Part shown: positions 1 to 35,642 of the stretch, one piece after another
How positions within the stretch are numbered: position 1 is the stretch's first letter
Layout of the letters: every line of letters begins with the position of its first letter
Assembly (NCBI GenBank): GCA_028694425.1
Contig: JAQVKX010000003.1
Span: 1-35,642, forward strand
DNA length: 35,642 nt
Direction: 5' to 3'
DNA from: Candidatus Gastranaerophilales bacterium
Lineage (GTDB): Bacteria; Cyanobacteriota; Vampirovibrionia; Gastranaerophilales; Gastranaerophilaceae
Made by a program: the position numbers and the translations under genes
The notes under the pieces: model-generated
Seen by the model: the letters and a program-made list of their open reading frames with translations, nothing else
Told to the model about the DNA's origin: nothing
Databases searched by the model: none

Positions 1-96
1 AAGGAAGAATTGTTAAAATATATAGTATATTATAATGAACATCGGGGGCATTCGTCGTTGAACGGAAAAACCCCAAAACAGGTTGCAATCATGTAA
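1..96 (+). pseudogene. C-terminal end of an integrase-core (rve) transposase
   Basis: The window opens inside a reading frame that ends at a TAA at 94-96. The last 31 residues contain YNEHRGHSSLNGKTPKQV, the usual C-terminal signature of IS3/IS481-type transposases with an rve DDE domain. Only the end is visible, so I cannot say whether the full element is intact or which family it belongs to. A palindromic repeat begins about 20 bases after the stop. Confidence 0.7.
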
Positions 97-114
97 CTAA
101 TTATTTGACTTTTA

Positions 115-273
115 CAATTGCGAGGAGGGGGAAAATTGAGCATAGTATTGGAAATTAAAGTAATGAACCCCGACGCGGCAATCCAAAGAAAGGTCGCTTT
201 TTGGATTGCCGCGTCGGGGTACGACACTTCAAGTCCAATCCCTCACTTAACTTTACCCCTCCTCGCAATGACA
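115..273. repeat. Dispersed palindromic element, copy R1 (ATTGCGAGGA...TCCTCGCAAT)
   Basis: The outer ends are ATTGCGAGGAGGGG and CCCCTCCTCGCAATGACA. Inside is a perfect 20-base inverted repeat, 167-186 against 201-220 (core GACGCGGCAATCCAA / TTGGATTGCCGCGTC). Related copies lie at 22671-22799 and 26652-26832. It sits between the transposase end and the histidine kinase. No transposase is encoded, so it is MITE- or REP-like. A short open frame on the minus strand here is a by-product of the palindrome. Confidence 0.85.
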
Positions 274-297
274 TAAACGAAAAACTAGGAATTTTTT

Positions 298-1563
298 ATG
301 AAAATCAAAAATAAAGTTATGGATAATTTGTCTAAAGAAGAGCTTATAAACGCCCTGGAAAACTCAAGGCTTGAGACCTTTAAATATGTCAACAGATTAC
401 TTGAAGTCCAGGAAAAATGGGCATTTATAAATATACTTTTAAAAAAACTTAATTCGATAAAACAAAAACAAGAGTTGTGCAAGACTATCTGTGAAGGCTT
501 TTTGAAACTTACCAATTCAAAAGTTTGTTCCTGCTGCCTTTTTAACCCTGATAATCGAAATCTTGAATTTAGAAAAATAGCTAGTGAAGAAGAGTTTGAC
601 CAAAGAGAACTAACAAATTTTATAGATAAAATCAATGTTGAATGCTGTAGATTTCTTGAAAAATCTATACATCCCGATGAAATATCAGAATATTTTCAAT
701 CTGTTTCGGGAAACCAGTTTATTATCGTGCCGATTTTTTATTCGGAAACGTTTCTGGGGTATTTGATGTTAATTAAAGAAGATAATAATTTTTACGATGA
801 AAATATACATTTTGTAAACATTTTTCCGGAGCATATTGCTTTGATTCTTGAAAATATCTCACTGTATCAAGAATCAGAGAAACAAAATAAGAGAAAAATA
901 GAATTTTTAGCAGGAATTTCACATGAATTTAAAACGCCGCTCAACTCAATTATCGGATTTACAGAACTTCTTAGAGAAAAAGACGAAAGCCCTGATAATC
1001 AAAAATATATTAACAATATTTTAAAAAGTGCCCGGCATTTATTGACCCTTATCGAAGACATTCTTGATGTTTCAAAATCCCAGTATAACAAATTGGAGCT
1101 TAATTATTCAACCTTTACACCGAAAGATGAGATTGTTCAAGTTGTACTTGCACTTGAAGAAATGTTTAAAGAAAAGAATATCGACTTAAACTATACTTTA
1201 ACCGATATAAAGATTTCGGCGGATATAAAACGTTTCAGGCAGCTTATATTTAATTTAATGTCAAATGCGGTTAAATTTAATAAACAAAACGGTAAAATAG
1301 ATATTTTCACTTACATTAAAGATAATAAGTTTTTCTTTGAGATTACAGACACCGGTGATGGTATAAGCAAGAGAAATTATGACAAAATATTCGACTTTTT
1401 TTCGCAGGTCAACAGAAGCCAGCTTAAAAGACAGCTTGGTTCCGGCGTCGGACTTGCTTTATGTAAAATGATTACCGATGCACACAAAGGTGAAATTAAT
1501 TTTAAATCACAAATTAAAAAAGGAAGTACTTTTTGGTTCAGCTTACCGTTGGCAAGAAGTTAA
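298..1563 (+). CDS. Sensor histidine kinase with N-terminal GAF-like domain
   Basis: This is a 421-residue soluble kinase that would sense a signal and autophosphorylate on histidine. After a short coiled N-terminus there is a GAF-like region (about 45-195). The HisKA domain has the H-box SHEFKTPLNSIIGF with phospho-acceptor H209. The ATPase domain shows the N-box NAVKFNK, the G1 box DTGDGIS and the G2 box GSGVGLAL. No transmembrane segment or signal peptide is visible, so the input is probably cytoplasmic. The start is supported by AGGA seven bases upstream; a second ATG at 319 is possible. No response regulator is adjacent, so it is an orphan kinase. The ligand is unknown. Confidence 0.93.
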   Translation: MKIKNKVMDNLSKEELINALENSRLETFKYVNRLLEVQEKWAFINILLKKLNSIKQKQELCKTICEGFLKLTNSKVCSCCLFNPDNRNLEFRKIASEEEFDQRELTNFIDKINVECCRFLEKSIHPDEISEYFQSVSGNQFIIVPIFYSETFLGYLMLIKEDNNFYDENIHFVNIFPEHIALILENISLYQESEKQNKRKIEFLAGISHEFKTPLNSIIGFTELLREKDESPDNQKYINNILKSARHLLTLIEDILDVSKSQYNKLELNYSTFTPKDEIVQVVLALEEMFKEKNIDLNYTLTDIKISADIKRFRQLIFNLMSNAVKFNKQNGKIDIFTYIKDNKFFFEITDTGDGISKRNYDKIFDFFSQVNRSQLKRQLGSGVGLALCKMITDAHKGEINFKSQIKKGSTFWFSLPLARS

Positions 1564-1565
1564 TA

Positions 1566-1693
1566 AATGAAAAATGGGAAATGGAAAATTATTTAGGTTA
1601 TAAGGTGAACAGGTGAATGGGTGAACAGTTTTTCAAGTGAGCAGTGAACAGTAAGCAGTGAGCTGAAGATTCCATTTCCTGTTCCCTGTTCGC
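1566..1693. repeat. Degenerate word repeat block (GTGAAC / ATGGAA words)
   Basis: The block is made of short words: AAATGGGAAATGGAAAA, GGTGAACAGGTGAATGGG, GTGAGCAGTGAACAG, then in opposite orientation TTCCATTTCCTGTTCCC. The stretch 1598-1625 is identical over 28 bases to the reverse complement of 15282-15309. Similar words occur at 33780-33885 and inside the nitrilase gene at 34405-34539. Confidence 0.8.
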
Positions 1694-1696
1694 TTT

Positions 1697-1921
1697 TTAT
1701 TTATACTCAACCCTGACGATTCTTGAAATCGGGATAATATGGGTAGAACCTTCAACGGTAACAATTCTTACAGTATCATTTTCCGCATCTGTGCTTAAAG
1801 ACATAATTGAACTTGAATGATAACCGAGAGATTGAATTTCATTGCCTCTTATATCCGTTTTTATGTAATACCATTCTTTTGCATTAATAGGTAACTGATC
1901 TAGTTCGTATTTTAAACTCAT
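1697..1921 (-). CDS. Small hypothetical protein
   Basis: This encodes 74 residues if started at the ATG at 1921, which is preceded by GAGG at good spacing. An in-frame ATG at 1936 lacks a ribosome site and is less likely. The product is soluble with alternating hydrophobic residues, suggesting a small beta-rich domain (for example VRIVTVEGSTHIIPISRIVRVEYK near the C-terminus, in two parts). No cysteine motif, signal or membrane segment is present. I do not recognise the family. It stands alone between a repeat block and the electron-transfer operon. Confidence 0.6.
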   Translation of the reverse strand: MSLKYELDQLPINAKEWYYIKTDIRGNEIQSLGYHSSSIMSLSTDAENDTVRIVTVEGSTHIIPISRIVRVEYK

Positions 1922-2074
1922 AAAAAAACCTCGCATAAACTAACGATTTAATTTAAACATATTTTTTTAAACATTACAAGTATATGTATGAAAATTTTAC
2001 ATTAAATAGAAGTATACTAAAAAAATCTGTATTAATTTATTATTTTATTGTATAATATTTTTGAGGAAAGAAAT

Positions 2075-2917
2075 ATGGGTTTTAAGATATTATCAAAGGT
2101 GGAACTTTGTCCAAATCAGTATGAATTGAGGATTGAAGCACCTTATGTTGTAAAAAACGCAAAAGCCGGACAGTTTATTATACTGAGAGTTGATGAAGAC
2201 GGTGAAAGAGTACCTTTAACTATTGCTGATTTGGATAAAGATAAAGGTGAATTAACCATAGTTTTTATGGCTGTGGGTTATTCTACAAAAAAACTCGCCC
2301 TGCTTAATGCCGGGGATGAAATCGCAGATTTAGTCGGACCTTTGGGGCAGCCTACTCACATAAAGAAATACGGGACAGTTGTTTGTCTTGCCGGCGGTTA
2401 TGGTGCTGCACCTTGTTATTTAATTGCAAAGGCTTTTAAAGAAGCCGGAAACAAGGTTTATATGATTATGGGTGCAAGGAATAAAGATTTAATATTTTGG
2501 CAAGATAAGATGAAATCGGCATGTTCCGAACTTTTTATCACGACAGATGACGGGACGTTGGGTGAAAAAGGCTTTGTTACTCAGGTCTTACAAAGACTTA
2601 TGGAAAAAGAAAAAATAGACTATGCAATTGCTGTAGGGCCTATGCCTATGATGAGAGCGGTTGCAGATTTAACCAGAGATAAAGGAATTTACACAGAAGC
2701 GAGCATGAACCCGATTATGGTCGATGGAACAGGAATGTGCGGTGCTTGCAGGGTTACTGTCGGGGGTGAAGTTAAATTTGCCTGTGTTGACGGACCGGAT
2801 TTTGATGCACACAAGATTGATTTTGATGAAGTAATTAACAGAATGAAAATTTATAAAGATCAAGAAAAGCAAAGAGACGAAAACTGCAACTTGTTTAAAC
2901 AAACCGTAAAGGAGTAA
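2075..2917 (+). CDS. NfnA/SudB-like ferredoxin-NADP+ reductase subunit (FAD, [2Fe-2S])
   Basis: This 280-residue flavoprotein belongs to the ferredoxin-NADP reductase/dihydroorotate dehydrogenase electron-transfer family. The N-terminal FAD-binding barrel has RVPLTIAD, and the nucleotide-binding half has LAGGYGAAPCY. Near the C-terminus, GTGMCGACRV and KFACVDG are the cysteine region that carries the [2Fe-2S] cluster. In the family it moves electrons between NAD(P)H and ferredoxin or a partner subunit. The usual partner NfnB (glutamate-synthase-like) is not next door; instead a four-cysteine small protein and EtfBA follow. The start at 2075 is chosen because GAGGAAAG lies just upstream; the ATG at 2048 has none. 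Confidence 0.88.
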   Translation: MGFKILSKVELCPNQYELRIEAPYVVKNAKAGQFIILRVDEDGERVPLTIADLDKDKGELTIVFMAVGYSTKKLALLNAGDEIADLVGPLGQPTHIKKYGTVVCLAGGYGAAPCYLIAKAFKEAGNKVYMIMGARNKDLIFWQDKMKSACSELFITTDDGTLGEKGFVTQVLQRLMEKEKIDYAIAVGPMPMMRAVADLTRDKGIYTEASMNPIMVDGTGMCGACRVTVGGEVKFACVDGPDFDAHKIDFDEVINRMKIYKDQEKQRDENCNLFKQTVKE

Positions 2918-2920
2918 GAT

Positions 2921-3091
2921 ATGGCAGAAAAAAGTATCCCGTTTTGTCCGTTAATGAGTGCGGGCAACACCATTGAAGTTGTTTGTACACAAGAAAGATG
3001 TGCCTGGTATTTAAAAAATTACAAAATGTGTTCAATGTACATACTTGCACACAGTGCGGCGTTAGATATTCAGGAAAAACAAAAGAAGTAG
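2921..3091 (+). CDS. Small four-cysteine protein (56 aa), probable metal or Fe-S binder
   Basis: This short gene starts at the ATG at 2921, three bases after the flavoprotein stop, with GGAG overlapping the end of that gene. The product has cysteines at 9, 22, 27 and 37 in the pattern CPLMS-x8-C-x4-CAWY-x7-C, a spacing suited to one zinc ion or iron-sulfur cluster. It is soluble and lysine-rich at its end. Tight coupling to the NfnA-like gene suggests a redox accessory or small subunit, but I do not recognise a named family. Its TAG stop is part of a GTAGGTTGGG palindrome. Confidence 0.75.
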   Translation: MAEKSIPFCPLMSAGNTIEVVCTQERCAWYLKNYKMCSMYILAHSAALDIQEKQKK

Positions 3092-3238
3092 GTTGGGTTG
3101 AAAGACTTATTTGAGAGAAATTTTACTTGAATTTATAATTTTCAACCCAACATTTGAAAATTAATTATAATATTGTTGGGGTAAAAAATGCAATTTAACT
3201 TAAAAACACAGTGTTTAAAACCTTTTACCCCAACCTAC
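3088..3238. repeat. Composite GTAGG palindrome between the 4-Cys gene and etfB
   Basis: There are two inverted repeats in series. GTTGGGTTGAAA (3092-3103) pairs with TTTCAACCCAAC (3140-3151), and GTTGGGGTAAAA (3175-3186) pairs with TTTTACCCCAAC (3223-3234). The outermost GTAGGTTGGG (3088-3097) also pairs with CCCAACCTAC (3229-3238). The element begins on the stop codon of the 4-Cys gene and ends 15 bases before the etfB start. Confidence 0.8.
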
Positions 3239-3253
3239 AAAAGAAGGAACGAC

Positions 3254-4033
3254 ATGAAAATAGTATTATGCATAAAACAAGTGCCTGACACGGCAGATAT
3301 AAAATGGACCGAAAACAACACAATTCAGCGAGAAGGTGTTGAAAGTGTCATTAATCCTTTCGATATGTACGCAATAGAAACAGCTGTTCGCCTAAAAGAA
3401 AAATTAAATGATGCCCATGTAACGGTAGTATCAATGGGACCGCCGCAGGCCGAAGAAATACTTAAAAAAGCGGTTTCAATGGGAGTTGATGAAGGTTTTT
3501 TGGTTTCCGACAGAAAATTTGCGGGAGCCGATACGGTTGCAACATCAAGAACGCTTGCCGCTGCCATTAAAGAAAAAGTCGGCGATGCAGATTTAGTTAT
3601 ATGCGGTCAGTTTGCAACCGATGGCGATACCGCACAGACCGGTCCAAGCATTGCTCAACAGCTTAATTTTGCCCAAGTTACTTACGTAAAAGAAATAACA
3701 GATTATAAGGACGGTGTTTTAACGGTAAAAAAAGAAGTAGAAGACGGAGTTGAAACTATAGATGTTAAGCTCCCGGCTGTTTTGTGTATGCTTAAGTGTG
3801 ATTATGAGCCGAGAAGGCCGTTAATTCAAGGATTTGTAAAAGCACATGATGCAAAAATCCAATCTTACGGAATGGATGACATAAAACTTTCACCCGAAGA
3901 AGTAGGTATGAAAGGTTCACCGACTTATGTAAGTAAGGCGTTCAGACCAGAACAAAAACAGGGCGGAGAAGTAATTACACCTAAAAATCCGCAGGAAGCG
4001 GCTAAGATGTTAAAAGATTTTATTAATAGGTAG
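3254..4033 (+). CDS. etfB: Electron transfer flavoprotein beta subunit
   Basis: The product is 259 residues, normal length for EtfB. It starts MKIVLCIKQVPDT and has INPFDMYAIETA and the adenine-nucleotide loop CGQFATDGDTAQTGP, all family hallmarks. With EtfA it forms the soluble heterodimer that carries electrons from acyl-CoA-type or other flavin dehydrogenases. The start at 3254 follows AAGGAACGAC; the longer frame from 3188 would translate through a palindromic repeat and is rejected. The family includes electron-bifurcating members, and the neighbouring NfnA-like gene makes NAD(P)H/ferredoxin coupling plausible, but the sequence does not prove it. Confidence 0.95.
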   Translation: MKIVLCIKQVPDTADIKWTENNTIQREGVESVINPFDMYAIETAVRLKEKLNDAHVTVVSMGPPQAEEILKKAVSMGVDEGFLVSDRKFAGADTVATSRTLAAAIKEKVGDADLVICGQFATDGDTAQTGPSIAQQLNFAQVTYVKEITDYKDGVLTVKKEVEDGVETIDVKLPAVLCMLKCDYEPRRPLIQGFVKAHDAKIQSYGMDDIKLSPEEVGMKGSPTYVSKAFRPEQKQGGEVITPKNPQEAAKMLKDFINR

Positions 4034-4050
4034 GGTGCATTTATGCACAA
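4033..4050. repeat. Small palindrome GGGTGCATTTATGCAC
   Basis: GTGCAT (4035-4040) and ATGCAC (4043-4048) form a short hairpin in the etfB-etfA gap, starting at the etfB TAG stop. The same AGGGTGCATTTATGCAC occurs on the other strand at 33728-33745, upstream of dacB, so it is a dispersed unit rather than a local operator. Confidence 0.65.
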
Positions 4051-4062
4051 ATAAGAGGAATT

Positions 4063-5055
4063 ATGGATAACGAAAACAAGGGAATTTTAATTTACGCAGA
4101 GATAACAAGAGACGGAGAACTTGCATCGGTAGTGCTAGAGTTGGCAAATACGGCACAAGATTTGGCTCAAAAACTCGGAGGAGTTGAAGTTAATGCACTT
4201 GTAATTTCTTCTGAATTTACACAGCATTCTATATTTCAAAATAACGGTTTTGACAAAGTTTATGTAGTGAAAGACGAAAAGTTAAAATATTATAATACAG
4301 AGTATTATTCAAAAATAACAATTGACGTAATAAATGAAACTAAGCCGCAAATTGTTTTAATCGGTGCAACAACTCAGGGAAGAGATTTGGCACCGAGGGT
4401 TTCTTCAACTTTGAATACAGGATTGACGGCAGATTGTACGCATTTAGACATAAATGAAAAGGGCATGCTTGCTGCAACCCGTCCGACTTTTGGTGGAAAT
4501 CTGATGGCAACTATTCTTTGTAAAAACATGCCGCAAATGGCAACCGTAAGACCCAAAGTGCTTAAAAAGGCAGAAAATCCGATTGTTAAGAATACTGAAT
4601 TTATTGAAATGAAACCGCAAATAAACGGAATTGATCCTAAAACAGAAATAATCGAATTTATCAAAAATATTCAGACAACCGGAAAACGGATTGACGAAGC
4701 GGAAGTTATTATTGCAGGCGGAAAAGGTCTAAAATCTCCTGAAGGATTTAAGTTATTGGAAGAACTGGCAAATGCCCTTGGAGGAGCGGTAGGTGCTTCC
4801 CGTGCTGCAGTGGATGCGGGCTGGGTCGACCATTCAATCCAAATAGGACAAACCGGAAAAACCGTTATGCCTAAATTGTATATCGCTTGTGCAATCTCAG
4901 GTGCGGTTCAGCATACTGTGGGTATGAACAGTTCGGATAAAATTATTGCAATAAACAAAGACCCTAAAGCCCCGATTTTTCAAGTTGCGGATTTGGGAAT
5001 TGTAGGTGATGTTTTTGAAATTGTTCCGGAATTGATTAAGCAATTGAAAGGTTGA
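4063..5055 (+). CDS. etfA: Electron transfer flavoprotein alpha subunit
   Basis: The product is 330 residues. The N-terminal half is the alpha/beta domain. The C-terminal FAD domain shows GGKGLKSPEGF, VGASRAAVDAGW, IGQTGKTVMPKLYIA, GAVQHTVGM and the closing AINKDPKAPIF...DLGIVGD, in the order expected for EtfA. It binds FAD and pairs with EtfB encoded 29 bases upstream. AGAGGAATT precedes the ATG. No acyl-CoA dehydrogenase or ETF-quinone oxidoreductase gene lies in the window, so the electron donor and acceptor cannot be read from context. Confidence 0.96.
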   Translation: MDNENKGILIYAEITRDGELASVVLELANTAQDLAQKLGGVEVNALVISSEFTQHSIFQNNGFDKVYVVKDEKLKYYNTEYYSKITIDVINETKPQIVLIGATTQGRDLAPRVSSTLNTGLTADCTHLDINEKGMLAATRPTFGGNLMATILCKNMPQMATVRPKVLKKAENPIVKNTEFIEMKPQINGIDPKTEIIEFIKNIQTTGKRIDEAEVIIAGGKGLKSPEGFKLLEELANALGGAVGASRAAVDAGWVDHSIQIGQTGKTVMPKLYIACAISGAVQHTVGMNSSDKIIAINKDPKAPIFQVADLGIVGDVFEIVPELIKQLKG

Positions 5056-5067
5056 AAGAGAACCATG

Positions 5068-5092
5068 AACTTATCACAAATTGTGATAAGTT
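5068..5092. promoter_or_regulatory. Perfect inverted repeat AACTTATCACAA between etfA and purA
   Basis: Twelve-base arms (5068-5079 and 5081-5092) are separated by one base, giving a 25-base palindrome. It is followed by TAAAAAAATTA rather than a T-run, so it is not a standard terminator on the plus strand. It could be an operator for purA, an mRNA hairpin, or one more dispersed palindrome; the word GATAAGTT recurs at 13109-13140. Confidence 0.55.
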
Positions 5093-5113
5093 TAAAAAAA
5101 TTAAGGATAAAAA

Positions 5114-6397
5114 ATGAAAAATACTGTTATAGTCGGTGCTCAGTGGGGAGACGAGGGCAAAGCAAAAATTACTGATTTATTGGCAACAAAAGCCGATTTG
5201 ATTATCAGATACCAAGGCGGTTGCAACGCCGGACATACAGTCGTTGCGGATAATAAAACATATAAATTCCATCTTATTCCTTCAGGTATTTTGTATGAAG
5301 GGAAAACTTGTTTTATTGGTGCAGGGACGGTAATCCACCCTGAAACATTTCAAAATGAGATAAAAGATTTAATAAGGCAGGGAATTGATGTAAAAGGTTT
5401 AAAAATAAGTCCTTTAGCTTCTATTACAATGCCTTATCATATTGAAACAGACGGATATAGTGAAGATACGGCTGTAAAAGGTAAAATTGGAACTACAAAA
5501 AAAGGAATAGGCCCGACTTATATCGATAAAATAGGACGTATAGGTTTTAAAATCGAGGATTTATATTCAAAAGAAGCTCTGGAAGAAAAACTTGATATAA
5601 TTTTACCGCTTAAAAATAAAACCTTGAAAGAAATTTACGGACTTAAAACTTACACAAGAGATGAAATTCTGGAGTTGTGTCGTCAATATGCCGATATATT
5701 CAGACCTTATGTCGAATTTGATTGGCAAAATATGCTAAGTGAAGCTAAAAAATCAGGCAAAACTATCCTTTTTGAAGGTGCACAGGGGATTATGCTTGAT
5801 ATTGACTATGGAACTTATCCGTTTGTTACAAGTTCAAATCCCATTGCAGGCGGAGCTTGTACAGGAAGCGGTTTTGGACCAAAACTGGTAGAAGAAGTAA
5901 TAGGTGTTTCAAAAGCATACATTACAAGAGTCGGCGAAGGTCCTTTTGTTACTGAATTAACAGATGAAACCGGTGATAAACTCAGGGATATCGGGCATGA
6001 ATTCGGTACAACAACCGGTCGTCCACGCCGTTGCGGTTGGTTTGATGCGGTAATTGCAAAATATGGAATATTAGTAGGCGGTTTAACCTCAATGACGATT
6101 ACGAAAATCGATGTATTTGACGATTTTGACGAAATTAAACTCTGTACAGCTTATAAAGACACAAGAACAGGTGAAATCTATAATGATTACCCGACAAATG
6201 TGTTTATCCATAAATATTTGGAGCCTGTTTATGAAACTCATAAAGGCTGGAAAACTGATATCTCAAATATCCGAAGTTTTGACACTCTTCCTGAAAATGC
6301 AAAAGTTTACTTAAAACGGCTTGAAGAACTTTTTGAGATACCGATTTCAATTATCAGTGTCGGACCGGACAGAGAACAAACTATATTATTAAAGTGA
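5114..6397 (+). CDS. purA: Adenylosuccinate synthetase
   Basis: The product is 427 residues, full length. It converts IMP, GTP and aspartate to adenylosuccinate in AMP synthesis, in the cytoplasm. The N-terminus is VGAQWGDEGKAKITDLLA, with the family loop normally GDEGKGK (alanine replaces the second glycine). Catalytic-region motifs follow: CNAGHTVV, GTTKKGIGPTY, FEGAQGIMLDIDYGTYPFVTSSN, TTTGRPRRCGWFD and the C-terminal VGPDREQT. A ribosome site AAGGA lies nine bases upstream. hemW follows after six bases, suggesting co-transcription. Confidence 0.97.
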   Translation: MKNTVIVGAQWGDEGKAKITDLLATKADLIIRYQGGCNAGHTVVADNKTYKFHLIPSGILYEGKTCFIGAGTVIHPETFQNEIKDLIRQGIDVKGLKISPLASITMPYHIETDGYSEDTAVKGKIGTTKKGIGPTYIDKIGRIGFKIEDLYSKEALEEKLDIILPLKNKTLKEIYGLKTYTRDEILELCRQYADIFRPYVEFDWQNMLSEAKKSGKTILFEGAQGIMLDIDYGTYPFVTSSNPIAGGACTGSGFGPKLVEEVIGVSKAYITRVGEGPFVTELTDETGDKLRDIGHEFGTTTGRPRRCGWFDAVIAKYGILVGGLTSMTITKIDVFDDFDEIKLCTAYKDTRTGEIYNDYPTNVFIHKYLEPVYETHKGWKTDISNIRSFDTLPENAKVYLKRLEELFEIPISIISVGPDREQTILLK

Positions 6398-6403
6398 AAT
6401 TTT

Positions 6404-7522
6404 ATGGTGAAAAATGCCTATATTCACATACCTTTTTGCAAAAGCAAGTGTAATTACTGCTCGTTTGTTTCTTTTTGTAATTTAGGTTTAAAAAATGATT
6501 ACCTTAATGCTTTAAAAAAACAGATTAAAGCAGAATATCAGGGCGAGAGTCTTAATACAATTTACTTTGGCGGAGGAACGCCGTCTTTGCTTTCAATTGA
6601 TGAATTCAGAGAGTTACTTGATTTGTTTAATCTTAACAAAGATGTAGAAATTACATTTGAAGCTAATCCTGATGATGCGAACCTTGAATATTCCAAAAAC
6701 TTAATGCAGCTTGGTGTTAATCGCCTGAGTTTAGGTGTCCAAACTTTTGATGATAAGATTTTGCAAATAATCGGGAGGCGGCACAATGCAGTGCAAACTT
6801 TGTTTGCACTGCATTGTGCCGCCGAAGCAGGTTTTGATAATATTAACATTGATTTAATTCACGGATTGCCAACACAAAGCCTTGCGGATTTTGTATCGGA
6901 TTTACAAAAGGTTGAAGAGCTTGGCATACATCATGTTTCGCTTTACGGATTAAAAATTGAGGACGGATGTTATTTTTACAAAAATCTGCCAAGTTGTTTG
7001 CCTGATTTGGATTTACAGGCGGATATGTATTTAAAAGCTGTTGAAGTTCTTAAAGATAAAGGTTTTGAGCATTATGAGATAAGTAACTTTTCGCTTCCCG
7101 GATTTAATTCCAAGCATAACTTAAATTACTGGAATAATAATACTTATTACGGTTTCGGCTGCTCGGCAAGCGGTTATTCTTACGTTGTCGGGCAAGTATG
7201 CCCGACCTACGAAACTGCTGTGCGTTATACAAATGAAATTAATCTAAAAAAATATATTCAAAATCCGTTAAATAAATTTTCTAAACAACATTTAAGCGAA
7301 CAAGAAATTTTAGAAGAGGCGATTTTTCTGGGATTCAGAAAAATCGCCGGAATTAATGTTGAAGAAATTAATAAAAAGTTTGACATTGATTTTGACGAAA
7401 AATATTCAAAAATTTTAGAACAATATTCGGAATTTTTTATTAAAACCCAAACGGGTTGGGCTTTAACGACAAAAGGTATTTTAATAAGCAACGAAATCCT
7501 AGCCCAATTTATTGCAGATTAA
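6404..7522 (+). CDS. hemW: HemW-like radical SAM heme chaperone
   Basis: The product is 372 residues. The radical SAM cluster motif is C12-KSK-C16-NY-C19; the extra cysteine of true HemN oxidase is absent, so HemW (heme trafficking) is more likely than coproporphyrinogen oxidase. Other hallmarks: YFGGGTPS, FEANPDD, RLSLGVQTFDD, DLIHGLP, EHYEISNF and LNYWNNNTYYGFG. Two repeat-derived segments sit inside it. One is a perfect 22-bp hairpin encoding RRHNAVQTLFALHCAA, with no change in length. The other is a GTCGGGCA palindrome around residues 261-270 that appears to add residues (VGQVCPTYET). The start follows purA closely with a weak ribosome site. The gene overlaps the convergent peptidase gene by 14 bases. 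Confidence 0.9.
   Translation: MVKNAYIHIPFCKSKCNYCSFVSFCNLGLKNDYLNALKKQIKAEYQGESLNTIYFGGGTPSLLSIDEFRELLDLFNLNKDVEITFEANPDDANLEYSKNLMQLGVNRLSLGVQTFDDKILQIIGRRHNAVQTLFALHCAAEAGFDNINIDLIHGLPTQSLADFVSDLQKVEELGIHHVSLYGLKIEDGCYFYKNLPSCLPDLDLQADMYLKAVEVLKDKGFEHYEISNFSLPGFNSKHNLNYWNNNTYYGFGCSASGYSYVVGQVCPTYETAVRYTNEINLKKYIQNPLNKFSKQHLSEQEILEEAIFLGFRKIAGINVEEINKKFDIDFDEKYSKILEQYSEFFIKTQTGWALTTKGILISNEILAQFIAD
6777..6823. repeat. Perfect 22-bp hairpin inside hemW
   Basis: Arm 6777-6798 (GGCGGCACAATGCAGTGCAA plus AC) is exactly reverse-complementary to 6802-6823, with a TTT loop. It lies in a conserved part of hemW (between GR.H and AGFDN) and keeps the usual spacing there, so it replaced rather than lengthened native sequence. 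Confidence 0.9.
7185..7213. repeat. GTAGGTCGGGCA palindrome inserted in frame in hemW
   Basis: GTCGGGCA (7187-7194) pairs with TGCCCGAC (7199-7206) and is followed by CTAC, making on the minus strand GTAGGTCGGGCATACTTGCC... The encoded VVGQVCPTYET separates residues that are normally adjacent (a short turn before VRYTNE) in HemW proteins. The outer GTAGG matches the other palindromes at 3088 and 31958. Confidence 0.7.
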
Positions 7523-8744
7523 ATTCAACAAAAAATTGATTGAGCAATTCATAGCCTTTAAGCATAGTTTTGTAATCGACTTTTTCTGCTGCGGAATGCA
7601 TATTAAAAACATCCGCCAAGCCAAGCAAAAACGGCAAGAATTTTTCTCCGTTCGCATTGGTATTTTGTGCGTAAATATGTGTTTCGGCTCCGGCATGAAA
7701 AGAAGAAATTAAAGGTTTCACCTCTGTTTTATTGCATGCTGCTATAAAAAGTTTTTCTACTAAATCATCCTCTGTTTTTTCAAAAGGCGGTAAATGCTGA
7801 GAATAAGTCATTTTAGCTTGTGCAAACCCTTCATATCGTTTATTAAATCCGGTGATTTTTGTATTAACCAATTCTTTTAATTCGTTTTCTTTATCTAAAT
7901 CAGCACTTCTGATGGAATAACTTGCCTGAGCCTCTGTATTTATAACATTTGTAATCGAATTTTTTATAAAGTAATCCTGATAGTTGTCACATTTAATTTG
8001 TTCAGATGCTACTTTTGAAGTTGTGTTTTGAATATTTCCTGCAATGATTGTACCAATATTTATTGAAGTTATTGTTCCCTTTTCATCTTTATAAAAAACT
8101 CCTTGCGGGATATCTGAAATTAATTCTGCAATTAACTTAGCGGCATTAAGTCTATGTTTGTCATGAATATCAATTCCTGAATGCCCGCCATAAGGCGTTG
8201 TAACCTTTAATGTCCCTATTAAATAACTTGCACCGGAAACCAAAAGCTGTCCCAGTTTATCGGCATCAAGTACAATAACATACTTTGAGTTTAGTTTCTT
8301 AAAATCAACATGTTTTATTCCGCTCATTCCATGTTCTTCGTCACGTGTTAAGACAATCTCCAAACCTCCGTGCTCTAATTCACTATTTTGCGTAAGTTCC
8401 AGTGCTAATAACAGTGCACATGCCACACCAACTTTGTCATCTGCACCAAGCGTTCTTGCTCCATCCGTCTTAATAAAATCCCCTTCAGTTTTGAGCATTA
8501 CAGGCGAAAAATCCCCTACGACATCCAAATGTGCAGAAAGTAAAATAGGTTTTTTATGGGGATTTTTCGCCTTGACATTAATAAAAACATTTCCGTAAGC
8601 ATCTGCTTCACAAAAAATTCCGTTTTTCTTACAAAATTCTTCAATCCATTTAATAACATTCTCTTCACCGAGGGAAGGAGATGGAATTTGGAGCAAATTA
8701 CAAAAAATTTCAAAAAGTTTGTTTTGTTTCAGATTATTGAGCAT
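7509..8744 (-). CDS. M20-family metallopeptidase (peptidase T-like)
   Basis: The product is 411 residues and hydrolyses peptides in the cytoplasm using two zinc ions. Metal-site motifs appear in family order: LLSAHLDVVGD, RTLGADDKVGVA, RDEEHGMSG, and C-terminal HAGAETHIYA. Between them, PYGGHSGIDIH belongs to the lid/dimer domain. The length fits tripeptidase T-like enzymes. The start at 8744 is preceded by GAGGTTCTTTA; the longer start at 8777 would run far into the upstream gene. The start overlaps the end of the small zinc-ribbon gene by 11 bases, so the two are probably translationally coupled. Confidence 0.88.
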   Translation of the reverse strand: MLNNLKQNKLFEIFCNLLQIPSPSLGEENVIKWIEEFCKKNGIFCEADAYGNVFINVKAKNPHKKPILLSAHLDVVGDFSPVMLKTEGDFIKTDGARTLGADDKVGVACALLLALELTQNSELEHGGLEIVLTRDEEHGMSGIKHVDFKKLNSKYVIVLDADKLGQLLVSGASYLIGTLKVTTPYGGHSGIDIHDKHRLNAAKLIAELISDIPQGVFYKDEKGTITSINIGTIIAGNIQNTTSKVASEQIKCDNYQDYFIKNSITNVINTEAQASYSIRSADLDKENELKELVNTKITGFNKRYEGFAQAKMTYSQHLPPFEKTEDDLVEKLFIAACNKTEVKPLISSFHAGAETHIYAQNTNANGEKFLPFLLGLADVFNMHSAAEKVDYKTMLKGYELLNQFFVEFNLQ

Positions 8745-8928
8745 TAAAGAACCTCTTGTTTGTGCCGCCTTCACCAATCGGAACTTTTATTGTCCTCATG
8801 CACTTTGGACAGCGTCCGACATAGGCAGTACCTTCTTTGTTTTTATAGATTCTGCCGTAAACCTTGCAACAATTGAACATTATACCGAGATAATTTTTTC
8901 TTTCATTTATGTTTTCATTTTTTGCCAT
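8734..8928 (-). CDS. Small zinc-ribbon-like protein (64 aa)
   Basis: MAKNEN...FNCCKVYGRIY...VGRCPKCMRTIKVPIGEGGTNKRFF. Paired cysteines (CC, then CPKC about 20 residues later) and the glycine-rich turn suggest a single rubredoxin- or zinc-ribbon-like fold. The ATG at 8928 is preceded by AGGA at seven bases; an ATG six bases further upstream is too close to that site. It overlaps the peptidase start. The function is unknown; conservation of a GEGG..(K/E)RFF ending is from memory of similar small proteins and is not verified. Confidence 0.75.
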   Translation of the reverse strand: MAKNENINERKNYLGIMFNCCKVYGRIYKNKEGTAYVGRCPKCMRTIKVPIGEGGTNKRFFNAQ

Positions 8929-8941
8929 AAACATTTCCTGT

Positions 8942-9271
8942 CTAAGCTTGTTTTAAATAATTTATTCCGATTTGTAAAAGTTCTTGTATTGCTTTATTTT
9001 TACTAATATTTTTAGCTTTTGAATAACCTTGGATATAAATAATAATTTCATCATCAATTTTAATTGAGTAAGGTTTTTTAGGTTTTTCTAATTTAGGACG
9101 ACCGGCACCAATACGTTTACCACCCCATTTTGATAAGATAAGTCGTTCTTTAGTACCTGTTATAAAATCATATTCTTTTTTTGAGATAATAGTCAATTCA
9201 TCAGTTAAATCTTCAATCGGAAGTTTTGCTGCATATCCCTCAGTATCTTTAACATAAACATGTTTTTTCAT
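8942..9271 (-). CDS. Probable antitoxin, ribbon-helix-helix type with GGKRIGAGRPK motif
   Basis: The product is 109 residues. The central WGGKRIGAGRPK is a basic DNA-contact-like motif seen in many small plasmid and phage regulators. It is followed by KKPYSIKIDDEIIIYI and a helix pair ending in KNKAIQELLQIGI, the usual ribbon-helix-helix layout. The gene lies 26 bases downstream of a HigB/RelE-like toxin gene, with its own AAGGATATAAAA site. By context it is the antitoxin and autorepressor. Identification rests on motif and neighbour. Confidence 0.7.
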   Translation of the reverse strand: MKKHVYVKDTEGYAAKLPIEDLTDELTIISKKEYDFITGTKERLILSKWGGKRIGAGRPKLEKPKKPYSIKIDDEIIIYIQGYSKAKNISKNKAIQELLQIGINYLKQA

Positions 9272-9297
9272 TTTTATATCCTTTCGTTCAGAAAATT

Positions 9298-9594
9298 TTA
9301 TAAATTTAGTACTTTTCTTGCTTTTTTTATAATTTCTTTTGGTGTTTTTTGAGTATCTTTCAGAAAAATAATGCCAACAATAATTAATTGTTTTTCTTTA
9401 TATGTGTATAAAGCTCTAACACGCCCCGTTCTTATTTCAAATAGTTTATTTCCAAGAGATTTAATAAAGACACTTTGTATACCATTTTTTTCTATTGAAT
9501 CAAAAGAACGTTGTATTTTTAATTTATTTTCAGGGATTAGTTCTGATAAATTATCTTTAGCTGTGTCAGTCAGAATTATTTTGTATTTAATCAT
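9298..9594 (-). CDS. HigB/RelE-superfamily toxin (phage Gp49-like)
   Basis: The product is 98 residues. Hallmarks of the ParE/RelE/HigB mRNA-interferase fold are visible: ILTDTAKDNLSEL near the start, the core KSLGNKLFEIRTGRVRALYTYKEKQLIIVGIIFLKD, and KTPKEIIKKARK at the end, as in HigB/Gp49-like toxins. The toxin gene precedes the antitoxin, as in higBA. In the family, the protein cleaves mRNA on the ribosome. No HigA helix-turn-helix partner is present; the partner is ribbon-helix-helix-like. Confidence 0.8.
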   Translation of the reverse strand: MIKYKIILTDTAKDNLSELIPENKLKIQRSFDSIEKNGIQSVFIKSLGNKLFEIRTGRVRALYTYKEKQLIIVGIIFLKDTQKTPKEIIKKARKVLNL

Positions 9595-9615
9595 TATTCA
9601 TATTCCATTATTAAT

Positions 9616-9621
9616 ATTATA
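9616..9621 (-). promoter_or_regulatory. Candidate -10 box of the toxin-antitoxin operon
   Basis: TATAAT on the minus strand, 22 bases upstream of the toxin start, with a weak TTGCTT 16 bases further upstream that lies in the hairpin at 9627-9659. No experimental support. Confidence 0.4.
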
Positions 9622-9626
9622 ACTTA

Positions 9627-9659
9627 GATTTTGAAAAAAGCAATACTTTTTTCAAAATC
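9627..9659 (-). terminator. Hairpin after the glycosidase gene
   Basis: Perfect 13-bp stem GATTTTGAAAAAA / TTTTTTCAAAATC with a seven-base loop, starting on the glycosidase stop codon. The T-run is within the stem rather than after it, so termination is plausible but not certain. Confidence 0.5.
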
Positions 9660-11499
9660 AACTCTTATACCAAAAAAATCTTCGTTTTTTGTAGTTAAAA
9701 GGTGTATTACATTGAAGGACTTCCGGTTTTAATTGATTTGCATCAAAGACGCTTGTTGTAAGAGTTTTTGCATAATTATCATTAAGGTGTGCATAATCAA
9801 ATACAATAATACCTTTTGCATCAACTTTTCTCGCTTCATGAATTTGTCTCAGCAAGTCTTCGTTTGCACCGCCCATAAAAGTTATAAAAAGCCCGGCGTA
9901 AAGATTAGTATTTCTTGTTTTATTTCTAATAATATCCTGCATCATTGCACTTGCGGTTTTTGCATCACAGGTTAAAAGAAGCGGTGTAAATCCGTCAACA
10001 TAACCCAATGCTGACCAGGTTCTCCAATCCTGCTGTTTTGTTTCAAGTGCTTTTTGTCTGTCAGGAAAAATTACAGTAGTTAACGTTATGTTATTTCGTT
10101 TTGCAAGATTACTAATTCTTGAAACAAATGCCGTGACTTTATCTTGCCTGTATCTGTCCCAGCAAAGCCATAAAGGATCTGAATAAGCTATATCAATAGG
10201 GTCTTTAGCGTATTTTCTCTTAAAATCGTTTCTTGCATATTCAGTATAACCCCAATTTGAGAGGTCGTAACTAGAGAATTTTGCTGCAATCGATTGAGGA
10301 TACCTTATGTAATCAAGGTTTATGCCATCAGGATGATAGTTACAAACTATTTCAGTCAATAAGCATTCAAGAAACATTTGCACATCGGGGTTTGCAGGAT
10401 CTAAAAAATATCCGCCGTGCTCAGATAAAGAAGGAACAAGAGAAGGAGAATCAAAATCCCGTTTTGTCTTATTTCCCCAACAAGGACAAACAGCAAGGAT
10501 GCTTTTATTGTCATTTACCCCATTGTTTCCTACGTAAAAAGTTTCAAACCAAATATGCACTTTTATATTCTTTTTATGTGCTTCTTCTATCCAAATTTTA
10601 AGCGGGTCAAAACCTGCAAATTTTTCGTTTTGATAAGTAAAACCATAACTTTCCATTATTTTACTTGGAAAAATAGTTTTGCCGTGAAAATAAGTTTCCA
10701 AAAAAACATTATCAATGCCGGCTGATTTTATCCTATCCAACGTTGCAGTTATCGCTTCGGGAGTTGTTTCTGTCGGTCTTACCCAAACCCCTTTTAATTC
10801 ATCAGCTTTATAAGGAAGAGCATTAGCTAAAGCCAAATTTGCGGAATCTATTGCCATAGTTGAATACTTTTGAACATCCTGAGGGTTTCTTTCAGCTTTT
10901 TTTAAGTAGTCTTTTGCTTTGTCAATGTACATTCCCGATTTTTTATGGTCATACATATAAGATAAATCACGATAATAACCCGATATACTTTGAGCTTCTT
11001 TTATTTTTTCTTTTGCACCGTAGATAAAACTGTCAGAAGTTATGTAAACGGTGAGAGTTTTGTCATTACGATTTACGTAAATTTTTGAACCTAATATTAT
11101 GTTTTCGTTCATCCATTTTTTTGCGATTCCATGTCCGCTTATTACCAAACCGTCAGAAGGTATTATTGAATCCGCACCGCTAAGTGAAGTTACAATATTT
11201 CCTTTGACTATTGCTTCTGCCCCAAACTCGTTGGTATTTGTACGAAAACCGAATGCGGGAGTATAAACTACCATTTGATTGGAGCCTCTAAGCCCCGGAT
11301 AAAAACTTCCCGTAGCATTTGTTAAAATTGTCGGGTCGATTGCATTTATCGGGTATACTTTTTGGCTGAATATGATTTCTTTTTTGCTGCAAATGCCGTT
11401 ATCTTGGATTGTTTCATTTTCTTGTGCCCATGCATTAACAAAAAATTGTCCTAAAATAACACAAAACAGTAGTAATATTGCCAATTTTAAATTTTTCAT
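9658..11499 (-). CDS. Exported family 10-like glycoside hydrolase (GHL10, YngK type)
   Basis: The product is 613 residues. A signal peptide (KLAILLLFCVILGQFFVNAWA) is followed by an N-terminal region with repeated Asn and Gly (about 30-170), a helical linker, and from about 235 the catalytic barrel. That barrel starts ELKGVWVRPTETTPEAI and continues AGIDNVFLETYFHGKTIFPS, FDPLKIWIEEAHKKNIKVHIWFETF, LDPANPDVQMF and DGINLDYIRYP, the family GHL10 (DUF187) signatures. Proteins of this type are predicted cell-wall or extracellular polysaccharide hydrolases. GGGATAA precedes the start. It is a single gene, divergent from mntA; a hairpin follows its stop. Confidence 0.88.
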   Translation of the reverse strand: MKNLKLAILLLFCVILGQFFVNAWAQENETIQDNGICSKKEIIFSQKVYPINAIDPTILTNATGSFYPGLRGSNQMVVYTPAFGFRTNTNEFGAEAIVKGNIVTSLSGADSIIPSDGLVISGHGIAKKWMNENIILGSKIYVNRNDKTLTVYITSDSFIYGAKEKIKEAQSISGYYRDLSYMYDHKKSGMYIDKAKDYLKKAERNPQDVQKYSTMAIDSANLALANALPYKADELKGVWVRPTETTPEAITATLDRIKSAGIDNVFLETYFHGKTIFPSKIMESYGFTYQNEKFAGFDPLKIWIEEAHKKNIKVHIWFETFYVGNNGVNDNKSILAVCPCWGNKTKRDFDSPSLVPSLSEHGGYFLDPANPDVQMFLECLLTEIVCNYHPDGINLDYIRYPQSIAAKFSSYDLSNWGYTEYARNDFKRKYAKDPIDIAYSDPLWLCWDRYRQDKVTAFVSRISNLAKRNNITLTTVIFPDRQKALETKQQDWRTWSALGYVDGFTPLLLTCDAKTASAMMQDIIRNKTRNTNLYAGLFITFMGGANEDLLRQIHEARKVDAKGIIVFDYAHLNDNYAKTLTTSVFDANQLKPEVLQCNTPFNYKKRRFFWYKS

Positions 11500-11599
11500 T
11501 TATCCCGTTTCTCTCTTTTGCCTGCTCCACTATATTAATAATACTGCCATTGGTTATAATTTAATTCATCCAATAGGCGTATTTTGTAGTTAAATTTAA

Positions 11600-11628
11600 T
11601 TGTATTTTGGACAGAAATAGTTTATACT
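11600..11628 (+). promoter_or_regulatory. Candidate promoter for mntA/hepT (leaderless)
   Basis: TTGTAT (11600-11605), 17-base spacer, TATACT (11623-11628). The start codon is at 11636, about where transcription should begin, and no Shine-Dalgarno is present. Confidence 0.5.
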
Positions 11629-11635
11629 TATTTTT

Positions 11636-11956
11636 ATGAATAATAAACTAAAAAAACTGCTTGAATATTTAAAACAAGAACTTTCGGGTCTTTATCAAAA
11701 AAATCTTGTATCCATAATTTTATATGGTTCTCAGGCAAGAAGTGACTCTGTTCATGGCTCGGATATTGATATTTTAATAGTGCTTAATAATGAAATTAAA
11801 CCTATTGAAGAAATTAGAAAGGTAAATAATATTTTAAGTGATATTTCACTTAAATTTAACCAGATGGTATCTTGTGTTTTTATGTCTCAAAAAAGGTTTG
11901 ACAGTGAAAAATCTCCATTAATATTAAACATTAAAAAAGAAGGCATTCTTCTATGA
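11636..11956 (+). CDS. mntA: MntA-like nucleotidyltransferase antitoxin
   Basis: The product is 106 residues. The minimal nucleotidyltransferase motif is intact: IILYGSQARSDSVHGSDIDILIVL, that is GSxAR with the two catalytic aspartates of SDIDIL. In type VII systems the MntA protein inactivates its HEPN partner by AMPylation. The partner gene overlaps by four bases (ATGA), a strong sign of coupled synthesis. No ribosome site is visible before the start; see the candidate leaderless promoter. Confidence 0.85.
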   Translation: MNNKLKKLLEYLKQELSGLYQKNLVSIILYGSQARSDSVHGSDIDILIVLNNEIKPIEEIRKVNNILSDISLKFNQMVSCVFMSQKRFDSEKSPLILNIKKEGILL

Positions 11957-12327
11957 AAAAAGAACAAAAGCAATTGTTAAATAAAGCATTAAACAGTCTT
12001 AATGCAGCGGAAGTATTATATGAAGATGAATATTATGAATTTTGTGTTTCCCGAACATATTATACAATGTTCTATATAGCACAAGCATTTTTACTTGAAC
12101 TGGATTTATCATTTTCGAAACATTCTGCTGTTATATCAAGTTTTGGTAAAGAATTCGTTTCTACAAATAAAATTGATAATAGATTCCATCGATATTTAAT
12201 TGATGCTCAAAATATAAGGAATATTGGAGATTATGATACAGTTGTAGAAGTTTCTGGGAAAGAAGCTAAAACAGAAATCTGTAGAGCTAAAGAATTTTTA
12301 AACTTAGCTAAAGAAAAACTTGCTTAA
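11953..12327 (+). CDS. hepT: HepT-like HEPN-domain toxin
   Basis: The product is 124 all-helical residues. HEPN features include the first helix LNKALNSLNAAEVLYEDEYYEFCVSRTYYTMFYIAQAFL, given here in two parts (LNKALNSLNAAEVLYEDEYY and EFCVSRTYYTMFYIAQAFL), then HSAV and the conserved DYD of RNIGDYDTV. HEPN toxins cleave RNA; this branch (SRTYYTMFY) resembles the MntA-linked C-terminal HEPN family, where the RX4-6H motif is often degenerate, and I see no clear one here. It forms a pair with the overlapping mntA. Confidence 0.83.
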   Translation: MKKEQKQLLNKALNSLNAAEVLYEDEYYEFCVSRTYYTMFYIAQAFLLELDLSFSKHSAVISSFGKEFVSTNKIDNRFHRYLIDAQNIRNIGDYDTVVEVSGKEAKTEICRAKEFLNLAKEKLA

Positions 12328-12340
12328 TACTTATTTAAAC

Positions 12341-13093
12341 TTAAACTTCAGCCAAATAATTAAATATTTCATTGACAGGTGTAATTAATTCTTTTACGTC
12401 AATTTCTTCGTCTAATTCAAGCGTTATTGTCGGAATATTTCGCTCAATTCCGGCATAATTCCCGAAACTCCCCGGAGTAGAATACCCTATATCACTTTCT
12501 ACCGGATAATTTATAATAGCAGAAATATCTTTTGCAATTTTTTCAGCCGGTCCGTCATAATTAACAACCTTATAAGGAGCATGCAGGGTTAAAATTATAT
12601 CGGGCGAAAATTCCGATATAACTTCCATTACAAATTTTGTTTCAATTTCGCTTGCAGAATTTTCGCCCCCGAAATATTCGGATGCAAACGGTTCTCTTAC
12701 CCAGTTTTTTGTCGGAAAATTTCTATTTATATCTACTTCATTTGCGTTTGTACGAGTGTTAAGCTCTAATCCGTCAGGGTTTAAGCAAGGAATAAATAAA
12801 AGACGGTTTTTACCCCTCACCCGAATTTCTGAAACTCGTTCCTCGTTTCGAAATTCTTCCCTCTCCCCCAAGGGGCGAGGGGGTAAATTTTTCAAATCTT
12901 TACTAAAGTCGTTTATGTTATTGTGGGTTGGATGATTTATTTTATCAAGATAATTCTCAATCAAAAATTTACCCTGAGGTTCATCGCCGTGAACTGTTCC
13001 GATTATCAGAATGGTTTTATCGCCATCGTGTTGATTTTCAATTAAAACAATTTCATTATTATTTTGTGTATAATTTTTTTTAATTATTTTCAT
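12341..13093 (-). CDS. MpaA-like zinc carboxypeptidase (M14) carrying a repeat-encoded insert
   Basis: The product is 250 residues. Zinc and catalytic motifs of the M14/MpaA group are present: TVHGDEPQG, PCLNPDGLELNTRTNANEVD with INRNFP, LTLHAP, and ITLELDEE. MpaA-type enzymes trim murein tripeptide between D-Glu and diaminopimelate. Residues about 68-96 (KNLPPRPLGEREEF...RVRGK) are encoded by a dispersed palindromic repeat and interrupt the link between the first beta strand region and RLLFIPCLNPDG. The frame stays open, so the protein is probably still made. AGAGGTATCA precedes the ATG. Confidence 0.82.
   Translation of the reverse strand: MKIIKKNYTQNNNEIVLIENQHDGDKTILIIGTVHGDEPQGKFLIENYLDKINHPTHNNINDFSKDLKNLPPRPLGEREEFRNEERVSEIRVRGKNRLLFIPCLNPDGLELNTRTNANEVDINRNFPTKNWVREPFASEYFGGENSASEIETKFVMEVISEFSPDIILTLHAPYKVVNYDGPAEKIAKDISAIINYPVESDIGYSTPGSFGNYAGIERNIPTITLELDEEIDVKELITPVNEIFNYLAEV
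12806..12893. repeat. CCCCTCACCC stem-loop element, copy A (in frame in the M14 gene)
   Basis: TTTACCCCTCACCC and GGGCGAGGGGGTAAA are outer partial complements. The interior is GAATTTC-T-GAAAC-TCGTTCCTC-GTTTC-GAAATTC, two nested perfect stems. A conserved CCTCTCCCCCAAGGGGCGAGG-type block follows. Copies B and C (26901-26973, 27036-27113) keep the layout with different stem bases; copy D lies in aroB. Confidence 0.85.
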
Positions 13094-13101
13094 TGATACC
13101 T

Positions 13102-13170
13102 CTTTTTAGTTGATAAGTTAATAAGTTGATAAGTCAATAAGTTTTTTAAAAGCTGAAAAGCTTAAAGGTT
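13102..13170. repeat. Word repeat GATAAGTTAATAAGTT
   Basis: GTTGATAAGTTAATAAGTTG followed by ATAAGTCAATAAGTT is a run of near-identical 8-9 base words, then AAAAGCTGAAAAGCTT. It fills the gap between the M14 gene and mnmG and leaves no room for another gene. Confidence 0.6.
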
Positions 13171-13235
13171 TTTTAGTATTTTATTCTACACATCTACGCA
13201 TCTTGTCTTCTCTTACCTATTTCCCTTTTTCCTTT

Positions 13236-15110
13236 TTATTTTTTTCCAAGCATTACCATCAATACCGAAATATCAGCGGGTTTTACGCCGCCGATGCGGG
13301 AAGCCTGAGCGAGTGTTTTCGGGCGGATTTTTTCCAGCTGTTCTTTTGTCTCTGTAGAAATGTGTTTAATCAGAGAATAATCAATATCCTCGGGAATTTT
13401 ATATTTCTCGAGTTTACTTGACTGCTCAACCTGAAATTCCTGCCGCTTTAAATACCCGTCATACTTTATAAGGATTTCAACCTGCTCATAAACGTCTTTG
13501 TTTAAATTTAATTCGCAAGTTTTTGTATCTATTTCTTTTAAAATCTTATAATCAATGCCGGGACGTTTTAAAAGTTCTGAGAGTTTCATGCCTCTTTCAA
13601 TGTTTTCATTGTATTTTTCCAGAATTTTATTAACCCTTCCCCTGTCATCGTTAGCAATTTTTTCTTTACCCAAACGTTTTAATTCTGTCTCTATTGCTTT
13701 TTGTTTGTCGGTAAATATTTCAAACTGCGTATCGTCAATTAATCCTATTTTATGTCCAATGGATGTCAGCCTTATATCAGCATTGTCTTGTCTGAGCAAA
13801 AGCCTGTACTCTGAGCGTGAAGTCAACATCCTATAAGGTTCTTGAATATCTTTTGTAACCAAATCATCAATAAGCGTTCCAATATAAGACGAACTTCTGT
13901 CAAGCTCAAGCATATCAGAATTATTAAGGTAGTTGAATGCATTAATTCCTGCAACAAGACCTTGGGCTGCAGCTTCTTCATAACCGCTGGTTCCGTTAAT
14001 CTGTCCGGCATTAAAAAGCCCTTTTATAAGCCTTGTCATTAGTGAGTGATTAAGCTGAACGGCAGGCACATAGTCATATTCAACCGCATATGCGGGTTTA
14101 ATTACATGAACGTTTTCCAACCCCGGTAAACTCCTAAGCATTTTAACCTGAACATCCGCCGGCAAACTGCTTGAAAAACCTTGAACATAGGCTTCATAAG
14201 TATCAAGCCCTTCCGGTTCTATAAAAATATGATGCGAAGGATTTGAAGAAAACCTGACAATTTTATCCTCAATTGACGGACAATAACGAGGCCCCACACC
14301 TTCAATCAAACCTTGGTACATAGGAGATTTGTCCAAATTGGCCTTAATAATTTCGTGTGTTTTTTCATTAGTTCTTGTCAAATAACAAGGATATTGAGGC
14401 CTTACAGGGCGGTTCGGCTTGAACGAATAGAAATTTAATTCCTCATCACCCGGCTGAATTGTCATTTTTGCATAATCAATTGTCCGATTATCAACTCTGG
14501 CAGGAGTTCCCGTCTTAAGTTTCTTGATATTAAACCCTAGTCTTTTCAGGCAATCAGACAGTCCAATTGCAGGCATTTCACCTAACCTGCCTGCCGGATA
14601 AGATTGAAGCCCGACAAAAATCCGCCCTGCTAAGGATGTTCCCGTTGTTAAAATCACGGTTGGTGCAAAATATTTAATTCCATATTGGTCAATTGCACCT
14701 TTAATCCTGTCTTTTTCAACAATTAAATCGCATATACAGCATTGTTTAAGGAAAATGTTTTGATTTTTTTCCAAAAGATTACGCATGTATGCCATATATT
14801 CTTTTTTATCAGATTGTGCTCTTAAAGCTCTTACGGCAGGTCCCTTTGAAGAATTAAGCATCTTCATCTGGATATAAGTTGCGTCTGCAACCTCGCCCAT
14901 TACACCCCCTATAGCATCAATTTCACGTACCAGAGTTGATTTTGCGGGACCGCCTATTGCAGGATTGCAAGGCATTAATGCAATATTATCGAGGTTAATA
15001 GAACATAAAAGTACTTTTAACCCTAATTTCGCTGCTGCAAGTGCTGCTTCGCAGCCCGCATGCCCTGCCCCAACGATAATTGTATCAAACTTGTTTTCTA
15101 AATATTCCAT
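13236..15110 (-). CDS. mnmG: tRNA uridine-5-carboxymethylaminomethyl modification enzyme MnmG
   Basis: The product is 624 residues, full length. With MnmE it modifies the wobble uridine of certain tRNAs using FAD, NADH and methylene-THF. The N-terminal FAD motif is DTIIVGAGHAGCEAALAAAK, followed by MPCNPAIGGPAKSTLVREID; later come GTSLAGRIF, GLIEGVGPRYCPSIEDK, FIEPEG and the ending SRIGGVKPADISVL. No Shine-Dalgarno is visible, but TATAAT lies six bases before the ATG, so the mRNA may be leaderless. MnmE is not in the window. Confidence 0.97.
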   Translation of the reverse strand: MEYLENKFDTIIVGAGHAGCEAALAAAKLGLKVLLCSINLDNIALMPCNPAIGGPAKSTLVREIDAIGGVMGEVADATYIQMKMLNSSKGPAVRALRAQSDKKEYMAYMRNLLEKNQNIFLKQCCICDLIVEKDRIKGAIDQYGIKYFAPTVILTTGTSLAGRIFVGLQSYPAGRLGEMPAIGLSDCLKRLGFNIKKLKTGTPARVDNRTIDYAKMTIQPGDEELNFYSFKPNRPVRPQYPCYLTRTNEKTHEIIKANLDKSPMYQGLIEGVGPRYCPSIEDKIVRFSSNPSHHIFIEPEGLDTYEAYVQGFSSSLPADVQVKMLRSLPGLENVHVIKPAYAVEYDYVPAVQLNHSLMTRLIKGLFNAGQINGTSGYEEAAAQGLVAGINAFNYLNNSDMLELDRSSSYIGTLIDDLVTKDIQEPYRMLTSRSEYRLLLRQDNADIRLTSIGHKIGLIDDTQFEIFTDKQKAIETELKRLGKEKIANDDRGRVNKILEKYNENIERGMKLSELLKRPGIDYKILKEIDTKTCELNLNKDVYEQVEILIKYDGYLKRQEFQVEQSSKLEKYKIPEDIDYSLIKHISTETKEQLEKIRPKTLAQASRIGGVKPADISVLMVMLGKK

Positions 15111-15116
15111 AATATA

Positions 15117-15122
15117 ATTATA
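15117..15122 (-). promoter_or_regulatory. Candidate -10 box of mnmG (leaderless)
   Basis: TATAAT on the minus strand ends six bases upstream of the mnmG ATG. A clear -35 is not visible. Confidence 0.4.
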
Positions 15123-15139
15123 GTATAAAAGCGAAAAGC

Positions 15140-15312
15140 AAAACGTGAAACGTGAAATGTGAAATGTGAAAAGAAGTTTATAGGATTATAAGGTTATAGG
15201 GTTATAGGTTATTTAACCGAAATTGAACGACTTTGCAGAACTGATAAACTTATCACCATATCACCCTATAAACCAAAACTATTCACCCATTCACCTGTTC
15301 ACCTTATAATCC
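15140..15312. repeat. Word-repeat block with large imperfect palindrome
   Basis: It starts with ACGTGAAACGTGAAATGTGA words, then GGATTATAAGGT (15183-15194) pairs perfectly with ACCTTATAATCC (15301-15312). Between them lie TTATAGGGTTATAGG and TTCACCCATTCACCTGTTCA words. 15282-15309 is a 28-base exact inverted match to 1598-1625. Confidence 0.75.
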
Positions 15313-15327
15313 AAAAGAGAGGCATTT

Positions 15328-15933
15328 ATGAAAAAGATTATTGTGTTAGTATTAATGTTTTTAACATTACCTTGTTTTGCACAGGAACAAGTTGAACAAA
15401 AACCGCTTGAAGCAACTATTACGTTTGACTGGATTTCTAAAACCCAGCTTCAGCGTGATGAAAACATTAAAGAAATCCAGAATATTATATTTAACGGGAA
15501 TTTTGTTAAGTATTCCAGAAAAGAATTTGAAAAAAAATATTCTGTTTATTGGAAAAACGAGAATTATTTGCACGATTATGATGAAATTAACCAAGGCAAA
15601 AAAGAAGATGCCGACAAATATTATTGCGGATTTTATGTAGGCAAACTGCTTATTGCATACGGAGTTCAATCTAAAAAGAATATGAAAAACATATACTACT
15701 ACGATGCAATGGGCGGATTAAGGTGGATTGACGTTTTTTCTGACAATTATCCTGACTTCCCTTACTGGTCTTATCAGTATTACAGAGATGGTAAACTCGT
15801 AGCTGCTTATTATTACGTATCGGACTATGACCAATATGTTTTTGATGCTAATAAAAAATTTAAAGGACGTTGGTACAAAGACAAAATGTATAATAAAAAC
15901 GCAAAAGTAATTATGACAAGAACAAATTATTAA
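15328..15933 (+). CDS. Exported hypothetical protein
   Basis: The product is 201 residues. A clear signal peptide (MKKIIVLVLMFLTLPCFA, then QEQ) is followed by a tyrosine- and tryptophan-rich mature part, with repeated segments such as YYYDAMGGLRW, YWSYQYYRDGKLVAAYYY and the closing FKGRWYKDKMYNKNAK. The Y/F-DGKL-type strands look like MORN- or toxin_15-type beta hairpins, but I do not recognise a family. It is probably periplasmic or surface located. AGAGG precedes the start. plsY follows 30 bases downstream. Confidence 0.75.
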   Translation: MKKIIVLVLMFLTLPCFAQEQVEQKPLEATITFDWISKTQLQRDENIKEIQNIIFNGNFVKYSRKEFEKKYSVYWKNENYLHDYDEINQGKKEDADKYYCGFYVGKLLIAYGVQSKKNMKNIYYYDAMGGLRWIDVFSDNYPDFPYWSYQYYRDGKLVAAYYYVSDYDQYVFDANKKFKGRWYKDKMYNKNAKVIMTRTNY

Positions 15934-15963
15934 AAGGAATGCGGAAAGTAAGAAAGGCAAATC

Positions 15964-16557
15964 ATGGAACTGATAATATTAATTTTATTAGCATATTTAA
16001 TCGGCTCAATACCAACCGGATATATTATAGTAAAACTTTTTACGGGACAGGACATCAGAAAAAGCGGCTCAGGCTCAACCGGTGCGACAAATGTTAAACG
16101 AGTAATGGGTAATAAGTGGTTTTTTACGGTAATGCTTCTGGATGCAATAAAAGGAGCTTTACCTGTACTTTTGGCAAAAATTTTTGCCGTAACTTTTGTA
16201 TCAATCGGGCTTGTTCCTGTTTTGTGTGCAATTGCCGTAATTTTAGGTCATAGCAAATCGATTTTTCTTAAATTCTCCGGCGGAAAATCTGTAGCTTCAG
16301 GTATCGGGACAATTTTGGCACTAAATTGGCATGTAGGACTTGCCATTGCCGTTGTTTGGGCAACCATAACTTATCTGTCAAGATATGTTTCTTTAGGCTC
16401 TATAATTGCTCTTTCCCTATCGCCGCTTTTTATGTATTTTTGTAAAGAACCGATTGCTTACATAATTTATTGTTTAATCGGGGCGATATATATTATATAT
16501 CTGCATCGGGAGAATATCCGGAGATTAATCAAAGGAGAAGAAAACAAGGTAAGATGA
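15964..16557 (+). CDS. plsY: Acyl-phosphate glycerol-3-phosphate acyltransferase
   Basis: The product is a 197-residue integral membrane protein. It makes lysophosphatidic acid from acyl phosphate, the first step in membrane phospholipid synthesis. All three PlsY motifs are visible: IGSIPTGYI with SGSGSTGATNVKR, GHSKSIFLKFSGGKSVASG, and the last helix region ending IYLHRENIRRLIKGEE. Several hydrophobic segments of about 20 residues fit the five-helix topology. AAAGGCAAATC precedes the ATG. Confidence 0.96.
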   Translation: MELIILILLAYLIGSIPTGYIIVKLFTGQDIRKSGSGSTGATNVKRVMGNKWFFTVMLLDAIKGALPVLLAKIFAVTFVSIGLVPVLCAIAVILGHSKSIFLKFSGGKSVASGIGTILALNWHVGLAIAVVWATITYLSRYVSLGSIIALSLSPLFMYFCKEPIAYIIYCLIGAIYIIYLHRENIRRLIKGEENKVR

Positions 16558-16590
16558 AGCTATATCATACTTTTGTATGAGCCCGAAGGG

Positions 16591-16618
16591 TTGTATTAGA
16601 GAGAAAACATGTTATAAT
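16591..16618 (+). promoter_or_regulatory. Candidate sigma-70-type promoter of fliD
   Basis: TTGTAT (16591-16596), 16-base spacer, TATAAT (16613-16618), 43 bases before the fliD ATG. AAGGATTTCATT is the ribosome site. I see no sigma-28-type box, so this flagellar gene may be read by the housekeeping sigma factor. Confidence 0.6.
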
Positions 16619-16661
16619 TATAGCATAGTTATTAATTTTTAGAGTTGAAAAGGATTTCATT

Positions 16662-18458
16662 ATGAGTATAACAGTTAGCGGGTTAGGATCCGGCCTGGAT
16701 TACGAAAGCTGGATTGAAGAATTAGTTGCAATTAAACAAGCAGACATCGATGAAGTAAGCAGTAAAGTCAAAAGTATTAATGCTCAAGAGACTACTTTGT
16801 CCGATATTGAAAATGATTATAAAGCATTTCTTAAAGCAATAGAAACGTTTACCAATGCATTGTCAACCACAGATGTTTTCAATCAAAAAACAGTAACTTC
16901 GTCTAATGATAGTGCCGTAACAGCTACTGTTACATCAAAAGCATCCGTACAGGAGGTTTCTGTAAGCGTAACTCAATTGGCAACTTCAACAGAGGCAGAA
17001 AGTACTTATGCCGTAGCTTCTTATGCTACAGGCGGTAGTGCATTAGCTGATTTGGCAGATGGTTCTTTTACCGAAGGCTCATTCAGCGTTTATGTGGATG
17101 GTACAAAAACCACATTAAACCTCACCGGAACAAAGACGTTAGATGAACTTGTTACAGAACTTAACGGTATAAAAAATGCCGGTAATGAAAATGCCATTTC
17201 AGCAAGTATAAGTGCAGATGGTAAATTAACAATTCAAGCTGCAGGAAGCTCAACGGTTACGGTAGGTTCCAGTTCTGATACTTCAAATTTTGCTAATGTA
17301 ATGTCGTTAACCAGAAACACCGAAACCGGTGTTTATTCCAGCAGCAAGTCCATTTTTGACACTGATACCGATGGCAGTATAACTTCCACTACGTTCAGAA
17401 ATTCATCCGGTAGTGATGTTTCTGTAACAACCGGGAAATTCTATATTAGCGGTGTTGAATTTACAATCGGTGCAAGCACATCTTTAGATGATATAGTGGA
17501 CATGATTAATTCAAGTGCAGCAGGAGTTAATGCCGGTTGGGATCCGAACACGGGCAAACTTAAACTTACTGCTGAAGAAGAAGGAGCTGTAAGTATTGAT
17601 ATTGCAGCAGGTACAAGCAATTTTACGGATGTAATGGGGTTAACGGAATCTACTTGGAATCCTGACGGTTCGGTTGCATCTACAAAAATTATAACCGATT
17701 CCCAAGAACTTGGTGTTAATGCTATTTTATCCGTCAACGGTACAACAATTACCTCATCTTCAAATACCGTTACAAGCGATATTTCAGGTATAGCAGGTTT
17801 AACGCTTACTTTAAACGATGAAACAACATCCGCTGCAAAAGTAAGTGTTACTCAAGATAGCTCTAAAATTTCAGAGGCAATAACTACGCTTGTGAACACT
17901 TATAATGCTGTAATTACCTCTACAGACGAAGCGACGGAAAAAGACGGCGATTTATACGGAGAAACCGTTTTAAGTTCAATCAGAAATAAGGTTCGTAAAT
18001 TAATAACATCAGCCGTAAGCGGTGAAGACGGTTATAATACTCTTGCAAGCATAGGAATTTCGACAGGTAAATTTGGTACAAGTACGGATGCAAATACAGA
18101 TTTACTTACAATTGATACAGAAAAATTAAATGCCGCATTAGCCGATAATCCAAATGCCGTTAAACGTCTTTTGGTAGGAGACGAAGATGCCGGAACCGGT
18201 GGGGTTTTAACACAACTTGAAACTATTGTTGATAATGCAACTAATGCTATTAACGGTTATTTTGTTACCAGGGAAGAATCTTACGATAAACAAAAAGACA
18301 GACTGAATAACAAAATCGAAAAAATGGAAGACAACCTTGAAAAATACAAAACACAACTCGAAGCTAAATTTTCTGCAATGGATAAAATTATTTCCGCATT
18401 ACAAGAAAGTGCTTCCATATTCGATTATTACTTTAATAATAATAATGATGATAAATAA
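16662..18458 (+). CDS. fliD: Flagellar filament cap protein FliD (hook-associated protein 2)
   Basis: The product is 598 residues. The N-terminus SITVSGLGSGLDYESWIEELVAIK, given here as SITVSGLGSGLDYESW and IEELVAIK, is the FliD_N signature. The middle is a serine/threonine-rich variable region (about 110-370) with repeated units such as GSFTEGSFSVYVDG and SGVEFTIG. The C-terminal FliD_C part includes VNTYNAVITSTDEATEKDGDL in two parts (VNTYNAVITST, DEATEKDGDL), LASIGIS and a coiled coil ending in DYYFNNNN. It caps the growing filament and promotes flagellin assembly outside the cell. No other flagellar gene is adjacent. Confidence 0.93.
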   Translation: MSITVSGLGSGLDYESWIEELVAIKQADIDEVSSKVKSINAQETTLSDIENDYKAFLKAIETFTNALSTTDVFNQKTVTSSNDSAVTATVTSKASVQEVSVSVTQLATSTEAESTYAVASYATGGSALADLADGSFTEGSFSVYVDGTKTTLNLTGTKTLDELVTELNGIKNAGNENAISASISADGKLTIQAAGSSTVTVGSSSDTSNFANVMSLTRNTETGVYSSSKSIFDTDTDGSITSTTFRNSSGSDVSVTTGKFYISGVEFTIGASTSLDDIVDMINSSAAGVNAGWDPNTGKLKLTAEEEGAVSIDIAAGTSNFTDVMGLTESTWNPDGSVASTKIITDSQELGVNAILSVNGTTITSSSNTVTSDISGIAGLTLTLNDETTSAAKVSVTQDSSKISEAITTLVNTYNAVITSTDEATEKDGDLYGETVLSSIRNKVRKLITSAVSGEDGYNTLASIGISTGKFGTSTDANTDLLTIDTEKLNAALADNPNAVKRLLVGDEDAGTGGVLTQLETIVDNATNAINGYFVTREESYDKQKDRLNNKIEKMEDNLEKYKTQLEAKFSAMDKIISALQESASIFDYYFNNNNDDK

Positions 18459-19541
18459 CTAGAGTTCAAATTCAAAACAATCAACAAAAGACTTGGATGA
18501 CGGTAAAATAAAGTTTATTTTACCGTCTTTAACTTTTTTATCGGCTTTCATTAATTCAATCATTCTTTTCTCGTTAAATTCAGGCATTTTTTTTACCAAA
18601 TTATATTTTTTAATAAGTTCCAGTCCTTCATTTTTATATTCTTCACTTATAAGTCCTTTTTTAAAAGCAAGATTAATTGCAAAAACCATACCAATTGCAA
18701 CAGCTTCTCCATGTGTGTATTTTTTATAATTAGTAATTTTTTCGACTGCATGCCCATATGTATGGCCAAAATTAAGAATTTTCCTCAAGCCTTGTTCTTT
18801 TTCGTCTTTTTCGACAATTGACGCCTTAATTTTAAGTGAAATCTCTATAATTTCTGCAAGAATTTCTTCATTGCGTGCCAATATTTTGTCGGAATTGTTC
18901 ATTAGAAAATCGAAGAAATTAAGATACCCCTCACCCCAAACCTCTCCCGCAAGGAGCGAGGTGGCAGCTGCTTCAATAAAAGCATATTTTACAACCTCTG
19001 CCAAACCTGTCTTAAAATGGCGTTTGTCAAGTGTTTTGAGAAAATTAAGGTTACAAAAAACAGCTTTGGGCTGATAAAAAGCACCGACAAGATTTTTACC
19101 GTAATCGGTATTAATTGCTACCTTGCCGCCAACAGAAGAATCTACACAAGCAAGCAAAGTTGTCGGAATCTGAATAAAATCAATTCCTCTTAAATAAGTA
19201 GCTGCAACAAATCCAGCAATATCACCAACTACACCGCCGCCTATTGCAACAATCGCATCTTTTCTTTCTAATTTATTTTTAAGTGCAAAATCTAAAATCC
19301 TTTTGTAATTTTTAAAATTTTTCCTATGTTCCCCGTCTTTTAAAACAAATTTTATACTGTTTTTTATATTTAATTTTTTCCCGTATAATTTATTAACTTT
19401 TTCATTTATAACAATAAGAATTTTATTTGCATTTGTGCAGGCAAAAACTTTATTTTCAAGATTTTCTATGGGTTCAAAATCTATAAAAACAGGGTAAGAT
19501 TTATTTGGCGGAATTTTAACAAAAAGTTCTTTGTTTAACAT
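18459..19541 (-). CDS. aroB: 3-dehydroquinate synthase with a repeat-encoded insert
   Basis: The product is 360 residues. It performs step 2 of the shikimate pathway (DAHP to dehydroquinate; NAD and metal). Motifs: AIGGGVVGDIAGFVAATYLRG, given as AIGGGVVGDIAG and FVAATYLRG, IPTTLLACVDSSVGGKVAIN, KTGLAEVVKYAFI, NFGHTYGHAVEK and HGEAVAIGM. Residues about 192-206 (ATSLLAGEVWGEGY) are encoded by copy D of a dispersed repeat and are not expected in the family. Its start lies inside aroK (26-base overlap). The fliD terminator hairpin is embedded in the last codons. Confidence 0.94.
   Translation of the reverse strand: MLNKELFVKIPPNKSYPVFIDFEPIENLENKVFACTNANKILIVINEKVNKLYGKKLNIKNSIKFVLKDGEHRKNFKNYKRILDFALKNKLERKDAIVAIGGGVVGDIAGFVAATYLRGIDFIQIPTTLLACVDSSVGGKVAINTDYGKNLVGAFYQPKAVFCNLNFLKTLDKRHFKTGLAEVVKYAFIEAAATSLLAGEVWGEGYLNFFDFLMNNSDKILARNEEILAEIIEISLKIKASIVEKDEKEQGLRKILNFGHTYGHAVEKITNYKKYTHGEAVAIGMVFAINLAFKKGLISEEYKNEGLELIKKYNLVKKMPEFNEKRMIELMKADKKVKDGKINFILPSSKSFVDCFEFEL
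18499..18540 (+). terminator. Rho-independent terminator of fliD inside aroB
   Basis: GACGGTAAAATAAA (18499-18512) and TTTATTTTACCGTC (18514-18527) are perfect complements, followed by TTTAACTTTTTT on the plus strand. It lies 41 bases after the fliD stop and at the same time encodes DGKINFILPS of aroB on the other strand. Confidence 0.75.
18926..18966. repeat. CCCCTCACCC element, copy D (short form, in frame in aroB)
   Basis: TACCCCTCACCCC-AAA-CCTCTCCCGCAAGGAGCGAGG keeps the two conserved blocks of copies A-C but lacks the variable internal stem. It encodes about 14 extra residues of AroB. Confidence 0.75.
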
Positions 19542-20061
19542 AGTTATCGTACTCGCTTAAGATATCATCAAGTATTGTATAAGCCGGTTTTTGGTACGTA
19601 TTTATTATAAAATCGGCTTTAAAGTAATTTTTTTCTCTTTTTCTTAAAAGTTTTTCGACTGTTTTTAGAGAAAAATCCTCATTTAACAGCGGACGGTGGG
19701 TTTCATTTTTAATTCTTGCAAAAAGTTCTTTTGCAGGGGCTTCAAGATAAAAAACCAGTCCGTTTTTCTTTAATTCTTTGACGTTTTCATGATTTTCAAA
19801 TGCCCCGCCACCTATTGAAATAATTTGATTTCGTTCTTTAGAAACTTTTTTAATAATTTCCAGTTCAAGTTCTCTAAAATATTTTTCCGAATGATTTTCA
19901 AAAATTTCCGTGATTTCAAGCCCTGTCTCTTTTTTAATTTCTTCATCCGTATCAATATAGGAAAAATGTGCCAAAAGTTTAGCCAGTTTTGAACCAATAT
20001 AAGTCTTTCCCGCCCCGGGCATTCCTGCAAGAACAATATTAAGATTATCTTTCGCTTCCAT
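19516..20061 (-). CDS. aroK: Shikimate kinase
   Basis: The product is 181 residues. It phosphorylates shikimate with ATP. The Walker A motif is GMPGAGKTYIG; DTDEEI and FRELE supply shikimate-binding D and R residues; SIGGGAF is the glycine motif; and HRPLL lies in the lid region. AGGAAATAGAA overlaps the aroC stop, and only two bases separate the genes. Its 3' end overlaps aroB. The set aroC-aroK-aroB is one operon. Confidence 0.95.
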   Translation of the reverse strand: MEAKDNLNIVLAGMPGAGKTYIGSKLAKLLAHFSYIDTDEEIKKETGLEITEIFENHSEKYFRELELEIIKKVSKERNQIISIGGGAFENHENVKELKKNGLVFYLEAPAKELFARIKNETHRPLLNEDFSLKTVEKLLRKREKNYFKADFIINTYQKPAYTILDDILSEYDNYVKQRTFC

Positions 20062-20063
20062 TT

Positions 20064-21134
20064 CTATTTCCTGTTTGAGTAATTATTCTTAATTTCCGAA
20101 ATATTATCTTTCCCGAATTTATCCAAAAATACATCAACTAAAACACACGCAATCATTGCTTCTGCAATCACCGCACAAGCTGAGACGGCACAAGTATCAG
20201 AACGTTCAAAATGTGCTTGTGTTTGTGAATTATCTTTCAAATCGACTGTGCAAAGCGGTTTTTTTAATGTCGGTATCGGTTTCATTGTTGCTCTAACAAC
20301 TAAATCCTCGCCGTTTGTCATACCGCCTTCCAATCCGCCTGCGTTGTTTGTTTTTCTGTAATATTTACCGTTATCAATAAAAATTTCATCATGCATTTGA
20401 CTGCCTAAAACCTCTGCTGACTTTACGCCAAGCCCTATTTCAACAGCTTTGACCGCAGGGATGCTCATTACGGCTTGTGCGATTAAACCATCCAGTTTCC
20501 TGTCCCATTGTACATGAGAACCTAATCCTACGGGTAAATTTTTAAATATCACTTCTAAACTTCCGCCCAGCGTTTCTCCCTGTTCTTTTGCATGCTCAAT
20601 TTTTTCTTTAATTTTATCATCTTCACTTTCACCTGCAATTTGTACCTTTGAAGTACAATCTATATTGAATTCTAAAAGTATTTGTTTAGCAATTGCACCT
20701 ATTGCAACATCCATTGCTGTTTTTCTGGCACTTGAACGTTCTAAAATATCTCTTAAATCTTTAATGTCATATTTTATTGAACCTGCAAAATCCGCATGCC
20801 CCGGACGTGGTTTAGTAAAAGATTTTTCATCCGTGTAAGTTTCAATCTTTTCAACACTCATTATTTTTTGCCAATTTTCAAAATCGTTATTTTTAATTTC
20901 CAGACAAATCGGAGCCCCGGTTGTTTTACCAAATCTCACACCTGACTTAATTTCGACCTCATCCGTTTCAATTTGCATTCTTTCACCGCGTCCCCACCCG
21001 CTTTGGCGACGCTTTAATTCATTGTTTATAAACTCAAAATCTATTTCAAAACCTGCAGGAATCCCGTCTATTATTCCGTTTAGACACTTTCCGTGAGATT
21101 CGCCTGATGTTAAAAATCGGAAATTGTTTAACAT
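20064..21134 (-). CDS. aroC: Chorismate synthase
   Basis: The product is 356 residues, the usual length. It converts EPSP to chorismate using reduced FMN. Motifs: LTSGESHGKCLNGIIDGIPAG (read as LTSGESHGKCLNG, IIDGIPAG), RRQSGWGRGERMQIETDEVE, RPGHADFAG, RDILERSSARKTAMDVAIGA, GGLEGGMTNGEDLVVR and MKPIPTL. AAGGATTAAAA precedes the ATG. It is followed directly by aroK and preceded nine bases upstream by an exported-protein gene. Confidence 0.97.
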   Translation of the reverse strand: MLNNFRFLTSGESHGKCLNGIIDGIPAGFEIDFEFINNELKRRQSGWGRGERMQIETDEVEIKSGVRFGKTTGAPICLEIKNNDFENWQKIMSVEKIETYTDEKSFTKPRPGHADFAGSIKYDIKDLRDILERSSARKTAMDVAIGAIAKQILLEFNIDCTSKVQIAGESEDDKIKEKIEHAKEQGETLGGSLEVIFKNLPVGLGSHVQWDRKLDGLIAQAVMSIPAVKAVEIGLGVKSAEVLGSQMHDEIFIDNGKYYRKTNNAGGLEGGMTNGEDLVVRATMKPIPTLKKPLCTVDLKDNSQTQAHFERSDTCAVSACAVIAEAMIACVLVDVFLDKFGKDNISEIKNNYSNRK

Positions 21135-21143
21135 TTTTAATCC

Positions 21144-21611
21144 TTATTTAGTTGCATATTTTAAGAAAGTCTGTACTTTTGTCTGCATCAATTCTTCCAC
21201 AACAACCCATTTACCGTCAGGCTGTTTTGCTACTACCATGTAAGTTTTTAATTTATAATCGCTCGGTGATGGTCTTCTCATTGCGTTAATTTTATAACCG
21301 TTTGCTGCTTTTGAGACACTTGTATCAGAATAATAATTTTTATATCCTACAAGCTTGGCAAATTTTGCGTTACGTTTCATTTCGTCTTTATAATCTTTTC
21401 CTGAAAAATAAACATTAACGAGTGTTCCGTCCGGTTTTATAACCTGCCTTATAATCTTTGCACTATCTGAATACATACTTGATAAATTCGGACTGTAAGT
21501 ATTCGAAGCATTTACCACACTGTTAAAAAATGCCATTGCATCATCTTGTTCACCTGCAAAAACGATTGTCCCAAAAACTAAAATACAAAATACCAATAAA
21601 AATTTCTTCAT
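21144..21611 (-). CDS. Exported hypothetical protein, NTF2/SnoaL-like
   Basis: The product is 155 residues. The signal peptide MKKFLLVFCILVFGTIVFA is followed by a mature part of about 135 residues with DDAMAFFNSVVNASNTYSPN, YSDSAKIIRQV, FSGKDYKDEMKR and a C-terminal strand set KTYMVVAKQPDGKWVVVEEL. The helix-then-strand order and the dose of K/W-VVVEE resemble the NTF2-like (SnoaL) fold; this is a weak call. GGAGAG precedes the start. It lies just upstream of aroC and may share its transcript, though no functional link is apparent. Confidence 0.75.
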   Translation of the reverse strand: MKKFLLVFCILVFGTIVFAGEQDDAMAFFNSVVNASNTYSPNLSSMYSDSAKIIRQVIKPDGTLVNVYFSGKDYKDEMKRNAKFAKLVGYKNYYSDTSVSKAANGYKINAMRRPSPSDYKLKTYMVVAKQPDGKWVVVEELMQTKVQTFLKYATK

Positions 21612-21668
21612 TTAATAACTCTCCTTATTCTTTTTTATTTATTCTAGCACGAATATATAAAATAATTA

Positions 21669-22646
21669 TTACAGTTTTGAAATTATAGTTCTTATCTCAT
21701 CCGACAAATCATCTTGAATACTTTCACTTATAAGTGAAGCAAATTCGGCTTTTTTGAACTCCAACCCGTAACTTTTGAACAATTCATCCAAAATACTTGT
21801 CATTGGTGCGTCTTTTCGCAAGTCATTAAGTTTAATTGAAAAAAAGTTCTTAAAATGCCTATTTAAATTTCTTTTTATCAAATTTAGCGGTAAAATATCT
21901 TCAAATTCTCCTCGCTCAATAATATAAACTTTATCATTTTTCCTTAATTTAGGTTTGATTTGCTCATAATTTTCACCTGCATCATTGTCTAATAAAACAA
22001 ATATCGGTAATCTAACAATATCTGCAAGCTGATAGAACAATTTTACCACTTGATTTTTGCCTCCTGCAGAAATCAAATGTATCCCTGCTTTGTTAAAATC
22101 AAGCCCGCACAGAAGAGCGAATTTCGGCAATAAAATTTCCTCGGTTATTCCTTCAACTAAAATTATCTTTTCAATAGGGAATTTTAGTCCGAAATTCGCC
22201 CTGTTTTCGATTTGATTGTCATTTTGACATAAAGATTTTAACCACTTTAAATTCAACGGTAACTCATTATCTTCAAGTAGTGTTATTGCTGCATTGTAGT
22301 TGATTTTATTGTTAATAAGCTTTTCGGCATTTTTATCAAACTTAAAAACGGATTTCTCATATTTAAGAAGTTTTTTATTAATTGAAAAATCAGTTTCACA
22401 CCACAAATTTAAGGCAACAAAAGAAAAATTGAAAATTTCCTGTGCTAAAAATGTTAATTCTTTATAACTTAATTCGGCAAGTTCATTTTTTTTATACTTG
22501 GGATAAAGTAAATTAGAAGATATTATATCCTTAAAAACTCTTAAATATTTGTCTTCTGTCGGTTTAAACCTTGTCAGTCTGTCCAGCGAGATTTTAATCT
22601 GCTGTATTGTTAACGGTTTTATTTTATATTCAGTATTCTTTTCCAT
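21669..22646 (-). CDS. OLD-like TOPRIM nuclease domain protein without ATPase
   Basis: The product is 325 residues. The second half is a TOPRIM domain of the OLD-nuclease type: KIILVEGITEEILLPKFA with acidic E165, LISAGGKNQVVKLFYQLA, and FVLLDNDAGENYEQI with D220 and D222 for metal binding. The first about 150 residues are helical with no Walker motifs, so the SMC/ABC-like ATPase normally fused to OLD proteins is absent. GGGAGAATT precedes the ATG. A dispersed palindrome (R2) lies just upstream. OLD proteins act in phage defence or DNA repair; whether this one is functional is unknown. Confidence 0.8.
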   Translation of the reverse strand: MEKNTEYKIKPLTIQQIKISLDRLTRFKPTEDKYLRVFKDIISSNLLYPKYKKNELAELSYKELTFLAQEIFNFSFVALNLWCETDFSINKKLLKYEKSVFKFDKNAEKLINNKINYNAAITLLEDNELPLNLKWLKSLCQNDNQIENRANFGLKFPIEKIILVEGITEEILLPKFALLCGLDFNKAGIHLISAGGKNQVVKLFYQLADIVRLPIFVLLDNDAGENYEQIKPKLRKNDKVYIIERGEFEDILPLNLIKRNLNRHFKNFFSIKLNDLRKDAPMTSILDELFKSYGLEFKKAEFASLISESIQDDLSDEIRTIISKL

Positions 22647-22670
22647 AATTCTCCCGACAAATACGTTTTA

Positions 22671-22799
22671 CGTCATTGCGAGGAGGGGGTAAATCAAGTG
22701 TTCGGTTGGATTTTGAACAATATGCCCCGACGCGGCAATCCAAAAAAAATTCTTGGATTGCTTCGTCGCTCGGCTACGCCTCACTTCTCGCAATGACAT
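22671..22799. repeat. Dispersed palindromic element, copy R2
   Basis: It starts GTCATTGCGAGGAGGGGG and ends CTTCTCGCAATGACATG. The inner stem is GACGCGGCAATCCAA against TTGGATTGCTTCGTC, slightly decayed. R2 is followed by ATGAAACTTGTTTATTTTTT, closely matching ATGAGACTTGTTTGTTTTTT after copy R3, so the repeat unit may extend beyond the palindrome. Confidence 0.85.
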
Positions 22800-22920
22800 G
22801 AAACTTGTTTATTTTTTCATGTAATTTGTAACCTTTCTTTATAAAAGTATAACAAAACAGCAATTTTTAAAAGTCTTTTGTTTTTAATTAAATATGAAGT
22901 AATTAGTAGTAGGGAAAAAA

Positions 22921-24351
22921 GTGCAATCAGTAGGTATTAATCAAATCGGAACTTACAACACTGTACCGACGGTAACAAAACCTGTCGGACATAGTGTTAT
23001 ACCTCCAATGCCACCGAGAGATAAGTCGGAAATTACATTTGGAAATGAACAACTGCAACAACCGCCTGTTCCTGCTCTAAATTTAAGAACGCAGCTTACA
23101 ACACAGGAAGAACAGACAATGTATATGCAATTAGCATCCGCATTGGATAGAGAAACGGCTAAAAATCTCGAAATTCTTTTAAAATCAGGAATTCTGCTTA
23201 ATGCAAATTCCAACGACGGTTCAAGCACTTTAATAAATTTATACAAAATGGCGGCGACACCTCGTGCAAAGGGTTTAGACCCACGTGTAGTTCTAACCGA
23301 AACTATTAATACACTTGCAAATCCTTTTGTAATTACTCAACGTTTCGGCAACATTCCCAAGGCATATGAAGCCGCAATTTTACAGAATGCAAAACCAAAT
23401 CCGAAAGCACCGAAAGATGTAATTAGTCCTGAAACAATTAATGTTGAACGTTCCGGAGCTTGCGTATCTGCAAGTATAGAATTTAATTTGGCAAAACAAA
23501 TGCCTGCAGAGTTTGCAAGATTTGCACAGGAATTGACTTCCCCAAAACTTGCCGTTGATAAAGTTATACATCTCCCTAAACTTGCCGATAAAACACTTGA
23601 TGCGGTGTGGCTTTTGAATGCTTTTGAAGTTCCTTACAAAATGGGTGATTTTAATACAGCAATATTACGCTTGGCACCTGATGCAAATGCTTTTGTCAGG
23701 GCACAAATCCAAACAGTAAACAAAGACAGGGGTGAGCATTCAGTAATTGATGTTCTAATGCAGTCAACATTTATGAACGTTGGATCACAACAAACTTATG
23801 ACTCTCTAACCGACAACAGAGAGGGTAAATTCAACGAAAATCCTAAAGGATTAATCGAGTTTGAAAAAACATTTACAGAATCTGTAGTTCAGGATAAAAA
23901 TAAAATTTCGGTAACTTATCAAACTGTCGATGAAAACGGCAAACTGGTAGGTTATGAAGCCGATGCAGAAACCGTAAAACGGCATCTTATGGACTCTCTT
24001 GTCAGAGGTGAAAATGTAATCATAGGCTACACACAAACAGATGATAAAGGAATAATCATAAACGGTCATGAAATTACAATTATCGGGGCAAGAGAAGATA
24101 AAAAGGGTAAATTGATATTTATCTGCAATGACACGGACGACGAAAAATCGGCTCCTGTCGAATACTCTGCAGATGAGCTTATACCGATGATACACCACGC
24201 AGGATTACCGCAAGAAGTTGCAGAAAAAGACATGAAATTTGTGGATAGCTGGATTGAAGGAATGAATGCATATAAAGCAGCAAAAAATCAGCCGCAGCAG
24301 CAAACACCGCAACCATTAACGCTTCCGCAGCCACAAGCTAAAGCAGCATAA
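22921..24351 (+). CDS. Hypothetical protein, possible papain-like cysteine peptidase
   Basis: The product is 476 residues from a GTG start, supported by AGGG seven bases upstream; no in-frame ATG lies near. A proline-rich N-terminus (about 1-55) precedes a helical region. A possible catalytic triad follows: C181 in ERSGACVSASIEFNLAK, H383 in INGHEITIIGARE, and N403/D404 in FICNDTDDE, in the C-H-N/D order of papain-like or transglutaminase folds. The C-terminus is glutamine/proline-rich. There is no signal peptide. I do not recognise the family; the peptidase call is inference from motif order. It is convergent with the RVxGL genes. Confidence 0.7.
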   Translation: MQSVGINQIGTYNTVPTVTKPVGHSVIPPMPPRDKSEITFGNEQLQQPPVPALNLRTQLTTQEEQTMYMQLASALDRETAKNLEILLKSGILLNANSNDGSSTLINLYKMAATPRAKGLDPRVVLTETINTLANPFVITQRFGNIPKAYEAAILQNAKPNPKAPKDVISPETINVERSGACVSASIEFNLAKQMPAEFARFAQELTSPKLAVDKVIHLPKLADKTLDAVWLLNAFEVPYKMGDFNTAILRLAPDANAFVRAQIQTVNKDRGEHSVIDVLMQSTFMNVGSQQTYDSLTDNREGKFNENPKGLIEFEKTFTESVVQDKNKISVTYQTVDENGKLVGYEADAETVKRHLMDSLVRGENVIIGYTQTDDKGIIINGHEITIIGAREDKKGKLIFICNDTDDEKSAPVEYSADELIPMIHHAGLPQEVAEKDMKFVDSWIEGMNAYKAAKNQPQQQTPQPLTLPQPQAKAA

Positions 24352-24358
24352 AGAATTG

Positions 24359-24589
24359 TCAGCTTCTTACTTTTTTAGAAAGTAAAAAATAACCAATCAT
24401 AAATGCTACTGAACCAAGGACTATAGAAATGCTTGATATTAAAGCGTTTTTTTGTTGTTGTCTGTATTCTTGTTCCAAGCTGCTTTGGTAAGGAACATTG
24501 TAAGCATTTTTAAACTGCATACGTTGAGATTTTCTTCGGGGATCTTTTACAACACTACCAGTGTTAAGACCACTAACTCGTGTAATCAT
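24359..24589 (-). CDS. Small single-pass membrane protein with RVSGLNTG N-terminus
   Basis: The product is 76 residues. The N-terminus MITRVSGLNTGSVVKDPRRK resembles that of the larger gene upstream (MSRVNGLYTGFTRRVG). The C-terminal half has one transmembrane helix, ISSISIVLGSVAFMIGYFLL, followed by KKVRS. Its ATG overlaps the stop of a 21-residue open frame (ATGA), and AAGGTG precedes it. The function is unknown. Confidence 0.7.
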   Translation of the reverse strand: MITRVSGLNTGSVVKDPRRKSQRMQFKNAYNVPYQSSLEQEYRQQQKNALISSISIVLGSVAFMIGYFLLSKKVRS

Positions 24590-24651
24590 AACATCACCTT
24601 AAAATAACCTAACAAACCGTATAAAAAAAGAGCACCTTTACCAATACTCAT
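24586..24651 (-). CDS. 21-aa hydrophobic peptide coupled to the 76-aa gene
   Basis: The ATG at 24651 has the ribosome site AAGGGAG at seven bases. The product MSIGKGALFLYGLLGYFKVML is short and hydrophobic; its TGA stop overlaps the ATG of the next gene. It may be a real micro-membrane protein or a leader for translational coupling. Confidence 0.45.
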   Translation of the reverse strand: MSIGKGALFLYGLLGYFKVML

Positions 24652-24726
24652 TATAACTCCCTTTTAAAAAATATCAAGTGCTTGAAGCGTAAAACCTTGT
24701 TATAGTAATATTCTAAATCCTTTGAA

Positions 24727-26448
24727 TTAATATGCTTTATCCTCTAATTCATTGAGTTTTTTATTTAAATCAGTTATTTGCTGCCTTAATGCAAGATATT
24801 CATTATTTTCTTCTTCGCTGACATATGCACCTGTGTTATCTAATCCTTGAATCCTCCCGCCATTTTTTGTATATGCATTACGATAGTCAAGTTTTATATT
24901 TTTAGAAGCTGTTTCTAATTTAGCTCTAAATTCAGCTATTTTCTTTTGTATATCTTTATCATTAGGATCTAAATGTGTTAAATCATAATTTACTTCAGAT
25001 ACAAGTCTTCTTACTGAAGAACCTTTTGTATATTTTCTTTCTTCACCGTAGAAACCGTCTACACATTCAAGTTCTGCAGCATTATAACCATTATCTTTAT
25101 TTCTGATACCGGAAACTATATCGTCTAAATCCTTACTTATAAATTCTAAATCCATCTGTTCATAAGGAAAATCTGATTGCAAATCATATATTGCTCCTCG
25201 TGCCGCTTTAATAGCATCTATAGTGCCTTGGTCTAATGGTTTATATGCCGCTGCATCCTTAGTCTCTATAACTGTAGGCAAAGAATCATTAAAATTTCTT
25301 ACTGCTCTTCTTGCGGTTTCAATTAAGTCTTTTGCTCTTGCCAATCTTCCGGTAAAATCACCTTTGTCAACAGCCGAAGGCGGTAGAGCAGCCGGGAGCT
25401 TTTCAACAGGTTTTTCTGCAGGCTTTTCAACTGCAGGTTGTGCTTTTTCTACTTCGGGAGCAGGAAGTTCTTCTTGTTGTTCAACTACGGGTTGTGCAAT
25501 AGGCTGGAGAGTTGGTGATGCTTTGACCGCAGGTGGAATTGCCCCATTTATTGAGGGAACTGCAGGCATTTCACCGGTCGTTTCAATTTCTATTCGACTT
25601 AATCCTCCTGGCGGTGATAGGGATTGATTTCCGGTAGGCTGGGGTGAAATTGTTATATTTACCGCTCCCCCAAACGGATTATTTGAAGTCCCGACCGGTG
25701 GAACAGTTTGAGTTGTCTTTGGAGCAGAAGGAATAGTCGCTTTTGAAGGTGTCATTTCTGCTGTTTGCCTTTGCACAGGAGCAATTATTTTTGCCTCACC
25801 GGGTTCATCCGATTTTACTTGAATTCGGGGAATACCTGACTGCTCGGCAGGAACACTCGGTATCTGTATAACATCAGGTTGTTGAGGCTGGCTTTCAGGA
25901 ACGGCTAAGGTTAGAACCTCAGATGAAGGAAGAGTGGTTATCGATTCCTGAACAGTTTCATTCTTTGGTAATTTAACTTCGGCTTCCGCTTTAGGTACCT
26001 CTTGAGGTTTAGGGAATACTAATTGAGGTTTAGAAATAGTTAAAGCCGGAGGTTCCGGTATTTCTATGGAAACCGGTTTATCATCATCTCTTTGAGGTTG
26101 TAAATCCGGTAATTTAATAGTTTCTTCTTTTGGTTTTTGTATTTGCGGCATTTCAAAAGGGTTATCTTTTTTAACTTTTTTAAATAAACCTCCAAATAAT
26201 CCGAATAATGAACTAAATAAATCTTTAAACATATTAAAAAGTTTCATTACAGCAGGTACTAAATTTGGCAACGAAGCTAAAATCATCAAAATACCAATAT
26301 TATTTGCAGCTTTTTTACTTGCTGAATTGCCATAGGAAAGTGCCTCATCAAAGGTCGATCCGCAATAACGGTTATAAGAATGATTTCTTCTTTTATTTAG
26401 GCCTACCCGACGGGTAAAACCGGTGTATAAACCATTTACTCTGCTCAT
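24727..26448 (-). CDS. Large proline-rich protein with RVNGLYTG N-terminus
   Basis: The product is 574 residues if started at the ATG at 26448, which follows AGGAAATACCT; the longer frame to 26604 lacks a site and would cover a promoter region. Order: N-terminal RVNGLYTGFTRRVGLNKRR; an amphipathic hydrophobic stretch (about 50-90, LFGLFGG type) followed by KKDNPF; a proline/glutamate-rich low-complexity region (about 95-370); and a helical C-terminal domain rich in D, K and Y. It is paralogous in layout to the 277-residue gene upstream. It is probably membrane- or envelope-associated; the function is unknown. Confidence 0.72.
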   Translation of the reverse strand: MSRVNGLYTGFTRRVGLNKRRNHSYNRYCGSTFDEALSYGNSASKKAANNIGILMILASLPNLVPAVMKLFNMFKDLFSSLFGLFGGLFKKVKKDNPFEMPQIQKPKEETIKLPDLQPQRDDDKPVSIEIPEPPALTISKPQLVFPKPQEVPKAEAEVKLPKNETVQESITTLPSSEVLTLAVPESQPQQPDVIQIPSVPAEQSGIPRIQVKSDEPGEAKIIAPVQRQTAEMTPSKATIPSAPKTTQTVPPVGTSNNPFGGAVNITISPQPTGNQSLSPPGGLSRIEIETTGEMPAVPSINGAIPPAVKASPTLQPIAQPVVEQQEELPAPEVEKAQPAVEKPAEKPVEKLPAALPPSAVDKGDFTGRLARAKDLIETARRAVRNFNDSLPTVIETKDAAAYKPLDQGTIDAIKAARGAIYDLQSDFPYEQMDLEFISKDLDDIVSGIRNKDNGYNAAELECVDGFYGEERKYTKGSSVRRLVSEVNYDLTHLDPNDKDIQKKIAEFRAKLETASKNIKLDYRNAYTKNGGRIQGLDNTGAYVSEEENNEYLALRQQITDLNKKLNELEDKAY

Positions 26449-26488
26449 AGGTATTTCCTGTAATTTACATAGGTATATCAATAAGATG

Positions 26489-26613
26489 GATGGGGTATAT
26501 ATTAAATAAGTATAAAATGCATAAAAAATTGCCTGAAAAGGATTAAAAATATCAATAAAAAAGTCTAAAACGCTTGGACTGTAATCATATTGGGCTTGTA
26601 ACAAATTGTTAAG
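26489..26613 (-). promoter_or_regulatory. Upstream region shared with the 277-aa paralogue, with Pho-box-like repeat
   Basis: The minus strand has CTTAACAATTTGTTACAAG (26613-26595), an 11-base-period direct repeat, then GGCAATTTT and ACTTATTTAATATATACC. The same blocks in the same order lie upstream of the gene at 27231-28064, at nearly equal distance (about 145 bases) from the start. Cyanobacterial Pho boxes are CTTAACCT direct repeats with that period; the match is partial. Confidence 0.45.
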
Positions 26614-26651
26614 AATTTAAGGATTTATTACAACTCAGATAATCAAAGCTC

Positions 26652-26832
26652 ATGTCATTGCGAGGATGGAGCAAAGCGACTGACGAAGCAATCCAAAGAA
26701 AAGGAAAAAGGTAAAGAGGAAAAGAATAAATTAAAATTAAACTTTTCAACTTTTCAACTGTTCGACTTTTCGACTTTTCAATTTTTTTGGATTGCCGCGT
26801 CGCTTGCTTCGCAAGCTCCTCGCAATGACATG
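26652..26832. repeat. Dispersed palindromic element, copy R3 with a nested word repeat
   Basis: It starts GTCATTGCGAGGATGGAGCA and ends AGCTCCTCGCAATGACATG; the inner stem is GACGAAGCAATCCAA / TTGGATTGCCGCGTC. Its centre (about 26700-26785) holds a different repeat, AACTTTTCAACTTTTCAACT and TTCGACTTTTCGACTTTTCA, preceded by AAATTAAAATTAAAC, which also occurs in variant form at 33797-33818. One repeat type seems to have inserted into another. Confidence 0.8.
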
Positions 26833-26900
26833 AGACTTGTTTGTTTTTTGATCGTATCTACTCAGGTCAAATCAATTATGGTTAAAACGTACGCCCAGTG

Positions 26901-26973
26901 TACCCTCGCTCCTTGGGGGAGAGGGGATTTTTCAATGCGAAGAATGAGCATTAGAAAAATTGGGTGAGGGGTT
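26901..26973. repeat. CCCCTCACCC stem-loop element, copy B
   Basis: On the minus strand: CCCCTCACCC, then ATTTTTC-T-AATGC-TCATTCTTC-GCATT-GAAAAAT, then CCCCTCTCCCCCAAGGAGCG. Both inner stems pair perfectly although their bases differ from copies A and C. Confidence 0.85.
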
Positions 26974-27035
26974 AAAAAACATATACCGGTTGCCCCTCCA
27001 TTTTGACTTGACATTTAGTCAACTCAAAACGGAGT

Positions 27036-27113
27036 CCTTCCCTCACCCTGTTTTCTGATTTTCGCGATTTCCCGCTCAAATCGAAAACAGACCTCTCCCC
27101 CAAAGGGCGAGGT
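27036..27113. repeat. CCCCTCACCC stem-loop element, copy C
   Basis: CTTCCCTCACC, then CTGTTTTC-T-GATTT-TCGCGATTTCCCGCTC-AAATC-GAAAACAG, then ACCTCTCCCCCAAAGGGCGA. There are two nested perfect stems plus a GCG/CGC pair in the loop. On the minus strand it reads PRPLGER...SENRVREG, nearly the peptide that copy A adds to the M14 protein. The rest of 26833-27230 holds no gene I can support; about 26870-26890 and 27145-27180 share an inverted ACTCAGGTNAAAT motif. Confidence 0.85.
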
Positions 27114-27230
27114 GAAAAGCGTGTTAAATTCCTGCTTGTGGCTACATTGAATTTCACCTGAGTTGTTACGTTTGATCTGAATTGTTATAAAATTTTATAA
27201 TAAATTTGTTTGAATTATTTTAGCAAGAAG

Positions 27231-28064
27231 CTAGACCATTGCCCCCCCTCGGGATTCGGAGGAATCATCATCATTATCTTCTTCAGCTTTTGCTTTTTCT
27301 GCATCTCTTTTTGCTTTTATTTCCGGAGCTTGAATTTTTAACGCATTTGCCTCACTTATTAATGCCGATAAATTATTATTAGCTGTTTTTAATTCAGTTA
27401 TTTGTCTGGTAAGTTCTGCTATTTTTTCAACATTTTCTGAAATTTTCCTATTAATCTCATCAATTTTTTTATTAATTTCTGCAATTTGTGCTTTGTCCGA
27501 AGTTTGAGGTGTGTTCAGTTTGTTTAAGTTATCTTGTAATGCTTGAAGTTGAGTATTTAATTGATTATTTTCAGTATTTAAATTAGTTATTTGATTATCA
27601 TAACGCTGTATTTGTGCTTCATTTGCAGCTTTTCTCGCCTCTGCAGCTGCTATTTGTACATCAAGGTTTGCAGTTTCGCCTGTTATTTTTGTATTAGCAA
27701 TTTCTTGCCCAAGTCCTGCTTTGGAAGTATTTGTATCAGCAACTTGCTGTTGTAATGTTATAGTTTTTGAACCTTGTGTTGTTCCGAAAGGATTGTCATT
27801 AGCTTTATCAGCTTTTTTACCGAAACCAAACAATCCCTTAAACAAATCAACTACAGTCGGAATTATAGTTAACCATGTCATAATGTTGGTCATATTCTCT
27901 ATGCCGCTGAGACCTGAGCTCATTGACGAAGATGAACAACTGCAATTAGACTGCCAAATAGAATTTCTATAATGGCGTCTATTGTAGCTCCGATGTGATC
28001 TTACCCAATTGGTAAAATCAGCATTTTGAGTCTTATAGCTGTTTAGCCAACGTACTTCGTGCAT
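27231..28064 (-). CDS. Coiled-coil protein, paralogous in layout to the 574-aa gene
   Basis: The product is 277 residues from the ATG at 28064, with AGGAGAAATCC upstream; the longer frame to 28154 crosses the shared promoter region. N-terminal MHEVRWLNSYKTQN and an Arg/Tyr-rich segment (SHRSYNRRHYRNS) are followed by a serine/cysteine patch, a hydrophobic stretch TWLTIIPTVVDLFKGLFGFG and KKADKANDNPFG. A long coiled coil (about 105-260) and an acidic tail EEDNDDDSSESRGG follow. LFKGLFGFGKK...DNPF matches LFGLFGGLFKK...DNPF of the 574-residue protein. The function is unknown; it is probably membrane-anchored. Confidence 0.72.
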   Translation of the reverse strand: MHEVRWLNSYKTQNADFTNWVRSHRSYNRRHYRNSIWQSNCSCSSSSMSSGLSGIENMTNIMTWLTIIPTVVDLFKGLFGFGKKADKANDNPFGTTQGSKTITLQQQVADTNTSKAGLGQEIANTKITGETANLDVQIAAAEARKAANEAQIQRYDNQITNLNTENNQLNTQLQALQDNLNKLNTPQTSDKAQIAEINKKIDEINRKISENVEKIAELTRQITELKTANNNLSALISEANALKIQAPEIKAKRDAEKAKAEEDNDDDSSESRGGAMV

Positions 28065-28093
28065 GGATTTCTCCTGATTTTTACATATATTAA

Positions 28094-28225
28094 TGGATGG
28101 GGAATGGTATATATTATATAAGTAAAAAGTATATATAAAATTGCCTAAAAGCATGTTGGCAAAATAACTAAAATGGCATAAAGCACAATAAAATCAACCA
28201 TTTAGAATTGTAAAGAAATGTTAAG
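28094..28225 (-). promoter_or_regulatory. Upstream region of the coiled-coil gene with Pho-box-like repeat
   Basis: CTTAACATTTCTTTACAATT (28225-28206, minus strand) is a direct repeat of CTT(A/T)ACA. It is followed by AGGCAATTTT and ACTTATATAATATATACC, matching the region upstream of the gene ending at 26448. Confidence 0.45.
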
Positions 28226-28256
28226 TTAGTATATACTATTTATATAACAAGATATA

Positions 28257-29444
28257 TTAATGACACAAATTATTAATTAAATTAAATTGCTGAGGTAAAG
28301 TTTTTTCTAAAGCATAATTATCGATAACGCTTTGACGGGCGTTCCTACGTATTTCTACCATTTTCTCTTTATTATCAAGTACATATTCAACCTTTTCGAC
28401 AAGTTGTTCAACATTATAAAAATCAAAAAGAAGTCCGTTATAATTATCCCTTATAACTTCCAAAACAGGTGCGGTATTAGAAGCCACAATACAACATCCG
28501 ACAGCCATTGCATTTAAAACCGACCAGGATAAGACATAAGGGACTGTCGAATAAACGTGCACAGAAGAAATTTGTAAAAGTTTTACATAATCATGGAATG
28601 ACAAAATCCCCGTAAAATGAATTCTGTTCATATCAAGGTCTAATTCCTTAAGTAAATTGTTTTTATAAGTGCCTTTTTCGGCTTTCGGGCTATAAAAAGT
28701 TTCATCAGCACCTGCAATTATAATATGAGCATTGGGACGTTTTTCAAGAAGAATTTCTGCTGCTTTCATAAACTCAGGAAAGCCTCTGTAAGGCTCCATT
28801 CCCCTTGTCCCATAGGTTATGACTTCGTCCCCTGCTGTTAACCCCAGAAATTCAGCTTCATTATTAGGCTGGCAAGTCGCCGTATCAACCCCATCGTGAA
28901 TTACATGAATTTTATTATGAAATTCTTCGGGGAATTGATTTTTTTGCCAGTGAGTCGGACAAATCCCCGCATCACAACTGTATAAACTCATTAAAACGTG
29001 AGTATTTTCGCATTTTATTTTTTCTTTTTCTTCCAAGGTTAACTTTTTCCCGCCAAAATCAAAAACAGAATCTTTCGATTTACCAAACCATTCAAAATAG
29101 CATAAAAGCGGAACGTCAGGGAAAACCTCTTTCATAAACATTGTAGAACCCCAACCTGCAAAACCGTAAATAATATCGGGCTTAAAACCCTGTTCTTTTA
29201 ATTTTACAGCTTCTTTTGCCGTTTGGCGACCGTGAATAACCGCTTCTTCATAAAAATTCAAGTAAGGATGGCAGTTGCCTAAAGTCTGTTGTGCAAGTTT
29301 ATAATAAACCTTGTTTATACCGTTAATCTGTCCTTCTTGAGAATTTGTTATAAAGTAAACGGTATTATCCGGATTATTCGCTAAAACCGTTGCTATATAT
29401 TTAAATTGACCGGGGAATCCCCTATGTAGAAACAAAATATTCAT
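28257..29444 (-). CDS. Glycosyltransferase, GT4 (GT-B fold)
   Basis: The product is 395 residues. The Rossmann-like N-terminal domain starts NILFLHRGFPGQFKYIA. The C-terminal donor-binding domain has GTRGMEPYRGFPEFMKAAEIL, given as GTRGMEPYRG and FPEFMKAAEIL, IIAGAD, FTGILSFHDYVKLLQISSVH and the GT4 motif region SWSVLNAMAVGCCIVASNTAPVLEVI (SWSVLNAMAVG, CCIVASNTAPVLEVI). It would transfer a sugar from a nucleotide sugar onto a glycan or protein. There are no membrane helices. The acceptor is unknown. It is followed upstream by two tiny membrane-protein genes. Confidence 0.88.
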   Translation of the reverse strand: MNILFLHRGFPGQFKYIATVLANNPDNTVYFITNSQEGQINGINKVYYKLAQQTLGNCHPYLNFYEEAVIHGRQTAKEAVKLKEQGFKPDIIYGFAGWGSTMFMKEVFPDVPLLCYFEWFGKSKDSVFDFGGKKLTLEEKEKIKCENTHVLMSLYSCDAGICPTHWQKNQFPEEFHNKIHVIHDGVDTATCQPNNEAEFLGLTAGDEVITYGTRGMEPYRGFPEFMKAAEILLEKRPNAHIIIAGADETFYSPKAEKGTYKNNLLKELDLDMNRIHFTGILSFHDYVKLLQISSVHVYSTVPYVLSWSVLNAMAVGCCIVASNTAPVLEVIRDNYNGLLFDFYNVEQLVEKVEYVLDNKEKMVEIRRNARQSVIDNYALEKTLPQQFNLINNLCH

Positions 29445-29450
29445 ATAATA

Positions 29451-29576
29451 TTATTTTTTGGTTTCATCGCCTAATTGATGTTTTGACATTTCAAACCCTA
29501 TCCGCAAGACAATTAAACAAAAAATTGTCACCATAGTCAGTGCAAAAACAGAAGCTATTAAATTTATTAAATTCAT
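29451..29576 (-). CDS. 41-aa membrane protein
   Basis: MNLINLIASVFALTMVTIFC then LIVLRIGFEMSKHQLGDETKK: one transmembrane helix with a charged C-terminal tail. It has a strong site GGAGGATAATT at the very end of the upstream 86-residue gene, two bases after its stop, so the two are co-translated. The function is unknown. Confidence 0.7.
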   Translation of the reverse strand: MNLINLIASVFALTMVTIFCLIVLRIGFEMSKHQLGDETKK

Positions 29577-29578
29577 AA

Positions 29579-29839
29579 TTATCCTCCCTTATTTAAATAT
29601 TTTTTTATATCCACAGTTGTATTAATCAATCCTGTTAACATTAGACCTAACAAAAATGAACCTAAAATAAAAAGTATTATTTCAATAAATCCCTTCAAGG
29701 TACATAGAAATTCTACTGAATAATTAAAAGTCAATAGAATTCCTGCCAAACCTCCTATTAAAACTATAATCGCCGTCCACAAACTATTCTTATGTGAAAT
29801 AAGATATTCAATTAAAATTTTCTTATCTTCTTTATCCAT
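29579..29839 (-). CDS. 86-aa two-helix membrane protein
   Basis: A charged N-terminus (MDKEDKKILIEYLISHK) is followed by two hydrophobic helices, LWTAIIVLIGGLAGILLTF and IEIILFILGSFLLGLMLTGL, and a basic C-terminus. It is the first gene of a two-gene unit with the 41-residue protein. TATAAT ends six bases before the ATG and no ribosome site is visible. No family is recognised. Confidence 0.7.
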   Translation of the reverse strand: MDKEDKKILIEYLISHKNSLWTAIIVLIGGLAGILLTFNYSVEFLCTLKGFIEIILFILGSFLLGLMLTGLINTTVDIKKYLNKGG

Positions 29840-29845
29840 GAGGTC

Positions 29846-29873
29846 ATTATATCATCAAATACAAATAAGACAA
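29846..29873 (-). promoter_or_regulatory. Candidate leaderless promoter of the 86-aa gene
   Basis: On the minus strand TTGTCT (29873-29868), 16-base spacer, TATAAT (29851-29846), then six bases to the ATG. It is back to back with the UDG promoter region (TAATAT 29898-29903, seven bases before its ATG). Confidence 0.5.
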
Positions 29874-29910
29874 ATTTATTAAAATATTTTTTTGATGTAA
29901 TATAAACTAC

Positions 29911-30501
29911 ATGCAAACAATGGAAAAAATAAAAAATTTAGAGGAAGTCAGAAGCCGCTGTAACAGTTGCCAAAAATGTCCGCTTGCAAAAAGCAGGACA
30001 AACGTTGTGTTTTCTGACGGCAAACCTAACAACAAACTTATGCTAATCGGCGAAGCTCCCGGATTTTATGAAGATCAAAAAGGTATACCTTTTGTAGGCA
30101 AAGCCGGACAATTACTGGATAAAATTTTTCAATCCGTCGGACTTTCCAGAGAAAATGATGTTTATATCTGTAACACACTAAAATGCCGTCCGCCTGACAA
30201 TAGAGACCCTTTACCGGAAGAAAAAGCAGCTTGCAGAGAATACCTTGATGCCCAAATCAAAATTTTAAAACCTAAAATCATCCTGATTTGCGGAAGGGTT
30301 GCACTAACCTCAATGATTGATACACCTTTAGGTATAACAAAAGTAAGAGGAAAGTGGTTTGACGGACCCAATGGTTCTAAAATGATGCCGATTTTTCACC
30401 CGTCTTATCTTTTGAGAAATGATTCAAGAGAAAAAGGTAGCCCAAAATGGCTTATGTGGCAAGACATTCAAGAAATTAAAAAAGTCTACGATGCCTTATA
30501 A
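29911..30501 (+). CDS. Type 4 (family 4) uracil-DNA glycosylase
   Basis: The product is 196 residues. It removes uracil from DNA and carries a 4Fe-4S cluster. Cluster cysteines C20 and C23 (CQKCPLAKSR), C92 (KCRPPDNRDP) and C108 (AACREY) have family spacing, including 16 residues between the last two. The active-site motifs are LIGEAPGFYEDQKGIPFVGKAG (LIGEAPGFYEDQ, KGIPFVGKAG) and HPSYLLRN. The start at 29911 has no ribosome site, but TAATAT lies seven bases upstream; a second ATG is at 29920. Confidence 0.93.
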   Translation: MQTMEKIKNLEEVRSRCNSCQKCPLAKSRTNVVFSDGKPNNKLMLIGEAPGFYEDQKGIPFVGKAGQLLDKIFQSVGLSRENDVYICNTLKCRPPDNRDPLPEEKAACREYLDAQIKILKPKIILICGRVALTSMIDTPLGITKVRGKWFDGPNGSKMMPIFHPSYLLRNDSREKGSPKWLMWQDIQEIKKVYDAL

Positions 30502-30545
30502 CAAACGTTTTAAATATTTTTATTTTTATAGTAACGGGTTAAACA

Positions 30546-31271
30546 ATGAAAAAGATAATTACCTTTATGTTTATTTTTATATGCTTGTCCTCAGGTGCAA
30601 AAGCCCAACAGACCATTATAAATGTGCCTTCTTCCGAAGTTTTGCCGGCGGGAGACATAATTCTGAAAGATTCTAATAGGATGAGGCCTTTTGCACCGGG
30701 GCAATATGCTTCAATCACACCATCAGTAACACTCGGAACAGGTTTTGGTACAGAAATTACGGCAGGTGTCGGAACTTCTATAGATGATAATCATAATACT
30801 AATGCAGAGTTTGACCTTTCAGCAAAAAAAGTTTGGTTCTTGGGCAGTGCAACAAGGTTTACCGTAGGCGGTACGCTCAGTCCTTCTTTTACGCAATCCG
30901 TACATCCTGATTCTTTTTTATTTTCACACTTTTCTCACAGAATTAAAAAGACAAAAACAAGTTTAACCGCAGGTACATATTTTGGGGGTATTAAAGGACT
31001 TCCTGATAATTTCGGAGTACTTTTAGGTATAGAACAAGTTATAATCCCAAACAAATTAAGAATAGCCGTTGATTGGTTGTCAAGTCGTGATTCTTATGGT
31101 AGAATGGGAGTTGGTATAAAATACCGCCCCGTACCTACTGTTTCTATAACAAGTGCGGTAATTATTCCTAATGATGACAGTGATAATATAGCGTTTAATA
31201 TTTCAATATCAAAATTTATATCTTTGGATAACGAAAACCCAATCAAAAGGAGGCTGACAAATGTTGACTAA
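30546..31271 (+). CDS. Exported beta-barrel-like protein
   Basis: The product is 241 residues. The signal peptide MKKIITFMFIFICLSSGAKA is followed by alternating strands typical of an outer-membrane barrel: ASITPSVTLGTGFGTEITAG, RFTVGGTLSPSFTQSV, TSLTAGTYFGGI, NFGVLLGIEQVI, RIAVDWLSS, GRMGVGIKYRPV and VSITSAVIIP. There is no cysteine. It is about the size of an 8-10 strand barrel. The last 11 bases overlap the next gene. The substrate is unknown. Confidence 0.7.
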   Translation: MKKIITFMFIFICLSSGAKAQQTIINVPSSEVLPAGDIILKDSNRMRPFAPGQYASITPSVTLGTGFGTEITAGVGTSIDDNHNTNAEFDLSAKKVWFLGSATRFTVGGTLSPSFTQSVHPDSFLFSHFSHRIKKTKTSLTAGTYFGGIKGLPDNFGVLLGIEQVIIPNKLRIAVDWLSSRDSYGRMGVGIKYRPVPTVSITSAVIIPNDDSDNIAFNISISKFISLDNENPIKRRLTNVD

Positions 31272-31650
31272 AAAAACTACGACAATTTTACTTTCAACCT
31301 GCTTGTTTGCAACAATAGGTATTTCCGTTGCAGCAGGTGACGATTACAATGTACATGACTTTAACAGACTTTTAAAAGGGGATAAAAATCTCGCCGATAC
31401 AAAACTTGAAGGTGCAGACTTACGAGGAAAGAATTTAAGCGGCGTTGATTTTCGTAACGCAGATTTGGAAGAAGCTAACCTTTCCAATGCCGATTTAACA
31501 AACGCAAATTTTCAAAATGCTGACCTTGAAGAAGCTAACTTGAAAGGTGCAAAAATTAAAGGTGCCATTTTTAAAGGTGCAGAACTTGAATTTGCAACCT
31601 GGGTTGACGGTAGAGTTTGTGCCGAAGGTTCTATAGGCGGCTGCTGGTAA
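31261..31650 (+). CDS. Exported pentapeptide-repeat protein
   Basis: The product is 129 residues. Signal peptide-like N-terminus (TTTILLSTCLFATIGISVAA), then about ten A(D/N)LXX repeats: LEGADLRGKNLSGVDFRNA, DLEEANLSNADLTNANFQNA, DLEEANLKGAKIKGAIFKGA, building a short right-handed beta helix. It ends ATWVDGRVCAEGSIGGCW, a common cap with two cysteines. It overlaps the upstream barrel-like gene by 11 bases, with GGAGG inside that gene, so both are exported from one operon. Confidence 0.85.
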   Translation: MLTKKTTTILLSTCLFATIGISVAAGDDYNVHDFNRLLKGDKNLADTKLEGADLRGKNLSGVDFRNADLEEANLSNADLTNANFQNADLEEANLKGAKIKGAIFKGAELEFATWVDGRVCAEGSIGGCW

Positions 31651-31652
31651 AC

Positions 31653-31727
31653 TTACTTTACAACCTCAAATCCAAAATCTTCTTGCCAAACTTTAAAACC
31701 TCTTTCCGGCTCTATAACGGGATAACC
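31653..31727 (-). pseudogene. Fragment of an unidentified C-terminus
   Basis: A minus-strand frame reads GYPVIEPERGFKVWQEDFGF and then EVVK before the stop at 31653-31655. It looks like a natural protein end but has no start; upstream sequence switches to the HEAT remnant on the other strand. The parent gene is not identified. Confidence 0.35.
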
Positions 31728-31961
31728 GTTTCGAGTAGGAGTTAGTGCTGCGATTGAAGCATTGATGGATTCGGAAGATGAAAGAGCTTACGATATAATA
31801 AAGAAATGTTGGATGATTTAGACGATGAGGTTAAGAAAAACGCCCTGATTGCACTTTACAACCTGCAAGGCAGAGGAATTTTAGACGAAATCATTGCTGA
31901 CAGGAAATACTGCGATTTTCTCAAAACCGAAGCCCAAGAAATAATTGATGAATATGAGTAG
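31728..31961 (+). pseudogene. HEAT-repeat (PBS-lyase-type) protein remnant with frameshift
   Basis: Two plus-strand frames join into one protein end: FRVGVSAAIEALMDSEDERA plus YDIIKK, then from 31806 MLDDLDDEVKKNALIALYNL, QGRGILDEII and KTEAQEIIDEYE. The join is at AAAGAAATG; one missing A would explain the shift. The beginning is also lost. The stop is part of a GTAGGGTGGGA palindrome. Confidence 0.65.
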
Positions 31962-31985
31962 GGTGGGATTACTATCCCACCCTAC
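31958..31985. repeat. Palindrome GTAGGGTGGGA-N6-TCCCACCCTAC
   Basis: Perfect 11-bp arms (31958-31968, 31975-31985) with loop TTACTA. The GTAGG/CCTAC ends are shared with elements at 3088-3238 and 7185-7213, and the first TAG again coincides with a stop codon. Confidence 0.8.
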
Positions 31986-32074
31986 GAATTTACTCTATTT
32001 TGCTCTATTGAGGTGCGAGAAAAATTTTTAATTTTTCCGCATCCTTGCTTAGCGATTTTGGATTTTGTAATATG

Positions 32075-32226
32075 AAAAAGGACAGAGACTTACCGCGTCC
32101 TAGTCTTTGAGACTAACTTTGAGATTGTCCTGTCCTCTTTCTTCAACGAGACTTAAGAAATACCTGTTGCCACTTGAAGCAAGGTTGTCCGTTGAATTTG
32201 TTTACTTTTCCAATAAGGAGTATATC
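32075..32226 (+). ncRNA. Possible bridge-RNA region of an IS110 left end (remnant)
   Basis: This is about 150 non-coding bases directly upstream of an IS110-type transposase start. Visible structure: AGGACA (32079-32084) with TGTCCT (32131-32136), enclosing the hairpin TAGTCT-TTG-AGACTA (32101-32115). IS110-group elements encode a bridge RNA in the left end. Since the element is truncated, function is unlikely. The exact ends are not defined. Confidence 0.4.
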
Positions 32227-32352
32227 ATGGAAACATTACAAAAATCATTCGTTGGTGTTGATTGTCACAAAAATTCAATCGCTTGTTACGTTAACGGTAA
32301 ATTTAAAGAATTTAAAACCGATTTTAAAGGTTATCAAAAAGCTCTACAATTC
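32227..32352 (+). pseudogene. IS110-family transposase, N-terminal remnant
   Basis: After AAGGAGTATATC, the frame reads METLQKSFVGVDCHKNSIAC and YVNGKFKEFKTDFKGYQKAL, the start of the RuvC-like DEDD domain of IS110 transposases. Recognisable sequence ends about 32343-32352, where the dacB 3' end begins on the other strand. Only about 40 of some 400 residues remain. Confidence 0.75.
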
Positions 32353-33699
32353 CTCATGTGCTTTGCGCAGAAGATACTCTTCAAACGCTTTTTTGTCCGC
32401 GGATTTTGATTTCGGGTCGTTTATCATAATACAAAATGCATAATTTTTACCGCTCTTTGCGCTAAGATATCCTGCTATTGAACTGGTATTGGTTAAAGTG
32501 CCGGTTTTCGCTTTTAAGGCATCTTTAAAATAAAGCATTCTGTCAGATAAAGTACCTTCGCCGGGGCTTGCCATAAGAGCCTTAAAATTCAAGTCTTTAT
32601 TTTGGGAAGTTTTTAGCAAAACTTCCGTAACAAAATCAGCGGTTAACAGATTATTTTTTGAAACTCCGCTTCCGTCAACAATTTTTATATTATCGGTATT
32701 TATCCCGAGTTTTTTATAATAATCGTTGAGCATCTCAACAGCGGCATCAATTGAACCGGTTGCTTTTGTATATTGTCCGCCTGCGATTTTAAAAACAGTC
32801 TCGGCTGTCATATTATTACTTCTTTTAAAAATATCTTCAATTGCTGATGACATAGGATGCTTAACTTCTGCTATCAAATAAGTGTTTGGGGGTAATTTTA
32901 ATTTGTTAAAATCCCCGTAATATGAAATCTTATACCTTCTTAATAATTCTTCCAATCGGAAAATAAAGTAGCGTCTGGGATAATTTACCGGAATTTGTAT
33001 TGCCATATCACTTAATACAACACCGTCAGCATTAATAACATCCGGTGAAATATAATTCTTCCTCTCCAGTTTAACCTCATTTTTGTTACCTGTTACAACA
33101 TTGTTTATAAATGCCGTCGGGTAAAAAACTTCCGTTAAGATATCTGCCGGAGCACCCGGCTTTGTAGGCAAAACGTTTATTGTCAAAAGATTTTTATCCA
33201 TATTATAAGAGCCGAATTTAGGTATCAGCGGGTTTAAATCATCATCCCACTGCCAGCCTTCGCCCCATTCATTGTTATCCAGAATAAAATCATCAATATA
33301 AAACGCTTTGGTTGAATATATTTTACAATCAGGTAATTTTCTTATCATGTTTTTCAGGTCTGCCGTAGTAAAATAAGGGTCTGCACCGAGCTTTATGTAT
33401 AAATTATTATCTTTGTTTTTGTAAAGTTGCGTTTTAAACTCATAATCTTTGCCCAATGTGTTTAAAGCAGGTAAAACAGTTACAATCTTTTGCACCGAAG
33501 CAGGTGTCATCGGTGTATTTGCGTTTAATTCATAAACCGTCTTCCCTGTCGGAATTTCTTTAAAAGAAACAGAAATCAAAGCACTGTTTGAAATATCAGC
33601 TTTCCTGATTGCCGATGAAATGGGATTTTCAAATGGTCTTGCCTGTGCAGCCCCAATAAACCCAAATAATATAACAAATATAAATAACAAGTTTTTCAT
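32344..33699 (-). CDS. dacB: D-alanyl-D-alanine carboxypeptidase/endopeptidase (PBP4, S13)
   Basis: The product is 451 residues and trims peptidoglycan stem peptides in the periplasm. It has a signal peptide, MKNLLFIFVILFGFIGAAQA. The three serine-peptidase motifs are in order: S68-VQ-K71 (TPASVQKIVTVLPAL), S294-N-N (SNNMTAETVFK) and K398-T-G (AKTGTLTNTSSIAGYL). The long insert between the first two is typical of class C PBP4. The stop codon falls in the junction with the IS110 remnant, so the last one or two residues may be new. Its start follows GAGGATAAA. Confidence 0.95.
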   Translation of the reverse strand: MKNLLFIFVILFGFIGAAQARPFENPISSAIRKADISNSALISVSFKEIPTGKTVYELNANTPMTPASVQKIVTVLPALNTLGKDYEFKTQLYKNKDNNLYIKLGADPYFTTADLKNMIRKLPDCKIYSTKAFYIDDFILDNNEWGEGWQWDDDLNPLIPKFGSYNMDKNLLTINVLPTKPGAPADILTEVFYPTAFINNVVTGNKNEVKLERKNYISPDVINADGVVLSDMAIQIPVNYPRRYFIFRLEELLRRYKISYYGDFNKLKLPPNTYLIAEVKHPMSSAIEDIFKRSNNMTAETVFKIAGGQYTKATGSIDAAVEMLNDYYKKLGINTDNIKIVDGSGVSKNNLLTADFVTEVLLKTSQNKDLNFKALMASPGEGTLSDRMLYFKDALKAKTGTLTNTSSIAGYLSAKSGKNYAFCIMINDPKSKSADKKAFEEYLLRKAHEEL

Positions 33700-33721
33700 T
33701 TTATCCTCTTTTTAAAGCTTT

Positions 33722-33885
33722 ATGCTTGGTGCATAAATGCACCCTGCTATAGTGAGAAGTAAAAAAGTGAGAAAAAGTTAGGCGTGAGGCTTAAAGAGGA
33801 ATAAGTTAAAATTAAACTGTTCACCTATTCACCTTATAACCCTATAACCCGGATAATTTTCCATTTTCAACTTTCCATTTTCCAT
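33722..33885. repeat. Repeat block between nitrilase and dacB genes
   Basis: It contains GGTGCATAAATGCACC (33728-33743), matching 4035-4048; AAAGAGGAATAAGTTAAAAT, resembling the core of R3; CTGTTCACCTATTCACCTTA and TAACCCTATAACCC words; and TTCCATTTTCAACTTTCCAT words. The last words run into the nitrilase gene and encode its final residues VKWKMES. Confidence 0.75.
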
Positions 33886-34805
33886 TTTACCTCGTACTTA
33901 TCATGAATATCAAGTAAAACAGTACATTTTTCTCTAAATTTGTACATTTCTTCAAATTTGATTTCTGTACACATAATCCCTTCATCTTCTTGCAATTCGG
34001 AGATAATTTCACCGTTATAATCAATAATCCTTGAATGACCTGAGTTCCACTCATCTCCTTCAAGCAAACCGCATTGGGTTAGTGCAACCATATAACACTG
34101 ATTTTCTATTGCACGGGCTTTAGTAAGTGTATCCCAGTGGCTTGTTCTGGCTTTGGGCCATGCCGCCATATTTATAAGCAAATCAGCTCCTACTCTGCGA
34201 TAAGCTCTGTAAATTTCAGGAAATCTTATGTCATAACAAATACTTAAGCCGATTTTTATGCCGTCAATTTCAACTAAAACTGGGTTCTCACCGCTTTGTA
34301 CATACTTTCCTTCATCGCATCCGTAATATGAAAACAAATGCATTTTTTCATAAACAGCTATTAGTTCGCCTTTTCTGTTTATTACCGGACAAGCGTTATA
34401 AAGTGAACGGTGAGCAGTTACAAAGTGAACCGCCGAAGAATGAGGCGTGTGAACCTGTAGGCGCAGCTCCGAAGGAGCGAGTGAGAGCAGTGAGCAGATA
34501 TCATTCTGTTCACTGTTCACTGTTCCCTGTTCACTGATAAGACTGCCGCCGATTATATTTGTATTGTACTTTTTGGCAATTTCCGATAAAAAGTTAACGG
34601 TTTTACTATTGTCAAAATTTTCCGCCAAATCTTTAAATTCGCTCGGTTTCCACCCAACAGGCCAAAGTTCGGGTAAAATTAAAACATCAACATTGTCTGT
34701 AATGTTTTTATCAATTAAATCCTTAATCTTAGAAAAATTTGTTTTCTTATCAGCAATTTTTGCCGACATTTGCACGGCAAGTATTTTTAATTTTTTTTCT
34801 TCCAT
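33867..34805 (-). CDS. Nitrilase-superfamily amidohydrolase with a 44-aa repeat-encoded insert
   Basis: The product is 312 residues. The catalytic triad is E46 (LILPELWPVGW), K154 (YEKMHLF) and C190 (LSICYDIRFPEIYR). The family is omega-amidase-like (amide C-N hydrolysis). E-to-K spacing is 108 residues against about 70 in omega-amidases. The excess is residues about 90-134 (SEQGTVNSEQND...FVTAHRS), encoded by GTGAACAG-type word repeats. The C-terminal VKWKMES is also repeat-encoded. The gene overlaps the upstream acyltransferase gene by 19 bases. Confidence 0.88.
   Translation of the reverse strand: MEEKKLKILAVQMSAKIADKKTNFSKIKDLIDKNITDNVDVLILPELWPVGWKPSEFKDLAENFDNSKTVNFLSEIAKKYNTNIIGGSLISEQGTVNSEQNDICSLLSLAPSELRLQVHTPHSSAVHFVTAHRSLYNACPVINRKGELIAVYEKMHLFSYYGCDEGKYVQSGENPVLVEIDGIKIGLSICYDIRFPEIYRAYRRVGADLLINMAAWPKARTSHWDTLTKARAIENQCYMVALTQCGLLEGDEWNSGHSRIIDYNGEIISELQEDEGIMCTEIKFEEMYKFREKCTVLLDIHDKYEVKWKMES
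34405..34539. repeat. GTGAACAG word block inserted in frame in the nitrilase gene
   Basis: One side has GTGAACGGTGAGCAG and GTGAGAGCAGTGAGCAG; the other has CTGTTCACTGTTCACTGTTC, so the block can fold on itself. The same words lie at 1620-1690. About 132 bases, a multiple of three, keep the frame. Confidence 0.8.
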
Positions 34806-35464
34806 AATCTGAATTTAAACTCTTCTTTATAAGCCTGAGGAATTTTTTGAGCAAGTTCGTCAAACGCAGCTTGTAACTTAACTCTGGCTTCTTCATCTTG
34901 CTCGTCAGTGTTATTTGCATCGACGTGTATCGGCTCTCCGTAAATGCTCAGAATTCTGCAAGGCCCTAAAGGATATCCTAAACTATCCCAGGATGGCATT
35001 TTTAAGAAATTTTTAAACGGTGAATACCAATACATAGGTACTATAGGTACTCCTGCCATTTTAGCGATTTTAATAATGCCGTCTTTTACCACAAATGCCG
35101 GTCCGCTTGGACCGTCTACCGCCATAGCAACGCATTCACCGTTTTTAAGCTTATTGATGAGCTGCATTGTAGCTTCGACACTGCCTTTTTTGCCTTTTGA
35201 ACCGCGAACAGTTTTAAATCCCCATTTTTCTGTAATTCTTGCAATAATTTCGCCATCTATTGAACGGCTTATCAAGATATTTAAATTGGCTCTGTCCTTT
35301 ATCCCATGCACACAAAACTGATGTCCATGCCAAAGTGCATATATACATGGTTTAATTTCAGGATTGTCTTTCACTCTAAAATCGGTGAAAGGTTCTTGAA
35401 GCCTGAACACGATATACGCCAAGTTAGATAAAAAGCCTAATTGTTTTTCTCCCGATATTTTCAT
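34787..35464 (-). CDS. DUF374 lysophospholipid acyltransferase-like protein
   Basis: The product is 225 residues. DUF374 signatures: IYALWHGHQFCV (HX4 catalytic histidine region), LISRSIDGEIIARITEKWGF, RGSKGKKGSVEA, VAMAVDGPSGPAFVVKDGII and GVPIVPM. Members are predicted to acylate a lipid A-like or other lysolipid acceptor at the inner membrane. No ribosome site is seen. It overlaps the nitrilase gene by 19 bases, suggesting coupling. The acceptor is unknown. Confidence 0.88.
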   Translation of the reverse strand: MKISGEKQLGFLSNLAYIVFRLQEPFTDFRVKDNPEIKPCIYALWHGHQFCVHGIKDRANLNILISRSIDGEIIARITEKWGFKTVRGSKGKKGSVEATMQLINKLKNGECVAMAVDGPSGPAFVVKDGIIKIAKMAGVPIVPMYWYSPFKNFLKMPSWDSLGYPLGPCRILSIYGEPIHVDANNTDEQDEEARVKLQAAFDELAQKIPQAYKEEFKFRLWKKKN

Positions 35465-35545
35465 AAGACAATTTTATCATAAAAAGCAAATAGGTGAATA
35501 TATTAAGTCTTTAATGGTTCTTGCGAAAAATCCATGAAGTGTTAA

Positions 35546-35551
35546 TATAAT
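35546..35551 (+). promoter_or_regulatory. Candidate -10 box of the last gene (leaderless)
   Basis: TATAAT ends five bases before the ATG at 35557, with no ribosome site. TTGCGA at 35521 is a weak -35 at 19-base spacing. Confidence 0.45.
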
Positions 35552-35556
35552 TAATC

Positions 35557-35642
35557 ATGGATATAAATAAAATATTAAAACTTAGACAGTTCAAGGCTTT
35601 TAACCTTGATGTCGAAAATGAGAAAGTATTAATTTACGGAGA
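35557..35642 (+). CDS. N-terminal fragment, probable AAA/RecF-like ATPase
   Basis: The visible 28 residues, ending LRQFKAFNLDVENEKVLIYG, match the start of AAA_15/RecF-type ATPases, where LxLxxFxxF...V.IYGENGSGKSS leads to the Walker A loop. The window ends just before the loop, so the type (for example an effector of a defence system or a repair ATPase) cannot be decided. Confidence 0.55.
   Translation, partial: MDINKILKLRQFKAFNLDVENEKVLIYG

Follow-up and report, generated by a model that had tools for sequence, protein, structure and literature searches.

The 73-nt hairpin element that interrupts a carboxypeptidase-like gene in this window (the whole analysed stretch of 35 642 nt), here called copy A, is probably, with moderate confidence, a solitary and non-autonomous end of a DUF559 element family. 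The autonomous form of this family is a nuclease gene enclosed between inverted palindromes, and the Vsr-like nuclease of the PD-(D/E)XK type that it encodes would be the agent that mobilises the element.

Copy A lies at positions 12809–12881 on the minus strand and scored 99.3 bits against covariance model R1 as a full-length palindromic element. Its first hairpin reads CCCTC.CCC..GGG.GAGGG, its second GAATTTCGAAAC..GTTTCAGAAATTC and its outer arm GGGTGAGGGG. A 20-nt pattern representing the core, with up to three mismatches, occurred four times in the window compared with 0 in 100 shuffles, and a BLAST search with 88 bases of copy A matched the window's own genome in 47 stretches. The host gene (12341–13093, minus strand) encodes a 250-aa M14 zinc carboxypeptidase-like protein (Pfam PF00246, E 1.7e-14), and residues ~71–95 of this protein are copy A read in frame, as the preliminary description had proposed. 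That description also called for an alignment with homologues lacking the segment and for a structural map of the insert. The PRPLGER segment was found in 0 of 109 aligned M14 homologues, most of which have a short linker that joins the helix after GDEPQG directly to the LFIPCLNPDG strand; an ancient origin of the segment within this family is thereby ruled out. In an AlphaFold2 model (mean pLDDT 86.9, most of the core >90), residues ~54–96 have a pLDDT of ~50 and form a predicted disordered loop between helix 40–53 and strand 97–103. One M14 homologue (L037) carries a different repeat peptide, CHSEERSDVRI, at the site of copy A, and another (L132) contains an additional element-like insert (SPSPQPSPQGGEGK) at a different position. 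The M14 loop seems to be an insertion hot spot.

Three further copies were located in the window. Copy C (27035–27113, minus strand, 54.1 bits with R1) is non-genic and reads SPRPLGERSVFDLSGKSRKSENRVREG (PRPLGER..SENRVREG) in an open frame of ~70 codons, which agrees with the earlier reading of this copy. It is inverted relative to a non-genic full-length copy at 26903–26975 (plus strand, 87.0 bits with R1), with a spacing of 59 nt; the latter is probably the copy B of the preliminary description. A short 40-nt copy (18923–18962, minus strand, 35.9 bits with R1) lies in frame inside the gene for the 3-dehydroquinate synthase AroB (18459–19541, minus strand, 360 aa, Pfam PF01761 and PF24621), where it encodes the peptide TSLLAGEVWGEGYL, which has no counterpart in an alignment with the solved AroB structure 5hvn. 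Both non-genic copies are enclosed by a larger repeat at ~26858–27166 with inverted ends ACTCAGGTCAAAT and AATTTCACCTGAGT, whose left flank recurs on contigs C64, C82, C156 and C230; this repeat resembles a MITE that has acquired the element. Repeats of other kinds were also observed in the window. A second in-frame insert, EQGTVNSEQNDICSLLSLAPSELRLQVHTPHSSAVHFVTAHR (34395–34532, minus strand), lies inside a carbon-nitrogen hydrolase gene (33867–34805), is built from other dispersed repeats and has 39 matching places in the genome, while dispersed palindromic repeats of the type GTCATTGCGAGG..GCAATCCAA occur as inverted pairs at 117–269, 22667–22820 and 26639–26852.

The window's own genome is a 2.23-Mb MAG in 256 contigs, a fragmented short-read assembly with breaks at repeats, and its nearest named relatives are Gastranaerophilales/Melainabacteria MAGs. 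Model R1 was built from an alignment of 23 copies, which keep two hairpins and an outer arm with standard pairing in 98.5 % of paired cells. Compensatory changes, with both sides altered, were present in 10 of 20 pairs, and this degree of pairing was equalled by no shuffle or slid register. With R1, 137 copies were detected in the genome at E<=0.001, a number that may be a lower bound as 150 of 1019 candidates were scored. The copies comprise a full form of 71–84 nt, a 40-nt form without the second hairpin, and longer forms. Among 33 adjacent pairs, 29 are plus-minus head-to-head doublets, spaced mostly by 15–19 nt with a range to 23 nt.

Forty-three copies are open throughout and flanked by 90 nt or more of open sequence in both directions. 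When those upstream of gene starts and those belonging to a repeated family of pilin-like genes are set apart, ~28 copies are left, read through within 25 ORFs. The hosts include PurL, UvrA, an RlmCD-like methyltransferase, LipA, HydF, LigA, PanC, a KdtA-like protein, DeoB, PriA, asparaginase II, a TIGR03960 radical SAM protein, AroB, an Orn/Lys/Arg decarboxylase (twice), CoaBC (twice) and a UvrD/RecB-like helicase. In HydF, LigA, CoaBC and PriA the family model matches as separate stretches on either side of the insert, and in comparison with contiguous solved templates there are ~60 extra residues in LipA, ~30 in UvrA and ~16 in AroB. Together with the M14 loop, these genic copies support the earlier suggestion that a dispersed palindromic element is tolerated in frame as extra peptide, in the manner of the Rickettsia elements. 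In CoaBC of the own genome (L297, C237:1717–1862), two in-frame element ends, 66 nt apart, are oriented as in a cassette and resemble one that has lost its interior. The pilin-like genes (..VYAFTLAETLIALAIVGVVA; L149, L276, L277, L278, L146 and L274) follow, in frame, an element that reads KTPLTCFSNIRRP..SRRGRG and may supply their leader peptide.

Copies of the 40-nt form are over-represented in genes (14 of 21 are genic, vs 14 of 116 for the other forms), and all six reading frames are in use among genic copies. Non-genic full-length copies have a mean of 2.64 open frames of six, close to the 2.69 expected under a simple pair-preserving mutation null without indels. The proposals that copies share a conserved reading frame and that the element is selected to stay open are therefore not supported, and a single protective frame under selection is ruled out by the six-frame use together with the agreement of non-genic copies with the null. 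Openness looks instead like a by-product of C/G-rich hairpins and the loss of harmful insertions, and there is no sign of selection for openness beyond this purging.

The putative nuclease-bearing form of the element carries a DUF559 gene. A Pfam search detected two DUF559 genes in the own genome (PF04480, E 1.4e-37), one located inside a 1481-aa helicase ORF that also contains three copies of the element, and the other free-standing. Among 146 genomes of relatives, 34 contained DUF559 at E<=1e-10, with approximately half of the matches in long open frames, and ~29 cassettes were found in frame and unspliced inside host proteins. These hosts include IspE (at two sites), ValRS, IleRS, UvrD-like helicases, MmeI and other restriction-modification proteins, and a further host (L223) is a putative PrmA as judged from its sequence. 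The PriA cassette site lies directly before the helicase ATP-binding motif, while the HydE and HisA cassettes are C-terminal. DUF559-like C-terminal domains of two helicases (L241 and L242) look native and were excluded from the cassettes. The cassette protein is a member of its family by both Pfam (PF04480) and NCBIfam (NF007294) models, and the DUF559 part of one PriA ORF gave a sequence match to a solved endonuclease-like protein, 3hrl. The conserved D, E, D and H positions, which are putative catalytic residues, are kept in 44–45 of 45 sequences, also within host proteins, a pattern that would be expected if activity matters to the element. No match to a splicing-domain family was obtained in any ORF scanned, and only low-complexity linkers of roughly 15–60 residues separate host and nuclease. 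These hairpin-encoded linkers are rich in Pro, Gly and charged residues. In an AlphaFold2 prediction of an M14 protein with a DUF559 insert (L116), the nuclease domain is folded, and the linkers at residues 61–83 and 202–211 appear disordered, both with pLDDT values below 50 (~40).

The solitary element and the cassettes are linked through the cassette ends. The left flank of each of 45 cassettes was aligned with the reverse complement of its right flank and compared with 1607 control positions from the same loci. Terminal inverted repeats scoring above the control 99th percentile were present in 38 of 45 cassettes. The median score was 27, compared with 9 for controls and 9.5 for ends taken from different cassettes, so every cassette has its own matching pair. 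R1, which represents solitary copies of the own genome, matched at least one end in 26 of 43 cassettes and both ends in 18, including cassettes in other genomes; 14 of these 18 have a left minus and a right plus end, and three cassettes (L223, L227 and L185) have the reverse polarity. One cassette (L256) has a full element of the window type at either end (79.6 and 76.8 bits). The cassettes of family f11 are bounded by other palindromes, unmatched by R1. As nuclease controls, GIY-YIG genes were found to be free-standing or UvrC; terminal repeats were above control in 2 of 18, and R1 matched 0 of 20 GIY-YIG loci, which rules out terminal repeats as a general trait of small nucleases. The two GIY-YIG loci with terminal inverted repeats (L323 and L324) had scores of 17 and 21. 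R1 also matched neither of the two Y1 transposase loci (PF01797) of the own genome. Terminal repeats were likewise found beyond the relatives of the own genome, with approximately half of 14 DUF559 loci from plasmid records of other taxa reaching or exceeding the control 99th percentile. A Sinorhizobium locus has a 115-nt terminal repeat, two Deinococcus species have near-perfect 56-nt repeats, and DUF559 ends with terminal repeats also occur in Azospirillum and Pseudanabaena.

Solitary ends and cassettes also share insertion sites. The M14 site of copy A, which holds a solitary end in the own genome, holds ~110 in-frame residues matching DUF559 in some relatives, bordered by peptides such as LPQGED and PPLEGGPKS; the relatives compared belong to other genera, and their M14 homologues are too diverged for the insertion junctions to be placed. 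A UvrD-like helicase site similarly contains a solitary end in the own genome (L181) and a cassette elsewhere (L227). In a phylogenetic tree of DUF559 sequences, the PriA copies from three genera form one branch, as do the HydE copies from two genera and three genomes, while the M14 copies are poorly resolved and need three or more changes. The recurring cassette sites may reflect either inheritance or repeated homing. Across genomes, the hairpin pattern was present in 21 of 34 genomes with DUF559 vs 10 of 112 others (OR 16.5, P=1e-9, phylogeny ignored), and the same co-occurrence was seen within the family, again with phylogeny ignored.

These observations are consistent with a mechanism in which a gene receives a whole cassette or a single end in a reading frame that remains open. 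The C/G-rich hairpins are often open in several frames and would encode flexible peptides rich in Pro, Gly and charged residues. The host fold would be kept, with a solitary end becoming a disordered loop and a full cassette becoming a nuclease domain tethered through a disordered linker on either side; the flexibility of these linkers would let the nuclease occupy a loop without harm to the host fold. Frame-breaking insertions would be lost, so that genic survivors are in frame. For movement, the nuclease may nick the target or the hairpin, followed by copying through repair, and solitary ends may either be mobilised in trans or be left once the interior of a cassette is lost. Several observations, however, stand against this reading. 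The outer arms point inwards in 29 of the 33 own-genome doublets, unlike the commonest cassette layout; three cassettes have ends of reverse polarity; the f11 ends are unmatched; the transposase family Y1_Tnp is also associated with the hairpins; and no DUF559 match passed the cutoff in some genomes with many hairpins, namely G095 (28 hairpins), G082 (19, at 57 % completeness) and G014 (10).

An alternative, which we regard as unlikely, is that the palindromes came first and that DUF559 is a homing-type endonuclease that targets palindromes already present and settled between inverted copies, as a parasite rather than the mobiliser of the repeat. Vsr-fold homing endonucleases are known, and their existence counts in favour of this explanation, as do the location of nucleases between inverted palindromes of both polarities and the grouping of PriA and HydE copies of DUF559 by insertion site. 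However, the much higher score of a cassette's own ends speaks for movement as an intact unit, even if gene conversion could have the same effect. Moreover, only 2 of the 33 adjacent pairs are outward-facing (minus-plus) doublets lacking a nuclease, the arrangement expected of empty sites.

It also appears unlikely that the palindromes are moved in trans by a Y1 (IS200/IS605-type) tyrosine transposase, as in REP/RAYT systems, with DUF559 as a passenger caught between two of them. The head-to-head arrangement of 29 of 33 adjacent pairs, 15–23 nt apart, resembles that of REP dimers (PMC3733652), the own genome has two PF01797 genes, and Y1_Tnp is associated with the hairpins across the 146 genomes (OR 4.9, phylogeny ignored). 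This association is, however, weaker than that of DUF559, and no copy of the element was present at the two PF01797 loci. Only 4 of 137 copies have GTAG close to their outer end, and none has CGTC near the ends. Hairpin-rich genomes without a Y1 match were also found, including G026 (91), G037 (39) and G050 (27). That the hairpins are non-mobile transcription terminators or RNA stability elements, with the few genic copies being annotation or assembly artefacts, is very improbable: many copies are intergenic and the MAG is fragmented at repeats, but in-frame copies split the curated families HydF, LigA, CoaBC and PriA and interrupt conserved folds with solved structures (LipA, UvrA and AroB), and the same pattern, with cassettes, recurs in independent genomes.

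The solitary element has clear parallels among described repeats. In-frame palindromes have been known since 2000 from Rickettsia (Ogata et al. 2000, 2002, as summarised in PMC10969869 and PMC3733652), and copy A on its own is a further example of this kind; the apparent novelty is the nuclease-bearing form. Like the Rickettsia palindromic elements (RPE), the present element is repeated and adds in-frame peptide to functional proteins that are unrelated to one another. RPE have a CGTC tag at one end, and the CGTC-type families to which they belong are described as being without a dedicated transposase (PMC3733652), whereas the element described here has no CGTC tag, uses all six frames with no single conserved peptide and has an identified nuclease cassette with matching ends. 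With the REP, BIME and REPIN repeats associated with RAYT (PMC3733652), it shares short stem-loops arranged mostly as head-to-head doublets and some intragenic copies, for which repair genes, among them uvrA and UvrD/Rep helicases, are frequent hosts. Intragenic REPs likewise occur in repair genes, with recB insertions at approximately the same site in two Xanthomonas species (PMC3733652). It differs from REP/RAYT in being essentially without a GTAG or CGTC tag, in its 73-nt structure of two hairpins and an outer arm, and in its link to DUF559 rather than to the Y1 genes of the own genome. As in TIRtrons and MITEs (PMC3733652, PMC10969869), a gene lies between terminal inverted repeats and non-autonomous repeat copies occur elsewhere, but here a DUF559 nuclease takes the place of a transposase, and the reading frame of a host protein can run through the entire unit.

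No description of DUF559 as a mobile, palindrome-flanked, inverted-repeat-bounded or in-frame inserted unit was found in the open-access literature. Inteins and homing endonuclease genes, including those with the Vsr fold, place a nuclease domain in frame at recurring sites in conserved, essential proteins. DUF559 nucleases are found in such proteins in the same way, but, unlike in inteins, no self-splicing domain was seen and the nuclease stays in the host protein, joined by hairpin-encoded flexible linkers. It is quite possible, though we stop short of calling it probable, that these cassettes represent an undescribed class of selfish element across bacterial phyla, in which a DUF559 gene between translatable palindromes lives unspliced in essential proteins and the solitary ends account for many C/G-rich orphan palindromic repeats of the CCCTCTCCC..GGGAGAGGG type. 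The DUF559 element suggests what may spread such orphan hairpin repeats, and the identification of a nuclease gene with ends like those of solitary repeats makes their spread testable. Dozens of conserved proteins, among them PriA, IspE and aminoacyl-tRNA synthetases, seem to tolerate a whole extra nuclease domain and provide a natural experiment in domain insertion. For annotation, DUF559 'domains' and PRPLGER-like segments in such proteins should be treated as insertions and not as part of host function.

Follow-up and report, generated by a model that had tools for sequence, protein, structure and literature searches.

Palindromic repeats inserted in frame within protein-coding genes are known from Rickettsia as the Rickettsia palindromic elements (RPE). 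'Untagged' palindromic repeats, for which, to our knowledge, no mover is known, also number in the tens to hundreds in many bacteria. RPE overlap with REPs of the CGTC type (PMC3733652). In the hairpins of REP and IS200/IS605 elements an unpaired base or bulge is the recognition mark (PMC8266576), and the TIRs of TIRYT genes have GGGGWSAS in common (PMC3733652). Two reports concern DUF559, a domain that recurs throughout this work: a DUF559 gene in a Thermosynechococcus intein context is reported as an EDxHD homing endonuclease (PMC9403480), and in Caulobacter a DUF559 protein, VsrA, reportedly causes an SOS response in cells that lack a cytosine methyltransferase (PMC12907096).

How does the present locus compare? 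The repeats were found in a stretch of 35,642 nt from a Candidatus Gastranaerophilales bacterium, the whole of which we call the window. It holds three full copies and one minimal copy (Table 1). A full copy runs from CCCCTCACCC (box 1) through a two-part hairpin to CCTCTCCCCCAAGGGGCGAGG (box 2), which is a palindrome in its own right. The hairpin consists of an outer stem of 7-8 bp and an inner stem of 5 bp with a single unpaired T between them. The sequence-only reading of the window had located copies A, B and C nearly exactly and had quoted their inner-stem sequences correctly; B, however, lies on the strand opposite to A and C, which makes B-C an inverted, head-to-head pair. The spacer of this pair holds a palindrome of its own, and the layout is that of the repeats around DUF559 genes, minus the gene. 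That reading could not reveal the partner gene (DUF559), the head-to-head unit, or that the design recurs across many phyla.

Table 1. Repeat copies in the window, the larger structures they belong to and the genes that carry them.
Feature	Position	Strand	Description	Score (bits)
Copy A	12813..12882	+	Box 1, hairpin GAATTTC-T-GAAAC / GTTTC-GAAATTC, box 2	89.6
Copy B	26902..26971	-	Hairpin ATTTTTC-T-AATGC / GCATT-GAAAAAT, short-loop type	85.4
Copy C	27039..27114	+	Hairpin CTGTTTTC-T-GATTT / AAATC-GAAAACAG, long-loop type	73.9
Minimal copy	18927..18963	+	Box 1, 4-nt linker, box 2 (CCCCTCACCCCAAACCTCTCCCGCAAGGAGCGAGGTG); without inner hairpin; within aroB	31.7
Head-to-head pair B-C	26902..27114	.	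Box 1s face each other across a 67-nt spacer	
Outer multi-copy element, about 316 bp	26854..27169	.	Encloses the B-C pair; imperfect terminal inverted repeats GTATCTACTCAGGTCAAAT...ATTTCACCTGAGTTGTTAC	
Zinc carboxypeptidase (Peptidase_M14) gene	12341..13093	-	Copy A as in-frame insert	
aroB, 3-dehydroquinate synthase gene	18459..19541	-	8-residue net insertion at the minimal copy	

The window contains other repeats as well. Palindromic repeats of a second kind, GTCATTGCGAGGA...GACGCGGCAATCC, lie at 114-277, 22657-22820 and 26639-26852, in some cases as inverted pairs, and resemble CGTC-tagged REPs. A third family, rich in TTCACC / TTATAACCC, lies in inverted orientation in several intergenic places (1565-1632, 15176-15315, 33799-33880), with arms up to 93% complementary. 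Two minus-strand genes, at 24727-26604 and 27231-28154, begin with similar 45-nt stretches (26494-26538 and 28106-28150, 84% identical); their Pfam matches are absent or weak and of coiled-coil type.

The sequence-only reading would have been refuted had the hairpin repeat no more copies in the genome, or had the copies shown no significant covariation once aligned; it withstands both tests. The exact pattern CCCTCACCC-N28..58-CTCTCCCCCAA has 26 matches in the genome and, reversed as a control, none; at least 82 are detected by a covariance model trained on 20 distinct copies. Judged by the exact pattern in relatives, the repeat would be confined to this genome, a conclusion that we rejected because the pattern is too strict: the model finds matches in 14 of 59 genomes from the same family, order and class, all 14 inside the family. 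Among the loci examined, the closest named carriers of the hairpin type are Candidatus Gastranaerophilales MAGs. Within one genus the copy number ranges from at least 121 in the genome G026 to 0 and 3 in two congeners, an excess that points to a recent burst.

About half of 20 copies inspected lie within open frames of at least 250 codons, and repeats are read through in frame in the M14, aroB, helicase and other genes. Copy A is read in frame on the minus strand of the M14 gene, at a loop that is short in all nine relatives, and the net insert in aroB is lacking in the nine relatives compared. As in-frame copies are missing from relatives and copy numbers are uneven within one genus, the repeats behave as mobile DNA. 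In two genera repeats are also read in frame as part of the leader region that immediately precedes prepilin-like FTLAE motifs, at loci L352, L356, L358, L359 and L365 of G026 and L002, L007, L026, L329 and L330 of the present genome. A leader that is cleaved off would make a safe landing site.

That the fold is kept while the bases vary, as the sequence-only reading held, is borne out by a sequence-only MAFFT alignment of 20 distinct copies. Of its cells, 96% pair, and 9 of the 12 hairpin pairs have changed on both sides. Double-change cells number 64, compared with 19.4 +/- 3.5 in shuffles and with 3-14 in a control in which the partner was slid by 1-3 columns. Single hairpins fold better than mononucleotide shuffles (z -1.7 to -8.5). 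The unpaired T, said to be kept in every copy, is retained in 19 of the 20 rows.

All 17 close pairs in this genome, B-C among them, are head-to-head, and in 12 the spacer between the boxes measures 23-26 nt. Most combine one short-loop with one long-loop member, and G026 has pairs of near-identical copies about 18 nt apart. The natural unit thus looks like a small two-ended element, of which the region 26901-27113 appears to be one. The B-C pair is in turn enclosed by the 316-bp element, which has further copies on contigs C115, C151 and C227 and a partial one on C230 (loci L012, L017, L022 and L331 besides the window). A possible target-site duplication, TTTGATC, was seen at the window's copy of this element; no clean one was found for the hairpin unit. 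Descent of all head-to-head pairs from one 316-bp element was considered and rejected, as only 4 of the 17 have the outer flanks in common. The C227 copy carries a different 26-nt spacer in place of the window's.

What gene accompanies the repeats? This genome has two DUF559 genes (PF04480; profile E 1.4e-37 and 9.0e-33), one of which lies in frame within a UvrD-type helicase and has box-1 and box-2 sequences on its flanks. The frame of this helicase, 1474 aa long (L145 4760-9184), also takes in two further copies of the hairpin repeat. In relatives, where loci were picked solely by the DUF559 protein and not by the repeat, exact CCCTC[ATG]CCC cores lie near most full-length DUF559 genes and the others show variants; the core occurs at 0 of 20 controls (18 partial DUF559-like matches in long helicase-size frames and two Y1 transposase loci). 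We also applied an automatic test, which asks for a C/T-rich palindrome within 450 nt of DUF559 on at least one side. It was positive at 40 of 48 loci (9/10 in relatives, 20/24 in many phyla, 11/14 in a plasmid collection), in the outer windows of the same loci at 4 of 48, and at none of 15 control loci. Inspected by eye, nearly all its misses have longer-looped or variant palindromes.

The repeats flank DUF559 in 32 genomes of many phyla, a sample chosen for having the repeat. Among plasmid-collection loci, chosen by protein alone, those of E. coli, Deinococcus, Azospirillum, Sinorhizobium, Shinella, Sphingomonadales, cyanobacteria, Neisseria and others are bracketed. In the reverse direction, 114 repeat-bearing stretches (0.81 Mb) yielded 14 DUF559 genes, 10 of them no more than 300 nt from an exact repeat. 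Repeats and full-length DUF559 also co-occur by genome: 10 genomes have both, two DUF559 only, four repeats only and 43 neither (Fisher p=9e-7 for 59 genomes and 1.9e-4 for the 36 family members, p-values that ignore phylogeny). The nearest exact box 1 faces the DUF559 gene in 32 cases and away from it in 13, a mixed orientation. We regard the partnership of DUF559 and repeat as well supported. Outside this bacterial family, assignment to the same family of repeats rests on shared design and partial sequence, the letters being different. A literature link between DUF559 and palindromic repeats was not found, in a search that omits most subscription papers, so that a prior description is possible; a search of the same reach with the repeat letters returned no relevant paper among those listed.

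Individual loci add to this picture. In G026 the PriA gene contains a whole DUF559 unit in frame, and two congeners are without it; the PriA proteins of G034 (L165) and G026 (L160), from two genera, carry the in-frame unit at the same linker. A Pseudanabaena Eco57I-type methylase (L344 373-3306) has an in-frame DUF559 domain between CCCTC palindromes, and a DUF559 gene of Synechocystis (L224) has a DUF1156 gene as its neighbour. E. coli ycjD is bracketed by the repeat, similar repeat copies number a median of nine per complete E. coli genome with a match, and the NCBIfam model matched by these proteins, PRK09767, is a DUF559 equivalog. E. coli strain S4 was considered as an empty ycjD site and discarded, the gene neighbourhood there being different.

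The DUF559 members have invariant E, D, E-x-D and H positions. An AlphaFold model (pLDDT 85) of one such protein from Candidatus Gastranaerophilales matches three structures: the endonuclease-like gonococcal 3hrl, the homing endonuclease I-Bth0305I in its catalytic domain (3r3p, E 6e-6) and Vsr (1vsr). Given these conserved residues, the Vsr-like model and the reports on VsrA and the EDxHD enzyme, the family plausibly cuts DNA. As a rule, PD-(D/E)XK enzymes cleave DNA without joining it, and integration would thus depend on host repair or on a further enzyme.

From the copy number, the covariation, the head-to-head pairing, the DUF559 association and the in-frame inserts, to which the nuclease fold may be added, we think it fairly probable that the repeats are the ends of small non-autonomous mobile DNA elements, spread by a DUF559 nuclease of the YcjD type acting on their hairpins; we infer that DUF559 binds, cuts and copies the repeats and so moves them. 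The unit would read box-2 palindrome, hairpin, box 1, centre, box 1, hairpin, box-2 palindrome. An autonomous unit would have the DUF559 gene in its centre, miniature pairs such as B-C a centre of just about 18-67 nt, and single copies would be half units. When single-stranded or extruded, the repeat would fold into a hairpin or cruciform, which DUF559 would recognise, with box 1 and box 2 as the conserved bases. The unpaired T may serve as a recognition mark, and its retention is suggestive in light of how REP and IS200/IS605 hairpins are read. DUF559 would then nick or cut at the folded repeat, and repair or re-insertion after the cut would spread the unit. With folded DNA as the substrate, pairing would be kept while the letters of the inner stem drift, giving compensating stem changes. 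Copies borne by genes would survive only where they keep the frame and have struck a tolerant loop or a leader peptide.

Is the nuclease the mobiliser or a guest? Direct movement of the repeats was not observed, and the nuclease could be carried by the repeats, or exploit them by homing, and not move them. DUF559 would then be a passenger or homing-type parasite whose units insert at their own cutting sites, the C-rich palindromes being moved by another enzyme or by replication slippage. Its nearest folds are indeed a homing endonuclease catalytic domain and Vsr and not a transposase, the Thermosynechococcus gene has been placed among EDxHD homing endonucleases (PMC9403480), and the unit occupies the same place in a PriA loop in two genera. 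Some repeat-rich genomes also go without a detected full-length DUF559: four family genomes (G014, G016, G023 and G027) have repeats, two of them at least 10 copies. In these it is possible that the gene has been lost, is unassembled or acts in trans. Against this stand the co-occurrence of full-length DUF559 and repeats across genomes, miniature pairs laid out like the DUF559 unit but lacking the gene, and the fact that no other gene was found at the repeats. We therefore consider a passenger role unlikely.

A further reading has the repeats, as REP or TIR elements, moved by Y1 (RAYT or TIRYT) transposases, which act on folded single-stranded DNA. TnpA-REP and IS200/IS605 transposases do read hairpins through bulges or an unpaired T, as found here (PMC8266576), the TIRYT motif GGGGWSAS resembles GGGGTGAG, and Y1_Tnp genes are present in this genome and in several repeat-bearing relatives. 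However, no GTAG or CGTC tag is visible in the repeats, and the exact repeat core occurs at just one of the 30 Y1 transposase loci taken from this genome and its relatives. The high-copy genomes G019, G026 and G027 have no Y1_Tnp match at all, and none was found in the 114 repeat-bearing stretches, a search of low power made with a small Y1 profile. Co-occurrence of Y1_Tnp with the repeats is also the weaker one (p=0.02 for all genomes and 0.04 for the family, phylogeny again ignored). Y1/RAYT was rejected as the partner, since its genes do not adjoin the repeat and the co-occurrence is weak, and movement by such enzymes is improbable.

Could the covariation have arisen with no selection on the fold? 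Quasi-palindrome correction, in which the template switches between the arms, would yield double changes with almost no single-change intermediates, and single-wobble intermediates are nearly missing from the hairpin alignment; the repeats themselves would spread passively. Rearrangement driven by palindromes does take place here: between the window and contig C115, the spacer palindrome has its central 21 nt exactly inverted. Arm-to-arm correction leaves unexplained why the unpaired T is kept, why the boxes are fixed, why head-to-head copies keep a set spacing of 23-26 nt (or 18 nt), and the tie to DUF559, and as the whole account it has very little probability, although it may act alongside DUF559-driven spread.

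Selection at the RNA level, on a structured RNA family or terminator-like element, would fit the strong covariation and the stable folds on both strands but is highly improbable given the copies read through inside genes, the patchy, burst-like distribution, the absence of Rfam matches in the window at gathering thresholds, the near absence of single-wobble intermediates, and a tally of hairpin cells (two G.U and three A.C beside 64 double changes) that is unusual for RNA. RNA selection on one strand would tolerate G.U above A.C, and G.U is not commoner here. From this missing asymmetry, small as the counts are, the constraint looks DNA-level, on a folded single strand, a cruciform or through arm-to-arm correction, and an RNA function is disfavoured by the wobble counts together with the coding context. 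The sequence-only reading, which spoke of a structured mobile or functional element, was thus right in outline, the evidence favouring mobile DNA over functional RNA. The hairpins would offer a clear natural case of DNA-level covariation, and they counsel caution in reading covariation as proof of a functional RNA.

Spread of the repeats by DUF559, if correct, has a wider reach. The association suggests that a very widespread class of bacterial palindromes has in DUF559 the partner that had long been missing. We propose, tentatively and with slightly more doubt than confidence, that DUF559/YcjD nucleases define bacteria-wide mobile palindromes that are spread by a Vsr-like homing-type nuclease and not by a transposase. 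Orphan C-rich palindromes of proteobacteria, acidobacteria, planctomycetes, deinococci, cyanobacteria and E. coli would then be united under one helper protein. Through the tie to DUF559 the untagged repeats gain a candidate protein with a predicted substrate, for which E. coli K-12 ycjD offers a laboratory system, and a domain of unknown function gains a likely job.

Among known systems, rhizobial and cyanobacterial orphan palindromes, Vsr-like homing endonucleases, RPE, MITEs and REP/RAYT (REPtrons) all bear comparison with the repeats described here. With REP/RAYT they share short palindromes in tens to hundreds of copies, head-to-head pairs, an irregular hairpin stem and a DNA-processing enzyme gene flanked by the same repeats (PMC3733652, PMC8266576). 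REPs occur mostly as inverted pairs, as do the repeats here, with every close pair head-to-head. The conserved GTAG/CGTC at the palindrome foot is lacking in the 20 aligned copies, and the bracketed enzyme is a PD-(D/E)XK Vsr-like nuclease where REP/RAYT have a Y1 HuH transposase. With neither the tag nor a Y1 gene at the repeat, the system works like REP/RAYT but is not one. RPE resemble it in their in-frame insertion into coding genes, seen here in M14, aroB, the helicase and others; they differ in sequence and size, and for the present repeats a partner nuclease gene has been identified. As in MITEs, miniature non-autonomous units share their ends, here box 1 and box 2, with a larger unit that bears the DUF559 gene, and B-C sits in a multi-copy element with terminal inverted repeats; a clear target-site duplication was not established for the hairpin unit, and its putative helper differs in not being a known transposase. 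DUF559 shares its fold and its conserved acidic and histidine residues with Vsr and the EDxHD homing endonucleases (I-Bth0305I), and like them it is encoded both by free-standing genes and in frame within host genes. In the literature searched, those enzymes are not described as having a palindromic bracket or many copies without the gene. Orphan palindromes around DUF559 in rhizobia and cyanobacteria may correspond to families named previously, such as RIME. The C-rich palindromes that bracket plasmid DUF559 genes in these bacteria differ in their letters from the repeats here but share their general design.
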